This document shows, one piece after another, positions 1 to 64,000 of a stretch of DNA of 64,000 bases. The stretch is from contig NZ_JOMG01000002.1 in assembly GCF_000711225.1 (NCBI RefSeq), forward strand, positions 1,252,501 through 1,316,500, written 5' to 3'. The first letter of the stretch is position 1; every line of letters begins with the position of its first letter. Below the pieces are notes generated by a model. That model searched no databases, was not told the DNA's origin, and saw only the letters and a list, made by a program, of their open reading frames with translations. Position numbers and translations under genes: made by a program. This DNA is from Pelobacter seleniigenes DSM 18267 (GTDB lineage Bacteria > Desulfobacterota > Desulfuromonadia > Desulfuromonadales > Geopsychrobacteraceae).

Positions 1-2099
1 AGGCCGCCCAGGTGTGGTTCGGTCAGGTCCTGGTCCGGGAACCACCAGCCGTAGTCCACGTTCACCACCTGTTCTTTCATGGCACAGATTTTCAAGGTGA
101 ATTTTGCCCGGCCGCGAGCGGTTTCCACATACACCTCCTGGCCGTCGACAAAACCCAGATCACTTGCGGTTTCCAGACTGATTTCAGCTTCCGGCTGTTG
201 ATTATTCTTTTTCAGCGTCTGCAGCTGGCGGAAGGACGAAGCCCAGTAGGGCTGCTTGCGCCCGCCACTGATCAGGGTCAGGGGAAATTCCGCGGTTGGT
301 TTGGCACAGGCCTGATGCTGCGGCAGCGGTTCGGCACCGAGTTCGGCAAGCAGTTCGGAATACAGTTCGACTTTTCCGCTGACCGTTGCAAAGCCAGGCT
401 GTCCTGCTTGCTGCAGCTGTTCATGCTTGCCGTAGCTGGGCGGTGGACAATAGAGTCCGGTCTGGCAGAAACCGGCCCAATCCATACCCAGAGGGGCGAC
501 GATATCCTCAAGGCTGTCGGTAAAGGTTTGCCAAGGCCACTCCCGGTTCTGACCGCAGCGAATCCCGAGGTCTCGCCAGAAGGCGAAATCGGTGCGCCGC
601 TCGAACAGCGGTTCGATTGCTGCCGGTCCGCCATAGGCGAGGTTGGCAACACCGGCATTGGTCTGCAACACCGGTCTTTCCAGGCTGCCGGCCATGGGCA
701 GGACATAATCGCTGAGGGCGGTGACCGGGTTGTGAAACAGCTCAAGGGAGACACTCAGCTCAAGGTTGCGCAGCGCGCGCTCGATCAGCCGGCTGTCCGC
801 CTGGGACAATAGCGGGTTGCTACCACTGACGATCATGGCCCGGATCGGATACGGCACACCGTTCAGCATGGCCCGCCAGACCAGGTTCGGCTGGGCCGAG
901 GTCAGATAGCGGGCCGGCAACCGCTTGCCGTGTTTCATGGTTTCCTGCGTCAATCGCTCGTAACCGGCATAACTCTGCAGGAGAATCCGCTCCCGCCCGA
1001 GCTGCTTGCTGCGCTGCTCTGCGCTGAGCCGTTCGGTCAATTCCAGATCGATTTCCGGGATATAATCGGGCCGTTCCGAGACCAGCGAGGCTCCGCGCCG
1101 GTCGACATTGCCGGTCACCCCCTTGAGGCAGGCGATGCCGCGGTGAACCTGCATGCTGTTGGCGCCGATCTGGTCGATGCCTCGACCGTGAAAAATCGAG
1201 GCCGGCCGGGCCTGGCCATAACTGCGGGCAGCGGCAATGATCTGTGCGGCGGGAATTCCGGTCAGCTCGGCGGTATGGGTCGGGGTATAAGCCCGCACCC
1301 GGTCGCGCAGCTGGCTGAAACCATGACACCATTGTTCGATAAAAGCCGCGTCGATCAACTGCTCGTTAATAATCACCTGCAGTAAACCGAGGGCCAGGGC
1401 CGCGTCGCTGCCCGGGCGCGGGGCCAACCACTGGGTGGCCAAGGCAGCGGTTCGGGTGCGGCGTGGATCGACGACGATCAGCGGTTTGCCGGTTCTGCTG
1501 TAGGCAAGGACCGTGCGCCAGAACAGGGAATTGTCCGATTCAGCCGGATTGACGCCCCAGAGAATCAGACATTCGGTGGTCTCCGGGTCGATTTCGTTTT
1601 CGAGGGGCCAGCCGAAGGTCAGGCTGTTGACCCAGATCGAGGGATTCCAGCAGATCTGACCGATCCCCATATTATTCGGACTGCCGAACAGGTTCAGGAA
1701 GCGATGCAGGGGCCAGAAGGTGGTATGCGGTCCACCGATGGAGGTGGCCAGGGTTTCGCCGCCGAATTGCGCTTTCAACTCCAGCAGGCGTTCAGCGATC
1801 TCGTCGAGGGCATCTTCCCAGCTGATCTGTTGCCACTGGCCGCTGCCGCGCTCCCCTTTGCGCTTCAGCGGATAATTGATCCGTTCCGGATGATACAAGA
1901 ATTCCACATTGCTATGGAAACGCCGGCAACCATTAACAATACCCTCATTATATGGATATCTTTCAGGGTCAGGCTTTATTTTAACTATTTTATTGCCTTC
2001 GCTGAACACCTCGATTCCGCAGAGATAACTGCAGAGTCGGCAGTTCGCCTTGCGCCGTCTGCGAGCGATAAAACGATTCTTTCCGGGTTCAGAACTCAT
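1..2099 (-). CDS. Mo-bisPGD oxidoreductase, Cys-ligated, acetylene hydratase/DMSO reductase superfamily (3' end outside window)
   Basis: The reading frame stays open to the window edge, giving 699 residues of a family usually near 730. An N-terminal [4Fe-4S] motif uses Cys20, Cys23, Cys27 and Cys58. Cys150, in GQICWNPS, sits where the Mo/W ligand lies in acetylene hydratase and related enzymes. Downstream are the usual SWEDALDEIA, VDPRRT and late PSGKVELYS-like blocks (here VSGKVELYSE). The residue after the second Fe-S cysteine is Ser24, whereas acetylene hydratase has a catalytic Asp there, so hydratase activity is unlikely. No Tat signal is visible, suggesting a cytoplasmic enzyme. It lies 54 nt downstream of the CCG-domain Fe-S gene, a likely electron partner. 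The substrate cannot be told from sequence. Confidence 0.9.
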   Translation of the reverse strand, partial: MSSEPGKNRFIARRRRKANCRLCSYLCGIEVFSEGNKIVKIKPDPERYPYNEGIVNGCRRFHSNVEFLYHPERINYPLKRKGERGSGQWQQISWEDALDEIAERLLELKAQFGGETLATSIGGPHTTFWPLHRFLNLFGSPNNMGIGQICWNPSIWVNSLTFGWPLENEIDPETTECLILWGVNPAESDNSLFWRTVLAYSRTGKPLIVVDPRRTRTAALATQWLAPRPGSDAALALGLLQVIINEQLIDAAFIEQWCHGFSQLRDRVRAYTPTHTAELTGIPAAQIIAAARSYGQARPASIFHGRGIDQIGANSMQVHRGIACLKGVTGNVDRRGASLVSERPDYIPEIDLELTERLSAEQRSKQLGRERILLQSYAGYERLTQETMKHGKRLPARYLTSAQPNLVWRAMLNGVPYPIRAMIVSGSNPLLSQADSRLIERALRNLELSVSLELFHNPVTALSDYVLPMAGSLERPVLQTNAGVANLAYGGPAAIEPLFERRTDFAFWRDLGIRCGQNREWPWQTFTDSLEDIVAPLGMDWAGFCQTGLYCPPPSYGKHEQLQQAGQPGFATVSGKVELYSELLAELGAEPLPQHQACAKPTAEFPLTLISGGRKQPYWASSFRQLQTLKKNNQQPEAEISLETASDLGFVDGQEVYVETARGRAKFTLKICAMKEQVVNVDYGWWFPDQDLTEPHLGG

Positions 2100-2153
2100 C
2101 TCTCCTGTCCTCTCTCAGCATGCCAGCGGCATAGCGGCACCGCGCACGTCACG

Positions 2154-3329
2154 TCACTCTTCTTGACCTGCGCCGTTCAACAGCGCCAGATTGCGTTGCC
2201 CCAGTTCACCCTGCCACATCAGTTCCAGCTGTTGTTGCAAGCGGTCGTGATCTATCTCGATGCCGAATATCAATTCGAGGATATGCACAACCCGAGCCGG
2301 TTCCGAACACTGCTGCGCCTGCACGGCGCTGAGGTTGGCTGTCCCCTGCAAACGCTTGACACAGGCCATACAGGCACTGACGCAGGTTTCGGTCCCGGTC
2401 TGGGCGATTTCGGCCGCCCGGCGTTCGGCCCTGGCCTGACTCAGCTCCGGATTGACCATGGAGACGATTCCGCCGGCCCCGCAGCAGAGAGTCTCACTGC
2501 CGTGGTGGGTCATTTCCACGATCTCCGCGCCCTGCAACAGGGTCCGCAGCGCCTGACCGATCTGCCCGCTGGCGCGATCAGGGCAGGAATCATGAACGGT
2601 CACACCTGACTGGCCGGCAAGCCGCAGGTCGGCTTCGACCATCAGCGTAAACAGGGAACTGACCTTGATATCGGTCAGAGAATTTTGGAAGTGATAGTAA
2701 CAATTCGGGCAGGCGGTAATCAGTTGCTTGACCCCTTTGGCGGCAAACTGTTTCGCCAGCCGGGCAAGGTATTGTTCGCCCCGCTGTCCCAGGCCGATAT
2801 TGTGCAACGGCAGTCCGCAACAGTCCGCACTGAAACCGACCTCAAACCCTTGCTGCTGCAGCCACCGATGGGCTGCCCGGGTCAACTCCGGGGCAAAGCT
2901 GGCCAGGCTGCAACCAGGCCAGAACAGGGTCGGTCCGGTCAACTTTTCCAGATCACTGAAATCAATTTCCCAGGATTGCCGATAAAGGGAAAAAAAGTGC
3001 GCTTGCTGATCGACCAGCATGGGGCGGTAAGCAAGCGGGTCGATGCGCTCCTGCTCCATCAACACCTCGCGCGCCGCCTGAAAGAGGTCGCCCGGATTCA
3101 GGTCCAAAGGGCAGCTCTGACTGCACAGACCGCACAGAGCACAGTGCTGAACGGCGCTTTCCATCGACTCTGCCAGCCTGGCCCCGGCGACCAACTGTTC
3201 CGCCAACTCGGCCGGGGGCACTGCTAATTGCATCAATATTTCACAGGATCGGGAACAGAGACCGCACCCTGTACAATCAGTACGAAAACGCTCCAGAACA
3301 GAACGACTCCTGTCGGTTACTGCTGTCAT
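2154..3329 (-). CDS. (Fe-S)-binding CCG-domain protein, GlpC/HdrD/LutA type
   Basis: A 391-residue electron-transfer protein. Two N-terminal [4Fe-4S] ferredoxin motifs (CTGCGLCSRSC near residue 20 and CALCGLCSQSC near residue 65) are followed by two CCG domains, marked by WPGC...DCCGLP and HDSCPD...TLCCGAGG. This architecture is shared with GlpC, the HdrD C-terminal half and LutA-like subunits. No membrane segment is present. It is the first gene of the Mo-enzyme operon and probably moves electrons between a quinone or thiol/flavin partner and the oxidoreductase; that role is inferred from context. The ribosome site before the ATG is weak. Confidence 0.88.
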   Translation of the reverse strand: MTAVTDRSRSVLERFRTDCTGCGLCSRSCEILMQLAVPPAELAEQLVAGARLAESMESAVQHCALCGLCSQSCPLDLNPGDLFQAAREVLMEQERIDPLAYRPMLVDQQAHFFSLYRQSWEIDFSDLEKLTGPTLFWPGCSLASFAPELTRAAHRWLQQQGFEVGFSADCCGLPLHNIGLGQRGEQYLARLAKQFAAKGVKQLITACPNCYYHFQNSLTDIKVSSLFTLMVEADLRLAGQSGVTVHDSCPDRASGQIGQALRTLLQGAEIVEMTHHGSETLCCGAGGIVSMVNPELSQARAERRAAEIAQTGTETCVSACMACVKRLQGTANLSAVQAQQCSEPARVVHILELIFGIEIDHDRLQQQLELMWQGELGQRNLALLNGAGQEE

Positions 3330-3625
3330 CTGCGACCATCCTTGCCGACTTGAACAATGCTTGTTCGGCAGCGGCTTTGCTCAACGTTGAACATCCAAGA
3401 ATTTTCTATCACCGAGGCTCAAGAGCCACCCCTGCCGACAACCTCTGCCTGGGATGAAGAGGCAAAGATCATGCCACTGATGCTACCCCGGCAAATGCCG
3501 CCAGCCGGTTCGCTTTTCCCCGACCTCTCCTTGATCGGCCGTGAGAGTTCGGCCCATTCCCATTGTCTAAGGATCTATTTTGGGACGCTCTCAGGCACCT
3601 GTCTCATTTTGAGACAAGCCTCGAA
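3330..3625. other. Intergenic leader of the Mo-enzyme operon
   Basis: About 296 bp separate the mog stop from the Fe-S gene start. No gene is seen. In the minus direction it would form the 5' leader of the Mo-enzyme operon and has short self-complementary stretches (GGCCG...CGGCC, CGGCA...TGCCG). A Moco or Tuco riboswitch could not be matched by eye. A perfect small palindrome lies at its left edge. Confidence 0.4.
3600..3616. repeat. Perfect inverted repeat TGTCTCA-TTT-TGAGACA downstream of mog
   Basis: Seven-bp arms separated by three bases, 10 bp after the mog stop. It could act as a weak hairpin at the mog mRNA end or as an operator for the next gene. No U-tract follows on either strand. 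Confidence 0.45.
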
Positions 3626-4132
3626 CTACCAGCTGAACTGCCGTGCGCAATCTTCCGGATCGCCACACATCTTGGCAATTCCATGGTCTATCGCCGGCCA
3701 GATCGCGGCAATATTTTCCAGGGCCGCCTTAGGGCTTCCCGGCAGGTTGACAATTAGTGAATTCCGCCGAATTCCGACTACGGCTCGCGACAGTGCGGCC
3801 ATGGGGGTTTTGTCCAGGCTGCACAGCCGCATCAGCTCGGCTAGACCCGGCACCAGCCGCTCGACCACGCTTTCGGTCGCTTCCGGGGTGACATCCCTAG
3901 GCGATAACCCAGTGCCGCCAGTGGTCAGGATCAACTCGGCCAGGGCACGATTGGACCAATCGACCAGAACTTCGGTAATCAGATCAAACTGATCCGGCAG
4001 AATCAGGGTTCTGACCGTCTTGACCCCATTGCCGGCCAGCCAGGCGGCAAGCGCCGGCCCGCTTTCATCGATCCGCTCCCCGCGCGCACCCTTGTCGCTT
4101 AACGTCAATATGGCTGCCTTGAATCGTTTCAT
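3626..4132 (-). CDS. mog: Molybdopterin adenylyltransferase MogA/MoaB family
   Basis: 168 residues, the usual length for this family. It adenylylates molybdopterin before metal insertion by MoeA. The N-terminus AAILTLSDKGARGERIDESG and the central LTTGGTGLSPRDVTPEAT are the family's nucleotide/pterin-binding signatures. Its ATG overlaps the moaC stop by four bases (ATGA), so the two are translationally coupled. Sitting beside a molybdenum enzyme, the pair probably supplies its cofactor. Confidence 0.93.
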   Translation of the reverse strand: MKRFKAAILTLSDKGARGERIDESGPALAAWLAGNGVKTVRTLILPDQFDLITEVLVDWSNRALAELILTTGGTGLSPRDVTPEATESVVERLVPGLAELMRLCSLDKTPMAALSRAVVGIRRNSLIVNLPGSPKAALENIAAIWPAIDHGIAKMCGDPEDCARQFSW

Positions 4133-4611
4133 CCCCGCTCCTCCCTTCGATAGACACCGCTTTTTCCACCTTCTTTGTAAATCAGTTTGACCTCTTTGAG
4201 ACTGATCGACTTGTCGCTCCCCTTACACATGTCATAAATGGTCAAAGCAGCCAGCGCTGCTCCGGTCATTGCTTCCATTTCCACCCCGGTTCGCTCGAAT
4301 GCCCGGACCGTACAGCTCACCCTGACCACGCCATCAGCAAGTTCCTGGGCGAAATCAACGCTGACGGAGTGAAGCGCCAACGGATGGGACAAGGGGATTA
4401 AATCCGGGGTTTTCTTCGCTGCCATGATCCCGGCTAGTCGCGCGGTACCCAGCACGTCCCCTTTTGCGATGCCACCGTCTTGAATTGCTTCAAGCACCGC
4501 CGGTGGCATCACCACCACGGCCTCAGCCGTAGCCGTTCGCAAGGTTTTATTTTTGGCACTTACATCCACCATCACGGCGTTTCCCCGTTCATCGAAGTGA
4601 TTGAAATTCAT
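4129..4611 (-). CDS. moaC: Cyclic pyranopterin monophosphate synthase MoaC
   Basis: 160 residues. It converts the MoaA product 3',8-cyclo-7,8-dihydro-GTP to cyclic pyranopterin monophosphate, the second half of the first molybdenum cofactor step. Family blocks visible are DERGNAVMVDVSAK at the start, IPLSHPLALHSVSV and VEMEAMTGAALAALTIYDMCK. The frame extends upstream, but the ATG at 4611 is chosen because it gives the usual N-terminus and has GGAGG seven bases before it. First gene of moaC-mog; a sigma-54-like promoter lies about 100 bp upstream. Confidence 0.95.
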   Translation of the reverse strand: MNFNHFDERGNAVMVDVSAKNKTLRTATAEAVVVMPPAVLEAIQDGGIAKGDVLGTARLAGIMAAKKTPDLIPLSHPLALHSVSVDFAQELADGVVRVSCTVRAFERTGVEMEAMTGAALAALTIYDMCKGSDKSISLKEVKLIYKEGGKSGVYRREERG

Positions 4612-4657
4612 ACCAGTTCCTCCCCTGTTCTGTGGTGATGTCGCCGCCCTTGTTCGG

Positions 4658-4675
4658 TTTGGCACATTTATGGCA
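4658..4675 (+). promoter_or_regulatory. Candidate sigma-54 promoter (-24/-12) toward the NifU-like gene
   Basis: TTGGCAC followed by TGGCA has GG at 4661-4662 and GC at 4673-4674, exactly ten bases apart as sigma-54 holoenzyme requires. The -24 half is a perfect consensus; the -12 half has one mismatch. The predicted start near 4686 leaves a 110-nt leader before the gene at 4800. Confidence 0.55.
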
Positions 4676-4710
4676 AATCGTTTACTTAATGAATCTTTTC
4701 GGAACAACTT

Positions 4711-4727
4711 TGCACACAAAGTGCCAA
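4711..4727 (-). promoter_or_regulatory. Candidate sigma-54 promoter (-24/-12) toward moaC-mog
   Basis: On the minus strand TTGGCAC is followed by GTGCA, with GG at 4725-4724 and GC at 4713-4712, again ten bases apart. It faces moaC and would give a leader of roughly 90 nt. With the plus-strand site it forms an inverted repeat (TTTGGCAC/GTGCCAA). Confidence 0.5.
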
Positions 4728-4799
4728 GGATCGGCCAACAGCAGACAGACACCCGACCCGGACTGAATTTTTTACGTCAGCAAGCTAAAGGAGGAAACG

Positions 4800-5027
4800 A
4801 TGGAGAATGAAATCAAGGAGATCATCGCAGGATTAAAAGCGGGCATTGAGGGGGAGGGCGGAAAAATCGAACTGACCGGAGTCCAGACAGACGGCACCAT
4901 CTGCCTGGAACAGAGGGAAGACTGCGCCAGCTGCCTGGCGACGGTCTGGACCCACCGGTTGCGCGTTGAAAGGGCTATTAAAAAAGAGTTCCCGGAAGCA
5001 AAAATCGAAGTCCAGCTGGTGTCCTGA
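4800..5027 (+). CDS. NifU-like C-terminal domain Fe-S scaffold protein
   Basis: 75 residues, a stand-alone NifU C-terminal domain. These small proteins hold or carry an Fe-S cluster between two subunits through a CxxC pair, seen here as CASC near residue 41 and followed by the expected helix and PEAKIEVQLV strand. A strong AAAGGAGG lies seven bases before the ATG. It is transcribed away from moaC, so it may serve cluster supply for the nearby Fe-S and Mo enzyme genes. Confidence 0.8.
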   Translation: MENEIKEIIAGLKAGIEGEGGKIELTGVQTDGTICLEQREDCASCLATVWTHRLRVERAIKKEFPEAKIEVQLVS

Positions 5028-5047
5028 GTGCCCTGGTCGGCACTCAG
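5024..5047 (+). terminator. Hairpin overlapping the stop of the NifU-like gene
   Basis: CTGAGTGCC and GGCACTCAG form a perfect 9-bp stem with a six-base loop and contain the TGA stop. There is no clear U-tract, so it may be an mRNA-end hairpin rather than an intrinsic terminator. Confidence 0.5.
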
Positions 5048-5108
5048 GCTGTTCCCGGCCAAAACGCTGAGGCGGCCAAGTCTGCGCCGGGACGGTTTCG
5101 GCAGCCGG

Positions 5109-6638
5109 CTAGACGGTCTTGCGATCCAGCCCCCGATACTGAATGGCTTCACTTAAGTGACTGGTATCGATCTGCTCGGCTCCGGCGAGATCGGCAATGG
5201 TTCTGGCCAGTTTGAGAATCCGGGTAAAGCTGCGCGCCGACAACCCGAGCCGATCGGTGACCTGCTCAAGGAGCCGCTCCCCGGCGCTGTCGAGCTGGCA
5301 GAAACGCCGGATATGGCGGGCTTGCATCTGGCTGTTGGTCAGCAGGCCGAAAGGCGCCAGCCGTTCGCGCTGAATGCTCCGTGCTTGATTGACCCGCGCG
5401 CGGATCGTCGCGCTGGTTTCCGCCGGCCGGATATCGGTCAGATCCTTATGGGGAACCCGCGGCACCTCGACATGCAGGTCGATCCGGTCGAGCAGCGGCC
5501 CGGACAGCCGACTGCGGTAACGTTGAATCATCGCCGGGGTGCAGCTGCAATCATGCTGCAAATCTCCGAAAAAGCCACAGGGGCAGGGGTTCATTGCCGC
5601 CACCAGCATGAAATCGGCCGGATAAGTCAGACTCAGGGCTGCCCGACTGATGGAAACCTGGCCGTCCTCAAGGGGCTGCCGCAGCATCTCCAGAACATTT
5701 TTTTTGAACTCGGGAAATTCATCAAGGAAGAGGATTCCGCGATGGGCCAGGGAAACCTCGCCGGGGCGCGGATAGCTGCCTCCACCGATCAGTCCGGCAT
5801 CGGAGATGGTGTGATGAGGGGAACGGAACGGTCGCTGCTCGAGCAAGGAATGATTGTGCGAAAGCAGTCCGGCCACCGAATGGATCTTGGTGGTCTCAAG
5901 GGCTTCTTCAAAGGAGAAATCGGGCAAGATGGTCGGCAGACGCCGGGCCAGCATGGTTTTGCCGCTGCCGGGCGGACCGCTCATCAAAATATTGTGCGCT
6001 GCGGCCGCAGCAACTTCCAGCGCCCGCTTGACATGCTCCTGACCGCGCACCTCTGAAAAATCTTCCCCTTCAACGAGCACCGCCTGCTCCGGGCGAACCA
6101 CGGAAGAGCGAAACGGCTCGATGACCGTGGTCCCGTTGATCAGCGAGACCGCTTCACCAAGGTCGCGCACGGCAAAGATATCCGGCCCGGCAACCACGGC
6201 CCCCTCTTCGGCATTGTCCGCCGGCAGGATCAGGGCATAATCGCCCCATTTCCTGGCGGCCACGGCAATCGGCAGGACTCCGCGGACCGGTTTGATCCGC
6301 CCGTCCAGGGACAGTTCGCCGAGCAGAATGAAACGGTCCAGCTTCTCTTTATCGACAATCCCGGTTGCACAGAGCAAACCGATGGCAATGGGCAGGTCAA
6401 AGGCAGCGCCATCCTTACGGATATCAGCCGGGGCAAGATTGATGGTGATCCGGCGGGCTGGAAAATCATAGCCGGAATTTTTAATGGCCGACTTGACCCG
6501 ATCCTTGCTTTCCTTGACCGCCCCCTCGGGCAGCCCGACCGTGGAAAATTGCGGTAATCCCTGGGCAATATCGACTTCGACCTCGACCGGATAGGCATCT
6601 ATCCCGATCAAGGCCCCTGAACAGACCTTGGCTAGCAT
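5109..6638 (-). CDS. comM: YifB/ComM family Mg-chelatase-like AAA+ ATPase
   Basis: 509 residues, full length. ComM in naturally transformable bacteria is a hexameric helicase that helps branch migration during recombination of incoming DNA. The order is an N-terminal Lon-protease-like fold (1-165), Walker A GPPGSGKTM at 221-229, Walker B ILFLDEFPE near 300, a cysteine cluster CPCGFFGDLQHDCSC near 355, and a C-terminal Mg_chelatase_C helical domain. The gene is widespread, including in bacteria not known to be competent, so uptake of DNA should not be assumed. It follows trxB by 82 nt on the same strand. Confidence 0.93.
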   Translation of the reverse strand: MLAKVCSGALIGIDAYPVEVEVDIAQGLPQFSTVGLPEGAVKESKDRVKSAIKNSGYDFPARRITINLAPADIRKDGAAFDLPIAIGLLCATGIVDKEKLDRFILLGELSLDGRIKPVRGVLPIAVAARKWGDYALILPADNAEEGAVVAGPDIFAVRDLGEAVSLINGTTVIEPFRSSVVRPEQAVLVEGEDFSEVRGQEHVKRALEVAAAAAHNILMSGPPGSGKTMLARRLPTILPDFSFEEALETTKIHSVAGLLSHNHSLLEQRPFRSPHHTISDAGLIGGGSYPRPGEVSLAHRGILFLDEFPEFKKNVLEMLRQPLEDGQVSISRAALSLTYPADFMLVAAMNPCPCGFFGDLQHDCSCTPAMIQRYRSRLSGPLLDRIDLHVEVPRVPHKDLTDIRPAETSATIRARVNQARSIQRERLAPFGLLTNSQMQARHIRRFCQLDSAGERLLEQVTDRLGLSARSFTRILKLARTIADLAGAEQIDTSHLSEAIQYRGLDRKTV

Positions 6639-6720
6639 TCCCCCCCCCTGATGATCCCGGGCATCCGGTTTGACACACCAACCAATGCCCGGCTGGTCTT
6701 ATTGCATGAACCCGGCTAAA

Positions 6721-7674
6721 TCAACCTTCCGGATGTGTTTCCAGATGCTCCAACTCGTCAATATATTTTTCAGCCATAATCGCGGCCACAGCCCCGTCAC
6801 CGACCGCTGTGGAAACCTGTTTCAGCACTGTGGTCCGGCAATCTCCGGCAGCAAAAATTCCGGGAACCGAAGTCAGGGTATCCTCGCCGGCGATAATATA
6901 ACCTTCTTTGTTGGTTTCCAACAGATCGGCAACAAAAGCCGTCGTCGGGGTAACCCCGACAGCGACGAAGATCCCCTGCAGCTCGATGCTGCGAGTCGCC
7001 CCACTCTGAGTATCGCGCAGAACGGCGCCGGTCAATCCACTTTTATCCGACTCCAAACTGTCGACAACCGAGTTCCAGGCCACCTCGATCTTCTCATTGG
7101 CCAACGCCCGGTCCTGCAGAATCTTGGTTGCCCGCAGCTGATCACGACGATGGATCAGGGTCACCTTGCTGGCAAAGCGGGTCAGATAAAGGGCCTCTTC
7201 AACTGCAGTATCTCCGCCGCCGACCACCGCGATGGGCACATTCCGAAAGAAAGCACCGTCACAGGTCGCGCAATAGGAGACCCCTTTGCCGACCAGAGCC
7301 GCTTCCCCCTCGACCCCAAGTTTTTTCGGCACCACTCCGGTGGCAATGATAACCGCTTTACAGGTCATTTCCTTGCCATCGACAACAAGGGTTTTCGTCG
7401 CTCCGTTATCAATGATCTTGTCGACACTGCCGTAACCGGTTTCCAGTCCGAATTCGGTGCAATGCTCCTGAAAACGCATCATCAGTTCGGGTCCTTCGAT
7501 GCCGCCGGGATACCCCGGCCAGTTTTCAACCAGGGTGGTCGTCATCATCTGCCCCCCCAGGATCATCTTCTCCAGCATCAGGGTTTTCAGGCAGGCACGA
7601 GATGCGTACAGACCCGCCGTCATTCCGGCCGGACCGCCGCCTATGATAATCACATCATATTGTGTTTCACTCAT
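6721..7674 (-). CDS. trxB: Thioredoxin reductase
   Basis: 317 residues, typical for the low-molecular-weight enzyme that passes NADPH electrons through FAD to thioredoxin. The FAD dinucleotide-binding motif IIGGGPAGMTAG opens the protein, the redox disulfide YCATCDG lies near residue 135, the NADPH motif VVGGGDTAVEE follows, and the C-terminal FAD block GIFAAGDCR is intact. A longer frame exists, but the ATG at 7674 has AAGGAG eight bases upstream and gives the standard MSETQYDVIIIG start. Confidence 0.95.
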   Translation of the reverse strand: MSETQYDVIIIGGGPAGMTAGLYASRACLKTLMLEKMILGGQMMTTTLVENWPGYPGGIEGPELMMRFQEHCTEFGLETGYGSVDKIIDNGATKTLVVDGKEMTCKAVIIATGVVPKKLGVEGEAALVGKGVSYCATCDGAFFRNVPIAVVGGGDTAVEEALYLTRFASKVTLIHRRDQLRATKILQDRALANEKIEVAWNSVVDSLESDKSGLTGAVLRDTQSGATRSIELQGIFVAVGVTPTTAFVADLLETNKEGYIIAGEDTLTSVPGIFAAGDCRTTVLKQVSTAVGDGAVAAIMAEKYIDELEHLETHPEG

Positions 7675-7959
7675 GGTGAGAACTCCTTGCATGGCAACAA
7701 ACAAATGCGCATTCTTGCATATCCCGGGGGAAAATGGAACTCCCTAGGCTCGGGCGGGAAAAGTCAGGCCGCAAACCTTTGCCGGCACAGCAAAAGCCCA
7801 CTCATACCGACCGTCATGCAAAATCAATTATTCATTCAATTTCAATCGCAGACCAGGAACTCAGTCGACCAGATTTCAGCAGCATCCCGGAAAAATCGCC
7901 GCAGCTTGTCTTTCCCCCCATTAGCAGGTAATATGGCGCGATTATTCAGGAGTCCCCAG

Positions 7960-8307
7960 ATGTTGAAACTGATCAAATATTTCCTGTGGCTGGTGGTCAT
8001 TCTGGCCCTGTCTCTGGGCTTCGACCAGTTGATGGTGCAACTGCCCCTGCCTGCCCCGGGGTTAAAGCAGACCCAGGAGTTCTATGTCGATTTCCGCAGT
8101 CGCCTGATCGGCCTGTTGAACGGCTCGATAGCTGCTCCGGCCGATCCCATCAACACCGTGATCAGTGCCAAAACCCATCCCCCAAAAACCAAGCAAGCCA
8201 GTCGGCGTTACCTGTATGTCGATGCTGACGGGAACCTGCAGTTTGCCGACAGCCTGCAACAGGTTCCCGCCCGTTATCGTGATTCCGCGCAGCCCATGGC
8301 CGAATGA
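7960..8307 (+). CDS. Single-pass membrane protein with DUF4124-like tail
   Basis: 115 residues. One hydrophobic segment (about residues 5-24) is followed by an extracytoplasmic region ending in YLYVDADGNLQFADSLQQV, which resembles the DUF4124 pattern of YxWVDxxGxxHFTD. The ATG at 7960 is preceded by CAGGAG at seven bases; the in-frame ATG at 7933 lacks one. The long frame upstream of it is antisense to trxB and is not part of the gene. Function unknown. Confidence 0.6.
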   Translation: MLKLIKYFLWLVVILALSLGFDQLMVQLPLPAPGLKQTQEFYVDFRSRLIGLLNGSIAAPADPINTVISAKTHPPKTKQASRRYLYVDADGNLQFADSLQQVPARYRDSAQPMAE

Positions 8308-8322
8308 TCGCGGCTGCTGCAG

Positions 8323-8476
8323 TTAGTTAGTTTTCAGATTGGAAACGAGCAATTTTTCGTTGTGGCAAGGAATCAAGGGCTTATGCGGAGGGGTAGTTCT
8401 TTACGCCGCACAAATAAGCCCGCAGATTGACACCGTCACGGCGGAAAAGGGCCGTTTCCAGATGAAAACTAGCTAA
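8323..8476 (+). repeat. Dispersed palindromic intergenic element, copy 1
   Basis: Imperfect palindrome with ends TTAGTTAGTTTTCAGATTGG and, inverted, TTAGCTAGTTTTCATCTGG. An inner hairpin pairs GGGCTTATGCGG with CCGCACAAATAAGCCC. The same sequence recurs inverted at 26633-26775, in direct orientation at 53318-53467, and as a remnant at 62908-62964. Size, structure and intergenic location resemble ERIC-type or MITE-like elements. Confidence 0.8.
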
Positions 8477-8485
8477 TGCCGCTTA

Positions 8486-9271
8486 TCAGGGGGTCCCATA
8501 GATGTCGGCACGCCGATCTTCCAGGATCCTGATCTGCTGACGGTATTTTTCCATCTCGGCAAAGTCACAGGTTGCCACCAGTTCAGTGTCCTCTTCCCCG
8601 GCAACCTGGAGCAGGTGTCCGAGGGGGGAAACGATCCGGCTGGCGCCGAAAAAGTCCAGTTTTCCCTGCACCCCCTGACAATTGGTGGCCACCACAAACA
8701 GCTGGTTTTCAATGGCCCGGGCCTGGACCAGGGTCTGCCAGTGCTCAAGCCGCGGTTTCGGCCATTCGGCGGGAAGGCAGATGATTTCAGCTCCGGCCAG
8801 GGCCAATTTACGAAACAGCTCGGGGAAGCGCAGGTCATAGCAGATCGCGATGCCCAGCCGACCGACCGAGGTATCCACGACCAGGCTGTCGTTTCCGGCA
8901 GCCAGGAACAGATCCTCGCGCATGGCCGAGAACAGATGTAATTTGCGGTAACGACCGACCACCCGGCCGCGGTCGATCACGTAAGCCGTATTATAGATCT
9001 TACCGTCGTCCAGTTCCGGCAGACTGCCGACCGTGACCAGCTCCAGCTTGTCGCCGATTTCCTGCATTTCGGCCAGAACCCTGGGTGTCTCTCCGGCCAA
9101 TTGTTTGATGCGGCTGTAATCATAGCCACAGCTCCACATCTCGGGCAAAACCGCCAGGCGAGCGCCGCGGTCGGCGACCCGGCGCAAAGCCGCTCCGGCT
9201 TTATCAAGATTGGCATCAATATCACCCAGGGCGATATTGAACTGTATTGATGAACAGACCAGTTGTTTCAT
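8486..9271 (-). CDS. Carbon-nitrogen hydrolase, nitrilase superfamily (omega-amidase-like)
   Basis: 261 residues with the complete Glu-Lys-Cys catalytic triad: Glu44 in VLPEMW, Lys110 in YRKLHLF and Cys144 in ICYDLRFPELFR. The short length and RFPELFR signature point to the omega-amidase/YafV and Nit branch, which hydrolyse small amides such as alpha-ketoglutaramate or deaminated glutathione. The exact substrate is not decidable. It stands alone; the next gene downstream is on the opposite strand behind repeat copy 1. Confidence 0.88.
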   Translation of the reverse strand: MKQLVCSSIQFNIALGDIDANLDKAGAALRRVADRGARLAVLPEMWSCGYDYSRIKQLAGETPRVLAEMQEIGDKLELVTVGSLPELDDGKIYNTAYVIDRGRVVGRYRKLHLFSAMREDLFLAAGNDSLVVDTSVGRLGIAICYDLRFPELFRKLALAGAEIICLPAEWPKPRLEHWQTLVQARAIENQLFVVATNCQGVQGKLDFFGASRIVSPLGHLLQVAGEEDTELVATCDFAEMEKYRQQIRILEDRRADIYGTP

Positions 9272-9556
9272 TGAATCTCATCTCCCTGTCACAAATATAG
9301 TCTTCCTTTTTTGACATTGTGGCACAAGTCACTCCATACGCAAGTGATTCAAAAATGAGCAGCCTGATTCATTTTTGCAGCGGACAGTCCCGGGCAATCC
9401 CGGCAAAGCAAGCTTAAGCGCTTTCTGTCCACCGTCCGAACCAAGCCCAATGATGCCAGAAAAACAAAAAGATTATAAGAATTTAGTCATGATCGGGGCA
9501 AGGCCACTCGGTTCTCCTTGAGCCTGGTCGGTTTTAAGAGCCGGATTTTTCTGCGC

Positions 9557-9573
9557 TTGGCACATTTTGTGCT
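9557..9573 (+). promoter_or_regulatory. Candidate sigma-54 promoter upstream of the Mrp operon
   Basis: TTGGCACATTTTGTGCT has GG at 9559-9560 and GC at 9571-9572, ten bases apart, with a perfect -24 half. It points toward mnhE but would give a leader of about 450 nt, so it may instead serve an unrecognised short transcript. Confidence 0.45.
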
Positions 9574-9971
9574 CGCTCAATAATGCTGGTAATCATGTAA
9601 CAGGAGTTGATATCGAAAATTTTTATTGTTATTCGTAACAGAATGGAGCCAGATAAAATCCCGACAGATAGATCTTTTTTCCCAGCACGTCCTATCTAGA
9701 GGTTCTGAAACACGAGATATGGGATTTTGTTGACCATGCTTTTTTCTCATGTTAGATATGCTTAAAACTTGCTGAAATGACTAACGGTTGCCGAAAACAA
9801 ATTTTACGGCCCGCCTCATGACTTTTTAAAATACAGAAAAACAAATTTTACAGGGTGTTGCTTCCAGTTCAATACCATTTGCTTTTTTGTTAACGATAAA
9901 ACACGCTACGATTCTGCCCCGGACTTTATATTCATCGGTCCCCGGGATGAATTTTTCCGCCGCTTTTCCAA

Positions 9972-10006
9972 GACTGCCGGACGATGTCTCTGCATGCCCG
10001 GCAGTC
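9972..10006 (+). promoter_or_regulatory. Leader hairpin before mnhE
   Basis: GACTGCCGG pairs perfectly with CCGGCAGTC across a 17-base loop, ending 30 bases before the mnhE start. There is no U-tract; it may be a relic terminator or a leader structure. Confidence 0.4.
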
Positions 10007-10035
10007 GTCTGATTGCGCTGCTGGAGTTTTATGTC

Positions 10036-10515
10036 ATGAAGGCCAAGATTGCGACTTTTTTCATCATGTTGATTTTCTGGATCATCATGTCCGGCATGTT
10101 TGACCCCTTTCATTTCTCGTTAGGAATTGTTTCCTGTCTGATTGTTTCCTGTCTGAGCAGCAGCCTGCTGTTTCCGGAAGAGGACCAGCCCTGGATCAGA
10201 GAATTTTTCGGCATGATTCGCTATCTGCCATATCTGCTCTGGCAAATTGTCCTGGCGAACCTGGAAATCACTTATATTGTTCTTCATCCGCGCATGATGG
10301 ATAAGATCGACCCGCACCTGTTCCGTTTCGAAACATCCCTGAAGCGGCCGATCTCCAAAGTCGCCATGGCGCAATCCATTACTCTGACCCCCGGTACCAT
10401 TACCGTCAATATTTTTGAAAACCAGATTGCTGTCTACGCTTTGACCAAAAAAGCAGCCGCCGGCCTGCCCGGAGAGATGGAGCGCCAGGTTGCAAAAGCC
10501 TTGGAGAGTCACTAA
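10036..10515 (+). CDS. mnhE: Mrp antiporter subunit E
   Basis: 159 residues; first gene of an eleven-gene Na+/H+ antiporter operon. MnhE/MrpE is a small membrane subunit of the complex with two N-terminal transmembrane helices (here about 5-40) and a cytoplasmic tail; the ILHPRMxDxIDP-like block and SITLTPGTITVNI are family marks. The ATG at 10036 follows GGAG at nine bases; a longer frame from 9994 would run through the leader hairpin and is not preferred. It abuts mnhF directly. Confidence 0.9.
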   Translation: MKAKIATFFIMLIFWIIMSGMFDPFHFSLGIVSCLIVSCLSSSLLFPEEDQPWIREFFGMIRYLPYLLWQIVLANLEITYIVLHPRMMDKIDPHLFRFETSLKRPISKVAMAQSITLTPGTITVNIFENQIAVYALTKKAAAGLPGEMERQVAKALESH

Positions 10516-10866
10516 ATGATCGACAACGTTGTCCTGTTTACAGCCATTGCGCTGCTTCTGCTGATGCTGCTCAGTATGATCCGCCTGATCGGTGGGCCTA
10601 CCATACTGGATCGCATTCTCGGCGGAAATATCATCGGGACCAAAACGACCACTCTGTTGCTTCTCATCGGCATTCTTTACGGCGACCTGGCCATGTTTGT
10701 CGATATTGCCATTGCCTATGCATTGCTTAATTTTATCGCAACCTTGGGAGCAACCAGGTATTTTCTGCGCAAAAAGAATTCAGACGACACCCTGGGGGAT
10801 TTTCTCGATCGCGAAGCGCCCATTGTCAATGAATCCACCGCGACGGCGAAAGGAGATGCCGAATGA
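10516..10866 (+). CDS. mnhF: Mrp antiporter subunit F
   Basis: 116 residues with three predicted transmembrane helices. The GGPTILDRILGGNIIGTK segment and following GDLAMFVDIAIAYALLNFI are characteristic of MrpF/MnhF. It begins immediately after the mnhE stop and its own stop overlaps mnhG by four bases, so translation is coupled. The C-terminal tail is about 25 residues longer than in typical MrpF and is charged. Confidence 0.9.
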   Translation: MIDNVVLFTAIALLLLMLLSMIRLIGGPTILDRILGGNIIGTKTTTLLLLIGILYGDLAMFVDIAIAYALLNFIATLGATRYFLRKKNSDDTLGDFLDREAPIVNESTATAKGDAE

Positions 10867-11180
10867 GTGCGCTGATTATCTTCTTTCTGCTGACCGGCCT
10901 GTTCTTTTTTACCATCGGCGTTATCGGCGTCCTGCGCTTTCCGGATTTTTACAGTCGCCTTCACGCGGCGGGCAAATCCGACTCCCTGGCCGCGGTGCTG
11001 ATTGTTATCGGCGTGGCCCTGTATCAATTACAGGATTTCACCCTGGGCAATATCCTGGTGGCGATCAAAATCATGCTGATCGCGGTGTTCATCTATGTTG
11101 CCAGTCCGACTGCAACCCATGCCATCACCAAAACGGCCCTGGTGATCGGAGTGGTTCCCTGGGCCAAAAAGAAGAGATAA
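10863..11180 (+). CDS. mnhG: Mrp antiporter subunit G
   Basis: 105 residues, three transmembrane helices, with the MnhG/PhaG signature IGVLRFPDFYSRLHAAGKSD near residues 22-42. MrpG is a structural membrane subunit of the antiporter. It overlaps mnhF (ATGA) and is followed three bases later by the MbhD-like gene. Confidence 0.92.
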   Translation: MSALIIFFLLTGLFFFTIGVIGVLRFPDFYSRLHAAGKSDSLAAVLIVIGVALYQLQDFTLGNILVAIKIMLIAVFIYVASPTATHAITKTALVIGVVPWAKKKR

Positions 11181-11183
11181 TCA

Positions 11184-11429
11184 ATGATCTGGGCTCTTGA
11201 TTTACTGATTCTTCTGCTCGTTGTGGTCTGTGCGATTGCAGCCATTACCGTCAAAGACCTGCTCAGCGCGACGATTGTGTTCGGTGTGTACAGTTTTCTC
11301 ATGTGCCTGCTGTGGGCGGAAATGGGCGCAGTTGATGTCGCCTTTACCGAAGCAACAGTTGGCGCAGGAATCAGTACTGTACTGTTTATTGCAGCTATCC
11401 TGAATACGACAAGAAGGAGTAAGGATTGA
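11184..11429 (+). CDS. MbhD/DUF4040-type subunit (piece of the MrpA C-terminus)
   Basis: 81 residues, about three transmembrane helices. The LLSATIVFGVYSFLMCLLW and DVAFTEATVGAGISTVLF segments match the DUF4040 part that in Bacillus-type MrpA is fused to the NuoL-like domain and in archaeal Mbh hydrogenases is the separate MbhD subunit. Here it is a separate cistron. Its stop overlaps the TTG start of the next gene. Confidence 0.82.
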   Translation: MIWALDLLILLLVVVCAIAAITVKDLLSATIVFGVYSFLMCLLWAEMGAVDVAFTEATVGAGISTVLFIAAILNTTRRSKD

Positions 11430-11704
11430 AAGTTCTCGCTCTGCTGACAACCCTTGTCACCGGTGCCGTGCTGCTGTACGGGACCATGGATTTTCCGGCG
11501 TTTGGTGACCCCAATTCCCCTGCCGCACAGCACTTGTCGGCCTACTTCATTAAAAACGCTGTCCCCGAAACCCACGTACCCAACGTCGTGACCGCCGTCC
11601 TCGGTGATTACCGCGGTTACGATACCATGTTCGAAACCGTGGTTATCTATTGCGCCGGCCTTGCGGTCATGGGGATCTTGCGCAAAAAGAAAAAACAGGA
11701 CTGA
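11426..11704 (+). CDS. MbhE-type subunit (last piece of the MrpA C-terminus)
   Basis: 92 residues with helices at both ends. The central PNVVTAVLGDYRGYDTMFET is the conserved block found near the C-terminus of MrpA and in MbhE. The start is a TTG embedded in the preceding stop (GATTGA), with AAGGAG nine bases before it. Together with the gene before, it supplies what a full-length MrpA carries after its NuoL-like domain. Confidence 0.8.
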   Translation: MKVLALLTTLVTGAVLLYGTMDFPAFGDPNSPAAQHLSAYFIKNAVPETHVPNVVTAVLGDYRGYDTMFETVVIYCAGLAVMGILRKKKKQD

Positions 11705-11719
11705 TCAGGCGGAGACACC

Positions 11720-12199
11720 ATGAAACTACTGCAGGAAAGAACAGCCAGACAAAAACTTGGAGAAAGTCTCATCATACAGACCGCAGTCCGCATGCTGGTC
11801 CCATTCATCCAGCTGTTCGGTCTTTATGTCATTGTTCACGGCCATTACAGCCCCGGCGGCGGTTTTCAGGGCGGGGTTATTCTCGGCGCCTCCTTTGTCG
11901 TTCTGTCTCTGGCCTTTGACCAGAAATTTTCCATGCACTACATGTCTGAAAAAACCAACGGCATCTTTGGCAATATCGGTGCCCTGATTTATACCGGAAC
12001 CGCGGCCCTGTGCGCCATCATGGGTGGGATGTTCCTTGACTACAGCGCCCTGGACAAGCTGCTCCCCCTCGGCCCCATCGAATGGCGGTCCCTGGGAATC
12101 TTCATCGTCGAGGTCGGCGTCGGCCTGGCGGTCATGAGTATCATGACCGCGCTCTTCTGGGTCCTGGGATCAAAAGGCGAAATGGACGAGGGTCTTTAA
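11720..12199 (+). CDS. mnhB: Mrp antiporter subunit B
   Basis: 159 residues, four transmembrane helices. The block GLYVIVHGHYSPGGGFQGGVI (quoted in part: HGHYSPGGGFQGG) is the hallmark of MnhB/MrpB. It precedes mnhC by three bases. Longer at the N-terminus than minimal MrpB, with a basic start (RTARQKLGES). Confidence 0.92.
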   Translation: MKLLQERTARQKLGESLIIQTAVRMLVPFIQLFGLYVIVHGHYSPGGGFQGGVILGASFVVLSLAFDQKFSMHYMSEKTNGIFGNIGALIYTGTAALCAIMGGMFLDYSALDKLLPLGPIEWRSLGIFIVEVGVGLAVMSIMTALFWVLGSKGEMDEGL

Positions 12200-12202
12200 A
12201 TC

Positions 12203-12592
12203 ATGGAACAGTTTCTTGAATTGGTCGTCTCGAAATATAACTACTGGATCTATGTCATCCTGATGATGATCGGCTTCTATGCCATGATCGGCAAAGGTAA
12301 CCTAGTCAAAAAGCTGATCGGGATGAACATCTTTCAGACCGCCATCATCCTGATGTTTGTCTCTGCCGGGGTTAAGCAGGGAGCCAGAATTCCTATTCTC
12401 AACAAACATGAGGTCCTGGAGCACGGCATCGACATTGCCACCATTGTCAATCCGCTTCCTCATGTCCTCATGCTGACGGCGATTGTCGTGTCTGTCAGTG
12501 TCACCGGAGTTGCGCTGGCGATTTTACAGCGCATCTATCGTGAATACGGAACCCTCGAAGAGGGAGAAATCCTGGAGAAACTCGGCAAATGA
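12203..12592 (+). CDS. mnhC: Mrp antiporter subunit C (NuoK-like)
   Basis: 129 residues, three transmembrane helices, homologous to NuoK of complex I. Visible blocks are GKGNLVKKLIGMNIFQTAI and DPLPHVLMLTAIVVSVS-like NPLPHVLMLTAIVV. Its stop overlaps mnhD by four bases. Confidence 0.92.
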   Translation: MEQFLELVVSKYNYWIYVILMMIGFYAMIGKGNLVKKLIGMNIFQTAIILMFVSAGVKQGARIPILNKHEVLEHGIDIATIVNPLPHVLMLTAIVVSVSVTGVALAILQRIYREYGTLEEGEILEKLGK

Positions 12593-14073
12593 GTGCGTCA
12601 AATCTTCCCCTTTTTGTCCTCGCCGCGCCGCTGCTGACGGCATTCCTTGTCAACCTGTTCGGCCGCCTGTCCAAATCCTGGATTGCGCCGCTGGCCATCG
12701 GTTGCCTGTCCGTTTCAACGATTCTGGCGGTTATTGTGTTGGGGCAGGTGATGGTTGGCGGGGGTTACACCTATACGGTCGGCAGCTGGCAACCACCCTA
12801 CGGCATAGAGCTGGTCGTCGATCGCCTGTCAGCGCTGATGCTGGTGGTGATCTCCAGTGTCGCCCTACTGGCAACAATTTCGGCCCTGAAATCAGTCTTT
12901 CAGGAATTGCCGGACAAAGAATACATGTTCTTTACCCTGTACCTGATTTTCATTGCCGGGCTGTTCGGTCTGGTCCTGACCGGTGATGCTTTCAACCTCT
13001 ACGTCCTGCTGGAGATCACCTCCATCACCACCTATGGACTGATCGCCATGGGGCCGGGCAGGGCGCCTCTGGCAAGTTTCAACTACATCATCATGGGTTC
13101 CATCGGCGCCTGCTTCTATCTGCTCGGCGTCGGATACCTGTACCTGATGACCGGCAGCCTGAATATGGCCGATATTGCCAACATCCTCAAGACCACCACC
13201 GGCGGCAGCGCTGCGGTGGCCACCGCGGTGGCCTTCATTCTGGTCGGACTCTGGGTCAAGATGGCCTTTTTTCCACTCCACGGCTGGCTGCCCAACGGCT
13301 ATTCCCTGGCCCCGACCGGCACCGCCATGATCTCTGCGCCGCTGATGACCAAAGTCACCATCTACCTGATGATCAGGATCATGTTTTCGGTGTTTTCCAT
13401 CGATTACCTGTTTTTACATAATCCACTGGTTCACCAGGGCGTCGTCTGGCTGGCGACCATCGCCATTATCTGCGGTTCGGCCATGGCCCTGGCGCAAAGC
13501 AATCTGAAACGAATGCTGACCTATATTATCGTCGCTGAAGTCGGCTATATGGTTGGCGGGGTCTGGCTGGCCAATAAAATCGGGCTGACCGGAGCGATCC
13601 TGCACATTATCAATGACGCCATGATGACGCTCTGCCTGTTCCTGGCGGCGGCAGCGCTGCTCTACAAGCTCGGCGATCTCGAATTCGACAATCTCAGAGG
13701 CGTTTACCGCAAGATGCCGGTCACCATGGCCGCTTTTACCGTTGGCGCATTCTCCATGATCGGGGTGCCCCCGACAGCAGGCTTTTTCAGCAAATGGTAT
13801 CTGATCCTCGGCGGGATCGAAGCAGGCCAATGGCAGTACGTGGTTGCGCTGCTGTTCAGCTCGCTGGTCAATGCCGTTTTGTTTTTCCGCATTATTGAGA
13901 TCGGTTATTTCTTACGGCCGGGCCAGCACCATCCGACGGAAAAAATCGCCGAAGCACCCCTTAGCATGCAAATTCCGCTCATTGTCGCAGCAGCACTTCT
14001 GGTTATCATCGGCCTCAACTCGGGACCACTGGTCGACACCATCCGCCAATGGGCCGCACCGCTTGTTTTTTGA
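12589..14073 (+). CDS. mnhD: Mrp antiporter subunit D, NuoN/NuoM-like (first of three)
   Basis: 494 residues and about fourteen transmembrane helices. It carries the proton-conducting membrane transporter fold shared with NuoL/M/N; the FNLYVLLEITSITTYGLIA glutamate helix, WVKMAFFPLHGWLPNGYSLAP lysine/histidine helix and GVPPTAGFFSKWYL are all present. In Mrp complexes this type of subunit forms an ion channel module. It is the first of three such paralogues in the operon, which is more than the two (A and D) of canonical Mrp. Confidence 0.92.
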   Translation: MSASNLPLFVLAAPLLTAFLVNLFGRLSKSWIAPLAIGCLSVSTILAVIVLGQVMVGGGYTYTVGSWQPPYGIELVVDRLSALMLVVISSVALLATISALKSVFQELPDKEYMFFTLYLIFIAGLFGLVLTGDAFNLYVLLEITSITTYGLIAMGPGRAPLASFNYIIMGSIGACFYLLGVGYLYLMTGSLNMADIANILKTTTGGSAAVATAVAFILVGLWVKMAFFPLHGWLPNGYSLAPTGTAMISAPLMTKVTIYLMIRIMFSVFSIDYLFLHNPLVHQGVVWLATIAIICGSAMALAQSNLKRMLTYIIVAEVGYMVGGVWLANKIGLTGAILHIINDAMMTLCLFLAAAALLYKLGDLEFDNLRGVYRKMPVTMAAFTVGAFSMIGVPPTAGFFSKWYLILGGIEAGQWQYVVALLFSSLVNAVLFFRIIEIGYFLRPGQHHPTEKIAEAPLSMQIPLIVAAALLVIIGLNSGPLVDTIRQWAAPLVF

Positions 14074-14140
14074 TGTTTTGTGTTTTTTTGCACATGAGCA
14101 GTGATTTTATCCACTGGAATGATTTAAGGACAGGGCAATT

Positions 14141-15619
14141 TTGACTATGAGCTATCACATCTCGATCTGGCCGCTAGCAGCCATATTAATCTCCCTGATT
14201 GGATCAATCCCAATCATGCTGTCCGGCCGCAGCCCGAACTTAAGGGAAAGCTGGACCCTGCTGATTGCCCTTGGCAAAATCATTATTGTCGCGTCTCTGC
14301 TGCCCGCCGTGCTGGCCGGTGGCGGCTATGAATTCACCATTGCCCGGGTGCTGCCCGGGGTCGCGCTGGCGCTGCGAGTGGATGCCATGGGGATGTTCTT
14401 TGCCCTGGTGGCGTCGATCCTCTGGTTTTTCACTTCCCTGTATTCCATCGGCTATATGCGGACCCTGAACGAGCACGCCCAGACCCGCTATTATGCCTCC
14501 TTTGCGGTTGCCATTTCAGCGACCCTGGGGGTGGCCTTTTCCGCCAACCTGCTCACCCTGTACATGTTTTACGAGATTCTGTCCCTGTCGACCTATCCGC
14601 TGGTCACCCATGAGCAGAATGCCGAAGCAAAACAGTCGGGGCGCAAATACCTGACCTATATCCTCGGGACCTCCATTGGCCTGGCCCTGCCGGCGATGAT
14701 CATTGTTTACTCCGTGGCCGGTACCCTTGACTTTAAATCCGGCGGCATCCTGACCGGTACCGGCACCTCTCCGCAATTACTGGCCTTGGTCCTGGTGCTG
14801 TTTCTGTATGGTTTTGCCAAAGCCGCCCTGATGCCGTTTCATGGCTGGTTGCCGGCAGCAATGGTGGCACCGACCCCGGTCAGCTCTTTTTTGCACGGCG
14901 TTGCGGTGGTCAAGGTCGGGGTCTTTTCGATTCTGCGTGTTATTTTCTTCATCTTCGGGCCGGAGGAACTGCTCTCCCTTCATTTCGGCTGGATCATCAC
15001 CTCCATCGCCTCAGTCACCATCCTGGTCGCGTCCCTGGTGGCCCTGACCCAGGACAACCTGAAACGGCGGCTGGCCTATTCCACCATCGGCCAACTCTCC
15101 TATATGGTCTTGGGCGCAGGGATGCTCTCCGCAGCGGGGATGACCGGCGGATTGCTGCATATTGCCATGCACGCCTTTGGCAAGATCACGCTGTTCTTCT
15201 GCGCCGGAGCGATTTACGTTGCGGCCGGAAAAAAATATATCAGTCAGATGGACGGTCTGGGGCGGCGAATGCCGATCACCTACCTGGCCTTTTTCCTGGG
15301 CTCACTGAGCATCATCGGCATGCCACCGCTGGGTGGCTTCATCAGTAAATGGAATCTTGTCATCGGCGCAGTCAACAGCCATCAGATGTTGTTGCTGGTT
15401 GTGCTGCTGACCAGTTCCCTGCTTAATGCCGCGTATTTTCTCCCTATCGTTTATCGCGGCTACTTTGCTAAAGCGGCGGATCCGGTCTTCGACGACGGGG
15501 TCAAGGAAGCGCCCATGTTGTGTCTGGTCCCCCTGTCCCTGACCGCTTGCGCATCGGTGGCACTGTTTTTTTACCCGGATATTTTCCTTCGCCTCGCCCA
15601 TTTGGCACTATTCCCCTGA
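14141..15619 (+). CDS. Proton-conducting NuoL/M-like antiporter subunit (second of three)
   Basis: 492 residues, about fourteen helices. Key ion-path features are FYEILSLSTYPLVTHE (Glu helix), AALMPFHGWLPAAMVAPTPVS (Lys/His helix) and IGMPPLGGFISKWNL. The start is ambiguous: TTG at 14141 lies ten bases after AAGGA, and ATG at 14147 lies six further on. With the separate MbhD- and MbhE-like genes it could stand in for the N-terminal half of MrpA. Confidence 0.88.
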   Translation: MTMSYHISIWPLAAILISLIGSIPIMLSGRSPNLRESWTLLIALGKIIIVASLLPAVLAGGGYEFTIARVLPGVALALRVDAMGMFFALVASILWFFTSLYSIGYMRTLNEHAQTRYYASFAVAISATLGVAFSANLLTLYMFYEILSLSTYPLVTHEQNAEAKQSGRKYLTYILGTSIGLALPAMIIVYSVAGTLDFKSGGILTGTGTSPQLLALVLVLFLYGFAKAALMPFHGWLPAAMVAPTPVSSFLHGVAVVKVGVFSILRVIFFIFGPEELLSLHFGWIITSIASVTILVASLVALTQDNLKRRLAYSTIGQLSYMVLGAGMLSAAGMTGGLLHIAMHAFGKITLFFCAGAIYVAAGKKYISQMDGLGRRMPITYLAFFLGSLSIIGMPPLGGFISKWNLVIGAVNSHQMLLLVVLLTSSLLNAAYFLPIVYRGYFAKAADPVFDDGVKEAPMLCLVPLSLTACASVALFFYPDIFLRLAHLALFP

Positions 15620-15632
15620 GTTGAGGTCACTT

Positions 15633-15899
15633 ATGGATTCTGAAAATAACAAGCCGGAAGTTTGTACCTGGTTCGACCAGCCGCAGAATATCAAACGCCT
15701 GAAGACGGTTTTCTATATCGTCTTGGTTCTGCTGGTGGTTCCGGATTTTTTCATGCACAAACATGCCCTGTTTTTCTCGGCTGAAACCTGGCCTGGCTTT
15801 TATGCGTTCTTCGGTTTCGTCTCCTGCGTGGTCATTATTCTGGTGTCGAAATTGCTCGGTTTCGCCTTGAAGAAAAAAGAGGATTACTATGACCGCTAG
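15633..15899 (+). CDS. Small two-helix membrane protein of the Mrp operon
   Basis: 88 residues. A hydrophilic start (CTWFDQPQNIKRLKT) leads to two hydrophobic helices at about 25-43 and 58-78 and a KKKED tail. TTGAGG six bases before the ATG supports this start. The last eleven bases overlap the next gene, so translation is probably coupled. No named family recognised; position suggests an accessory subunit of the complex. Confidence 0.75.
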   Translation: MDSENNKPEVCTWFDQPQNIKRLKTVFYIVLVLLVVPDFFMHKHALFFSAETWPGFYAFFGFVSCVVIILVSKLLGFALKKKEDYYDR

Positions 15900-17658
15900 T
15901 CTGCTGCATCCGTCACTGCTGTTTTTTGTCGGAGCCCTGCTCCTGTGGCTGTTGCCGTTGCTCGGCCGCCGAATCCTGATTCTGCTGGTGCCCGCGGCCG
16001 CCTTTCTGGTCATTACCCAACTTGCTCCGGGAACCTACTTTAATTACCACCTGTTCGGTTTCGACCTCAGCCTGTTGCGAGTCGATAAACTCAGCAAAGC
16101 GTTCGGTTACGTCTTTACCATCAATGCCTTCGCCTGCTTCCTGTTCGCCCTGCACCTGAAATCGCGCTACGAGCATACCGCAGCACTGGCCTATATCGGC
16201 GCCGCCCTGGGGGCGGTTTTTGCCGCGGATCTGGTCTCCCTCTACCTGTTCTGGGAAATCATGGCGGTCACCTCCACCTTTCTGGTCCTGGCCAGAAAAA
16301 CCGAGCGCGCCTACGGAGCGGCATTTCGCTACGTCATGGTGCATATTTTCGGTGGCCTCTGTCTGCTGGCGGGAATCCTGCTGCAAATCAATGCGAGCGG
16401 TTCCGTCGCCTTTACCGGGTTTTCCGTCCACGGGCTGCCGACTTACCTGATCCTGATCGGCTTTCTGGCCAACGCAGCGGCGCCACCGCTTAACGCCTGG
16501 TTGTCAGACGCCTATCCTGAAGCAACCGTAACCGGTGGCGTCATCATGACCGCCTACACCACCAAAACTGCGGTCTACACCCTGATTCGCGGCTTCGCTG
16601 GCTGGGAAATCCTGCTGGTGGTCGGCTGCGTTATGGCGATCTACGGGATTATCTGGGCCATCCTGGAAAACGACATGCGGCGGATTCTGGCCTATTCGAT
16701 TATGAATCAGGTCGGCTTCATGATCTGCGGTGTTGGCATTGGCACGTCCCTGGCCATCAGCGGAGCCGTCGCCCACGCCTTCTGCCATATCATCTACAAA
16801 GCCTTGCTGTGGATGAGCGCCGGATCGGTTCTGTACATGACCGGCAAAAGCAAGTGTACCGATCTGGGCGGACTCTACAAAACCATGCCACTGACCCTGA
16901 TTTTCGGCACCATCGGCGCCCTGGCCATCTCCAGTTTCCCGTTTTTGTCCGGCTATACCAGTAAGCCGATGATCATCGAGGCCGGCGTTCACCAGGGCTT
17001 TTTCTGGGTCTGGCTGATCCTCGAAATCGCCTCGGCCGGGGTTTTTCTCCATGCGGGGATCAAATTTCCCTATTTTGTTTTCTTTGCCAAAGACAATGGC
17101 CTGCGTCCGGGCGAGCCACCCAAACACATGCTGCTGGCTATGGCCTTTTTATCATTCCTGTGTATTTTCCTGGGCGTCTACCCGCAGCCGCTCTATAACA
17201 TTTTGCCCTATCCGGTCGAGTTCCATGCCTACACCTTCGACCATACCCTGCACCAGTTTCAGTTGCTGATGTTCTCGGCACTGGCCTTCTTCTTGCTGTT
17301 ACCCCTATTGAAAAGGACCCGGACCATTTCCCTGGATACTGACTGGTTCTACCGCAAGGGAGCACGCCTGTTTGTAGCCGGCTGCGATAAGACCTTCAAC
17401 GGTCTCAATAGCTTTGGCGACCGGATCTTCATGCAGCAGATTCCTGCTATCTTCGCGCGTTTTTTCAGCGATCCGGCCCGCAACGTCCAGCGTCACCTGA
17501 TTCAATTGGGAGCTGAAGCGAGCGGCGACAACAGTAATCTCGAACGCAACAAAGACAAGGTTGACTACCGGACCCGTTTCAGCGCCTACCCGGTTGGCGG
17601 CGGCGTTTTTTTGGCCGTATTCTTTCTTGCGGTCATGTCGATCATTTATTTCACCTGA
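15889..17658 (+). CDS. Proton-conducting NuoL/M-like antiporter subunit (third of three)
   Basis: 589 residues. Core channel motifs YLFWEIMAVTSTFLVLAR, AAAPPLNAWLSDAYPEATVTG and SFPFLSGYTSKPM are present. Beyond the core, roughly residues 475-589 form an extension with an amphipathic cytoplasmic stretch (NGLNSFGDRIFMQQIPAIF) and a final transmembrane helix, reminiscent of the lateral helix and last helix of NuoL-type subunits. Last gene of the antiporter operon. A stable hairpin begins seven bases after its stop. Confidence 0.88.
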   Translation: MTASLLHPSLLFFVGALLLWLLPLLGRRILILLVPAAAFLVITQLAPGTYFNYHLFGFDLSLLRVDKLSKAFGYVFTINAFACFLFALHLKSRYEHTAALAYIGAALGAVFAADLVSLYLFWEIMAVTSTFLVLARKTERAYGAAFRYVMVHIFGGLCLLAGILLQINASGSVAFTGFSVHGLPTYLILIGFLANAAAPPLNAWLSDAYPEATVTGGVIMTAYTTKTAVYTLIRGFAGWEILLVVGCVMAIYGIIWAILENDMRRILAYSIMNQVGFMICGVGIGTSLAISGAVAHAFCHIIYKALLWMSAGSVLYMTGKSKCTDLGGLYKTMPLTLIFGTIGALAISSFPFLSGYTSKPMIIEAGVHQGFFWVWLILEIASAGVFLHAGIKFPYFVFFAKDNGLRPGEPPKHMLLAMAFLSFLCIFLGVYPQPLYNILPYPVEFHAYTFDHTLHQFQLLMFSALAFFLLLPLLKRTRTISLDTDWFYRKGARLFVAGCDKTFNGLNSFGDRIFMQQIPAIFARFFSDPARNVQRHLIQLGAEASGDNSNLERNKDKVDYRTRFSAYPVGGGVFLAVFFLAVMSIIYFT

Positions 17659-17664
17659 GCAGCA

Positions 17665-17690
17665 GGCCTCCCCGGCAAATCGGGGAGGCC
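17665..17690 (+). promoter_or_regulatory. Hairpin sequestering the hemW ribosome-binding site
   Basis: GGCCTCCCC (17665-17673) pairs perfectly with GGGGAGGCC (17682-17690) over an eight-base loop. The 3' arm contains the GGAGG that lies ten bases before the hemW ATG. There is no U-tract, so the hairpin either ends the Mrp transcript by another route or masks hemW translation. Confidence 0.65.
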
Positions 17691-17698
17691 GATAGCCG

Positions 17699-18832
17699 AT
17701 GAGTTCCCTTTATCTCCATATTCCCTTCTGCTCCAGCAAATGCCAGTATTGTGATTTCTATTCCGGCGTTGGCTCCGCAGCGGAGATCGCCGAATATGTC
17801 GAGCTGTTGCAGCAGAACATCACCCTGCTGAAAAAAGAACTTCCCCAGCAGTCCCCGTTGACCACGATCTTTTTCGGCGGTGGTACCCCCTCGTTGCTGA
17901 GCCCGCAACAGCTCAACGCACTCCTTGCCACGCTGCGGCAGACTTTCGGGGTTGCTGCAACGGCGGAGATCAGCATAGAGGCCAATCCGGGGACCCTGGA
18001 TCTGGCCCGGTTACAGGGCTATCGTCAGGCCGGGGTTAATCGCCTTTCTTTGGGCATCCAGTCTTTCGACGATCGGCAACTGGCCTTTCTCGGCCGGATT
18101 CATTCCGGCACGGAAGCCAGGCAAGCCTTTGCTGCAGCCCGCCAGGCCGGCTTTGACAATATCAGCGTCGATCTGATGTTCGCTCTGCCCGGCCAAGGCC
18201 TGCCCGACCTCGAACGTGATCTGAGCGCCTTGCTGGAACTGCATTCAGAGCACATCTCCCTGTACGGCCTGACCATCGAAGAGGAGACTCCGTTGGCTGC
18301 ACGGCTGGCGGCCGGAGAGTTCACCCCCTGTGACGAAGATACCTACAGCGATCAGTATCGCCTGATCCACCAACGTTTAACTGCAGCCGGTTTCGAGCAT
18401 TACGAAATTTCCAACTTTGCCCGTCCCGGTCGCCGTTGTGCCCACAATCTGGCTTACTGGAAGCGACGCTCCTGCCTGGCTGTCGGCTGCGGCGGCCATA
18501 GCTTTTATGAGACCGGCTGGGGGGAACGCTGGCTGATCCCGAGCGACCTGGCCAGTTATCGGTCTCAACTTGCCACTGGCCACAATCCGGCCCGATTGCT
18601 GGAAGATTTCGATCGCCAGACAGCCATGAAGGAGTATGCCTACCTGGCTCTGCGCACCGCTGACGGCCTGGCGCGGGATGATTTTGCCCAGCGCTTCTCC
18701 TGCCTGCCGGAAGAGGTATTTTCCGCCGCACTCAACAGCTGCCAACCCTACTTGCTCAACCAGGACGGGGCCTGGCGCTTTGACCTTGCCGGGTGGCTGA
18801 TCTACGACCATCTGATCAGCCATTTTCTTTAG
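17699..18832 (+). CDS. hemW: Radical SAM HemW-type protein
   Basis: 377 residues. The radical SAM cluster motif CSSKCQYCDF near residues 11-20 follows LYLHIPF, as in HemW; FFGGGTPSLL, SIEANPGTL and RLSLGIQSFDDRQL follow in family order, with a C-terminal HemN_C domain. HemW proteins bind heme and act as heme chaperones; they are often annotated as oxygen-independent coproporphyrinogen oxidases (HemN), which they are not by the N-terminal pattern. Located just after the Mrp operon with its Shine-Dalgarno inside a hairpin. Confidence 0.92.
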   Translation: MSSLYLHIPFCSSKCQYCDFYSGVGSAAEIAEYVELLQQNITLLKKELPQQSPLTTIFFGGGTPSLLSPQQLNALLATLRQTFGVAATAEISIEANPGTLDLARLQGYRQAGVNRLSLGIQSFDDRQLAFLGRIHSGTEARQAFAAARQAGFDNISVDLMFALPGQGLPDLERDLSALLELHSEHISLYGLTIEEETPLAARLAAGEFTPCDEDTYSDQYRLIHQRLTAAGFEHYEISNFARPGRRCAHNLAYWKRRSCLAVGCGGHSFYETGWGERWLIPSDLASYRSQLATGHNPARLLEDFDRQTAMKEYAYLALRTADGLARDDFAQRFSCLPEEVFSAALNSCQPYLLNQDGAWRFDLAGWLIYDHLISHFL

Positions 18833-18897
18833 GTGAACCTTTTCCTTTCAACCATTTCCAGCAGGCCAAAAGCAGCGTTTTTCCGCCGCCATAAACC

Positions 18898-18926
18898 TTG
18901 ACAAATCCCGAAGTCATTGATAGGCT
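18898..18926 (+). promoter_or_regulatory. Sigma-70-type promoter of hrcA-grpE-dnaK
   Basis: A perfect -35 TTGACA at 18898-18903 and TAGGCT at 18921-18926 with a 17-base spacer. The predicted start falls at the first base of the CIRCE operator, so HrcA binding would directly block initiation. Confidence 0.7.
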
Positions 18927-18932
18927 GCGGTG

Positions 18933-18959
18933 TTAGCACTCGACCCAATAGAGTGCTAA
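18933..18959 (+). promoter_or_regulatory. CIRCE operator (HrcA-binding site)
   Basis: TTAGCACTC, nine bases, GAGTGCTAA: a perfect match to the CIRCE consensus in both arms. HrcA binds it and represses heat-shock genes until unfolded protein titrates GroEL. It lies between the promoter and hrcA, giving an autoregulated operon. Confidence 0.97.
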
Positions 18960-19108
18960 CACCGTAGAAACAGGTTGATCCCTTATTTGCAGAGCGTCCA
19001 CCGAAGCTGCCGGATGGACATGCTGCAGTTTTCACCCGGAGTCCAAAAAAGACGCCCGACACAGCGGATCGAAGTCAGGGGCGTGCATGGTGAAAACCGG
19101 AAGAGTGT

Positions 19109-20161
19109 ATGGAGTTTGCAATGGCTGATGAGCTGAATGAACGCAGCCAGAATATCCTGGAAGCAATTGTTGAGGATTACATTGCCTCGGCTGAGCCGGT
19201 TGGCAGCCGGGCGATAACCCGCCGCCACAGTTTTAACCTGTCGCCGGCATCTGTGCGTAATGTCATGGCCGATCTCGAAGAGATGGGCCTGCTCTGCTCT
19301 CCCCATACCTCGGCGGGCCGAATCCCCACAGCCAAAGGATTCCAATACTATATCGATACTCTGCTCCAGGTTCGTGACCTCTCCCAGCAGGAGAAATCCA
19401 AACTTCGCAAAAGCTATCGCTTCAGCGGCATGAAGCTGGAAGATATCATGCAGGAGGTCGGCAGGGTTCTGTCCGGCCTTTCCAAATATACCGGGCTGGT
19501 CATGGCGCCCAAGTTTTCCTCGACGGTTTTTCGGCAGATCGAATTCGTCCGGCTCTCCAAGGGCCGGCTGCTGGTGATTTATGTTTCCGAGTCGGGCCTG
19601 GTGCAGAACAAGGTCATCGATGCGGATCCGACCCTGACCGACCGGCATCTCGAACAGATCGGCAATTACCTGAACCGGGAACTGAACGGCCTCTCCATCC
19701 AGGAGGTCCGCGCCAAGTTGAGTCAGGAGCTCAAAGAAGACCGGATTCTCTATGATCAGCTGAAGAAGCAAGCCCTGAGCCTGTCCTGTGCGGCACTGCA
19801 GGATGAAGTCGAGAATCAGATTTTTGTTTCCGGAGCTTCGCTGATGCTGGAGCAGCCGGAATTTGCATCACCGCAACAGATGAAACGGCTGATCCAGACC
19901 CTGGAGAGTAAAAAGCTGCTTATCGAACTCCTTGATCGCAGCCAGTCCGCCCAGGGGGTACAGATTTTTATCGGCAGTGAAAACACCAATATCAACCTGG
20001 ACGGCTATAGCTTGATTTCATCGAACTTTTCCAGTCAGAAAGGCGCGATCGGTACCCTGGGTGTCATCGGACCGGTGCGCATGGATTATTCACAAGTGAT
20101 TCCAATTGTCGATTTCACCGCTCAGCTGGTCAGTCGCATGTTGGAACGGGAAATTGAATAA
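19109..20161 (+). CDS. hrcA: Heat-inducible transcription repressor HrcA
   Basis: 350 residues, family length. The N-terminal winged helix holds LNERSQNILEAIVEDYI and SVRNVMADLEEMGLL, the C-terminal GAF-like domain ends IGPVRMDYSQVIPIVDFTA. It represses its own operon through the CIRCE site 150 bp upstream. Two starts are possible: 19109 or the ATG at 19121, which has GGAG six bases before it. The grpE gene begins 24 bases after its stop. Confidence 0.95.
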   Translation: MEFAMADELNERSQNILEAIVEDYIASAEPVGSRAITRRHSFNLSPASVRNVMADLEEMGLLCSPHTSAGRIPTAKGFQYYIDTLLQVRDLSQQEKSKLRKSYRFSGMKLEDIMQEVGRVLSGLSKYTGLVMAPKFSSTVFRQIEFVRLSKGRLLVIYVSESGLVQNKVIDADPTLTDRHLEQIGNYLNRELNGLSIQEVRAKLSQELKEDRILYDQLKKQALSLSCAALQDEVENQIFVSGASLMLEQPEFASPQQMKRLIQTLESKKLLIELLDRSQSAQGVQIFIGSENTNINLDGYSLISSNFSSQKGAIGTLGVIGPVRMDYSQVIPIVDFTAQLVSRMLEREIE

Positions 20162-20185
20162 ATTAAATATAAAGGAGTAACAAAG

Positions 20186-20800
20186 GTGGGCAAGAATACC
20201 GAACAGCAGGAGCCGGAGAACATTCAGGAAGCTCCGGAGCAAGAAGAAACCCCTGGAGCCGCTGAGGAACTGTCGCTGGAAGAACAGTTGCGCAACGAAC
20301 TCTCGCAGGCGCTGGAAGAAACCAAGGCGCACCAGGAACAATATTTACGGACCCTCGCTGATATGGAAAACCTGCGCAAAAGGACTCAGCGGGAAAAAGA
20401 GGACCTGGCTAAATTTGCCAACGAAAACATCTTACGCGAAATTCTACCTGTTATTGATAATCTTGAAAGAGCGGTGGAACACGCCGATCAGGGCAACACC
20501 AGCGACGGCCTGTTGGAAGGGGTCCAGATGACCTTGAATCAGTTCAGTCAGGTCCTCAGCAGGTTCGGAGTCGCTCCCATCGAAGCCATGGGGCAGCCGT
20601 TTGATCCGGCCCTGCACCAAGCCATGGGGCAGCTCGAATCCGCTGATCAGCCGGTCAATACCGTTGTCCAGCAGATGCAGAAGGGTTATCAACTCAACGA
20701 CCGTCTGTTACGGCCGGCTTTTGTCATGGTGGCAAAAGCGCCGACCGCACCGGCAGAAGCTGAAACCAAACAACAGGAAGAATCAGACAACGACGAGTAG
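20186..20800 (+). CDS. grpE: Nucleotide exchange factor GrpE
   Basis: 204 residues starting with GTG, with AAAGGAG nine bases upstream. An acidic N-terminal tail and long coiled coil (about 25-105) lead to the conserved ADMENLRKRTQREKED and the beta-domain block GQPFDPALHQAM. GrpE releases ADP from DnaK. Placed between hrcA and dnaK in the usual heat-shock order. Confidence 0.96.
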   Translation: MGKNTEQQEPENIQEAPEQEETPGAAEELSLEEQLRNELSQALEETKAHQEQYLRTLADMENLRKRTQREKEDLAKFANENILREILPVIDNLERAVEHADQGNTSDGLLEGVQMTLNQFSQVLSRFGVAPIEAMGQPFDPALHQAMGQLESADQPVNTVVQQMQKGYQLNDRLLRPAFVMVAKAPTAPAEAETKQQEESDNDE

Positions 20801-20838
20801 ATCGTACGTTTAAGAATACTTAAGGGAGGACATAAATC

Positions 20839-22743
<1,905 letters not shown>

Positions 22744-22753
22744 CCTCATAAGA

Positions 22754-22795
22754 ACGGACGTCGGCCTGACAATTGCGGGCCGACGTCCGTCTGTT
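22754..22795 (+). terminator. Terminator or attenuator between dnaK and dnaJ
   Basis: ACGGACGTCGGCC and GGCCGACGTCCGT form a perfect 13-bp stem with an 11-base loop, followed by CTGTTTTCTG. Since dnaJ starts only 27 bases on, it probably reduces dnaJ relative to dnaK rather than ending the operon. Confidence 0.8.
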
Positions 22796-22816
22796 TTCTG
22801 ATCAGGATAGATTATT

Positions 22817-23932
22817 TTGTCTAAACGCGATTACTACGAAATTCTGGGAGTCAACCGGAACGCCAGCGAAACCGAAATCAAAAAGGCCTATCGTCGGCTG
22901 GCGATTCAATACCATCCGGATAAAAACCCCGGCGATAAAACTGCCGAAGATAAATTCAAAGAGCTTTCTGAAGCTTACGCCGTTCTGTCCGATTCCCAAA
23001 AACGCGCCACTTACGATCAATTCGGCCATGCCGGGGTTAACGGCGGCGGCGGTTTTTCCGGTGGTGGTTTCGATTTTGGCGGCGCTCCTTTCGAAGATAT
23101 TTTCGGCGATATTTTCGGTGATATTTTCGGCGGAGGGTCAAGACGCGGCAGTCGCGGGCAACGGGGCGACGATCTTCGTTACAACCTGACCATCAGTTTT
23201 GAGGAAGCGGCCTTCGGGACAGAAAAGAAACTTCAGCTGCCCCGCAAACAGAACTGTGAAACCTGCCATGGTTCAGGAGCCCGGCCGGGAACAGACGCTC
23301 AAACCTGTTCAACCTGCCGCGGAGCCGGCCAGGTTCGCTACCAGCAGGGCTTCTTTACCATGACCCGCCCCTGTCCGGACTGTCGCGGTGAAGGCAAGAT
23401 CATCAAAGATCCCTGCCCGGACTGCCGCGGGACCGGCCAGGTCAGGAAAAAGCGCTCCCTCTCCCTCCGGGTTCCAGCCGGAGTGGAAAACGGGACACGT
23501 CTCAAATTGAACGGAGAGGGCGAAGCCGGGTCGCAGGGCGGTCCTCCCGGGGACCTTTATGTCGTCATCAGCGTGGAAGAACACCCGATCTTTCAGCGCG
23601 ACGGCCAAAACGTCATCTGTGAAATTCCCATTTCATTTGTTCAGGCTACTCTGGGCTGCGACCTTGAGGTGCCCACCCTGGAAGGCAAAGTCAACATGAA
23701 GGTTCCGGCCGGAACCCAGAGCGGAAAAGTGCTCAAACTCTCCGGCAAGGGGATCGTTTCACTGCAGGGCTACGGCCGTGGCGACCAGCTGGTGGTCCTT
23801 AAAGTTGAGGTTCCAACCAAACTGAACAGCCGCCAGCGGGAACTGCTGGAAGAATTTGCCCGCGAAAGCGGTGAAGATATTCATCCCCAGGGCAAGGGAT
23901 TTTTTGATAAAGTCAAGGAACTGTTTGACTGA
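22817..23932 (+). CDS. dnaJ: Co-chaperone DnaJ (Hsp40)
   Basis: 371 residues, starting at TTG (22817), which gives [11 protein letters not shown] directly. The J-domain HPD lies in [10 protein letters not shown] near residue 34; a Gly/Phe-rich linker with repeats of EDIFGDIFG (about 78-100) precedes four zinc motifs [24 protein letters not shown] and CPDCRGTG (about 145-215) and the C-terminal substrate domains. It stimulates DnaK ATPase. The -24-nt region before it shows only a weak Shine-Dalgarno. Confidence 0.97.
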
Positions 23933-23969
23933 TCCGAATTCCCGCACTTGATTTCGAAATGGAGCCGGC

Positions 23970-25835
23970 ATGAAGCACGTCATCGCCCTGATTCTGTTCT
24001 GGATACTTATCATTCCACTGCTTAGCTGGTCTGTTCCTGCCTCTGTCGCAGCCGCACCACGGCTGGAGCAGCTGGAACAGGGGCGGCAGCTCTATCAAGC
24101 CGGCAGCTATAACCAGGCCCTAGCCGTTCTGCGCAATTTTATCCAGCAAGAACCCTTCACCCCGGAAACCGCCCGGGGTTATGCGCTGATCGCCAGGATC
24201 TTCATCGCCCGCAACAATTATGTCGATGCCCTGCTTTATCTGCAGCGCATCCCGGACATCCTCCACAGCCCTGAAATCGAACTGCTCATGGGCCAATGTC
24301 TGGTTGAAACGGATAAGTTCGATGCCGGGCTGCAACGCCTGCGCCCGCTGATCAGCGAACCGCTCAGTACTGCCGACCGAAAGACCCTGTTCAGCACCCT
24401 GGCCACGGCTTCCGCCGCTCGCGGCGACAGCCTCCAGGCCCTGTTTTTCCTCCACCAGCAGTTGCCTTTTACGGAACAGCCGGCCACAGTTCTGGCCCAG
24501 GCTCACCAGCTGCTGCAAAACAAGCTCAGCGAAACAGATCTCAGCGAAGCCGCTTTCATGTGGCAGGGGACGGCCATCGGCCAGGATGCACGCCTGCAAC
24601 TTGCCCGTCGCGCCCTGGTCAAACAACAACCGGAACAGGCTCGGCAGCAATTGCAGCGGATTTTTGCTTCTTCGGTGACTTTTCCCTACTGGCAGGAAGC
24701 CGAAGCCCTGCTGAAAAGAACCAGTGACGACAATTGGCTCAGCCGCGACAGTATCGGGGTCATGCTGCCATTGAGCGGCCGCTACGCATCTTACGGCGAA
24801 CTGGTCAAAAAAGGCCTTGAGCTGGCCTTGCAGGAGCATAACAAGACCAGCCTGCCGGTCCGCTTTATCTATCGGGATACCGCCACTCAAGGGGTGACCC
24901 CGGCACAACTGGTCAGCGGACTGACCGACGACGACCGGGTCATGGCTATCATCGGGCCATTGTTGGCGACCACCGCCAACGAGGCAGCGCGCCGAGCCCA
25001 ACAGGAAATGGTGCCGCTCCTGTCCTTGTCCCAGGGGGAGGGGCTGCCGGAAATCGGTGATTTTATCTTTCGCGACACGCTGACCGCCGATCATCAGGTG
25101 AAAAAGCTGGTTGCCTATGCCATGGCAACCGGGCACATCTCCTTTTCCGTTCTCCATCCGCAAAACCGCCTCGGCGAACAGATGACCAAACTGTTTGTCG
25201 ATGAGGTACAGCGGGCCGGGGGCGAGATCGTCGATGTCATCGGCTACCCAGACGACAGCACGGACTTCAAAAAACCCATCGAGCAACTGCTCTGGCTCGA
25301 CCGGCAAGTCCCGATTCCTCTGCAGGAAGGGGAAGAGCCGCCGGAATTGGAATATCCGCTGCCCCCCTTTCACGCTCTGTTCATTCCGGATTACGCTGAC
25401 CGGATCAGCCTGATTGCGCCGCAGCTGGTTTTTTACGGCATCAAGGATGTCACCCTGCTCGGCATCAACGGCTGGAATTCAGCGGACCTGGCCAAGCGAG
25501 CCAGCCGCTTCCTCAAAGACGCGGTGTTTGTTGACGCCTTCTTTGCCGACAGCAAACGCCCCGAGGTCAAGCGCTTTGAAGAACTTTACCGGCAGGCCTA
25601 CGGGGACGATCCCTCCATTCTGGAAGCCCAGGCATTTGATGTGGCCACCATCCTGCTCCAGGCCATGGACGATCCAACCCTCAACAATCGTGACGACCTG
25701 CGCAAGAAAGTGCTCGGCCTGCAGAATTTCCAGGGGGTGACCGGCACCTACGGGTTCGACTCCTTTGGCGAATCCCTCAAGAACCTCTATCTGCTTAAAT
25801 TCAGGAACGGGCGGATTGTCGAAAAGAACGATTGA
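23970..25835 (+). CDS. LpoA-like penicillin-binding-protein activator / periplasmic binding protein fold
   Basis: 621 residues. A signal peptide (about 1-30, ending PASVAAA) has no lipobox cysteine. Residues 30-250 are TPR-like helices (RQLYQAGSYNQALAVLRNF). Residues 260-620 form a type I periplasmic-binding domain, opening with SIGVMLPLSGRYASYGELVKKGLELA and containing VMAIIGPLLATTANEAARRAQ. The combination is that of LpoA, which activates PBP1A in gammaproteobacteria, but such proteins are also annotated as ABC amino-acid receptors. No transporter gene is adjacent. Confidence 0.8.
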   Translation: MKHVIALILFWILIIPLLSWSVPASVAAAPRLEQLEQGRQLYQAGSYNQALAVLRNFIQQEPFTPETARGYALIARIFIARNNYVDALLYLQRIPDILHSPEIELLMGQCLVETDKFDAGLQRLRPLISEPLSTADRKTLFSTLATASAARGDSLQALFFLHQQLPFTEQPATVLAQAHQLLQNKLSETDLSEAAFMWQGTAIGQDARLQLARRALVKQQPEQARQQLQRIFASSVTFPYWQEAEALLKRTSDDNWLSRDSIGVMLPLSGRYASYGELVKKGLELALQEHNKTSLPVRFIYRDTATQGVTPAQLVSGLTDDDRVMAIIGPLLATTANEAARRAQQEMVPLLSLSQGEGLPEIGDFIFRDTLTADHQVKKLVAYAMATGHISFSVLHPQNRLGEQMTKLFVDEVQRAGGEIVDVIGYPDDSTDFKKPIEQLLWLDRQVPIPLQEGEEPPELEYPLPPFHALFIPDYADRISLIAPQLVFYGIKDVTLLGINGWNSADLAKRASRFLKDAVFVDAFFADSKRPEVKRFEELYRQAYGDDPSILEAQAFDVATILLQAMDDPTLNNRDDLRKKVLGLQNFQGVTGTYGFDSFGESLKNLYLLKFRNGRIVEKND

Positions 25836-25852
25836 CCCGTCAGTAGGCATGA

Positions 25853-25893
25853 CCGTCCCCTGACTGCTTCTATCCGGAAGATTCGGGGGACGG
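25853..25893. terminator. Hairpin between two converging genes
   Basis: CCGTCCCC and GGGGACGG pair over a 25-base loop in the gap between the LpoA-like gene and the carbonic anhydrase gene, which face each other. No strong U-tract; a shared mRNA end is plausible. Confidence 0.4.
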
Positions 25894-25903
25894 CTGAATT
25901 TGA

Positions 25904-26596
25904 TTAATTGGGGCCTTCCCCGTCAGCTTTTTCGCTGGCGAGCAGATCAGGCGGAGCATAACGGTCAACCAGGACATCGTACTCTCCAGTTACCTGATTG
26001 TAGTATTTCAGCCGCCCGTTGCCGATATCGAAATACCAGCCGTGCAGACTCAACCGCCCCTGCGCCACTCGATCCCTGACCCAGGGAAAGGTCATCAGAT
26101 TCTTCAGCGAAACCAGAATGGCCTCCTGCTCACAGGCCCGGGTTTTCTTTTCCAGCGATTCATGAGGCATTGTCGTGAGAACTTTATCGCGGGCAGCAGC
26201 TGCGATATTGACCCATTTGCCGATAAACTCCCCGGTCTCCCTGCCGTCGGCAGAATCCATGAGCGCCGCAATCCCACCGCAACCGGAATGCCCAAGCACA
26301 ATGATGTCGGAAACCTCCAGAATGCAGACCGCATACTCAATGGATGAGCTGACCCCGTGATAATCATCATTCTTCAGATAAGGGGGCACCAGGTTGGCAA
26401 TATTGCGCAGAATAAACAGATCACCCGGTGCACAGTCGGTCATCAGGGCCGGATCAACCCGTGAATCGCAACAGCCGATGAGCAAAGCCTGCGGTTTCTG
26501 CCCTGCCAACAGGGTGCTGGCAAGCTCCGCATTTTCACCAAAATGCTGTTGTTGAAAATTAATAATCCCATTAATAAAGCGGGTCACATCGGCCAT
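25904..26596 (-). CDS. Beta-class carbonic anhydrase
   Basis: 230 residues. Zinc ligands of the beta class are visible: Cys42 in CCDSRVDP, with the Asp44-Arg46 dyad, and His103 and Cys106 in LGHSGCGGI. It interconverts carbon dioxide and bicarbonate in the cytoplasm. The ATG at 26596 is preceded by GGAGG at six bases; the in-frame TTG one codon earlier is not needed. Intact active site, monocistronic. Confidence 0.95.
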   Translation of the reverse strand: MADVTRFINGIINFQQQHFGENAELASTLLAGQKPQALLIGCCDSRVDPALMTDCAPGDLFILRNIANLVPPYLKNDDYHGVSSSIEYAVCILEVSDIIVLGHSGCGGIAALMDSADGRETGEFIGKWVNIAAAARDKVLTTMPHESLEKKTRACEQEAILVSLKNLMTFPWVRDRVAQGRLSLHGWYFDIGNGRLKYYNQVTGEYDVLVDRYAPPDLLASEKADGEGPN

Positions 26597-26632
26597 CAAA
26601 ATCCTCCCTGCTCAGTTGCAGGCATCTTAGCA

Positions 26633-26775
26633 TAGTTGTCAACCGGAAACGCCCTTTTCCGCCGCGGCGGTGCCAATCTGCGGGCTTATTGGTGCGGCGT
26701 TAAGAACTACGCCTCCACATAAGCCCTTGATTTCCTTACCTCAACAAAAATTACTCGTTTCCAATCTGAAAACTC
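26633..26775 (-). repeat. Dispersed palindromic intergenic element, copy 2 (inverted)
   Basis: In minus orientation it begins GAGTTTTCAGATTGGAAACG and matches copies 1 and 3 through the inner GGGCTTATG...AATAAGCCCGCAGATTGGCACC core to TTTCCGGTTGACAACTA. It lies upstream of the carbonic anhydrase gene, 37 bp from its start. Confidence 0.8.
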
Positions 26776-26819
26776 TCCCGCAAGCAGAACTTAAGTAAAC
26801 GGGTCCGACAGGCAGCCCT

Positions 26820-26853
26820 AAAAAAAAGCACCCCATCAATGGATATGGGGTGC
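26820..26853 (-). terminator. Intrinsic terminator of the candidate small RNA
   Basis: GCACCCCAT and ATGGGGTGC pair in a 9-bp stem with an eight-base loop and are followed on the minus strand by an eight-T run. No protein gene lies upstream of it on that strand, which is why a small RNA is proposed. Confidence 0.85.
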
Positions 26854-26903
26854 AAAGTGGAGAGAGTTAAACCGAGGAGGTCCAAAGGACCGGCCTTAAC
26901 TCT
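26820..26903 (-). ncRNA. Candidate small RNA of about 84 nt with a UCCUC bulge
   Basis: On the minus strand a sigma-70 promoter, a two-part stem-loop and a textbook terminator follow each other within 120 bp, and no open frame is present. The 5' hairpin pairs AGAGUUAA with UUAACUCU, holds an apical GGUCC-UUU-GGACC and leaves UCCUC unpaired on the 3' side, complementary to the Shine-Dalgarno core. The terminator stem (26828-26853) is followed by eight U. Not matched to a known RNA family by eye. Confidence 0.65.
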
Positions 26904-26909
26904 GGGCTT

Positions 26910-26938
26910 AGGATATAATTCACTATCTTTTCAGTCAA
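26910..26938 (-). promoter_or_regulatory. Sigma-70 promoter of the candidate small RNA
   Basis: TTGACT at 26938-26933 and TATCCT at 26915-26910, spacer exactly 17 bases, AT-rich. The predicted start near 26903 coincides with the first base of the RNA's 5' stem. Confidence 0.65.
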
Positions 26939-27090
26939 GATATTATCCGCTCAGCATAAACTCTTATTTGTCGAGATAAATCCTGGCTCCGCCGGAAGAT
27001 GATTCCATAGCCTCGCCAACTCTTTTCTGTTATGCTGGCCAATTCAACTGCGTTTCTTTAAATATCGAACTGAATTTAACAGAGGTCAAG

Positions 27091-28170
27091 ATGTCGAGCA
27101 GTTTCGGTCGATTTTTCAAAATCAGCACATTCGGTGAATCTCATTGCCCCGGCGTAGGGGTTGTCGTTGACGGCGTTCCGCCGCAGCTGGCCCTCAGTGA
27201 ACAAGATATCCAGGTCCAGCTTGACCGGCGCAGGCCGGGCGGCAACCGCCTCGGCACCGAACGAAATGAAGCCGATCAGGTGCAGATCCTCTCCGGAGTC
27301 GAAAACGGCCTGACCCTGGGCACCCCTATCGGTATGCTGGTCAAAAACAAGGATCAGCGTCCCGGCGATTACGGTTCCATGAGCGAGATCCCCCGCCCCT
27401 CCCATGCCGATTACACCTATCGCATGAAATACGGGATCCATGCCTCCAGCGGTGGCGGCCGGTCCAGTGCCCGGGAAACCATCGGCCGGGTGGCCGCCGG
27501 TGCCGTGGCCGAGAAATTTCTGTTGGAACAGTTCGGTATTGAGATTGTCGCCTGGGTCAGCTCGGTCGGCAACCATGATGCCGCGGCCGTCGATATGAAC
27601 AGTATCAGCCGTGAGTTGGTCGACGAGAACGCGATCCGCTGCCCGGACCCTGCGGCAGCCGCTAATATGACCGAAGAGATCGTCGCGGCCCGCGAAGCCA
27701 AAGACTCGGTGGGCGGAGTGGTCAGCTGTGTCTGTCGCAACCTTCCCGCTGGTCTCGGCGAGCCGGTCTTTGATCGCCTCGAAGCCATGCTCGCCCACGC
27801 CATGCTATCGCTCCCCGCGACCAAGGGGTTTGAACTCGGCTCCGGCTTTGCCGGGGCACGCATGCGCGGCTCAGCCCATAATGACCCCTTTATCAACCGG
27901 GCGGGCAGATTGGGCACCCTGACCAACCATAGCGGCGGGATTCAGGGGGGCATCTCCAACGGTGAGCCGGTCTATTTCCGGGTCGCCTTCAAGCCCCCGG
28001 CAACCATCGGCCAGGCCCAGCAGACGGTAAAATATACCGGAGAAGACGCCTTGCTTGAAGCCAAAGGACGACACGATCCCTGTGTGGTTCCCCGGGCGGT
28101 TCCGATCGTGGAAACCATGACCGCTCTGGTTCTGGCCGATCTGGCCATGATTCAGAAAATGCGCCAATAA
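27091..28170 (+). CDS. aroC: Chorismate synthase
   Basis: 359 residues. It catalyses the last shikimate-pathway step, EPSP to chorismate, using reduced FMN. The three family signatures are present: [14 protein letters not shown] near residue 15, the [14 protein letters not shown]-like [19 protein letters not shown] near 118, and a C-terminal [16 protein letters not shown] near 325. AGAGG lies nine bases upstream of the ATG. A terminator directly follows the gene. Confidence 0.97.
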
Positions 28171-28176
28171 CAAATG

Positions 28177-28207
28177 ACCGGAGCGGCCAGCCGCTCCGGT
28201 TTTAAAA
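28177..28207 (+). terminator. Intrinsic terminator after aroC
   Basis: ACCGGAGCGGC and GCCGCTCCGGT pair over a very short loop, followed by TTTAAAAT. Seven bases after the aroC stop. Confidence 0.8.
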
Positions 28208-28246
28208 TTCAGCTGACAAGTTTTTCTTGCCAAGATAAGAGTTCCC

Positions 28247-29113
28247 ATGATTATCGACTGGTATCCGGGCCACATGAAGAAGGCCCGGGCACAGATCACT
28301 GAAATCCTGCCTAAAATTGACCTGGTTATCGAGGTTCTTGACGCCCGCTTACCGATCAGCAGCGCCAACCCTCTGCTGGAACGGTTGCGCAACAACAAAC
28401 CCTGCATCAAGGTCCTCAACAAGGCTGATTTGGCCGATTCCAGCGTCACCAAAGCCTGGATCAGCAAGCTGGAGCAGCAGCAGGCCGTCAAGGCCTTGGC
28501 AATCGACGCCAAAGACCGCCGCGATGCCGGACTGATTCCCAAGCTCTGCCGCAAGATGCTCACAGCGCGGGTCAAGGCCGGAAAACCTTTGCGGATTCTT
28601 ATTGTCGGGATTCCCAATGTTGGCAAATCGACCCTGATCAATACCATGGCTGGCAAGAAAATCGCCCGGGTCGGCGACAAGCCAGCCATCACCACCTGCC
28701 CACAGCAGATTGACCTGCGCAACGGGATTCTGCTTTCGGATACGCCGGGGATTCTTTGGCCGATTCTCGACAGCGTCCCCGGTGCCTGCCGACTGGCGGC
28801 CAGCGGGGCTATTGGTGATGACGCCTATGATTCGACGGCTGTCGGCCTGGTCAGCGCCGAGTACCTGAGCGAACGCTACCCCGGCCTGCTGCTGAAACGC
28901 TATAAGCTCGACCGACTCCCTGACACCCCGCTGTTACTGCTGGAGGAGATCGGCCGGCAACGCGGCTGCCTGGTCAGCGGCGGCGAAGTCGACCTGCATC
29001 GTGCCGCGGAGGTGCTGCTGCGCGAATTGCGGGGTGGGAAAATCGGTCCCATCAGCCTGGAAAGACCGAACGAAACAAACAGTGCTTTTGAAAGGGCGAC
29101 GGAAACCCAATGA
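28247..29113 (+). CDS. ylqF: YlqF/RbgA-type circularly permuted GTPase
   Basis: 288 residues. G-motifs run in permuted order: G4 LNKADL near residue 65 comes before G1 GIPNVGKST near 124 and G3 SDTPGIL near 165. The N-terminus IIDWYPGHMKKA is the YlqF/RbgA mark. RbgA acts in late 50S ribosome assembly in Bacillus; the proteobacterial role is inferred from that. It overlaps the RRM gene by four bases. Confidence 0.92.
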   Translation: MIIDWYPGHMKKARAQITEILPKIDLVIEVLDARLPISSANPLLERLRNNKPCIKVLNKADLADSSVTKAWISKLEQQQAVKALAIDAKDRRDAGLIPKLCRKMLTARVKAGKPLRILIVGIPNVGKSTLINTMAGKKIARVGDKPAITTCPQQIDLRNGILLSDTPGILWPILDSVPGACRLAASGAIGDDAYDSTAVGLVSAEYLSERYPGLLLKRYKLDRLPDTPLLLLEEIGRQRGCLVSGGEVDLHRAAEVLLRELRGGKIGPISLERPNETNSAFERATETQ

Positions 29114-29454
29114 CAGAAAAAACCAAAATCAAGGAATTGTTCGTTTCAGAGCTGCCCTTTGAAACGAGCGAAGAAGAACTCAGACAACTATTCTCGACCT
29201 GCGGCACGGTTCGCTCGGTTTTCATGCTCAACGATGACCGCGGCCAGTTCAAAGGGATCGCCTTTATCAAGATGTCCAACGAAAAGGAAAACCGTGAAGC
29301 CGTTAACATTCTTGATGGCACAAAGCTGGATAAACGCTACATCAAGGTGGCTCCGGCCCGCCCCAAAGGTGCTGCTCCCGAACCTCAGGAAGAAGTGCTA
29401 CCGCAACGCTCACGGCGCCGCAGAATGCCCAAGGGCCGGAAAAAAGTTCGCTAA
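29110..29454 (+). CDS. RRM-type RNA-binding protein
   Basis: 114 residues: one RNA recognition motif with RNP2 LFVSELPF (residues 8-15) and RNP1 KGIAFIKM near 47, followed by a basic tail rich in Arg and Lys (SRRRRMPKGRKKVR). Such small RRM proteins occur in several bacterial phyla and bind RNA with unknown targets. Translational coupling to a ribosome-assembly GTPase (ATGA overlap) suggests a ribosome-linked role, an inference only. Confidence 0.88.
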   Translation: MTEKTKIKELFVSELPFETSEEELRQLFSTCGTVRSVFMLNDDRGQFKGIAFIKMSNEKENREAVNILDGTKLDKRYIKVAPARPKGAAPEPQEEVLPQRSRRRRMPKGRKKVR

Positions 29455-29613
29455 ACTGCGCGCCCCAGCCGAGGCGCTGCCAAGCCGCTCACGCATTACT
29501 TTTGCGAGGGGGGAAACCGCGTACCGTTCTTCGCTGGCCTGAAAAGGTTCGCGAATGAACCTGTTCAACCAGCAGCCAGTCCGGAACAGAGATTTTTCCA
29601 GCAACCAAAAAAC

Positions 29614-29644
29614 CGGCCCCGCCCAATGGCGAGGCCGATTTTTT
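29614..29644. terminator. Bidirectional terminator
   Basis: CGGCC and CGCC pair with GGCG and GGCCG around CAAT with single mismatches, followed by TTTTTT on the plus strand and preceded by six A (T-run on the minus strand). It serves the RRM gene and the convergent barrel gene. Confidence 0.85.
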
Positions 29645-29652
29645 ATGGCCTG

Positions 29653-31134
29653 CTAAAAGTTAAAGCTCAGTGCTGCGGAAATCTTCGCTTCCTGCGGGAT
29701 ATCAGAACCGTCGTATTCATAAGAATCCGCGGCAAAAGCCCCGGCAATATCCAACCGTGCTGCCCAGAGGTTCACCCCCAGGCCTGCCGTATAGACAAAA
29801 TCAACGTCGCTGTTGGCGAGGTTTTTATAACCGCCCAGGCGCAGCGCAAGGACATGGAATGCATCCCATTCGAGACCGACGGAAATATTCCGGGTATCAT
29901 ACCCCGGAAAGGTGGTCTCACTCTCAACCAGATCGATATTCGCCTCGATCGTTAGCGTCTCCAGGGGCATATAGGCAACCCCGGCAGTGACCTGCGGATC
30001 AAGGCGGACATCTGCAGCCCGCAAAGTCACCGTTTCACCGTTATCGAGGAGCACAGTCTTGGAGAAACCGTCAAACTTGGGTGAATTCAGATTGCGTCCG
30101 ACCAACCCGAAAGAAAACTGACCATATTTTGCCATCACCCCCAAATCGACCCCGAAGGTGGTGGTTTCCTGATAATGTTCGTCCGTTTCCGAAAGGGCAT
30201 CACCGGCGTTATTATCGAATACGGAAACCTGATTCTTATAAACCCGCCCCCGCATCAGTTTCAGGTTACCGCCGATCGCGATATGCGGGGTCAGTCGGTA
30301 GCCGTAACTGAGGGGCAGCTCGACAATGCTGATGCCATGCAGATCGACAGTGGTCGTGTTATCGTCCAGAGTCGTACTGGTCGTCGAGCCGGTCGCATCG
30401 GCGACATCCACCAGCAGGTTGACAACGCCATCGACATCACTGCTGGAAATGCCCTGCTGCCGAGCGGCATAGTCGATATTCTGAATCGCCTCACTGGTGT
30501 AGCCGGCAGCCAGCAGCGCAGCCTGCTGATCCGCGTTCAACAGCGTGACCTGACCGTCGTCGCCACTGAGCACAACCGCTTCAATATCCGTATTTAACTC
30601 ATCCTGGGTGACCGTAAAACCCAGGTTCAGGGTATCCACACTGGTGACCCGCCCTGAAGCCGCGGCATAGGAACGGACCCCAATGCAGAAACGCCCGGCC
30701 CGGACGCCAATCCCGACGGTGGCATCTGCGGTCACCCCGGTCTTGTCCTCCTCAACCGCGTTCAGCGCTTCGGTCAACAGCAGCAGGTCATGCAGATCCG
30801 ACTCATTTTCAATGCCGACCTTCAGCTGGTCCAGGTCGATATCATTAAGATCATCGATATATTGACTGAAGTCGCTGTGCAAGCGGTAGCCGGCTGCGGC
30901 AGTGAGATCAATGCCAAACTTATCGGCGGCCTTCTCCCCCGCCGCCGGATCGCCCATAAACCCGAACGCGGCCGGATTGTAATACTGGGCGCTGGTATCA
31001 TGCACAGAGGCAACATTCGCCCCGCCCATCCCCATGGCACGGGGCGAAGCGAAATAAGTATCCAAAGCGAAAACAAACTGCGGACAAACCGCCAGAACCA
31101 ACAGCACCAGACCAATAATTCTGCTCATCTTCAC
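29653..31134 (-). CDS. TraF_2-type (FadL-like) outer-membrane barrel protein
   Basis: 493 residues. A signal peptide (about 1-23, ending VFA) is followed by the ASPRAMGMGGANVASV and YNPAAFGFM pattern typical of the TraF_2 / FadL-like group, and alternating strands through to a C-terminal Phe (ALSFNF), as in barrel proteins. Databases often call these conjugal transfer protein TraF, but nothing nearby supports conjugation. It follows the histidine kinase gene by 83 bp on the same strand and may belong to its regulon. Confidence 0.75.
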   Translation of the reverse strand: MKMSRIIGLVLLVLAVCPQFVFALDTYFASPRAMGMGGANVASVHDTSAQYYNPAAFGFMGDPAAGEKAADKFGIDLTAAAGYRLHSDFSQYIDDLNDIDLDQLKVGIENESDLHDLLLLTEALNAVEEDKTGVTADATVGIGVRAGRFCIGVRSYAAASGRVTSVDTLNLGFTVTQDELNTDIEAVVLSGDDGQVTLLNADQQAALLAAGYTSEAIQNIDYAARQQGISSSDVDGVVNLLVDVADATGSTTSTTLDDNTTTVDLHGISIVELPLSYGYRLTPHIAIGGNLKLMRGRVYKNQVSVFDNNAGDALSETDEHYQETTTFGVDLGVMAKYGQFSFGLVGRNLNSPKFDGFSKTVLLDNGETVTLRAADVRLDPQVTAGVAYMPLETLTIEANIDLVESETTFPGYDTRNISVGLEWDAFHVLALRLGGYKNLANSDVDFVYTAGLGVNLWAARLDIAGAFAADSYEYDGSDIPQEAKISAALSFNF

Positions 31135-31151
31135 ATTTATCCTCCCGCACG

Positions 31152-31190
31152 ATGTATCTTTTTAGTTACATTTTGAGTAGGAGGATACAT
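31152..31190. repeat. Inverted repeat ATGTATC/GATACAT before the barrel gene
   Basis: Seven-base arms at 31152-31158 and 31184-31190 with a 25-base AT-rich spacer, 18 bp upstream of the barrel gene start. Possible operator or leader stem. Confidence 0.4.
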
Positions 31191-31217
31191 GAACTAAAAT
31201 TAATTTACTAGTATTTT

Positions 31218-32351
31218 TTAATTTCCGCTCTTCCTTCCCGCACTTCGTTCTTTGGCCGCGATGGCTGGAAGGGCGGTTTCCATGGGTGGACTTGTTGGTA
31301 TCCTCAGCCAGATCCGGGTCAGTCCCGGTCGGCTTTCGGCACCGACCTGACCGCCATGCGCGATCACCAGCTGCTTGACGATGGCCAGGCCGATCCCGGC
31401 CCCGCCATGCTCTCGCGAACGGGACCGATCGGCCCGGAAGAAACGTTCGAAAATATAGGGGAGGTCGGCGGCAGCAATCCCTTCGCCGCTGTTGGTGACG
31501 GAAATTTCCACTATATCCGTCAGCTGCCGACCGCTGATGCTGACCCGGCCCCCCTCCGGAGAATAACGCAGGGCGTTCTCCAGCAGGTTGCGCAGGGCCT
31601 GGAGAATTTTGTCAAAATCGGCCACCAGGGTCAGCGCATCGGGCACCTGGACATCAATGCCAATCTGTTTGGCCTGAAAGCGCAGTTGGAACAGCGGCAA
31701 CAGCTGCGCGATCATGGACGCAACCTGAAACTGGCGCCGCTGCAGAAAGGCCTCGGCCGATTCAGCTTTGGAGAGCTGCTGCAAATCATCGACCAGATCA
31801 ACCAGCCGCAATGTCTCCTGTTCAAGCATGCGAAAGGTATCCACTGAGGGCGGCAGCACCGTATCGCTTAAGCCTTCGAAATAGCCACGCAGGTTGGTCA
31901 ATGGCGTGCGCAGCTCATGGGCGATATCGGAGACCATGCTTTTACGCAACCCTTCCAGCTTCTCAAGGCTGTCGGCCATACTGTTAAAGGCTATCCCGAG
32001 CTGGCCGACTTCATCCGATGAAACCACCTCTACCCGGTTGGAAAAATTCCCGGCCGCCAATTCGCGGGAAATCCGCGTCATTTGGGACAACGGCCGCAAC
32101 ACCCGCTTGGTCATCAGATAACTGAGAGTCAAGGCCAGGGCCAGCGCTGCCAACGCAGCCCAGAGCAGGTAGCGGTGGACCGCTTCGATAAACATCCGAT
32201 GACTGTCCAGGGGTTCGATGGAGTAGTTTTCCATCAGCCGCATGAAATAAGCCGCAGCCAGATGATCAATGGCCAGCCAGACCACCAGAATGGTCAAAAA
32301 AATCACCGGAATGATGTTCAGCAACAATTTCCAGAGCAGATGCTGTTTCAT
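31218..32351 (-). CDS. Sensor histidine kinase (HAMP-HisKA-HATPase)
   Basis: 377 residues. Two transmembrane helices (about 7-30 and 60-80) frame a short periplasmic loop of only about 30 residues, then HAMP, the phosphoacceptor SDIAHELRTPLTNLRG, the N-box NLLENALRYSPEGG and G-boxes PYIFERFFR and GGAGIGLAIVK. It overlaps the response regulator gene by four bases. The small loop suggests sensing at the membrane rather than of a large ligand. Confidence 0.93.
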   Translation of the reverse strand: MKQHLLWKLLLNIIPVIFLTILVVWLAIDHLAAAYFMRLMENYSIEPLDSHRMFIEAVHRYLLWAALAALALALTLSYLMTKRVLRPLSQMTRISRELAAGNFSNRVEVVSSDEVGQLGIAFNSMADSLEKLEGLRKSMVSDIAHELRTPLTNLRGYFEGLSDTVLPPSVDTFRMLEQETLRLVDLVDDLQQLSKAESAEAFLQRRQFQVASMIAQLLPLFQLRFQAKQIGIDVQVPDALTLVADFDKILQALRNLLENALRYSPEGGRVSISGRQLTDIVEISVTNSGEGIAAADLPYIFERFFRADRSRSREHGGAGIGLAIVKQLVIAHGGQVGAESRPGLTRIWLRIPTSPPMETALPAIAAKERSAGRKSGN

Positions 32352-33058
32352 GACGGTAGCTCATCTTCAGAAAAACGATAGCCGAAGCCACGGACCGTCT
32401 CGATGAAAACCGGTCGGGCCGGATCACGCTCGATTTTCTGGCGCAGCTTGTTGATATGCACATCAATGACTCTTTCCACCACAGCCTCTTCATGCTCGTA
32501 AAATTTCCGCAGCAACTCTCCGCGGCTGAACAACCGGCCCGGCGCGGACATCAATGTGTGCAGCAGGATGTATTCCGTCGAGGTCAGGTTGACCGCTTTT
32601 CCACCCAGGGTCACCTTGTGTTTCTCCGGTTCCAGACACAGCGGGCCGTGCTTTAATAGCCTGGCCACGGCCTGGGACTGTGGCGTGCGGGTTCGCCGCA
32701 GAATCGCCTTGACCCGCTCCACCAGTTCCCTGGGACTAAACGGCTTGATCACATAGTCATCGGCCCCCAAAGAGAACCCGAGAACCCGATCGATTTCCTC
32801 TTCCCGCGCGGTCAGCATCAGGATCGGCACATTCGACTCGGCCCGTAGCCGGCGGCAAATCTCCAGGCCGTCCAGCCCCGGCAGCATCAGATCGAGGATG
32901 ACCAAGGCCGGCTGACCGGTTCTGGCCGCAAGCAGCCCGGCCTCACCATCATGCTCGATCCGGGTCTCAAACCCTTCCTGGCGCAAATAGGTCGCCACCA
33001 GATTGGCCGTATTCCGGTCATCTTCAACAATCAGAATGCACCTGACAGCTTCGCTCAT
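32348..33058 (-). CDS. OmpR/PhoB-family response regulator
   Basis: 236 residues after trimming the frame to the ATG at 33058, which has GGGAG seven bases before it and starts MSEAVRCILIVEDD. The receiver has phospho-Asp in VILDLMLPGLDG near residue 55 and Lys in YVIKPFSP near 104; the C-terminal winged helix ends IETVRGFGYRFSED. It is the partner of the overlapping kinase. A divergent outer-membrane protein gene shares its upstream region, a likely target. Confidence 0.93.
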   Translation of the reverse strand: MSEAVRCILIVEDDRNTANLVATYLRQEGFETRIEHDGEAGLLAARTGQPALVILDLMLPGLDGLEICRRLRAESNVPILMLTAREEEIDRVLGFSLGADDYVIKPFSPRELVERVKAILRRTRTPQSQAVARLLKHGPLCLEPEKHKVTLGGKAVNLTSTEYILLHTLMSAPGRLFSRGELLRKFYEHEEAVVERVIDVHINKLRQKIERDPARPVFIETVRGFGYRFSEDELPS

Positions 33059-33196
33059 AAGCAGGCTCCCGAGATCTAATCTGGTTTCCATTCCGGTTAA
33101 CGTCACCGCGCGGCCATGGTTTCGGCGCCAGGTATCAACCCGGCCGCCAGACTCCATCATAGCAGTAATCCTGCAACAAAGGTTCCACAGAACAGG

Positions 33197-33239
33197 AACA
33201 TTAGAAAGACTGACACAAAAATTTACCTGTGCTAATGTT
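33197..33239. promoter_or_regulatory. Perfect inverted repeat AACATTAG/CTAATGTT in a divergent promoter region
   Basis: Eight-base arms with a 27-base spacer lie between the regulator gene and the outer-membrane protein gene, about 50 bp before the latter. Candidate binding site for the neighbouring regulator. Confidence 0.45.
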
Positions 33240-33290
33240 TTGCAATCATCAGATACCTGCTCAACCCTTATCCAAAGGAGACCCAAACCG

Positions 33291-34052
33291 ATGTTTACAA
33301 AATGGAAAGCTTTGCCCCTGCTTGCGCTGCTGCTCTGCTCCGGCAACCTCCATGCCGATGAATTAATATCCCTCAAGGCCGGATACCAGGTTCTCAGCCC
33401 GGAAGGGACCATTGCCGGAAGTATCAATGGACAAGGCGGTAAAGTCGATATCCAGGATGATCTCAACCTTGACGACAGCGAAGAATTCACCGGCGAAGTT
33501 GCCCTGCAATGGGGGGACACCCGCCTGGCCCTGAATTATTTACCGATTGACCTTTCCGGGACCGGAACGTTGTCCAAGTCCATTGAACTGAACGGTCAGG
33601 TGTTCAATGCCAGCACCAGGGTCAACAGCGATCTGACCATCGACCTGTACGATTTCAGCTTGACCCACTACCTGATCAATTTCGATGACCTCCCGGTCCG
33701 GCTGCAGCTGGGACCGGAGCTCAGTGTCAAAGTCGCCGATGCCGAATTCTCGGTCAAGGATCTCACCACGGGTGAATCCGCCTCGGAATCGGTCACGGCT
33801 CCCATTCCCACGATCGGTGCCCGGGGACGGGTGGCACTGTCCGATTTCCTCGGTGTTTCCGGCCGGATCGGCTACATGGAATTCGACGGCAATCATTTCA
33901 TGGATGCCGAAGCCCAGGTCGAATTTTCGCCGCTGCCGGTGGTCGGGTTCTATGCCGGCTACCGTTATTTCGATCTTAAGATCGACGAAAGCGATCTCTA
34001 TGTTGAAACGGAAATTTCCGGTCCTTTTGCCGGAGCCCTCGTCCGCTTCTGA
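33291..34052 (+). CDS. Predicted outer-membrane beta-barrel protein
   Basis: 253 residues. A signal peptide (about 1-21, ending NLHA) is followed by alternating hydrophobic strands and the ending SGPFAGALVRF with a C-terminal Phe, as expected for a BAM substrate. AAAGGAG lies ten bases before the ATG; the much longer frame upstream is antisense to the response regulator. No named family recognised. Divergent from the two-component genes. Confidence 0.75.
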   Translation: MFTKWKALPLLALLLCSGNLHADELISLKAGYQVLSPEGTIAGSINGQGGKVDIQDDLNLDDSEEFTGEVALQWGDTRLALNYLPIDLSGTGTLSKSIELNGQVFNASTRVNSDLTIDLYDFSLTHYLINFDDLPVRLQLGPELSVKVADAEFSVKDLTTGESASESVTAPIPTIGARGRVALSDFLGVSGRIGYMEFDGNHFMDAEAQVEFSPLPVVGFYAGYRYFDLKIDESDLYVETEISGPFAGALVRF

Positions 34053-34061
34053 TCATCCTCT

Positions 34062-34090
34062 CTCGGGAGGCGCCGTCTGCGCCTCCCGAG
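34062..34090 (+). terminator. Terminator-like hairpin after the outer-membrane protein gene
   Basis: CTCGGGAGGCGC and GCGCCTCCCGAG form a perfect 12-bp stem with a five-base loop, nine bases after the stop. Only TTGTTG follows, so the U-tract is poor. Confidence 0.65.
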
Positions 34091-34212
34091 TTGTTGACCG
34101 CCCCTGCCAACCAACAACGGACTCCTTCCCATTTCATTACCACTGATTTTTTTGCTTCCCCGCTTTGCATCCAACCAGCCCAATCCGTTATCCTATGGAA
34201 TATCCCCTGGCA

Positions 34213-34287
34213 GACCGGTGCAAACCCGCCGGCGACTTGCTAAGCCGTTGGTTTGCGAGGTCGGGAAAAGTGCTTTCCTGCCGACCT
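34213..34287 (+). ncRNA. Structured leader with two hairpins and mutually exclusive pairing
   Basis: Hairpin 1 pairs GCAAACC (34220-34226) with GGTTTGC (34250-34256) and encloses CGGC/GCCG. Hairpin 2 pairs AGGTCGG (34258-34264) with CCGACCT (34281-34287) and encloses GGAAA/TTTCC. GACC at 34213-34216 could instead pair with GGTC at 34259-34262, extending hairpin 1 and breaking hairpin 2. It lies 80 bp before the small gene at 34367. It contains GCAAACC, GAC and AAGCC in GEMM-like order but lacks the GEMM tetraloop and receptor, so it is not assigned. Confidence 0.45.
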
Positions 34288-34366
34288 ACATGAAGAAGGG
34301 CCATGCGGAACTTTTTCAACCTCTGTCAGGGACTTTCTAAATCATTTTTTTCGAATGGAATGGAGT

Positions 34367-34720
34367 ATGTCAGCTAAAATCATCCCCCTGGAAAAAGAAA
34401 AAAAATCGATCAAGGATCTCGTCAATGATGCCGTGGAAACCAATCTCTCCCACCTGAGCCCACAGGTTCTGAGTTGTTTGAAGACTGAGGTCGAAACCCT
34501 TCTCGAAAAACATTTTACGGCCCAACCCCCGGAAATGACGGTCAAACTGCCATCAGACCTGACCACAGAACAGTTTCAAATGATTCGAGATAATTTCAAT
34601 GTCGCTTTTAACGAACACAACGAACGAATGATCCAGCGCTCCAACTCGATTTTTCTGGACCTCTACCTGTCACGGCTGGAATACTGTGAATTGAAATACG
34701 GCCGACCGGAGCAAGTCTAG
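34367..34720 (+). CDS. Small hypothetical cytoplasmic protein
   Basis: 117 residues, no signal peptide or membrane helix; charged, probably mostly helical. Visible stretches are KKSIKDLVNDAVETNLSHL and a C-terminal NSIFLDLYLSRLEYCELKYG. Start at the ATG at 34367, with GGAA five bases upstream; ATG at 34355 in the same frame is an alternative. No family recognised. It stands behind the two-hairpin leader, which suggests control at the RNA level. Confidence 0.65.
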   Translation: MSAKIIPLEKEKKSIKDLVNDAVETNLSHLSPQVLSCLKTEVETLLEKHFTAQPPEMTVKLPSDLTTEQFQMIRDNFNVAFNEHNERMIQRSNSIFLDLYLSRLEYCELKYGRPEQV

Positions 34721-34956
34721 CGGGTTGTTGAAAAAATCCATCCCTGGCCTTTTTCAAGCCCGGTGGAGAAAAATGTGATTTCTTTCACCTTACAAAATCA
34801 ATGAGGTAGAAAGACGCCCTTGATTTTGATCGCCATCCATGGGCTCGGCAGGCTGTTTTTCAATAGCCTGCTGAACGGCAAGGGCACGGGTATCCCCACC
34901 GGACCTGGCTCATCCGTCATGAAATTTCAGTTTGCCTCATCCGCAGAGAGGGTCTC
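34721..34956. other. Intergenic region with a stem-loop
   Basis: No gene seen. GCAGGCT and AGCCTGC (near 34851-34877) form a 7-bp stem over TGTTTTTCAAT; the motif TTTTCAATAGCCTGCTGA looks like a fragment of a dispersed repeat, but no second copy was found in this window. Confidence 0.35.
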
Positions 34957-36348
34957 ATGCCGCGCAAATACGATATTATCGTCCTCGGTGCCGGAACCAC
35001 CGCCTTCGGCGGCGCTCGCATTGCCGCAGCCCAGGGGAAAAAGGTGGTGATGATCGAGCAGTCCCAAATCGGCGGCACCTGCGTCAACTGGGGCTGTATT
35101 CCCAGCAAAACCCTGATTCATAAAGCCGAAATGTATCACGGCGCCCGCAAGGGTGAAGGCTGGGGTCTCAATCTGCGGGCCGGCTATCCTGACTGCGGCA
35201 CCTTGATGCCGCTGAAAACCAATGCCGTCGAAACCGTCCGCACCACCCATTACCAACGTGAGCTGCGCAACACTCCCAATATGGAGGTGGTCCACGCCCG
35301 GGGCCGCTTCGTGGCACCGTTTGAGATAGAAGCCGGTGAAGAGATCTTCACCGCACCGCAGATTCTCATTGCCACTGGCGGCGAACCGCGGGTGGTGCCC
35401 ATCCCCGGCCTCGACAAAGTCCACTACCTGACCAGCTACAGCGCCCTGCACCTGCCATGTTTTCCAGAGTCCATCATCATCCTTGGCGGTGGTGTAATCG
35501 CCCTGGAAATGGGGCAGATGTTCGCCAGGTTCGGCACCAGGGTCACAATCCTGGAGCGCGGCCCGCGTTTGCTGGCGGAATTCGACCTGCGCCTGACCGA
35601 GCAGTTTCGCGCCATGTTGGAAGCCGAAGGAGTCAGAATCCTCTGTAATGTCGATGCCCTGCGCGTTGACAAGGTCGGTGAGGCGACCTGCCTGTATGCA
35701 TTGATCAACGGCGCCGAGGTCGGCTTCAGCGCCGAACGGCTGATGCTCGCCATCGGCACCCAGCCGCTCACCCGGGGTCTGGGTCTGGAGGAGATCGGCG
35801 TCCAAACCGACGCCGCCGGCTTTATCAAGGTCGATCAGCAACTGCGCACCAGCGTACCCGGGATCTGGGCGGCCGGTGACGTCACCGGCGCGCCGCTGAT
35901 CGCTCCGGCAGGAGCCCGCGAAGCCCAGATCGCCGTCCGCAACATGCTCGATCCCGACGGCAACCACACCATTGATCATCGCTATTCCCCCATGGCGGTC
36001 TTCGTCGATCCCGAATTTGCCACGGTCGGGCTGACCAAATATCAGGCCGAGGCCAAAGGCTACCAGGTGGTCACGACCTTTCTGCATCTGGACCGGGTGC
36101 CCAAAGCCCACGTCATGGGCGAAATGCTGGGCGGGGTCATTCTCACCGCGGAACAGGGCAGCGGTAAAGTCCTCGGGGTCCAGATGCTCTGCCCGCGGGC
36201 CGCGGACATCATTCATGAAGCAACCATGGCGGTGCAGTTCGGCATCAATGTCGCCGAGTTGGCAACCATGGTTCATGTCTACCCCAGTATCAGTGACGCC
36301 CTGCGCCAGGCGGCCCGGGAAAACGCCATGGAGCAGGGGCTGTTATAA
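34957..36348 (+). CDS. MerA-like FAD-dependent pyridine nucleotide-disulfide oxidoreductase
   Basis: 463 residues. FAD motif LGAGTTAFGGARIAAAQGKK, redox pair Cys42/Cys47 in GGTCVNWGCIPSKT, NAD(P) motif IILGGGVIALEMGQM, second FAD block GIWAAGDVTG and a C-terminal dimerisation domain. The usual HxHPTxSE base of lipoamide dehydrogenases reads HVYPSISD here: the catalytic His is Tyr, as in mercuric reductases. Yet there is no N-terminal HMA domain and no C-terminal Cys-Cys, so mercury reduction is doubtful. No mer genes nearby. Substrate unknown. Confidence 0.85.
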   Translation: MPRKYDIIVLGAGTTAFGGARIAAAQGKKVVMIEQSQIGGTCVNWGCIPSKTLIHKAEMYHGARKGEGWGLNLRAGYPDCGTLMPLKTNAVETVRTTHYQRELRNTPNMEVVHARGRFVAPFEIEAGEEIFTAPQILIATGGEPRVVPIPGLDKVHYLTSYSALHLPCFPESIIILGGGVIALEMGQMFARFGTRVTILERGPRLLAEFDLRLTEQFRAMLEAEGVRILCNVDALRVDKVGEATCLYALINGAEVGFSAERLMLAIGTQPLTRGLGLEEIGVQTDAAGFIKVDQQLRTSVPGIWAAGDVTGAPLIAPAGAREAQIAVRNMLDPDGNHTIDHRYSPMAVFVDPEFATVGLTKYQAEAKGYQVVTTFLHLDRVPKAHVMGEMLGGVILTAEQGSGKVLGVQMLCPRAADIIHEATMAVQFGINVAELATMVHVYPSISDALRQAARENAMEQGLL

Positions 36349-36376
36349 GCAGCGATCCAACCCCAGGAAAAGCATC

Positions 36377-36415
36377 GCCAAGCCGCCAGCCCGCAACATT
36401 GGCTGGCGGCTTGGC
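36377..36415 (+). terminator. Long perfect hairpin after the MerA-like gene
   Basis: GCCAAGCCGCCAGCC and GGCTGGCGGCTTGGC make a perfect 15-bp stem with a nine-base loop, 28 bases after the stop. Followed by AATAACC, so no U-tract. Confidence 0.65.
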
Positions 36416-36638
36416 AATAACCATCCGCACCGAGCACAACACCTCCCACCCACCAAAAAAAATAAATATATAAAAGTATTCTATTTTTCGAACTAGACAG
36501 ATTGCCTAAAATTAAAGGCCAGAAAGTCCAAAGCACGTTCTGACTACGGCAGATCGAGACAACTGTTCCACTAATTTAAAAACCATGTTATAAACTCACA
36601 GATCGTGCATATTCGCCAGTCCTGCGGTTTGGGAAGCC

Positions 36639-38594
36639 ATGAATCGACTGCTCAATAATCTGAAAATCCGTTCCAAAATGCTGGTTGTCATTTTGCCTCT
36701 GGTTGTCGTTCCCATTTTCGTCCTCGGAGCGGTGATCGGCTATGTCGCTACTGAACAGGCTTATCAGGGATTGACCGCCACCAGCAAGGCCGATCTGGAC
36801 CACATGGCCGACTTCACCCTGGACCTGCTCGACGGCCACCATCGGCAGTTCGAAGTCTATCGCGAAGACAAGAAAAACATCGTCCGCCAGGAAATGAAGA
36901 CCCTGGTCGATCTGGCCTACAACCTGATCAATCAGCAGCAGGCCTATTTGGCCGCCGGCACCATCGATCTGCAAACTGCGCAGCAGGCCGCCCGCAACAG
37001 TTTCAAGGAGGTGAGCATCGGCAGCAGTGGCTATCTGTTTGCCCTGACCAGCGCCGGCACCCTCAAGGTCCACCCGGTCCGGGAAGGTGAAAATATCATC
37101 GATGCCCATGACGAGCAGGGGCGCTATTTCATCCGCGAGATGACCGCGCAGGCTATTTCCTCCCCGCCCGGCAAGGTTCTTTACACCATTTACCCCTGGC
37201 GCAACGAACAGCTGGGGGATCTGCGTCCGCGCAACAAGATTGTCGCCTTTCGCTACTGCCCGGAATGGGACTGGATCGTCGCCGCCGGTGGCTACCTGGA
37301 TGAAACCTATGATGACCCGGCCTTTGAAAGGGCCGCCATGACCACCCTCGCCGAACAGATCAAAAGCAAAAAAGTCGGCGAAACCGGCTACATCTATTGC
37401 ATGACCAGGGACGGGACCCTCACCATCCACCCCGACGCCGAAGGGGAAAATCTGCTCCAGAGCAGGGATTCCAACGGCAGGGCCTTTATCGCCGAGATGG
37501 TCGAGCACAAGAATGGCTGGATTCGCTACCCCTGGCTCAACAAGGGGGAGAGCAGGGCTCGGATGAAAATCGTCCGCTACCGCTACTTTGAACCCTGGGA
37601 CTGGATCGTTGCGGTGGGCAGCTACGAAGACGAGTTTTACCGCACCGCCGACGCCCTGAAATGGCGCATTGCCCTGCATGTGTTATTGCTGCCCCTGCTC
37701 ATCGGCCTGATCGCAGCCGGGCTGGTCTTCCTGGCGGCGAGAATGCTGACCGAGCCGATCCACAACATGATCACAGTGATTCGCAAGGTCAAACAGGGTC
37801 GTCTCGACGAACAGATGACCGTGGCCGGCCGGGATGAACTGGGCGAACTGGCGATCGCCTTTAACCGCATGACCCGCATGCTGCGAAAAAACAAGGAGCT
37901 GGAAGCAGCCCTGGCCCAGCAAGGAAAAATGGCCTCCCTGGGCGTCCTCTCCTCGGGCGTGGCCCACGAAATCAACAATCCCCTCGGAGTCATCCTCGGC
38001 TATGCCGGTTACCTGGAGAAAAAAATCCCTGCAGACGACCCCAACTTCAGCTATATCCATGAGATCAAACGGGAGAGCAAGCGCTGCAAAAAGATCGTCC
38101 AGGATCTGCTCAGCTACTCGCGCACCCCCAAACCGGTCCTCGAGCCGGCCGACATCAATCAGCTGTTGCGGCAGATCATCGATTTCGCCAGCAACCACAC
38201 CGACCTCCACCATGTCACCATCAAGCAGGACCTAGGGGCAGAGATTCCGCAGATTTCCGTTGATGCCGACCAACTGCGCCAGGTCGCCATCAACCTGCTG
38301 CTCAACGCCGGCTCAGCATCGCCGCAGGGCGGTGAGATCCGCGTCTCCACCCGACTCGAGGATGACAAGTTCATCCGCATTGAATTCACCGATTTCGGTG
38401 CCGGCATCGCCGAAGAGAATCTGGAAAAAATCTTTGAGCCCTTTTTCACCACCAAGGCGCGCGGCACGGGTCTCGGCCTGGCCATCACCAAGCAGATCAT
38501 CGACATGCACCAGGGGGAGATTTGCATCGACTCCGAGAGCGGCCGCGGGACAACGGTCATCATCCGCCTGCCGCTGGTGCGGGAAGAATACTGA
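36639..38594 (+). CDS. Cache-domain sensor histidine kinase
   Basis: 651 residues. Transmembrane helices at about 15-37 and 345-366 bracket a large periplasmic region with two tandem Cache-type repeats; each repeat has a GYLFALTSAGTLKVHPVREG- or GYIYCMTRDGTLTIHPDAEG-like core and an EWDWIVAAGGY- or PWDWIVAVGSY-like end. HAMP, HisKA (VLSSGVAHEINNPLG) and HATPase with TKARGTGLGLAITKQ follow. sCache_2-type sensors often bind small carboxylates. Followed 39 bases later by a sigma-54 activator gene, its probable partner. Confidence 0.93.
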   Translation: MNRLLNNLKIRSKMLVVILPLVVVPIFVLGAVIGYVATEQAYQGLTATSKADLDHMADFTLDLLDGHHRQFEVYREDKKNIVRQEMKTLVDLAYNLINQQQAYLAAGTIDLQTAQQAARNSFKEVSIGSSGYLFALTSAGTLKVHPVREGENIIDAHDEQGRYFIREMTAQAISSPPGKVLYTIYPWRNEQLGDLRPRNKIVAFRYCPEWDWIVAAGGYLDETYDDPAFERAAMTTLAEQIKSKKVGETGYIYCMTRDGTLTIHPDAEGENLLQSRDSNGRAFIAEMVEHKNGWIRYPWLNKGESRARMKIVRYRYFEPWDWIVAVGSYEDEFYRTADALKWRIALHVLLLPLLIGLIAAGLVFLAARMLTEPIHNMITVIRKVKQGRLDEQMTVAGRDELGELAIAFNRMTRMLRKNKELEAALAQQGKMASLGVLSSGVAHEINNPLGVILGYAGYLEKKIPADDPNFSYIHEIKRESKRCKKIVQDLLSYSRTPKPVLEPADINQLLRQIIDFASNHTDLHHVTIKQDLGAEIPQISVDADQLRQVAINLLLNAGSASPQGGEIRVSTRLEDDKFIRIEFTDFGAGIAEENLEKIFEPFFTTKARGTGLGLAITKQIIDMHQGEICIDSESGRGTTVIIRLPLVREEY

Positions 38595-38633
38595 TTCAGG
38601 CCACTTAACATATTGCACAAGGAAGAAATGACC

Positions 38634-40001
38634 ATGTCCGCCAAAAAGATCATGATCATCGACAACGAACAGGGACTGTGCCGGATGATGGCGGCCGTGC
38701 TGATGGATGAGGGGCATGCGGTCAGAACCTTTACCGATCCCCTGGAGGCCATGGACCTGTTCCGGCCCGGCTGCTGGGACCTGGTGATCAGCGACATCAA
38801 GATGCCGGGGATTGACGGGCTGGAAGTGCTGCAGCGGGTCAAGGCCAGGGACAGCGGCGTTCCGGTGGTTATGATTACCGCCTTTGCCACCGTGGAAATG
38901 TCGATTCAGGCCCTGCGCAAAGGGGCCTACGATATGCTGACAAAACCCTTTGAGCCAGACGAGCTGCTGTTCCGGGTCCGCAATGCCCTGAACCATAACC
39001 AGCTGAAAACAGAAAACCGCCAGCTTAAGGAAACCCTGGCCGGCAAATTCAACTTCGACAACATCATCGGCGCATCGACCATCCTCCAGCAGCTCCTGGA
39101 AAAAGTCCAAAAAGTTGCGGTCCGCGACACCTCGGTGATGATCACCGGCGAATCCGGAACCGGCAAGGAACTGATCGCCCAGGCGATTCACTACAATTCG
39201 CCACGCAAGGAAAAGCCGTTTATTGCCATCAATTGCGGGGCTATTCCCGATTCAGTCCTGGAAAGCGAACTGTTCGGACACAAAAAGGGCGCCTTCACCG
39301 GCGCCGACGCGGATAAAATCGGTCTGCTCAAAGCAGCCGACGGGGGCACCCTGTTCCTGGATGAAATCGGCAATCTTCCCCTCTCCGTCCAGAAAACCCT
39401 GCTGCGCTTTCTCCAAGAACAGGAATTCCGACGGATCGGCGATACGGTCCCGACCCGGGTCGATGTCCGGCTGATCTCGGCGACCAACTCGGACCTGGAA
39501 CAGGAGGTTCAGCGTGGCAGTTTCCGCGAGGATTTTTTTTATCGGCTCAATGTCATCAACCTGCACCTGCCGCCGTTGCGCCAGCGCAAAGCGGATATCC
39601 CGCTGCTGGCGGCCCATTTCATTGCCGACCAGAATAAAAAGTTCAAGACCGAAATCAGCGGGCTCACACCAGAGGCGCAGGCCGCCGCCTGTGAGTATGC
39701 CTGGCCGGGCAACATCCGCCAGCTCAAGAACGTCATCGAAGCCTGTCTGACCATCGAAACCGAGCAGCGTATCAGCCTGGCGACCCTGGCCCAGTTCATC
39801 GAAACGGACAGCGCCGTCACCCCGCCGGACAATGACTACAACCAGGCCCTGGCACGGTTTGAAATCGACTATCTGCGCCAGCTGCTGAGCGCCGCCGACG
39901 GCAACATCGAAGCAGCCGCCCAAAAAGCCAACATGAATATGGCGACCATCTATCGGAAAATGAAAAAATACGGTTTGCGCAAAGAAGACATGATCAACTG
40001 A
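38634..40001 (+). CDS. NtrC-family sigma-54-dependent response regulator
   Basis: 455 residues. Receiver domain with phospho-Asp in LVISDIKMPGIDG, AAA+ domain with Walker A GESGTGKELIA, the sigma-54 contact motif GAFTGA, Walker B GGTLFLDEIGNL, and a Fis-type helix-turn-helix at the end (AAQKANMNMATIYRKMKKY). AAGGAAG lies eight bases before the ATG at 38634; ATG at 38628 is also possible. It stops 13 bp from the end of the facing transport operon, which has a sigma-54 promoter. Confidence 0.94.
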   Translation: MSAKKIMIIDNEQGLCRMMAAVLMDEGHAVRTFTDPLEAMDLFRPGCWDLVISDIKMPGIDGLEVLQRVKARDSGVPVVMITAFATVEMSIQALRKGAYDMLTKPFEPDELLFRVRNALNHNQLKTENRQLKETLAGKFNFDNIIGASTILQQLLEKVQKVAVRDTSVMITGESGTGKELIAQAIHYNSPRKEKPFIAINCGAIPDSVLESELFGHKKGAFTGADADKIGLLKAADGGTLFLDEIGNLPLSVQKTLLRFLQEQEFRRIGDTVPTRVDVRLISATNSDLEQEVQRGSFREDFFYRLNVINLHLPPLRQRKADIPLLAAHFIADQNKKFKTEISGLTPEAQAAACEYAWPGNIRQLKNVIEACLTIETEQRISLATLAQFIETDSAVTPPDNDYNQALARFEIDYLRQLLSAADGNIEAAAQKANMNMATIYRKMKKYGLRKEDMIN

Positions 40002-40013
40002 AGGGAAGGGCGC

Positions 40014-40352
40014 TTAGCCGAAATCAAGCATCTCCATGAACGAAACCCCGACCGGTTTCATCACCCACAAGCCCAGCACCAGCAGGATCAGAATGGTCAT
40101 CACCCAGTTGAGCACCTGGGTCCGAAAGGCCCAGTCGGGTTCCTTGCGCGGCTTGTCCAGTTCGGCTTTCTTTTTGTCTTTCACCCGAACCGCCGAGGTT
40201 TTGCGCAACAATCGGCCGGAAGACAAAAACAGGACGGCCGACACCACAAACTGCGGCATGACGTCTGTGCTGACCGCTCCCGACGCCAGCAGAACGGCGT
40301 AGTAGGCCAAAGCGAGCAGCCCGAGAAATGTCATATGTCGGCCAGGATTCAT
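40014..40352 (-). CDS. Small membrane protein at the end of the transport operon
   Basis: 112 residues. Hydrophobic helices at about 9-26, 31-46 and 82-101 surround a charged cytoplasmic stretch (VRVKDKKKAELDKPRKEPD). GGAG five bases upstream supports the ATG. No family recognised. It is third in the operon after the OFA permease and AceTr-like genes, so a transport accessory role is possible. Confidence 0.7.
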   Translation of the reverse strand: MNPGRHMTFLGLLALAYYAVLLASGAVSTDVMPQFVVSAVLFLSSGRLLRKTSAVRVKDKKKAELDKPRKEPDWAFRTQVLNWVMTILILLVLGLWVMKPVGVSFMEMLDFG

Positions 40353-40406
40353 CTTTTCTCCGTTTCAAGAGAAGCTTAATTCAAGTAAACCTTATCCGGC
40401 CATATT

Positions 40407-41009
40407 TTACAAGCCTTGCCGGTCGTCCTCTTCGGGCGAACAGTCACCCAGCGGGAAAATCTCGCGCCCCGCCAATTGCCGACAGAACTGCGCCAAAGCC
40501 ATATAGCCGGCCACGCTCGAAGCCAAAATCCCGGTCGTGCAGCCGATGATGAGAAACACCTGGTCAGTCCGCAGATAGTCCATGGCCAGAGCCAGAAAAG
40601 AGAACATCATGGTGCCGTACAACATCTGCATCGCCAGGCTCTGGCGGAAACTGCCCAAAAATCGAACCGCCATAAACAGCCCCCACAGGCTGAGAAAGGA
40701 AAACATGGTCAGGGCATTCGGCTGTCGCCCAAGCCCAAGGGCAGGAAACACCTGGTAACTGATCAGCGACAGCCAAAAAATCCCCAGCGGCAACAGGGTC
40801 ACGGCAGCTTCCACCCGCCCCTGTTGGCGGCTGCTGATCCCGATGAGCAATTGAACCGCTCCGCCGGTCAGCAGAATCGAGCCGGTCAGCAGCACCGGTG
40901 GCCGATAGCCGTCGAGCTGGCTGAGCATATAAAAAGCCAGGGTTGCGGCCAGCGCCAGCAGCCCTAAGCTCGGAAATCGACTCCCCTTGGCCAAGACCAG
41001 TGCACTCAT
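40407..41009 (-). CDS. AceTr (YaaH/SatP-like) family membrane protein
   Basis: 200 residues with six predicted transmembrane helices in even spacing, the length and topology of the acetate uptake transporter family. The N-terminal SLGLLALAATLAFYML takes the place of the family's NPAPLGLxGF motif but lacks the NPAP part, so the assignment is tentative. GGAGG lies eight bases before the ATG at 41009. It lies in an operon with the OFA permease, separated by a stable hairpin. Confidence 0.6.
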   Translation of the reverse strand: MSALVLAKGSRFPSLGLLALAATLAFYMLSQLDGYRPPVLLTGSILLTGGAVQLLIGISSRQQGRVEAAVTLLPLGIFWLSLISYQVFPALGLGRQPNALTMFSFLSLWGLFMAVRFLGSFRQSLAMQMLYGTMMFSFLALAMDYLRTDQVFLIIGCTTGILASSVAGYMALAQFCRQLAGREIFPLGDCSPEEDDRQGL

Positions 41010-41042
41010 CACGCCTTCCTCCCGTCAGATGACAGTCTCCAG

Positions 41043-41072
41043 GGCAATGCCCCGCGCATGCGGGGCATTGCC
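41043..41072 (-). promoter_or_regulatory. Intercistronic hairpin in the transport operon
   Basis: GGCAATGCCCCGC and GCGGGGCATTGCC form a perfect 13-bp stem with a GCAT loop between the OFA and AceTr-like genes. No U-tract follows; it may stabilise the upstream mRNA segment or lower downstream expression. Confidence 0.6.
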
Positions 41073-41092
41073 TCAGAACCGCCAAGCCGATT

Positions 41093-42748
41093 CTATTTGC
41101 CTGCTTCCTGCAACGCCAGCTCCTCGTCTTCGAGGGGCAGTTCCTGGGTTTCGACAACCCGCGCCGGAGCTTTCTGGGTGCGCAACGACGTGGCCATCAT
41201 CGCCCCGACCAGCAACAGCACCCCGGCAGCAATAAAGGACGAGTCCATACTGCCGGTTTTAACCTTGAGCATTTCCGAGACGCGCACCAATACAAAAGCG
41301 CCAACCCCCCAGGCGGAGAACAGGATCCCGTAATTCATGCCGAAATTCTTCATCCCCCAGCTGTCCTTGGCAAAGGAGGGGAAGAGGGACAGGTTGGTTC
41401 CGTAGTTAAAGACCATGGCCGTCACCAGCAAGGCGACCAGCACCGGATGGCTGCCATCCCCGCCCAGTACCGGGATCGCGGCAAACATCAACAGAGCCTG
41501 GAACACCAGCATCAGGCAGAGGGTGGTGCCCCGGCCTATTTTGTCGGAAACCACGCCGGCCACCAGCCGCCCACCGGCATTGCCGACCGACATGATGACA
41601 ACTACCAGAAAGGCCATCTCGCCCATCGAGGCCTTGGCCAACCCCTTGGCGCTGCCGATCACCATCAAACCGGCGCCGGCGCCGATAAAATAACAGAGCC
41701 AAAGAGTATAAAAACGGCTGCTTTTAAACAGTTGCAAAGGGGAAAGATCATTCCCCGCAGCAACCACCTTGGCGGCCCCGGGTTGCGCCTTGCCGGCAAC
41801 AAACCCCTGCGGGGGATTAACAATGAACAGTGCCAGGCTGCTGACCGCAATCGCAAAAGCGATCCCAAAAAACATCATGGCCTGCTGAAGACCGTACTCC
41901 GCCAACAGATACTTGGCCAAAGGAGCGATATAGACCGAGGCAAGCCCGAATCCCGACACCACAATGCCGGCCACCAATCCGGTCTTGGCGGGCGGGAACC
42001 ACTTAAGGGCCGGGGGCGTCGCCGCCGAATAACCGAAGCCGATACCAGCCCCGGCCAGAACCCCGAAGCCGAGCACCCAGGCCCAATAGTCCGTGGTCTG
42101 TGAAATCCACACGAACCCGGCGCCGACCAGCAACCCGCCGATGATACAGGTCACCCGGGGGCCGAATTTATCCTGACACTTGCCAGCCATGATCATGGCC
42201 GCGGCAAAAGCCAGGCAGGCAACCGCATAAGGATCGTTGACGCTGGCGGCATCCCAGTTAAAAGCATTGGGACCACCCGCCGCAATCGAATCGACAATCG
42301 CCCCCTTGAAGATGCTCCAGGTATAAAGAATCCCCAGGGCCAGATTGATCCCCAACCCTGCCAGCAGCACCTGAAGTCCCCGATTTTTGATCTTTTGAGA
42401 TTGCATTGCTGAACTCTCCTCTCTCACAGTTTCATTCAATTGACGATAGGATGTTGCGTATTTCAAACGATAAGCCAGCGGCCACTTATTACTGAATTTG
42501 ATCTCCAGTGGCGTCCGCTCGACCGGCTCCACAGTAGCGGCGGCCGGTTCTGCGGCAACACTTGGTCGGGCAACTGTCGCAAGCTGCAGCACTTCAGGGT
42601 GACGCTCGCTGAGCAAGGCGAACTTGTCGCATTCATGGAACCGGCAGGAGCAGAAGTGGGACATGGCCACAACATCATAGGGAGAGATATAATCCTCCCC
42701 AACATCGCAGTATTTTTTATCCTGGTCAAAAAACGGACAGATCGCCAT
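41093..42748 (-). CDS. OFA-family MFS transporter with N-terminal Cys-rich domain
   Basis: 551 residues. Residues 115-530 form a twelve-helix major facilitator of the oxalate/formate antiporter family (NLALGILYTWSIFK, CIIGGLLVGAGFV, GFGYSAATPPALKWFPPAKTG). Residues 1-55 are a cytosolic cysteine-rich module (CPFF, YC, FCSCRFHEC) joined by a Pro/Ala linker. AAGGAGG stands before the ATG at 42748. A second in-frame ATG at 42406 has its own GGAG, so a shorter permease may also be made. A sigma-54 promoter and a 12-bp palindrome lie upstream. Confidence 0.88.
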   Translation of the reverse strand: MAICPFFDQDKKYCDVGEDYISPYDVVAMSHFCSCRFHECDKFALLSERHPEVLQLATVARPSVAAEPAAATVEPVERTPLEIKFSNKWPLAYRLKYATSYRQLNETVREESSAMQSQKIKNRGLQVLLAGLGINLALGILYTWSIFKGAIVDSIAAGGPNAFNWDAASVNDPYAVACLAFAAAMIMAGKCQDKFGPRVTCIIGGLLVGAGFVWISQTTDYWAWVLGFGVLAGAGIGFGYSAATPPALKWFPPAKTGLVAGIVVSGFGLASVYIAPLAKYLLAEYGLQQAMMFFGIAFAIAVSSLALFIVNPPQGFVAGKAQPGAAKVVAAGNDLSPLQLFKSSRFYTLWLCYFIGAGAGLMVIGSAKGLAKASMGEMAFLVVVIMSVGNAGGRLVAGVVSDKIGRGTTLCLMLVFQALLMFAAIPVLGGDGSHPVLVALLVTAMVFNYGTNLSLFPSFAKDSWGMKNFGMNYGILFSAWGVGAFVLVRVSEMLKVKTGSMDSSFIAAGVLLLVGAMMATSLRTQKAPARVVETQELPLEDEELALQEAGK

Positions 42749-42791
42749 GGGTCACCTCCTTGGCCACAACAGGCCCTCGGGTTTTAACCTT

Positions 42792-42807
42792 GGCAATCTT
42801 TATACCA
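42792..42807 (-). promoter_or_regulatory. Candidate sigma-54 promoter of the transport operon
   Basis: On the minus strand TGGTATAAAGATTGCC has GG at 42806-42805 and GC at 42794-42793, ten bases apart. The predicted start near 42781 gives a 33-nt leader ending in a full AAGGAGG. The adjacent NtrC-type gene makes a sigma-54 promoter credible here. Confidence 0.6.
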
Positions 42808-42889
42808 AATCAGAATTTCCTAAAAAATTTCATTAATTTCAATTGCTTACACGGAAATTTTGAGGATTCACCAAGAGCCCAAAAAAATA

Positions 42890-42917
42890 CGGTTTTTTGC
42901 AAATCTGCAAAAAACCG
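42890..42917. promoter_or_regulatory. 12-bp perfect palindrome, candidate enhancer site
   Basis: CGGTTTTTTGCA and TGCAAAAAACCG with four bases between, about 110-135 bp upstream of the predicted start, the usual distance for an NtrC-family enhancer. A second TGCAAA/TTTGCA repeat lies at 43058-43071. Confidence 0.6.
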
Positions 42918-43057
42918 CAACGGGCGAGCCACGATGAAGAGAATTTCTATATAATGAAGTTGCTCTTGTAATATATTGTTTTTATGATTTATTTCAGGAT
43001 ATGTGAGAATAATTTCTTGATAAAAATAACATTGTTTTGCACAGACAAATAACCATC

Positions 43058-43071
43058 TGCAAATTTTTGCA
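43058..43071. promoter_or_regulatory. Second TGCAAA-TT-TTTGCA inverted repeat
   Basis: Six-base arms separated by two bases, sharing the TTTGCA half-site with the larger palindrome at 42890 but in the opposite arrangement. It lies about 100 bp before the cobalamin adenosyltransferase gene and 280 bp before the transport operon. Confidence 0.4.
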
Positions 43072-43172
43072 ATTTTGCGAAATTTCCGCGACTGGCCAAA
43101 CAGTCAGTGGCCGATTAAACTGAAGAAATGGCAATCAGGACAATCCCCAGCACAGATGACAGGAGCAGACAG

Positions 43173-43742
43173 ATGCCAAAACTCGATGAAATTACCACCC
43201 GCGCCGGTGATTCCGGACAAACCGGCCTGGTCGACGGCAGCCGGATCCAGAAATCGTCCCAGCGGGTTCGGACTTACGGCACGGTGGATGAACTGAACTC
43301 GGTGTTTGGCCTGGTGCGCTGCGAGGACCTCCCCGCCGGGCTCAACCAAAAACTACTCCAACTGCAGAACGAACTGTTCAATCTTGGCGGAGAACTGGCA
43401 ACCCCCATTGAAAGCGAGATCTATGCCAGGATCCCCCGCATCCGGCAACAGCAAATCGACCGTCTCGAAGGCTGGATTCAGGAAGCGCGAAGCTGCCTGG
43501 AACCGGCAGAAAACTTTGTCCTGCCTGGCGGCAGTCGTGCTGCCGCCGCCCTGCATCTGGCCAGAACCGTGACCCGACGTTGCGAGCGGGAGCTGGTCGC
43601 GCTGCTGGAAACGGAGCAGATCAATCCGCTCTGCCTGGCCTTTCTCAACCGCTTGTCCGACCTCTGTTTCGTCTGGGCTCGGCTCTGCAACGAAAATGGC
43701 CGGGCCGATATCCATTGGCAGCCCGGCTTTCACCCGGACTGA
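43173..43742 (+). CDS. Cob(I)alamin adenosyltransferase, PduO/MMAB type
   Basis: 189 residues. It attaches the adenosyl group of ATP to cob(I)alamin. The ATP-binding N-terminus TRAGDSGQTGLVDGSR, the RVRTYGTVDELNSVFGLVR helix and the late FVLPGGSRAAAALHLARTVTRRCER and LNRLSDLCFVWAR blocks are classic PduO-type. The ATG at 43173 has AGGAG seven bases before it; the longer frame from 43128 gives an unusual N-terminus. No other cobalamin gene is adjacent. Confidence 0.95.
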   Translation: MPKLDEITTRAGDSGQTGLVDGSRIQKSSQRVRTYGTVDELNSVFGLVRCEDLPAGLNQKLLQLQNELFNLGGELATPIESEIYARIPRIRQQQIDRLEGWIQEARSCLEPAENFVLPGGSRAAAALHLARTVTRRCERELVALLETEQINPLCLAFLNRLSDLCFVWARLCNENGRADIHWQPGFHPD

Positions 43743-43770
43743 TCAGGGCCGCAGCAGCCAGAACAGGGAC

Positions 43771-44982
43771 TCAGTACTGCACTTCGGGCCGATAGCCTTC
43801 TTCTTCCAGACGGATGAGGATGTCCTGGATATGCCCCGGTCCACGGGTTTCCAGATCGACAATGACCTCGGCCTCGCCGAGGGGCAAAGAGGACTTATGC
43901 CGATCATGACTGACCTGAAAGATATTCGCTTTGAGCTCGCTGAGGACCTGGGTCAGAGTGGCCAGTGCGCCAGGCATATCGATCATCTCCAGACGCAGTT
44001 TCAAAAACCGCCCTTCCGCCAGCAAACCACGCTCGACCACCCGCGCCATGGTCTGAACATCCAGGTTGCCGCCGGACAGGAGGCAAAGGGTATTCCCCCG
44101 CTGTACCGATTTGTCCCCATACAAGAGCGCGGCCAGACCGACCACGCCGGCTCCTTCCACCACCAGCTTGCCCTTTTCCATCAGACTGACGATGGCCATG
44201 GCAATAGCCTCTTCATCGACACTGATGATATCGTCGACATATTTCTGAATCTCGGGAAAGGTCAACTCCCCGACTTGCTTGACGGCAATCCCGTCGGCCA
44301 GGGTGTGACAGTAGGAGGCCAGGTAAACCGGGCGCCCGTTACGCCTGGCCAAGGCCGCGCTGGCCGCACAGGCCGCCTCCACCCCGATGATCCGCACCGC
44401 CGGCTTGCGGGCCTTGACCGCAGCAGCAACGCCGGCGATCAGACCACCGCCGCCGATGGGGACCAGCAGGGTATCGAGTTCCGGCAGGTCGTGGAGTATT
44501 TCCAAGCCGACCGTGCCCTGCCCGGCCATGATCAATTCGTGGTCAAAGGCCGGGACATAGAGCAGATTGTCCCGCTGAGCCAACTCACCGGCATAAGCGA
44601 CCGCCTCGTCAAAGCCGCTCCCTTTGAGTTCGACCTGAGCCCCGTGGGCCAGGGTGGCCAGCTCTTTAGCCAGGGGAGTCCCCTCGGGCATGACCACCCG
44701 GCAGGGGCAATGCAGCAGTGCCGCAGCACTGGCCAGCCCCTGGGCATGGTTCCCGGCCGAGGCGGTGACGACCCCGGCCGCCAACTGCTCCGGCGCCTGC
44801 CGGGAGAGGAAATGATAGGCTCCGCGGATCTTGAACGAGCCGGTGTGCTGAAGGTTTTCACACTTGAAAAAGATCTGGGTTCCGAGCAGCTTTGAATAAT
44901 AGGGGGAGTGCATCAGTTCGGTATGGCGGATTACATGGTGGAGGTTCTCAGCGGCATCCTCGATCTGCTGGATCGTCAACAT
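43771..44982 (-). CDS. ilvA: Threonine ammonia-lyase with C-terminal ACT domain
   Basis: 403 residues. PLP enzyme converting threonine to 2-oxobutanoate. The PLP lysine is in HTGSFKIRGA near residue 57, the glycine-rich phosphate loop is IGGGGLIAGVA, and residues about 325-403 form one ACT domain (MPGALATLTQVLSELKANIF). The short form with one ACT domain is closer to TdcB-like and Corynebacterium-type enzymes than to E. coli IlvA with two. Start set at 44982 with GGAGG five bases upstream. Confidence 0.92.
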   Translation of the reverse strand: MLTIQQIEDAAENLHHVIRHTELMHSPYYSKLLGTQIFFKCENLQHTGSFKIRGAYHFLSRQAPEQLAAGVVTASAGNHAQGLASAAALLHCPCRVVMPEGTPLAKELATLAHGAQVELKGSGFDEAVAYAGELAQRDNLLYVPAFDHELIMAGQGTVGLEILHDLPELDTLLVPIGGGGLIAGVAAAVKARKPAVRIIGVEAACAASAALARRNGRPVYLASYCHTLADGIAVKQVGELTFPEIQKYVDDIISVDEEAIAMAIVSLMEKGKLVVEGAGVVGLAALLYGDKSVQRGNTLCLLSGGNLDVQTMARVVERGLLAEGRFLKLRLEMIDMPGALATLTQVLSELKANIFQVSHDRHKSSLPLGEAEVIVDLETRGPGHIQDILIRLEEEGYRPEVQY

Positions 44983-45174
44983 CATCGCCTCCTGCGCTCG
45001 CACATGAACAATTTTGGGCCACGGCATGGGAAGAGCCCTTATCGACCTGTCAAGTTTAGCATAAACGGGGCGACTCACTGATTTACAAGGAGCAGATCAG
45101 CACATATAATCCCACTCCCGCCAAGGCGGACAACAAGCTTGGAATAATTTACCTTTGGAGATACGACTGATCCC

Positions 45175-45885
45175 ATGAACCTGATTCTGCTCAGCGCCGA
45201 AGATTTCGTCAGCGCCCACCGGGTGGTCCTGGCTGACCGCCGCCGCGACCATATCCTCAGCGTACATCGTGCCAGCCAGGGGGATCGGCTACGCGTCGGC
45301 TTGATCAATGGCGCTCTCGGCAGTGGCCTGGTCATCAACGCGGATGCCGCGCGGGTCGAGCTGGAGGTGCAACTGGACCAGCAGCCGCCGGCGCCGCTGC
45401 CGGTCACTCTGCTGCTGGCCCTGCCGCGGCCGAAGATGCTCAAACGGATCCTGCAGACCGTGACCGCCATGGGGGTCAAACAGCTTTACCTGCTCAACAG
45501 CTATCGGGTCGATAAAAGCTTCTGGAGCAGCCCTTTTCTACAGCCGGAAAAAATCACCGAACAGCTGCTTCTCGGTCTGGAACAGGCCCGGGACAGCATC
45601 CTCCCGGAGGTTCATCTCCGGCCGCGCTTCAAACCCTTTGTCGAGGATGAGCTCCCCGCCCTCAGCGGCCACACGACCAAGCTGGTGGCCCACCCCGGTG
45701 GCGCCCACCCGTGCCCCCGGGAGCTCCTTGCCCCGACCACCCTGGCGGTCGGTCCCGAAGGTGGCTTTATCGACTACGAGATTGCCCGACTGGAGGAGTG
45801 CGGCTTCACCCCGGTCACCCTGGGGAGCAGAATTTTACGGGTCGAAACCGCTGTTCCTGTGCTACTCTCTCGACTTTCCCCCTAA
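45175..45885 (+). CDS. rsmE: 16S rRNA (uracil(1498)-N(3))-methyltransferase
   Basis: 236 residues. RsmE methylates U1498 of 16S rRNA using S-adenosylmethionine. The SPOUT-fold C-terminal knot is visible in TLAVGPEGGFIDYEIARLEECGF and LGSRILRVETAVPVLLS; the PUA-like N-terminus starts NLILLSAEDF. Followed after 11 bases by the EamA exporter gene. Confidence 0.95.
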   Translation: MNLILLSAEDFVSAHRVVLADRRRDHILSVHRASQGDRLRVGLINGALGSGLVINADAARVELEVQLDQQPPAPLPVTLLLALPRPKMLKRILQTVTAMGVKQLYLLNSYRVDKSFWSSPFLQPEKITEQLLLGLEQARDSILPEVHLRPRFKPFVEDELPALSGHTTKLVAHPGGAHPCPRELLAPTTLAVGPEGGFIDYEIARLEECGFTPVTLGSRILRVETAVPVLLSRLSP

Positions 45886-45896
45886 GTGAGGTTTTC

Positions 45897-46805
45897 ATGG
45901 AGAGACGACAATCCATCTGGGTTTACCTGCTGCTGATACTGCCGCCATTGTTCTGGGCCGGCAATTCGGTGCTGGCCCGCGGTGTCGCCGACCTGATCCC
46001 CCCGGTGGCCCTGTCGTTCTGGCGCTGGTGCCTGGCGCTGCTGATCTTGTTGCCGCTGACCCGCAAACAGCTGGTCCAGGACTGGCCGGTCATTGTCGCC
46101 AACCGCGGAATCATTTTCGTTCTCGGCCTGCTCGGAATCGCCTCATTCAACACCCTGCTCTATACCGCCGCACACACCACCACGGCAATCAATATTGCCC
46201 TGACCCAGGCGGTGATGCCGGCGATTATCTTGCTGATCAGCTACCTGTTTTTCCGCGACAAAGTCACCCGCCTGCAGCTGACCGCGGTCATGCTCTGCGT
46301 GCTGGGTGCCGGCTATATCGTGATCCAAGGGGATCTGCAACGGCTGCTCCACATGCAATTTGTCAGCGGCGACCTGATCATGCTGCTGGCCGTCATCCTC
46401 TATGCCGTTTACTCGGTCCTGTTGCGTAAAAGGCCCGCGATCCACCCCCTGAGCCTGCTGACCTGCACCTTTGCCGTGGGCACTGTTCTGCTGCTGCCGC
46501 TCTACCTCTGGGAACGCCAGAACGCCATGCCACTACTCCTGACCGGTCCGGTCGTTGCCAGCCTGCTCTACGTGGCAACCTGCCCGTCGATCCTCGCCTA
46601 TCTCTACTGGAACCGCGGAGTCGCGGAGATCGGCGCCAACCGGGCCGGGCTCTATATCAATCTGATCCCCCTGTTCGCATCCCTGCTCGCGGTGCTGCTA
46701 TTGAATGAACGCTTCCAAAGCTTTCACCTGATCGGCATTCTTTTTATCTGCAGCGGCTTGCTGCTGTTCAATCTGCCGCTGGGAAGGCGCGAGGAGAAAC
46801 AATGA
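45897..46805 (+). CDS. EamA-family (DMT) transporter
   Basis: 302 residues, ten predicted transmembrane helices in two EamA repeats, opening WVYLLLILPPLFWAGNSVLARG. DMT family members export amino acids or other metabolites; the substrate is not predictable. The ATG at 45897 has TGAGG five bases before it; the longer frame overlapping rsmE is discarded. Overlaps rsgA by four bases. Confidence 0.9.
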   Translation: MERRQSIWVYLLLILPPLFWAGNSVLARGVADLIPPVALSFWRWCLALLILLPLTRKQLVQDWPVIVANRGIIFVLGLLGIASFNTLLYTAAHTTTAINIALTQAVMPAIILLISYLFFRDKVTRLQLTAVMLCVLGAGYIVIQGDLQRLLHMQFVSGDLIMLLAVILYAVYSVLLRKRPAIHPLSLLTCTFAVGTVLLLPLYLWERQNAMPLLLTGPVVASLLYVATCPSILAYLYWNRGVAEIGANRAGLYINLIPLFASLLAVLLLNERFQSFHLIGILFICSGLLLFNLPLGRREEKQ

Positions 46806-47803
46806 CACTTGAAGATTGGGGTTGGACGGCTTTCTTTGCCGAGCAATTTACGGCCTGGAGCGATAAAGGCCTGCTTCCGGCACGGGTTATCCGCGGCGAA
46901 AAAAACTATTTTCGAGTCTGGACAACCAGCGGCGAGCTGACCGTTCGTTTTGCAGGTAAAATTCGCCACCAGGCGGATGGCCGGGCTGACCTGCCAGTGG
47001 TCGGCGACTGGGTCGCGGTGGAGCCTCAGCCCGATCAACGCGGGCTGATCCATGCCCTGTTGAAACGCCGCAACAGTTTTTCCCGCAACCTGCCGGGCCG
47101 CCGCAAAGGGAAGGGGCGGGAACGCATCGAACAGCAGGTGATTGCCGCCAATATCGATCTGATCTTCATTGTCAGCGGCCTGGATCGCGATTTCAACCTG
47201 CGCCGCATCGAGCGTTATCTGACCCTGGTTGGCGGCAGCGGCAGTGAAGCCGTTATTCTGCTCAACAAGACCGACCTGTGTGATAATCCAGAACAACACC
47301 GGGCCGCAGTCATGGAGATTGCAGGAGCAACCCCGGTCCACCTGTGCATGGCGCGCCAGCAGGGCCAGCTCGACATCCTGACCGGCTATCTGCAGGCCGG
47401 GAAGACCATTGCCTTGCTCGGCTCATCAGGGGTCGGCAAATCGACCATTGTCAACGGCCTGATTGGCGAGCAGCGCCAGAAAATCGCCGCAGTCAGCGCG
47501 GCGGACGGCAAAGGCCGCCACACCACCACCCACCGGGAGCTGTTCCTGCTCCCCCGAGGAGGCATCCTGATGGATAATCCGGGGATGCGCGAACTTCACC
47601 TCTGGGGAGATGAACAGGATCTGGTGGAATCTTTTGCCGATATCGAAGACCTGTCCACCGGCTGCAAATTCAGCGACTGCCATCATCGTTCCGAGCCGGG
47701 CTGCGCCGTCCGGGACGCTATTAAAACCGGCAATCTGCCGGAAGAACGCCTGGCCAATTACCACAAACTCAAAGGGGAACTCTCCAACCTGCGCCAATTC
47801 TGA
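46802..47803 (+). CDS. rsgA: Ribosome small-subunit maturation GTPase RsgA
   Basis: 333 residues. N-terminal OB fold, circularly permuted GTPase with G4 LLNKTDLC near residue 155 before G1 GSSGVGKSTI near 205 and G3 DNPGMRE near 260, then a zinc-binding tail GCKFSDCHHRSEPGCAV. RsgA helps late 30S assembly. Coupled to the exporter gene by an ATGA overlap, although the two functions are unrelated. Confidence 0.95.
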   Translation: MTLEDWGWTAFFAEQFTAWSDKGLLPARVIRGEKNYFRVWTTSGELTVRFAGKIRHQADGRADLPVVGDWVAVEPQPDQRGLIHALLKRRNSFSRNLPGRRKGKGRERIEQQVIAANIDLIFIVSGLDRDFNLRRIERYLTLVGGSGSEAVILLNKTDLCDNPEQHRAAVMEIAGATPVHLCMARQQGQLDILTGYLQAGKTIALLGSSGVGKSTIVNGLIGEQRQKIAAVSAADGKGRHTTTHRELFLLPRGGILMDNPGMRELHLWGDEQDLVESFADIEDLSTGCKFSDCHHRSEPGCAVRDAIKTGNLPEERLANYHKLKGELSNLRQF

Positions 47804-47939
47804 CCCAAAGCGTTACCAGAGTAGCGGCTTTTTCTCATTAAATCCGCTAACAGGCCGGATAAAACTTGCCTTTTGAAGGCAACACCAATACCATTTCATG
47901 CAGCAAATAATCTATCTGTCCTGCTGGGGGGAGGATCGA

Positions 47940-50177
47940 TTGTCCTGGCTCAGCCTGTTCATTCTTGTAGGGTTCCTCCTGCCGGCACAATTCTGTGCTG
48001 CGGCCCCGGTTCGAATCGGCCTGGATCAGAGCCCGCCGACCTCATTCCTCAACGAGCAGGGACAAGCGGACGGCTTTTTCCCGCAACTCTTCAATCAGGT
48101 GGCCGCAGAGCTGGACTGGTCAGTCAACTATATCCCCTGCACCTGGCAGCAATGCCTGGATAAACTCTCTTCCGGAGAGATCGACATCCTGCCGGGGATC
48201 GCGGTAACCGAAGAAAGGAGCCGAAAATACCGTTTCGGCCATGAGACGGTGCTGAGCAGCTGGGGGCAAATCTTCAGCCGCAGCGATGAACCGTTGACTT
48301 CGATTCTGGAGCTGGATGGTAAAAAGGTTGCCGTCTTAGCCGGGGATGTCTACCTGAACGGCCCGCAAGGCCTTCGCCAGGTCTCGACCCTGTTCAACCT
48401 GCAGGTGGATTTTATTGACGTTGCAGATTATGACGAGGCCTTCTACAAACTCGCCACAGGACAAGTTGATGCGGCCATGGTCGGGCGAATTTTCGGTTTT
48501 AAAAATCGCCAGCGCTACAATCTGGTTCCGTCGTCCATCCTGATCAAACCGATTCAGTCCCGACCGGCTTTTTCCGAGCAGAGCCCGGTCAAATTGACGA
48601 CTAATTTCGATCGGCTGCTGGCCCAATGGAAACAGGCGCCGGATTCCGTCTATTACCGCCTCATCGACCGCTGGCTCAGCGAGAAAACCACGACCCAGGT
48701 GCCGTCCTGGCTGTACAGCCTGAGCTATACCTGCGGCGTCTTCATCCTGCTGTTGCTGGCCGCCACCTTCTGGACCCGCAAGCAGGTGCGCGTAAAGACC
48801 CTGCAGCTGGCCGAAAATTACGCTCTGCTGCAAGACGAATTGGCGGCCCGGCACAGCATTGAAAAGGAACTCCTGGAACGTCAGCAGCAATACCAGGTTT
48901 TCTTTGAAAATTCCCTCTCCAGCATCCTCTTTATCGACCCGGAAAACGGCGCTATCGTTGACGCCAACCCGGCCGCCTGCCAATTTTACCAATATAGCAG
49001 GGACCAGCTGAAAAATATGCAGATCAGCCAGATCAACAATCTGAACAAAGACGAACTGGGCCAAGCCTTGCACCAGGCGAGCAATCGCAAAAAGCAGCAC
49101 TTTGAATTCGTCCACACCCGGGCCGACGGGCAAACCCGGCAGGTGGAAATCTACAGCACTCCGATTCGGATTGAAGGACGAATGCTGCTCTGTTCCATTA
49201 TCCATGACATCAGCCAGCGCAAAAAAGCCGAACAGGCATTGGCCGAACGGAACCGATTTTTACAGGCGGTGATCGATGGGGTGACCGATCCGTTGATGGT
49301 GGTGGGTCTTGATTACCGGATTCTGCAGCAGAACAAAGCCGCCTGCGAGCAATTTCGCCGTTTTGGAAACGCGCCCCTGCCACCGACCTGCTATGAATTT
49401 TCCCACGGACTGGCGGATCCTTGCACTGCCCAAGAGCATCCCTGCCCGCTGCAGCAAATCAAGGAGACGGGCCAACCGGTCACCGTCATCCACCGCCACG
49501 CCACGGATCAGGGACAACGGATTTTCGAAATCACCGCCGCACCGCTATTCAACAGCGAGGGGGAAATGTATGCGATGATCGAGGTGTCACGGGATATTTC
49601 GGAGCGCATGCAGATTGAAGAACTGCTCAATGAAAATGAAAAACGACTGCTCTATCTGGCTCATCACGACGCGCTGACCGATCTCCCCAACCGCTTGCTT
49701 TTTGAAGACCGGCTGGCGCAGGCCTTAAGCAAAGCGCGCCGCAGCAGGCGACAGGTCGCCCTGTTTTTTCTTGACCTGGATAACTTCAAAAGCATCAATG
49801 ACAACCTCGGCCACGACTACGGCGACCGCCTGCTCATCGACGCAGCCCGCCGGCTGCAAAAAAGTGTCCGCGAAAGCGATACGGTAGCCCGCATGGGCGG
49901 GGATGAATTTCTGGTCCTGCTCGAAGACGTGGACTCCATCGAAATGATTGAAAGCACTGCCGAGCGGATTCATCGGTCCTTATCCCAGCACATTGTTGAA
50001 GGGAACTTCAGCCAGACCATCAGCAGCAGCATCGGAATCAGCATCTTCCCAGAGGATGCCGTCACTGGCCAGGACCTGTTAAAAACCGCGGACATCGCCA
50101 TGTACAAGGCGAAAAAGGAAGGACGGGCCAACTATCAGTTTTATGCCACCCCGCAAGCGCGCTTTTTGTTCGACTGA
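47940..50177 (+). CDS. Diguanylate cyclase with periplasmic binding domain and two PAS domains
   Basis: 745 residues from the TTG at 47940, chosen because GGGGGAGG lies five bases before it and it yields a clean signal peptide (SWLSLFILVGFLLPAQFCAA). The ATG 42 bases earlier has no ribosome site. Order: SBP_bac_3-type domain (about 25-250), transmembrane helix near 275, two PAS domains (about 320-430 and 445-560), GGDEF domain with intact GGDEF and inhibitory RxxD (RESD) five residues before it. It should make c-di-GMP in response to a small periplasmic ligand. Confidence 0.92.
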   Translation: MSWLSLFILVGFLLPAQFCAAAPVRIGLDQSPPTSFLNEQGQADGFFPQLFNQVAAELDWSVNYIPCTWQQCLDKLSSGEIDILPGIAVTEERSRKYRFGHETVLSSWGQIFSRSDEPLTSILELDGKKVAVLAGDVYLNGPQGLRQVSTLFNLQVDFIDVADYDEAFYKLATGQVDAAMVGRIFGFKNRQRYNLVPSSILIKPIQSRPAFSEQSPVKLTTNFDRLLAQWKQAPDSVYYRLIDRWLSEKTTTQVPSWLYSLSYTCGVFILLLLAATFWTRKQVRVKTLQLAENYALLQDELAARHSIEKELLERQQQYQVFFENSLSSILFIDPENGAIVDANPAACQFYQYSRDQLKNMQISQINNLNKDELGQALHQASNRKKQHFEFVHTRADGQTRQVEIYSTPIRIEGRMLLCSIIHDISQRKKAEQALAERNRFLQAVIDGVTDPLMVVGLDYRILQQNKAACEQFRRFGNAPLPPTCYEFSHGLADPCTAQEHPCPLQQIKETGQPVTVIHRHATDQGQRIFEITAAPLFNSEGEMYAMIEVSRDISERMQIEELLNENEKRLLYLAHHDALTDLPNRLLFEDRLAQALSKARRSRRQVALFFLDLDNFKSINDNLGHDYGDRLLIDAARRLQKSVRESDTVARMGGDEFLVLLEDVDSIEMIESTAERIHRSLSQHIVEGNFSQTISSSIGISIFPEDAVTGQDLLKTADIAMYKAKKEGRANYQFYATPQARFLFD

Positions 50178-50191
50178 GCGGCCCGCCTTTT

Positions 50192-50509
50192 TCAGGACGA
50201 CAGCTTGGCGGCTGCTCTTTTTTCAGCCACACTCTGCAGCTTGTCCGCCATGGTCTGCTCACGGTCGATGCGGGTCCCCATTTTAATCGTTGTGGTGATC
50301 CGCGGCGCTCCGGCAGCATGGATCACCTCATGACAGCGACGAATCGCCGCAAAGACCTCATCGTAATCGCCTTCAATATTGGTCCCATAAGCGTGCAGGC
50401 TGGTTTTCAGGCCGGCCTCTTCCAGCACATCCTGGCACATGGCCACATAACGAGATACGGAAACGCCCACCCCCATGGGCACGACACACAGATCGACAAT
50501 CACATTCAT
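50192..50509 (-). CDS. MTH1187-family thiamine-binding protein
   Basis: 105 residues of the DUF77/MTH1187/YkoF-like family: VIVDLCVVPMGVGVSVSRYV at the start, LHAYGTNIEGDYDEVFAAIRRCHE in the middle and RITTTIKMGTRID at the end. Some members bind thiamine or hydroxymethylpyrimidine. The ATG at 50509 has AAGGAG eight bases before it, preferred over the ORF start 22 codons upstream. Monocistronic. Confidence 0.88.
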   Translation of the reverse strand: MNVIVDLCVVPMGVGVSVSRYVAMCQDVLEEAGLKTSLHAYGTNIEGDYDEVFAAIRRCHEVIHAAGAPRITTTIKMGTRIDREQTMADKLQSVAEKRAAAKLSS

Positions 50510-50811
50510 GAAACAAGCTCCTTGATCAAGTTCATCCATTTTGCTGCTACCTTTATTTCCTGATAGAGTATACACCTCATGCCGGGCCAGGGTGAAATTT
50601 ACCAGAAGTCTGACCGGCCGGCGGAAAAATCTGTTATAACTGGCAGAAGGAGATTCCGGCCCGGGGTCTTTTTACTCTGCCGTAAAAACAAGGGGTCGGA
50701 ACCTGCTCCCAGCTATTCCTGTCAGTCGAGGGCACTGAAGCAGATTGTGAACAGCTGAGCAGACTGACTGGCACCATTTCTTTTAACCTGTGCTAAGAAA
50801 AAGAGGTATTC

Positions 50812-51849
50812 ATGCAGGATTGGGGACAAGGCCCTTCCGGGGCCGATCTGGAACGAAAGGTTATTGAGATAACCGATCGGATCAAGAAAAAGTTCAACAA
50901 CCCGCAAAAAGGATTTCTGCCGATCCTGGCCGTTATTGCCCTTATTGCTATCATCATCGGCGGCTACAGCAGTATGTATGAAGTCGACACCGAAGAGACC
51001 GGCGTCGTGCTGAGATTCGGCAAGTTTGCCAGTTTTTCCGACCCGGGGCTGCATTTCAAGCTTCCCTTTGGTATTGACCAAGTCTATCTGGTGCCGACCG
51101 GCCGGGTTCTGAAAGAAGAGTTCGGCTACCGGACCGTGACTCCAGGAGTCCGATCCTCCTTCAGCAAACGTGGCCTGGAGGAGGAATCACTGACCCTGAC
51201 CGGGGATCTCAATGTCAGTGATGTCGAGTGGATCGTCCAGTTTCAGGTGTCGGACCCCTTCAAGTATATTTTCAAGGTCAAAGACCCCGTCGGCACCGTG
51301 CGGGATATTTCCGAAGCCATGGTCCGCAAAGCCATCGGCAATGCCAATGTCACCCAGGTCCTGACCACCGCCAGGGCCGAGCTGGCCAGTGCCATAGAAG
51401 TGGACCTGCAGAACACCCTGAACCAGTATGACATCGGCGTCCGCATTGTTACCGTCAAGTTTCAGGATGTCAACCCGCCCGATCCGGTCAAGGATGCTTT
51501 CAACGAAGTCAATGAAGCGGAACAGCAGAAGGAGAGTTTGATCTTCCAGGCCCGCGAACAGTTCAATCGCGAGGTTCCGCGCGCCCGCGGCCAGGCCAAA
51601 AGTACCCTCCAGGAAGCGGAAGGTTATGCTGTCGAACGGATCAACAAGGCCCGCGGCGAAACCAATCGGTTCCTGGCCCTGCTGACCGAATACAAAAAAG
51701 CGCCGCTGGTGACCCGCCGCCGGATTTACATCGAGTCGATGGAGCAGGTCCTGCCCAAACTGGACGAAACCTACATCATGGATAAAACCGACAGCGGCCT
51801 GCTGCAACTGCTGCCATTGCGCAAAAACCTGGAAGGAGCCGCCAAATGA
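50812..51849 (+). CDS. hflK: FtsH modulator HflK (SPFH protein)
   Basis: 345 residues. A transmembrane helix (about 42-62) anchors a large periplasmic SPFH/band-7 domain starting YEVDTEETGVVLRFGKF and a C-terminal coiled coil (KSTLQEAEGYAVERINKARGE). HflK and HflC form a cage around the FtsH protease. Its stop overlaps hflC by four bases (ATGA). The N-terminus lacks the long Gly/Pro-rich leader of E. coli HflK. Confidence 0.94.
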   Translation: MQDWGQGPSGADLERKVIEITDRIKKKFNNPQKGFLPILAVIALIAIIIGGYSSMYEVDTEETGVVLRFGKFASFSDPGLHFKLPFGIDQVYLVPTGRVLKEEFGYRTVTPGVRSSFSKRGLEEESLTLTGDLNVSDVEWIVQFQVSDPFKYIFKVKDPVGTVRDISEAMVRKAIGNANVTQVLTTARAELASAIEVDLQNTLNQYDIGVRIVTVKFQDVNPPDPVKDAFNEVNEAEQQKESLIFQAREQFNREVPRARGQAKSTLQEAEGYAVERINKARGETNRFLALLTEYKKAPLVTRRRIYIESMEQVLPKLDETYIMDKTDSGLLQLLPLRKNLEGAAK

Positions 51850-52769
51850 AGAACGGTATTCTCGTTATTGTCGTTGTCATCGCGCTGCTCGTTGCCCAGG
51901 ATGGTTTCTTTGTGGTTAATGAAGCCGAGCAAGCCATCGTGACCCAGTTCGGCAAGCCGGTTGGCAACATCATCCACCCGGGGCCGCATTTCAAAATCCC
52001 CTTTGTCCAGGACGTCAATCGCTTTGAAAGTCGTATCCTGAAGTGGGATGGAGACCCCAACCAGATTCCGACCAAGGACAAAAAGTTTATCTGGGTCGAC
52101 ACCACCGCGCGCTGGCGGATTAAAGATCCGCTGCAGTTTTTCAAAACTGTGGCCACCGAACGTGGTGCGCAAAGCCGCCTTGACGATATCATCGACTCGG
52201 TGGTCAGAGACGCGGTTTCCGGTCACCTGCTGGTGGAGTTGGTGCGCGGCAAGGACTACGTTCCCGATGGCGAAGAACATTTTGAAGTGGAAGGAAAGCG
52301 GGTCCTCCCTGAAGAAATGCTCGGTCGGGAAGAGATTCTCAGCAATATTCTGACCCAGGCCCGGGCCAGTACTCCGGAATACGGAATCGAACTGCTTGAC
52401 GTGCAGATCAAGCGGATCAACTACGTCGAGCAGGTACGGACCCGCGTTTACGAGCGGATGATCAACGAACGCAAGAAAGTCGCCGCCCAATACCGCTCCG
52501 AGGGGGAAGGCGAAAAGGCTGAGATCCTCGGCCAGATGCAGCGTGAACTGAAGGAGATCACCTCCGAAGCCTATCGCAAGGCCCTGGAAGTTCGCGGCGC
52601 AGCAGATGCCAAAGCAGCCGCCATTTATGCCGAAGCCTATAACCAGGATAAGGAATTCTACAGTTTTCTGCGCACCTTGGAGTCTTACAAGAAAACTATC
52701 GGCCAAAACGGCAAGCTGGTCATTTCCACTGATTCCGACTATTACAAATATCTGCAGGACGCCAAATAA
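51846..52769 (+). CDS. hflC: FtsH modulator HflC (SPFH protein)
   Basis: 307 residues. N-terminal anchor (about 4-20), SPFH domain from FVVNEAEQAIVTQFGKPVG, coiled coil, and the conserved C-terminal stretch AAAIYAEAYNQDKEFYSFLRTLESYKKTI. Partner of HflK. A strong terminator follows 22 bases after the stop. Confidence 0.95.
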   Translation: MKNGILVIVVVIALLVAQDGFFVVNEAEQAIVTQFGKPVGNIIHPGPHFKIPFVQDVNRFESRILKWDGDPNQIPTKDKKFIWVDTTARWRIKDPLQFFKTVATERGAQSRLDDIIDSVVRDAVSGHLLVELVRGKDYVPDGEEHFEVEGKRVLPEEMLGREEILSNILTQARASTPEYGIELLDVQIKRINYVEQVRTRVYERMINERKKVAAQYRSEGEGEKAEILGQMQRELKEITSEAYRKALEVRGAADAKAAAIYAEAYNQDKEFYSFLRTLESYKKTIGQNGKLVISTDSDYYKYLQDAK

Positions 52770-52787
52770 GCAGGCTCCCCAACAGGT

Positions 52788-53090
52788 TTACAGCGGGCTC
52801 TTGGCGTTAAAAAGAGCCCGCTTTTTCAACCACCCCCAGCCACTCGGCTCAGGTTCAAACAGCTTGGACTGCTGTGCCAGCTCAGCCAGCAGAACCCGGG
52901 CAGGAGTCAATGCGGTCACCAGCACGCGGCCACTACGGCTGATTTCGAAACTGCTGCCGGCGCGCAAGATATGGTCCCTGGAATCACCTTCCAGAGTGAC
53001 CCAGCACAACCCTGCCCGGCAACAAATCCGTGTCCCGCAGAGATCGTTGCCCAGCTCAATCACTTCCTTGCTGTTCAGTAACAGTTCCAT
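52788..53090 (-). CDS. DUF2917 small protein
   Basis: 100 residues with the cupin-like DUF2917 pattern GTRICCRAGLCWVTLEGDSRDHILRAG and GRVLVTALTPARVLL. Function unknown in the family. AAGGAG seven bases before the ATG at 53090 fixes the start. Its last codons lie inside the hflC terminator. Divergent from a MocR regulator, whose operator-like repeats lie between them. Confidence 0.8.
   Translation of the reverse strand: MELLLNSKEVIELGNDLCGTRICCRAGLCWVTLEGDSRDHILRAGSSFEISRSGRVLVTALTPARVLLAELAQQSKLFEPEPSGWGWLKKRALFNAKSPL
52792..52826 (+). terminator. Intrinsic terminator after hflC
   Basis: AGCGGGCTCTT and AAGAGCCCGCT make a perfect 11-bp stem with a nine-base loop, followed by TTTT. It overlaps the last coding bases of the facing DUF2917 gene. 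Confidence 0.9.
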
Positions 53091-53149
53091 AAGGACGCTC
53101 CTTAAGTGATTATGGTCATTCAATTACAACGCAAATCCCTTTTCAGCGC

Positions 53150-53233
53150 CAGATACAGTAGACTATTATTGTAACCATCACAGAAACACCATTGCAAAAC
53201 TGTACCCATCAAGGAAGCGTCGGACTGTATCTG
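53150..53233. promoter_or_regulatory. 10-bp inverted repeat CAGATACAGT/ACTGTATCTG, candidate MocR operator
   Basis: The two arms (53150-53159 and 53224-53233) are perfect inverses 64 bp apart in the divergent region between DUF2917 and the MocR gene. A related CTGATACAAC follows at 53251. MocR-type regulators usually bind spaced repeats in such divergent regions. Confidence 0.45.
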
Positions 53234-53284
53234 TTGCAGGGTCAGCCCTCCTGATACAACAGAAAAAGACTCTTCTCCTTAACT

Positions 53285-53467
53285 AGTTGGCAGCCGGAAA
53301 CTCCGGATGCCAACGCATAAGTTTTCAGATTGGAAACGAGCAATTTTTCGTTGTGGCAAGGAAATCAAGGGCTGATGCGGAGCCGTAGTTCTTTACGCCG
53401 CACAAATAAGCCCGCAGATTGACACCGCCACGGCGGAAAAGGGCCGTTTCCCGATGATAACTAACTA
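53285..53467 (+). repeat. Dispersed palindromic intergenic element, copy 3, with extra 5' hairpin
   Basis: From 53318 it matches copy 1 through the inner GGGCTGATGCGG...AATAAGCCC hairpin to GATGATAACTAACTA. Just before it (53286-53314) GTTGGCA and TGCCAAC enclose CCGGA-AAC-TCCGG, a stem-loop also recognisable before the remnant at 62908 but not beside copies 1 and 2. The element ends 12 bp before the MocR start codon. Confidence 0.78.
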
Positions 53468-53479
53468 TGGGAGCCGGAT

Positions 53480-54949
53480 ATGCTCATTCCCCAAGACCAG
53501 TGGCAACAAGAAGCGCCCCTTTACGAAAAAGTCGCCAGCCGCATCAGCTTCTTGATCGAGCAGGGCACCCTGCGCCCCGGTGATCGCATTCCATCGATCC
53601 GCAGTCTCAGCAAGCAACTGCAGGTCAGCATCAATACCGTGAAGGAGGCCTACAGCCAGCTGGAAGATCGCCGCTTGCTCGAGGCCCGCCCGCAATCGGG
53701 GTTCTATGTGCGCACCCGGTTGCCCAAACTGCCCAGCGAACCGGTGGTCGATCGCCCCTCCTTGAATAATCCGGCTCAGGTCAACTTGACCAATGCCTAC
53801 GGGCTGGTCATGCGTGATCTGCTTGATCCTCAGCTGCTGCAGCTGGGCATTGCCACCCCGAACCATGAATTGCTGCCCACGGCAAGAATCAATCGAATGC
53901 TGGCTCGTGAAGTCAGGCGCAATCCGCGCATGGCGGTTTCCTATCAGCTGCCGCCTGGCAACCTGCGGCTGCGGCAACAGATCGCCCAGCGCCTGCTGGC
54001 CTCCAGTTGCGTTCTGTCGCCGGAGCAGATCGTCATCACCTCTGGCTGTGTCGAAGCGGTCAGTCTGTCCCTGCGGGCCCTTTGCAAGCCGGGCGATACC
54101 GTGGCCATCGAGACCCCCTTTTACTTTAATTTTTTGCAGCTGATTGAGGAACACAGCCTCAAGGCCCTGGAGATTCCAGCCTCTCCGCGCGGCGGTATCA
54201 GCCTGGAAGCCCTTGAGTACGCCCTGGAACGAAATCGCGGACTCATTAAAGCCTGCCTGGTGGTGACGAATTTCAACAACCCTCTCGGTAGTCTCATGGC
54301 GGATGAAGACAAAGAGAAACTGGTGGCGCTGCTCGACGCCAACCAGGTTCCCCTGATTGAGGATGATGTTTACGGGGACCTGCCGTTCAGCGGCGAACGC
54401 CCCACGGTTGCCAAAACCTTCGACACCACCGGCAACGTCCTGCTCTGCTCATCGTTCAGTAAAACCCTGGCGCCGGGATATCGGGTCGGCTGGGTTGCGG
54501 CGGGACGTTATCAGGAACGGATTGAGCGGGCCAAAATGATCTCCGGAGTGGCAACCGCCAGTCCCCCTCAGCAAGCCATTGCGGAATTTCTCGCCAATGG
54601 CGGCTACGACCATCACCTGCGGACCTTATGCCGCAATTACGCCCGTCAGGTGGCCCAGATGACCGATGCCATTGGCCGCTGTTTTCCGCCGGGCACCAGG
54701 GTTTCACGTCCACAGGGTGGCTTTCTGCTCTGGGTCGAGATGCCACTGGGAATTGATGCGCTGCATCTCTATAAGCTAGCCAAGTCCTGCGGCATCAGCA
54801 TTGCCCCTGGTCAGCTTTTCTCGGTGGAAGGCAAATTCAGCAACTGCATCCGTCTCAATGCCGCTTACTGGAATCCCTGCGTTGAAGCAGCCATAGAGAC
54901 GGTGGGCCGCCTGGCGCTGCAGCTGTTGCAGGAAGGGAAGCAGGGCTGA
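53480..54949 (+). CDS. MocR-type transcriptional regulator (GntR wHTH fused to aminotransferase-like domain)
   Basis: 489 residues. GntR winged helix in residues 1-75 (GTLRPGDRIPSIRSLSKQL) and a fold-type I aminotransferase domain with the PLP lysine in SSFSKTLAPGYRVGW near residue 330. MocR proteins use PLP as an effector, not for catalysis. It precedes an EamA exporter gene by five bases, the likely target. Confidence 0.93.
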   Translation: MLIPQDQWQQEAPLYEKVASRISFLIEQGTLRPGDRIPSIRSLSKQLQVSINTVKEAYSQLEDRRLLEARPQSGFYVRTRLPKLPSEPVVDRPSLNNPAQVNLTNAYGLVMRDLLDPQLLQLGIATPNHELLPTARINRMLAREVRRNPRMAVSYQLPPGNLRLRQQIAQRLLASSCVLSPEQIVITSGCVEAVSLSLRALCKPGDTVAIETPFYFNFLQLIEEHSLKALEIPASPRGGISLEALEYALERNRGLIKACLVVTNFNNPLGSLMADEDKEKLVALLDANQVPLIEDDVYGDLPFSGERPTVAKTFDTTGNVLLCSSFSKTLAPGYRVGWVAAGRYQERIERAKMISGVATASPPQQAIAEFLANGGYDHHLRTLCRNYARQVAQMTDAIGRCFPPGTRVSRPQGGFLLWVEMPLGIDALHLYKLAKSCGISIAPGQLFSVEGKFSNCIRLNAAYWNPCVEAAIETVGRLALQLLQEGKQG

Positions 54950-54954
54950 CGACC

Positions 54955-55830
54955 ATGCTCAACACTACCTTCTACCTGAGTACTGTTCTTATCTGGGGAT
55001 CCACCTGGCTGGCCATCAAATACCAGCTCGGCAGCGTGGCCCCGGTCTGGTCCATCGCCTACCGCTTTGCCCTGGCCTCCTTCATCCTGCTCATCTGGTG
55101 CCTGGTCACCCGCCGCTCCATGCGCTTTTCCATGAAGGAACACCTGTATATGGCGTTACAGGGAGTCTTGCTCTTTGCCATCAATTACTATTTTTTCTAC
55201 CTGGCTGAAATCCGTATCACCAGCGGCCTGGCCGCAGTGGTTTTTTCCACCATTGTGGTCATGAACCTCGTCAATGGCCGGCTCTTCCTTGGTACGCCGA
55301 TGGATCCGCGGGTGCTGGTGGGCGGGATATTGGGATTATTCGGACTGAGCCTGTTGTTCTGGCCGGAAATGAGTGCGGTCAATTTCTCCGGGCCGATTCT
55401 GAGTGGATTGATGCTGAGCTTTGCGGCAACCTATCTGGCCTCGCTGGGCAATATCCTCTCGGCCCGCAACCAAAGCAACCGGCTGCCGGTCATCCAGACC
55501 AATGCTTTCGGCATGGCCTACGGAGCCTGCTGCATGGTCCTGCTCGGCACCCTGACCGGAACGCCTGTGAGCATCGCCAGCACAGCCTCCTACCTTCTCT
55601 CCCTCTTATACCTGGCTTTTTTCGGGTCGGTTATTGCCTTCGGCTGCTACTTGACCCTGATCGGCCGAATCGGAGCCGGTCGGGCTGCTTACGCAACCCT
55701 GCTCTTCCCGATCGTCGCCCTGCTCCTGTCGACCTTCTGGGAAAACTACCAATGGACCCTGTTCGGGGTGGTCGGAATGGGACTGATTCTGAGTGGCAAT
55801 TATCTGGCTCTGGTTAGAAAGAGGGGCTGA
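54955..55830 (+). CDS. EamA-family (DMT) transporter
   Basis: 291 residues, ten predicted helices in two EamA halves, beginning STVLIWGSTWLAIKYQLGSVAPVWSIAYR (quoted in part: IWGSTWLAIKYQLG). Only weakly similar by eye to the other EamA gene in the window. In an operon with the MocR regulator, a common pairing for metabolite exporters. No terminator is seen before the riboswitch promoter. Confidence 0.9.
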   Translation: MLNTTFYLSTVLIWGSTWLAIKYQLGSVAPVWSIAYRFALASFILLIWCLVTRRSMRFSMKEHLYMALQGVLLFAINYYFFYLAEIRITSGLAAVVFSTIVVMNLVNGRLFLGTPMDPRVLVGGILGLFGLSLLFWPEMSAVNFSGPILSGLMLSFAATYLASLGNILSARNQSNRLPVIQTNAFGMAYGACCMVLLGTLTGTPVSIASTASYLLSLLYLAFFGSVIAFGCYLTLIGRIGAGRAAYATLLFPIVALLLSTFWENYQWTLFGVVGMGLILSGNYLALVRKRG

Positions 55831-55865
55831 GCAGGCATACCCTTCCCACCAGCTCAACATTTTTC

Positions 55866-55894
55866 TTGACAAATTATTATCCAGCATTAATAAT
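55866..55894 (+). promoter_or_regulatory. Sigma-70 promoter of the GEMM riboswitch transcript
   Basis: Perfect -35 TTGACA at 55866-55871, 17 AT-rich bases, -10 AATAAT at 55889-55894. Predicted start near 55901, just upstream of the aptamer. Confidence 0.7.
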
Positions 55895-55911
55895 GGACAA
55901 ACATTAAAAAT

Positions 55912-55990
55912 TCCCGATAATAGCAAACCCGGAGCGATCCGGGGACGCAAAGCCACGGGTCCCATGTGGATAGCCGGGTTGCCGAAGAAG
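55912..55990 (+). ncRNA. Cyclic di-GMP-I (GEMM-I) riboswitch aptamer
   Basis: All core GEMM-I elements occur in order: AATAGCAAACC, a P2 stem capped by a GCGA tetraloop, GGGGACGCAAAGCCACGGG, a short P3 and ATAGCCGGGTTGCCGAAG carrying the receptor and closing strand. The base before CAAACC, equivalent to G20 of Vibrio Vc2, is G, which favours c-di-GMP; A at this place is the mark of the cGAMP-sensing GEMM-Ib variants known from Geobacter. A terminator hairpin follows directly. Confidence 0.92.
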
Positions 55991-56002
55991 AAGATTTACC
56001 AG

Positions 56003-56035
56003 ACACCTCCCTTCGGTTTGAAGTGGGGTGTTTTT
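56003..56035 (+). terminator. Expression-platform terminator of the GEMM riboswitch
   Basis: ACACCTCCCTTC and GAAGTGGGGTGT pair in a 12-bp stem with one mismatch and a GGTTT loop, followed by TTTTTC. Placed 13 bases after the aptamer, it should be the switched element. Confidence 0.9.
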
Positions 56036-56213
56036 CGTTCAGCTGAACGGGAAAAAAATCGCTTTTGGAAATCGCCTGGGCAAAGACCGGGACGCGAGCA
56101 AGGCTCGCCATTCGGATTCTGCTCAACAAATATAACTCGTATTTTCGGCCGGTCGCTGGCCTGAAGCCGAGCATCCTGACCGTGAAACATCTTGGAGAAT
56201 AAGGAGCATCATC
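56036..56213. other. Leader after the riboswitch terminator
   Basis: Untranslated stretch before the orphan gene. It contains GCGAGC-AAG-GCTCGC and GGCCGG-TCGCT-GGCC-like stems and the phrase GGGCAAAGACCGGGACGC, which resembles a decayed GEMM core but lacks the receptor; not called as a second riboswitch. Confidence 0.35.
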
Positions 56214-56612
56214 ATGGGTTTACCAAACATGTGGGGGGATATCGCTGATTTCAAGGACATCAAGGCACCTCACGAAATCCTTGCGGAACAGGGCAAGGTT
56301 CTTTCCGAGATGACTAAGGGCATGCTGGAAATGAAAATTGAACGAAAACAGAGCAATACTATTTTCAGCTATGACGTTTTCATCACCCTCCCGGCCATGC
56401 AATATCGGCAACGTTTCTTACGCCTCAATCATGATATCAAACTTTATCCGGCCAACCTGTACGAAGAACAGGATACCAACGAATATAAAAGCAGCAATCA
56501 GCAGGAGTTTGAACAGAATCTCGCCAAAGTCCTGCGCTCCGAAGCGACCAGAACCATCATCAGCGGGCTGCTGGCTCAGGCACGCTTGAGCGGCAACGAC
56601 ATTTTCGTCTGA
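56214..56612 (+). CDS. Orphan protein under c-di-GMP riboswitch control
   Basis: 132 residues, soluble, no signal peptide. Begins GLPNMWGDIADFKDIKAP and has a YDVFITLPAMQYRQRFLRLN segment, then helical ETKxR-like charged tail. AAGGAG stands nine bases before the ATG. No family recognised. A GEMM riboswitch 220 bp upstream implies a role in c-di-GMP output such as attachment, motility or extracellular electron transfer; inference only. Confidence 0.72.
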   Translation: MGLPNMWGDIADFKDIKAPHEILAEQGKVLSEMTKGMLEMKIERKQSNTIFSYDVFITLPAMQYRQRFLRLNHDIKLYPANLYEEQDTNEYKSSNQQEFEQNLAKVLRSEATRTIISGLLAQARLSGNDIFV

Positions 56613-56644
56613 CCGGTGGCCGGCAGCGTCAAGTCATGACCAGG

Positions 56645-56682
56645 AAAGGTCGGGAGCAGTGAGCTGTCCCCGACCTTTCTTC
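56645..56682 (+). terminator. Intrinsic terminator after the riboswitch-controlled gene
   Basis: AAAGGTCGGG and CCCGACCTTT form a 10-bp perfect stem with a 14-base loop, followed by CTTC. 32 bases after the stop. Confidence 0.75.
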
Positions 56683-56708
56683 ATTAACAATTCAGCAATC
56701 CATGACTG

Positions 56709-56873
56709 CTAGTGTCCCGTACGGTTAGTTCTCTATTCCAATTTCGGTCCTTTTTGCCGCTGTCTACGTTCTGCCTTCTCGGCTTAGCCTAAGCTAGGCC
56801 TGCGGCGGCACGCCTTGACAGCAACAAAAATGACTCAAAATTAATACAAATAATGAACCGAACGGGACACTAG
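56709..56873. mobile_element. MITE-like element, 165 bp, with 18-bp terminal inverted repeats
   Basis: The ends read CTAGTGTCCCGTACGGTT and, inverted, CTAGTGTCCCGTTCGGTT, differing at one base. The outermost CTAG could be a 4-bp target duplication or part of the repeat. The interior has no coding frame and includes short palindromic pieces (GCTTAGCCTAAGC). Structure fits a non-autonomous derivative of an insertion sequence; no full-length relative is in this window. Confidence 0.75.
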
Positions 56874-56881
56874 GTGCCAGC

Positions 56882-57352
56882 TTAATTCTGAATTTCCCAA
56901 GAGCCATCCGGTTGGCGGCAGGCGGTGCCATAGGCTTGCTGTTGCTGACCACCGACATAGATGGTTTGCTGATATTCCCGGCAGTATTGGCCGCTGGGGC
57001 GTTGATAGGTTTTCAGCGGAGTCATGGACCCGGAATTGCCGGAATCGGGATTCTGCCAGCGGGTCGTTTCATGGCTGGGGGTATATTCCAGGGAATATTG
57101 AGCGTTTTGTCCCATGGCGATACGGTCAGCCCGATCCAGCGAGCGGCCGATCTCCTGCCCGAACAGCGCTCCGGCCAGCGTCCCGATGGCAATTGCCGCG
57201 ATGTTCCCCTTGCCTTTCCCCACGTTGGATCCCAACACAGCTCCCGCAGTCGCGCCGAGGAAAGTCCCGGCACCCTCCTTCGGCCCCATTCCCTGAGTAC
57301 AGCCGGCTAAAATAAACACTGCGATCACTAATAAACTCATGCTCTTCTTCAT
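56882..57352 (-). CDS. Glycine-zipper lipoprotein
   Basis: 156 residues. A lipobox LAGC ends the signal peptide at about residue 18, followed by two glycine-zipper helices (GTFLGATAGAVLGSNVG and IAAIAIGTLAGALFGQEIG) and a C-terminal domain resembling the 17-kDa surface-antigen type (YCREYQQTIYVGGQQQQAYGTACRQPDGSW). Probably anchored in the outer membrane. The ATG at 57352 has GAGG nine bases upstream; the frame start 14 codons earlier is discarded. Confidence 0.88.
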   Translation of the reverse strand: MKKSMSLLVIAVFILAGCTQGMGPKEGAGTFLGATAGAVLGSNVGKGKGNIAAIAIGTLAGALFGQEIGRSLDRADRIAMGQNAQYSLEYTPSHETTRWQNPDSGNSGSMTPLKTYQRPSGQYCREYQQTIYVGGQQQQAYGTACRQPDGSWEIQN

Positions 57353-57465
57353 GATATTATTCCTCACTGCCTCGCGTTGTGCGTTGACCAGCATTCCGAA
57401 TGCTGCTCACTGTTCAACTGAGCAGGTTCGGTGCTTTTTCAATTATAGCACAAGGCGAATTCCCG

Positions 57466-58068
57466 TCAGTTCGGCCCTCCATCACGGCCTGCTTGCTGCT
57501 CGTCCGGGAAACCTCGCTCCGCACCGCTAAACGCCACCTGCCGCAGCACCTGGTAATGAGCGCCCTCGGTTCTCAGCTCACTTTTAATCAGGCTGACGCC
57601 GCAGACCGGGAAGGATTGACCAAGCACGGCTCGTTCCATAAGTTTATGCAACAGCATCAGGTTCTGTGGTCCTTTGATCCGGGCCAAGGTCATGTGGGCT
57701 TTGAAACGCTCTGCCACAGGAAAACCAAGCCGGACCAGACTCTGGTCCAGCGTGCTGGCAAGGCTGCGCAGACGCTGCTCCTGGTCCGTCGCCACCATGA
57801 GCACCCGGGGTTGTCCTCGGGGCGGCAGAAAGCCCAGCTTGGTTAAACGCAATTGAAATGGAACAAACTGCCGGCAGGAAGAAGTCAGCTCTTGCTCCAG
57901 AGCGGGAACGGCTGAAGAGTCAATTTCGCCAAGAAATTTCAGCGTGAGGTGAAGATTTTCCGGCCGAACCCAGCTGCCGCGGATAGCAGCTTTGCGCAAC
58001 CGACCGGTCAGGCTCGCCAGTTGCCGCTGGATCGACTCCGGAACCGTCACCGCGATAAACAGTCGCAT
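57466..58068 (-). CDS. thpR: RNA 2',3'-cyclic phosphodiesterase (LigT/ThpR)
   Basis: 200 residues. Two HxTx catalytic motifs, HLTLKFLGE near residue 40 and HMTLARIKG near 127, define the 2H phosphoesterase fold. These enzymes hydrolyse 2',3'-cyclic phosphates on RNA ends and can ligate tRNA halves in vitro. Starts RLFIAVTVPESI, the typical N-terminus. The ltaE gene lies 60 bp upstream on the same strand. Confidence 0.92.
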   Translation of the reverse strand: MRLFIAVTVPESIQRQLASLTGRLRKAAIRGSWVRPENLHLTLKFLGEIDSSAVPALEQELTSSCRQFVPFQLRLTKLGFLPPRGQPRVLMVATDQEQRLRSLASTLDQSLVRLGFPVAERFKAHMTLARIKGPQNLMLLHKLMERAVLGQSFPVCGVSLIKSELRTEGAHYQVLRQVAFSGAERGFPDEQQAGRDGGPN

Positions 58069-58128
58069 ACACCCTCGCTGTTGTCAGGCACTGTTTGCGC
58101 ACAGGCTGCAAAGCCCGAGGAGGCAGGC

Positions 58129-59166
58129 TCAGGCCAAAACATTCTGCATGGCGGCAACGACCTGGTCAACCCGGGTCTGGTCGATCCAGCAATGGAAAAC
58201 CGCCCGAAACCGGCGTGCCGCACCATGATACGGCTGGAGCAGGATATTGCTGCGCTGCAAGCGGGCGGAAAATTCCTCGGCACTGAGCGCCACACTCTCT
58301 TCCAGAGCGAAAAAAACAAAGTTGGTATGGCAGCTGAGCAGACGCAGCTGGGGAATCTCGGCAAGGCGTGCGGCAAAGTAGGCGGCGTTGTCATGATCCT
58401 GCTGTAGTCGCTGCGGCATTGATTCCAGCGCGGTCAGGCCGGCTGCGGCCAGAATTCCCGCCTGCCGCATGCCACCACCGAGCAGCTTGCGCATCCGCCG
58501 AGCTTCGTCGATAAATTGCCGCGATCCGACCAGCACTGAACCGACCGGCGCCCCCAAACCTTTGGACAGGCAAAAGGTCAAGCTATCAGCACCGGCCATC
58601 AACGCAGCCGGGGTGACTCCATAATGAGCCGCCGCATTAAAAATCCGCGCGCCGTCGATATGGACCTTCAATCCCCGGGCGTGGGCAAAGTGGACGACTC
58701 GGGCCACATAATCCGGACTCAGGGGGACGCCACCGACGGTTCCCTGGGTATTCTCAAGAGCAATCACCCGGGTCCTGGGAAAGTGCACATTGTCACCCCG
58801 CACGGCGGCTTCAATATCATCCAGCCGCAGGGTACCGTCCTGCTGGACCGTTATTGTGTGCGGCATGATGCCGCCAAGCGCGGCAATCCCACCCTGCTCG
58901 TAGAGGAAAATGTGTGACTTGTCACCGAGGATGACCTCGCTCCCGCGCGGGGCATGGGTCAGCATGGCCACCAGATTGCCCTGGGTGCCGCTGGTGACCA
59001 GCAGCGCCGCCTCCTGGCCGAAAAGTTCTGCAGCGCGCTGCTGCAGTTGATTGACGGTCGGGTCCTCGCCATAGACGTCGTCGCCAACGGCTGCCTCCGC
59101 CATGGCCTGCCGCATTGCAGCGCTCGGCTGGGTCACGGTATCACTGCGTAAATCGATGGTCTCCAT
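58129..59166 (-). CDS. ltaE: Low-specificity L-threonine aldolase
   Basis: 345 residues. PLP enzyme cleaving L-threonine or L-allo-threonine to glycine and acetaldehyde. Starts ETIDLRSDTVTQPS with AAGGGA six bases before the ATG at 59166; PLP lysine in FCLSKGLGAPVGS near residue 199; GDDVYGEDPTVN and HIDGARIFNAAAHYG are family blocks. A threonine ammonia-lyase gene lies elsewhere in the window. Confidence 0.95.
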   Translation of the reverse strand: METIDLRSDTVTQPSAAMRQAMAEAAVGDDVYGEDPTVNQLQQRAAELFGQEAALLVTSGTQGNLVAMLTHAPRGSEVILGDKSHIFLYEQGGIAALGGIMPHTITVQQDGTLRLDDIEAAVRGDNVHFPRTRVIALENTQGTVGGVPLSPDYVARVVHFAHARGLKVHIDGARIFNAAAHYGVTPAALMAGADSLTFCLSKGLGAPVGSVLVGSRQFIDEARRMRKLLGGGMRQAGILAAAGLTALESMPQRLQQDHDNAAYFAARLAEIPQLRLLSCHTNFVFFALEESVALSAEEFSARLQRSNILLQPYHGAARRFRAVFHCWIDQTRVDQVVAAMQNVLA

Positions 59167-59212
59167 AAAAAATCCCTTCACGGCATGCTCGGCGAAACAC
59201 GTGATCGCCCCT

Positions 59213-59878
59213 TCATAATGTCACCAAGCCCTCATCCGCAAGCACCGGCAACCCGAGGGCCAAAAGCGTCTGCCGGGTACAAATGTCCAACAGGGTTTCC
59301 AGGTAGCTGTCATCATACGCTGCCTTTCCCATCCGCCGGAGCAACGCTTTCTGGTAATCGGCGTGCAGCAACAACGGGGCGGTGAGCACGAAAAAATGTG
59401 CCTGAATCTGTTGCTCGGTTAGATCCGGATCGATCTGCTTCAGCAGTTTCTCGACCTGCTCGCGCTCCGGCACCACCACGGCCGTGCGAAACACAGCCTG
59501 CAGGGCATCGGGAGATTGCATCAACTGATAAATGACCCGACAGTGCCAGGCCGGAGCCGCCTTATCAAACAATAACTCGGCCTGCCGGCGCAAAATAATT
59601 GCCAGCGCTTGCGCCTGTCCCGATCGTGTCAGTAAATCGCAGCCCGCCAGTGCTTCTTCCAGAGGAGACTGCTGCCAACGTTCCGCAACCTGCTGCACAA
59701 CCGCTTCAAATAATTTCTGTTTGCTGCCGAAATGATAGTGAATACTGCCGATGTTCTGCGCTGCTCTTTCGGCAACAGCGCGAGTCGAAACAGAATGAAA
59801 GCCTTTTTCAGCGGCCAGTTCCCCGGCCGCGTTAATGAGTCCTTTGCGCGTTTTCAAGCTGGATCGATAGATTGCCAT
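59213..59878 (-). CDS. TetR-family transcriptional regulator (CecR/DUF1956-like)
   Basis: 221 residues. N-terminal helix-turn-helix LINAAGELAAEKGFHSVSTRAVAERAAQ... followed by IGSIHYHFGSKQKLFEAVV, then a ligand-binding domain resembling the DUF1956 group. AAGGATATTC precedes the ATG at 59878. The target is unknown: no efflux genes adjoin it, and the IS element inserted upstream may have split an older neighbourhood. A palindromic stretch 185 bp upstream may be its operator. Confidence 0.88.
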   Translation of the reverse strand: MAIYRSSLKTRKGLINAAGELAAEKGFHSVSTRAVAERAAQNIGSIHYHFGSKQKLFEAVVQQVAERWQQSPLEEALAGCDLLTRSGQAQALAIILRRQAELLFDKAAPAWHCRVIYQLMQSPDALQAVFRTAVVVPEREQVEKLLKQIDPDLTEQQIQAHFFVLTAPLLLHADYQKALLRRMGKAAYDDSYLETLLDICTRQTLLALGLPVLADEGLVTL

Positions 59879-60063
59879 GAATATCCTTCCCCCTTGGAGA
59901 TGCAACAGCAGACACGAACAACCTGCACAGCCTATGGCCGGGCCACCAGAATCAACGCCGGGTCAAGACGTCATGGATTTTCTGGTGCAGAGCAATCACC
60001 CGTTGTCTGAACCTGTTTGAACAGCCAGCGGATGTTTTTCTAAAATCTTACCATAGCAAAATT

Positions 60064-60098
60064 AGTCAACTGAGCAGGTTTAATCAATTGACTCAGTT
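60064..60098. promoter_or_regulatory. Compound inverted repeat upstream of the TetR gene
   Basis: AGTCAACTGAG (60064-60074) and TTGACTCAGTT (60088-60098): AGTCAA pairs with TTGACT and AACTGAG with CTCAGTT. Two nested inverted repeats in an AT-rich stretch, a plausible TetR-family operator. Confidence 0.45.
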
Positions 60099-60207
60099 TA
60101 GCAGAAAGGCCCGTTCAGAGTTATTGAAAAGAGAAAAAGGGGTGCTGCGTCGTCAATCCCCACGCGAGAACTCAGGCATTCAGTAAAAGCACGCAAAAAA
60201 TAAAATA

Positions 60208-60275
60208 CCATGTTGGCCTCTGCGGTAGACTTGAAGGAAATCCCCATTTCTGAACAAGTCAGGAGGCCAACATGG
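60208..60275 (+). promoter_or_regulatory. Left-end hairpin masking the transposase start
   Basis: CCATGTTGGCCTC (60208-60220) pairs perfectly with GAGGCCAACATGG (60263-60275), and GACTTG with CAAGTC inside. The 3' arm covers both the AGGAGG and the ATG of the transposase, so read-through transcripts should be poorly translated. Confidence 0.75.
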
Positions 60276-61306
60276 CAAAGTACAGTTTATCAGCTCTGCA
60301 GTCTTTTCTCTCAATATATCAAGATGAGCCTTTCTGGATCGGCCTGGATGTTCACAAGCGCAGCTATCATGTCGCCTTACTCAGGGCAGACGACAAGGCC
60401 TTTGCATTTACAACAGTTGCTAATCCAGAAGTGTTTGTAAAGCAATTATCCCAGCTCAATATTCAGGTTGCAGGAGTTGCCTACGAAGCAGGGCCAACAG
60501 GATTCTCTCTTGCTCGCGCCCTCCAGGCAACAGGATTCCCTGTGACCGTTGCAGCCCCGAGTAAAATCCCGAGAAGCGTCAGCCCTGGATCGAAAACAGA
60601 TCGACTCGACTGTTTGAAGCTAGCGCACTATTGCTCAAAAGGATTGATTCGACCGATTGCTGTGCCGTCAGCCGCAGAAGAGGCTCAGCGTTCTTTGCTG
60701 CGTCGTCGACATCAATTGATAGATCGAGTTCGTCAATGCAAGCAGAGGATTAAGGGGTTTCTGCTTTACCATGGTTTCGAGGAAACGGAGGCCGTCAGAA
60801 ACTGGCGATCGGACTCTAGAGAGAATATCGCAGCACTTCCTCTTTTGCCCGAGGGCCGCTTAACTATTGACAGCCACTTGCGAGAGCTGGAATTTCTTCA
60901 ACAGGAGCTAAGTGAAGTGGCAGGTCAACTGGAGCAACTCAACCGGCATCCCAAACACCGGCCTGTGATTCGAGCGCTGACAAGTGTTCCTGGTGTTGGC
61001 AAAGTGGTTGCCACAACTTTTCATCTGGAACTATTTCGTCCTGAACGTTTTCATCGTTCAGAGGAGGTCACCAGCTATCTTGGGCTCGCACCAACCGTTC
61101 GGCACAGTGGCGAAAAGATACCTCGCGGGTACTTGATGCCGGTTGGGCAAAAACGCTTACGATCCTTGTTGATTGAAGCGGCCTGGATATGGCGAGCAAA
61201 AGATGCAAAAGCTAGCGAAATGTACCACAAACTGCTCAGTAAAACCGGTATTCCGCAAAAAGTACAGCATTGGCAAGAAAACTGGCGATTATTCTCTGGC
61301 GCTTGA
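60272..61306 (+). pseudogene. IS110-family DEDD transposase, frame broken near the C-terminus
   Basis: 344 residues. The RuvC-like DEDD catalytic set is intact: Asp26 (GLDVHK), Glu72 (AYEAGPTG), Asp110 and Asp113 (KTDRLD). The C-terminal Tnp_20 domain has VPGVGK and YLGLAPTVRHSGEK with the catalytic serine. After GIPQK the frame ends in non-family sequence (VQHWQENWRLFSGA), while the expected ALARKLAIILWRLSIEQRAY continues in the -1 frame to a stop at 61341. The shift falls at CAAAAAG (61256-61262): either one lost base or ribosomal slippage. Confidence 0.85.
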
Positions 61307-61341
61307 GCATCGAACAAAGGGCCTACCGACCTTCAGTATAA

Positions 61342-61520
61342 ACAGGTCTGACGCGACGGGCTTTTGGCCACTTCGGGTGGCGGAAATAAAATGGCGAGGT
61401 TCTTTGAGCGTACCGAATTGGTACTTGGCGATATGAGACGCGAATAAGAAAAGGATAGTGCTCAAACACCCTCGGTTTTTAACAACAGGAAAGTTATGTC
61501 TTGACAGGGGGCCACATAAG
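61342..61520 (+). ncRNA. Candidate bridge RNA region in the IS right end
   Basis: Non-coding right end of the element with two compact hairpins, GCCAC-TTCGG-GTGGC near 61370 and GTACC-GAATT-GGTAC near 61412, between stretches that share ACGCGA. IS110-family recombinases use a bridge RNA encoded in a non-coding end; in IS1111-like elements it is expected on the right. Position and folding fit, but target and donor loops were not defined. Confidence 0.4.
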
Positions 61521-61522
61521 AA

Positions 61523-61553
61523 AAAGCCCGCTGTCTATTCAACAGCGGGCTTT
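61523..61553 (-). terminator. Intrinsic terminator of the zinc-ribbon gene
   Basis: AAAGCCCGCTGT and ACAGCGGGCTTT form a 12-bp stem; on the minus strand it is followed by TTTTTC. It lies between the zinc-ribbon gene and the IS right end. Confidence 0.85.
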
Positions 61554-61579
61554 CACAACCGGGTTGACGCACCTAAAAA

Positions 61580-61795
61580 TCAGGCGACTTCGTAACAGTA
61601 ATCATCACCTTCGACGGTTTCGGTAATCGCGCCAAGGAAGGAAGATTCCTGCGGATCTTTGACCATTTCCAGAAGATCATGGTTGATGGCCCAGACAGCT
61701 CCGCAGTGACGGCATTCGATAATGTCTTCTTTAAATTGATCGGACTGAAGATCCATTTCGTTCTGATCGAGACTGTGACATACTGGACACTTCAT
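61580..61795 (-). CDS. Small zinc-ribbon protein
   Basis: 71 residues with two CxxC pairs, CPVC at 3-6 and CRHC at 28-31, a zinc-ribbon spacing. The rest is acidic (EMVKDPQESSFLG, ETVEGDDYCYEV). A full AAAGGAGG lies five bases before the ATG, and a terminator follows, so it is a real single-gene unit. Function unknown. Confidence 0.78.
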   Translation of the reverse strand: MKCPVCHSLDQNEMDLQSDQFKEDIIECRHCGAVWAINHDLLEMVKDPQESSFLGAITETVEGDDYCYEVA

Positions 61796-62017
61796 CAGTG
61801 ACCTCCTTTATTCTATATGAAGTTATTATTCCCACTTATTGTTTTTCAGAAATTATACATTCCTGCGGGATTATTACAAGCAAAAAAGACAAAAAACGCC
61901 GAAAAAACAACATGTTAAACAGTTTTTCGTTTTACTGGACAGACCGTTGGTTTAAAACCTGCCAACTCAAGAATCTACCCGGCCCCGATTTCACCCTCAA
62001 CAAAGAGACTTTTAGCC

Positions 62018-62896
62018 ATGCCCGTACTGACCGTTTCAAAAAATGACACCGGCTTAACCGCCAGACAATTTCTCCTCAACAATATCCCGGCGGCAGCTCC
62101 CGGCTACCTGAACCAGCTGTTCAAAAAAGGGCGGGTGAGCAGGGCCGGCAGCATCCTCAGTGCGGAGACTGAAGTGGCCCCGGGAGACTGTATACAATTA
62201 CCGGAAAGTGCCCGTATTCTTGACTTGTTAGAGCAATCGTCCAAGGCTTTACCTGGACTGGATATCCTGTTTGAATCTCGCGAAATCCTTATTCTCAACA
62301 AACCAGCAGGGTTGGCGGTGCATACCGGAAAGGGCCACGAAAACGACAATTTAACTGATCGAACCAGGTCTTATTTTTCCGCTCGGGGAGAGCTTTTTCA
62401 GCTCAATCCGATCCAAAGACTCGACCTGGAAACCTCTGGTCCGGTCCTCTTTGGCAAAGGAAAGAAAAGCTGTTCTGAATTGGGCAAGCTGTTTATGAAA
62501 GGAGAGGTGACAAAAATGTACCTGGCCCTGGTCATGGGGCACTTGCCCGACCATGGCACGTTGTCATCCGAAATTCCGGCCAAGGGAAAAATAAAGACCG
62601 CCTCAACCAGCTTTCGAAAAATAGCCGGCAACGAATGGGCCTCGCTGCTTGAAGTGAAACTGGAAACCGGGCGGCAACATCAGATCAGGCGGCAATTTGC
62701 CGAAGCCGGCCATCCGCTCTATGGTGACCGTCGTTACCGCGGGCCTTGCCCAAGGGAGCTGCAAAGACTGTTTTTGCACTGTCACAGGCTAGCCTTTACC
62801 GATCCCTTCTCTAACCAACCAATCGTGGTGGAGGTTGCGCTGCCGACCGCGCTGCTGCAGTTCCTCGAACAGCATCGCTTAGCGGTAGCAATCTGA
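62018..62896 (+). CDS. RluA-family pseudouridine synthase
   Basis: 292 residues. An N-terminal S4-like domain (TARQFLLNNIPAAAPGYLNQLFKKGRV) is followed by the catalytic domain: ILILNKPAGLAVHTGKG, the aspartate motif RLDLETSG near residue 132, and LLEVKLETGRQHQIRRQFAEAGHPLYGD. The residue before RLD is Gln (IQRLD) where most members have His. The region 61800-62017 upstream holds no convincing gene. RNA target not predictable. Confidence 0.9.
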   Translation: MPVLTVSKNDTGLTARQFLLNNIPAAAPGYLNQLFKKGRVSRAGSILSAETEVAPGDCIQLPESARILDLLEQSSKALPGLDILFESREILILNKPAGLAVHTGKGHENDNLTDRTRSYFSARGELFQLNPIQRLDLETSGPVLFGKGKKSCSELGKLFMKGEVTKMYLALVMGHLPDHGTLSSEIPAKGKIKTASTSFRKIAGNEWASLLEVKLETGRQHQIRRQFAEAGHPLYGDRRYRGPCPRELQRLFLHCHRLAFTDPFSNQPIVVEVALPTALLQFLEQHRLAVAI

Positions 62897-62907
62897 CTGG
62901 CACTAAC

Positions 62908-62964
62908 TCGTTGTCATCAGGAAACTCCGCAGGGCAACGGCTAAGTTTTCAGATTGGACACTAA
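62908..62964 (+). repeat. Dispersed palindromic element, remnant (copy 4)
   Basis: The stretch from AACTCGTTGTCATCAGG to TAAGTTTTCAGATTGG aligns with the 5' hairpin and first 20 bases of copy 3 at 53283-53340 but stops there. It touches the last codon of tesA. It shows that the extra hairpin belongs to the element and that partial copies exist. Confidence 0.65.
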
Positions 62965-63590
62965 CCGCGCTGTAAAACTTTCTCCACCAGCGGCAGGAAC
63001 TGCTTGACGATCACCTCCACCCCGGCCGCATTGGGGTGGATCCCGTCGGCCTGGTTCAGGGCACTGTTACCAACCACCCCCTGCAAAAAGAACGGGTACA
63101 ACTCAACTTGGTATTGTGCGGCCAATTCCGGATAGATGCGGTCAAAGCTGGTATAATAGTTTTCGCCGAGGTTGCGCGGAGCCTTCATTCCGGCAAGGAT
63201 GGTTTTTACCCCGGCTTTATTCAGCTGGGTCAGAATAAAGGCCAGATTTTTTCGGGTGTCCTGCGGGTCCAGTCCGCGCAGGGCATCGTTGGCCCCCAAT
63301 TCAACAATTGCCAGGTCAGGCTTTTCGGCCAGACTCCATGAAATCCTGGCGACGCCACCGGCACTTGTATCGCCCGAAATCCCGGCGTTTATGACTTTAA
63401 CCTGATACCCAGCACTGTTCAGAGCCTGTTCCAGGCGGGTCGGAAAAGAGTCCGTTGCCGGCAAACCGTAGCCCGCGGTCAGGCTGTCGCCAAAGGCCAG
63501 AATGGTTTTTTTGGTTGCCGCGGCATGCAGTTGCGACCCCGGGAACAGTAAAAAAAACAGCAATGTCAAAAGCCAGCGGGGAGAATTCAT
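62961..63590 (-). CDS. tesA: GDSL-type arylesterase / lysophospholipase TesA
   Basis: 209 residues. Signal peptide (about 1-24, ending LHAA), nucleophile in FGDSLTAGYGLP, block III LGANDALRGL and block V DGIHPNAAG give the SGNH catalytic residues. Periplasmic multifunctional esterase/thioesterase. Start at 63590; a longer frame from 63608 is possible but less typical. Its ATG and that of the divergent ABC gene share two bases, as the genes are also divergent neighbours in E. coli (tesA/ybbA). Confidence 0.93.
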   Translation of the reverse strand: MNSPRWLLTLLFFLLFPGSQLHAAATKKTILAFGDSLTAGYGLPATDSFPTRLEQALNSAGYQVKVINAGISGDTSAGGVARISWSLAEKPDLAIVELGANDALRGLDPQDTRKNLAFILTQLNKAGVKTILAGMKAPRNLGENYYTSFDRIYPELAAQYQVELYPFFLQGVVGNSALNQADGIHPNAAGVEVIVKQFLPLVEKVLQRG

Positions 63591-64000
63591 GTCAGATCCC
63601 ATCATCAAAATTAATAATCTTCATCTCAGTTTAGAAGGAGGCGCGGGCCGGGTCAATATTCTCCGCGGGATCGACCTGACCGTAGCGCGGAGCGAAACCC
63701 TGAGTATCGTCGGCCCGTCCGGAGCCGGGAAAACCACCTTGCTGATGGCTCTGGCCGGCCTCGAACAAATCAGCGCAGGAGAAATCACCATTGCCGGCAC
63801 GAGGCTGTCCGGACTCAGCGAAGATGAGCTGGCCCGGTTTCGGCGCGAGCAGATCGGCATCGTCTTTCAATCCTTCCACCTGATTCCAACCATGACCGCC
63901 CTTGAAAACGTCGCCCTGCCATTGGAATTTTCGGCCGTGCCCGATCCCCGCGGACGGGCCTTGGAAGCCCTGGCCGCAACCGGACTCGAACAGCGGGCCG
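63589..64000 (+). CDS. ybbA: ABC transporter ATP-binding protein, YbbA/LolD type (3' end outside window)
   Basis: 137 residues are visible. Walker A GPSGAGKTTLL near residue 40, Q-loop GIVFQSFHLIPTMTALENV near 90. The sequence follows the LolD/MacB/YbbA subfamily. GGGGAG lies five bases before the ATG. It faces away from tesA; in E. coli YbbA works with the YbbP permease, which would lie beyond the window. Confidence 0.92.
   Translation, partial: MSDPIIKINNLHLSLEGGAGRVNILRGIDLTVARSETLSIVGPSGAGKTTLLMALAGLEQISAGEITIAGTRLSGLSEDELARFRREQIGIVFQSFHLIPTMTALENVALPLEFSAVPDPRGRALEALAATGLEQRA

Follow-up and report, generated by a model that had tools for sequence, protein, structure and literature searches.

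In the window –the whole stretch of DNA that was analysed, 64,000 nucleotides– a small RNA gene lies between a carbonic anhydrase gene and aroC (Table 1). The earlier note had described a stand-alone small RNA here, composed of a sigma-70 promoter, an 84-nt non-coding stretch, a bulged hairpin and a T8 terminator. We found all these elements where it had placed them, and the stand-alone character held as well: the RNA has its own promoter and terminator, its synteny is kept among relatives and no protein frame is conserved. The RNA gene and carbonic anhydrase share the minus strand; aroC occupies the plus strand and is thus divergent from the RNA gene.

Table 1. Position of the small RNA gene, its elements and its neighbours in the window
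Feature	Positions	Strand	Remarks
Beta-class carbonic anhydrase gene	25904..26599 (likely ATG 26596)	-	3' of the small RNA, outside the RNA unit
Small RNA gene, about 84 nt	26820..26903	-	5' end estimated from the -10 element, 3' end from the T run
Intrinsic terminator, 9-bp stem (26853-26828) and T8	26820..26853	-	Stem pairs kept across genomes
Conserved linker UUUAACUCUCUCCACUUUGC	26852..26871	-	CUCUCC at 26864-26859, mostly unpaired; likely seed
5' hairpin with bulge	26863..26903	-	Sequence of this genome only; the 5' hairpin of relatives differs in sequence
Unpaired UCCUC bulge, within ACCUCCU	26874..26878	-	Not conserved as a bulge
Sigma-70-type promoter TTGACT-17-TATCCT	26910..26938	-	-35 TTGACT 26938-26933, 17 nt, -10 TATCCT 26915-26910; from sequence and from relatives with a similar promoter in the same place
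Decayed proximal operator TTTATGCTGAGCGGA	26946..26960	-	From operator scoring
Decayed distal operator TTTATCTCGACAAAT	26966..26980	-	Place of the TTTA-N7-TAAA box of relatives
aroC (chorismate synthase)	27091..28170	+	Divergent neighbour, conserved in nearly all copies

Promoter and fold of the window copy

On its own, the promoter of the window copy is unremarkable to weak, with 9/12 consensus bases matched. The 491-bp region holds three promoter-like sites (0.6 ± 0.9 in shuffles), and a TATATC with 15-nt spacing overlaps the promoter. Relatives present a promoter in the same place, of the form TTGACC (or TTGACG/TTGATC)-17/18/19-TATAYN or a close variant.

The predicted fold of positions 26908-26820 reached -33.4 kcal/mol vs. 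-20.4 ± 3.2 kcal/mol for shuffled sequences (z = -4.02), and none of 200 shuffles was as good. Within it, UCCUC is predicted to be unpaired with a probability of 0.82-1.0, and the surrounding ACCUCCU is identical to the anti-Shine-Dalgarno tail of 16S rRNA. The earlier note had made this bulge the key part of the RNA, able to pair with Shine-Dalgarno sequences. The idea of an exposed C-rich anti-Shine-Dalgarno stretch survives, but its place has to be moved: among the relatives compared –a set without a congener of the window genome– the bulge and the GGUCC-UUU-GGACC arm are absent, which rules out the bulge as a conserved element, and the conserved piece is a CUCUCC in the linker, about 10 nt downstream.

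Every copy is predicted to form a 5' hairpin, the sequence of which varies by genus: CGGAG...CUCC in genera g7 and g8, GUGGA...UCCAU in g5. The window copy has a rebuilt hairpin, unlike those of its relatives. Most relatives carry an upstream C-rich stretch (CUCC or UCCA) at a similar distance, where it is mostly paired.

Spread and conserved core of the RNA family

Direct DNA similarity searches of 60 relatives, phages and plasmids matched nothing, because only about 40 nt are conserved. The family was uncovered through synteny: the regions upstream of aroC in relatives share TCTCTCC-A-A/C-TTTGC, followed by a terminator. Covariance model R1, which finds the family copies in relatives, detected a single strong copy in each of 19 relatives, which all belong to the bacterial family of the window genome. 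Model R2, trained on 18 relatives with the window copy left out, agrees. It recovered the window copy at 26875-26819(-) with 40.5 bits (E = 4.9e-7 within the window) and as the sole match on the 5.09-Mb window genome (E = 3.9e-5). Across Desulfuromonadales, R2 found one strong match each in 20/136 genomes, all of one bacterial family. The carriers include Malonomonas rubra, Geopsychrobacter and genomes from metagenomes; almost all copies adjoin aroC, and the RNA gene is directed away from it in nearly all of them. Scanning about 85,000 species with a sequence pattern retrieved 11 matches, whose titles are all consistent with this group (Malonomonas rubra DSM 5091, Geopsychrobacter sp., and uncultured Desulfuromonadales/Deltaproteobacteria).

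Beyond the bacterial family, weak model matches were seen in genomes G087 and G056. The one in G087 (L074, ~1501-1567, minus strand) joins a CCTCCAATTTGCG stretch to a terminator, with R1 E = 1.8e-5 and 27.8 bits for suhB; it is possibly a distant relative or a convergent RNA.

The conserved core across copies is the linker CUCUCC-A-N-UUUGC adjoining a covarying terminator. At the DNA level, TCTCTCC is invariant, with TCTCTCT in two genomes as the exceptions, and the mean unpaired probability of the linker is 0.57-1.0 in all folded copies but one. The earlier note had proposed to look for conservation of the bulge and for covariation of the stem; the former failed, and the latter is found in the terminator. 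Over 15 genomes its pairs are kept in 100% of cases, and 6/9 pairs changed on both sides. These six double changes were matched by 0/500 shuffles, and were absent or nearly absent in slid controls. We suggest that the linker CUCUCC is likely a seed for Shine-Dalgarno pairing.

The conserved stretch could also be read as a short peptide or, on the opposite strand, as the start of an open reading frame, since its complement (GGAGAGACATAAATG in some relatives) resembles a ribosome-binding site and ATG in several g5 genomes. We hold this to be very improbable. The frames that would follow are 9-50 amino acids long and unrelated between genera, and the terminator faces the opposite direction. Besides, the one-base deletions in G014 and the terminator of G033, wholly different in sequence and still paired, fit an RNA and not a frame. 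Frame-breaking indels together with compensatory terminator changes rule out a protein frame.

Altogether, the locus combines its own promoter and intrinsic terminator, a frame that is not conserved, and a conserved single-stranded seed, in a group whose tested genomes all encode Hfq. We conclude that the window holds a real small-RNA gene, of a family new to Rfam and of a known kind (C-rich base-pairing RNA).

Paired operators and the XRE-cupin locus

Just upstream of the -35 element, 19/19 relatives present a pair of 15-bp TTTA-N7-TAAA palindromes with a spacing of exactly 19 bp, at -39..-42 and -20..-23 from -35 and with scores of 9-18; in G006, G036, and G007 the distal box is weaker. We spotted the motif by eye in the small-RNA promoters and tested its specificity afterwards. 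When 17 genomes were searched with the strict double pattern, six of the seven genomes of genus g5 contained exactly two sites, and a reversed control pattern gave no matches in that search. The two sites are the promoter of the small RNA and that of a regulator gene –an XRE-type HTH plus a cupin– directly upstream of methylmalonyl-CoA mutase. Because the double operator stands at the regulator's own promoter, the XRE-cupin regulator is likely autoregulated. Its gene carries mostly two boxes in the genera with the small RNA and mostly one in the genera without; in the window genome it has one.

Several observations touch the same motif. The XRE-cupin gene is present in 53/60 relatives, with TTTA-N7-TAAA boxes before a TTGAC promoter; at L097, L095, L105, L115, and L128 it lies directly upstream of methylmalonyl-CoA mutase. 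In the two genomes of genus g8, a related double or single operator is also found before a carboxyltransferase gene (G014 L169/L200; G007 L199). The NCBIfam model that matches this gene best is methylmalonyl-CoA decarboxylase alpha, with a score under that model's cut-off. A further strict double-operator match in G013 (L176, G013:C29:495241-495274), between BamA-like and OmpH/Skp-like genes, may be chance. In the window genome, a single-box promoter pattern (L225, G000:C4:248702-248752) precedes a gene that, by reading, encodes a branched-chain amino acid substrate-binding-like protein.

The sharing of operators suggests that the XRE-cupin protein could sense a metabolite of the propionyl-/methylmalonyl-CoA branch and drive the small RNA. 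We tentatively propose a new circuit, possible rather than probable as a whole. An XRE-cupin regulator encoded directly upstream of methylmalonyl-CoA mutase would use a paired operator that, in several species, is present at only two sites of the genome: the regulator's own promoter and that of one anti-Shine-Dalgarno small RNA. The RNA would then serve as the output of propionyl-/methylmalonyl-CoA sensing. The window lineage would have severed this connection and, in rebuilding the RNA, gained a second anti-Shine-Dalgarno site.

In the window copy, the best operator-like positions are -42/-22 from -35, the same place as the boxes of relatives. Their scores are at chance, and only TTTAT half-sites are left. 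Since these operators are decayed and the regulator gene has one box, the window RNA is probably uncoupled from the XRE-cupin regulator, and the window genome probably uses a different signal.

The loss of both operators, a 5' half unrelated in sequence and a score of 40.5 bits (45-85 bits in relatives) would also suit a decaying, poorly regulated remnant, with the small RNA working in relatives only. However, the window copy retained the promoter, the linker and the spacing; its 5' hairpin is stable (z = -4.0), and its terminator is perfect and shows compensatory changes. Neutral decay is unlikely to leave these elements, and we regard a remnant as quite unlikely.

Relation to carbonic anhydrase also needs to be weighed. 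In G003 (L013), a TTGACA promoter and a pair of TTTA-N7-TAAA boxes with 19-bp spacing lie in the gap between aroC and carbonic anhydrase, upstream of the latter, and no small RNA was detected in this region; the double-operator promoter may thus sometimes serve carbonic anhydrase. This arrangement in a genome without the RNA, with the boxes directly upstream of carbonic anhydrase, agrees with the main alternative: that the RNA is the terminator-bearing 5' leader of that gene, acting as an attenuator or like a riboswitch, and controls read-through into it. Moreover, carbonic anhydrase is downstream and in the same direction in most copies, often 50-220 nt away, and only about 50 nt past the T run in several g5 genomes. 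We disfavour this alternative and consider it unlikely, as the same gene is not always downstream. The RNA is kept in G006, where a SulP-like transporter gene comes next and carbonic anhydrase is displaced, and in G033, where nothing related follows and carbonic anhydrase is absent; in G011 (L090), carbonic anhydrase is an apparent pseudogene with a stop codon near the start, and the small RNA is intact. Thus, the RNA is not tied to carbonic anhydrase. Besides, a TATGCTANAAT-like motif that resembles an extended -10 was seen by eye in front of carbonic anhydrase, both in several genomes that carry the RNA and in others that lack it. The terminator stem is always intact, and we noticed no alternative anti-terminator pairing.

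Proposed action and comparison with known small RNAs

Our preferred reading, with a probability of about 0.7, is that the window locus is the gene of a trans-acting small RNA, a divergent member of a family unlisted in Rfam and, in the searched genomes, limited to one Desulfuromonadales family. Judged from sequence, the gene is made up of a putative promoter, a predicted 5' hairpin, a C-rich linker CUCUCC predicted to be single-stranded, a covarying terminator and a conserved place beside aroC.

Hfq is encoded in 13/13 genomes tested. This chaperone binds terminators with a long U tail, and it could be expected on the U-rich tail of the terminator here. On target mRNAs, the linker CUCUCC would pair with Shine-Dalgarno regions rich in purines (GGAGAG) and block translation, the direction being presumably repressive; a second pairing site may be offered by the extra ACCUCCU bulge of the window copy. 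As an exposed CUCUCC can pair with GGAG-type Shine-Dalgarno sites, repression of translation in trans is the most likely action. In relatives, the shared operators point to control of RNA transcription by the XRE-cupin regulator, and the RNA would couple propionyl-/methylmalonyl-CoA metabolism to the translation of other genes.

Pattern searches for targets upstream of ATG yielded no gene recurring in more than two genomes. The two-genome leads, named by reading their sequences, were a protein with a lipid-A-disaccharide-synthase-like N-terminus (G016/G020), a cytidylate-kinase-like protein (G006/G025), and an aminotransferase (G025/G031); they were rejected, as they do not exceed the yield expected from a Shine-Dalgarno-like pattern. 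Duplex energies of the linker with the start regions of the regulator, mutase, carbonic anhydrase, and aroC were no better than those of shuffled linkers.

Among known systems, the C-rich-loop 'CUCCUCCC' small RNAs, which include the CcsR (Cuckoo) RNAs of Rhodobacter, expose a C-rich anti-Shine-Dalgarno stretch, and so does the window family. Unlike CcsR, the window family is single copy, has its own promoter beside aroC, lacks tandem repeats and an adjoining partner protein gene, and its motif is CUCUCC in the linker. As for RyhB with Fur, one transcription factor appears to control a small RNA gene along with a metabolic gene set of its own. However, the inferred factor is here an XRE-cupin protein encoded directly upstream of methylmalonyl-CoA mutase, its binding is putative, and the window genome has lost the link.

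The earlier note had also proposed an Rfam search. No family was called at the small RNA locus at Rfam cut-offs, and the best sub-threshold match of the window copy was RF00519 suhB/mmgR (alpha-r8), with 29.0 bits for a cut-off of 41 bits. When 12 other family copies were compared to Rfam, one gave a weak RF00519 match (24.6 bits) and the rest no match. The window family shares with alpha-r8 suhB/MmgR and with SisA-D of Caulobacter a size of ~80 nt, a 5' hairpin, an exposed C-rich anti-Shine-Dalgarno motif and a terminator, and the window copy has the alpha-r8 trait of such a motif exposed upstream of an intrinsic terminator. However, alpha-r8 belongs to a different bacterial class, and its anti-Shine-Dalgarno motif is in the first loop, whereas that of the window family is in the linker. 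The first RF00519 hairpin is not formed in the window copy: in the alignment, the first helix (4 bp) carries non-standard-pair marks at 2/4 pairs, and both its sides fall inside another hairpin of the predicted fold. SisA-D are Hfq-associated, likely act through an anti-Shine-Dalgarno 10-mer and are opposed by a carbon-starvation sponge RNA (PMC12559287), and MmgR has been linked to carbon storage (PMC7143759).

Literature searches found no description of this aroC-adjoining RNA, nor of any base-pairing small RNA for this group of Desulfuromonadales, an order of many metal- and electrode-reducing bacteria. For this family, the seed is conserved, a chaperone is likely and there is a specific candidate for the transcription factor; thus, regulator, RNA, and targets are directly testable in cultured Malonomonas rubra. 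Going beyond the earlier note, the most interesting part is the double operator common to the small RNA and the XRE-cupin/methylmalonyl-CoA mutase locus and lost in the window lineage, where the window copy provides a natural example of a small RNA retained after its original operators were lost.

Finally, elsewhere in the window, positions 55913-55987 on the plus strand match the c-di-GMP-I-GGC riboswitch aptamer of Rfam with 68.3 bits.
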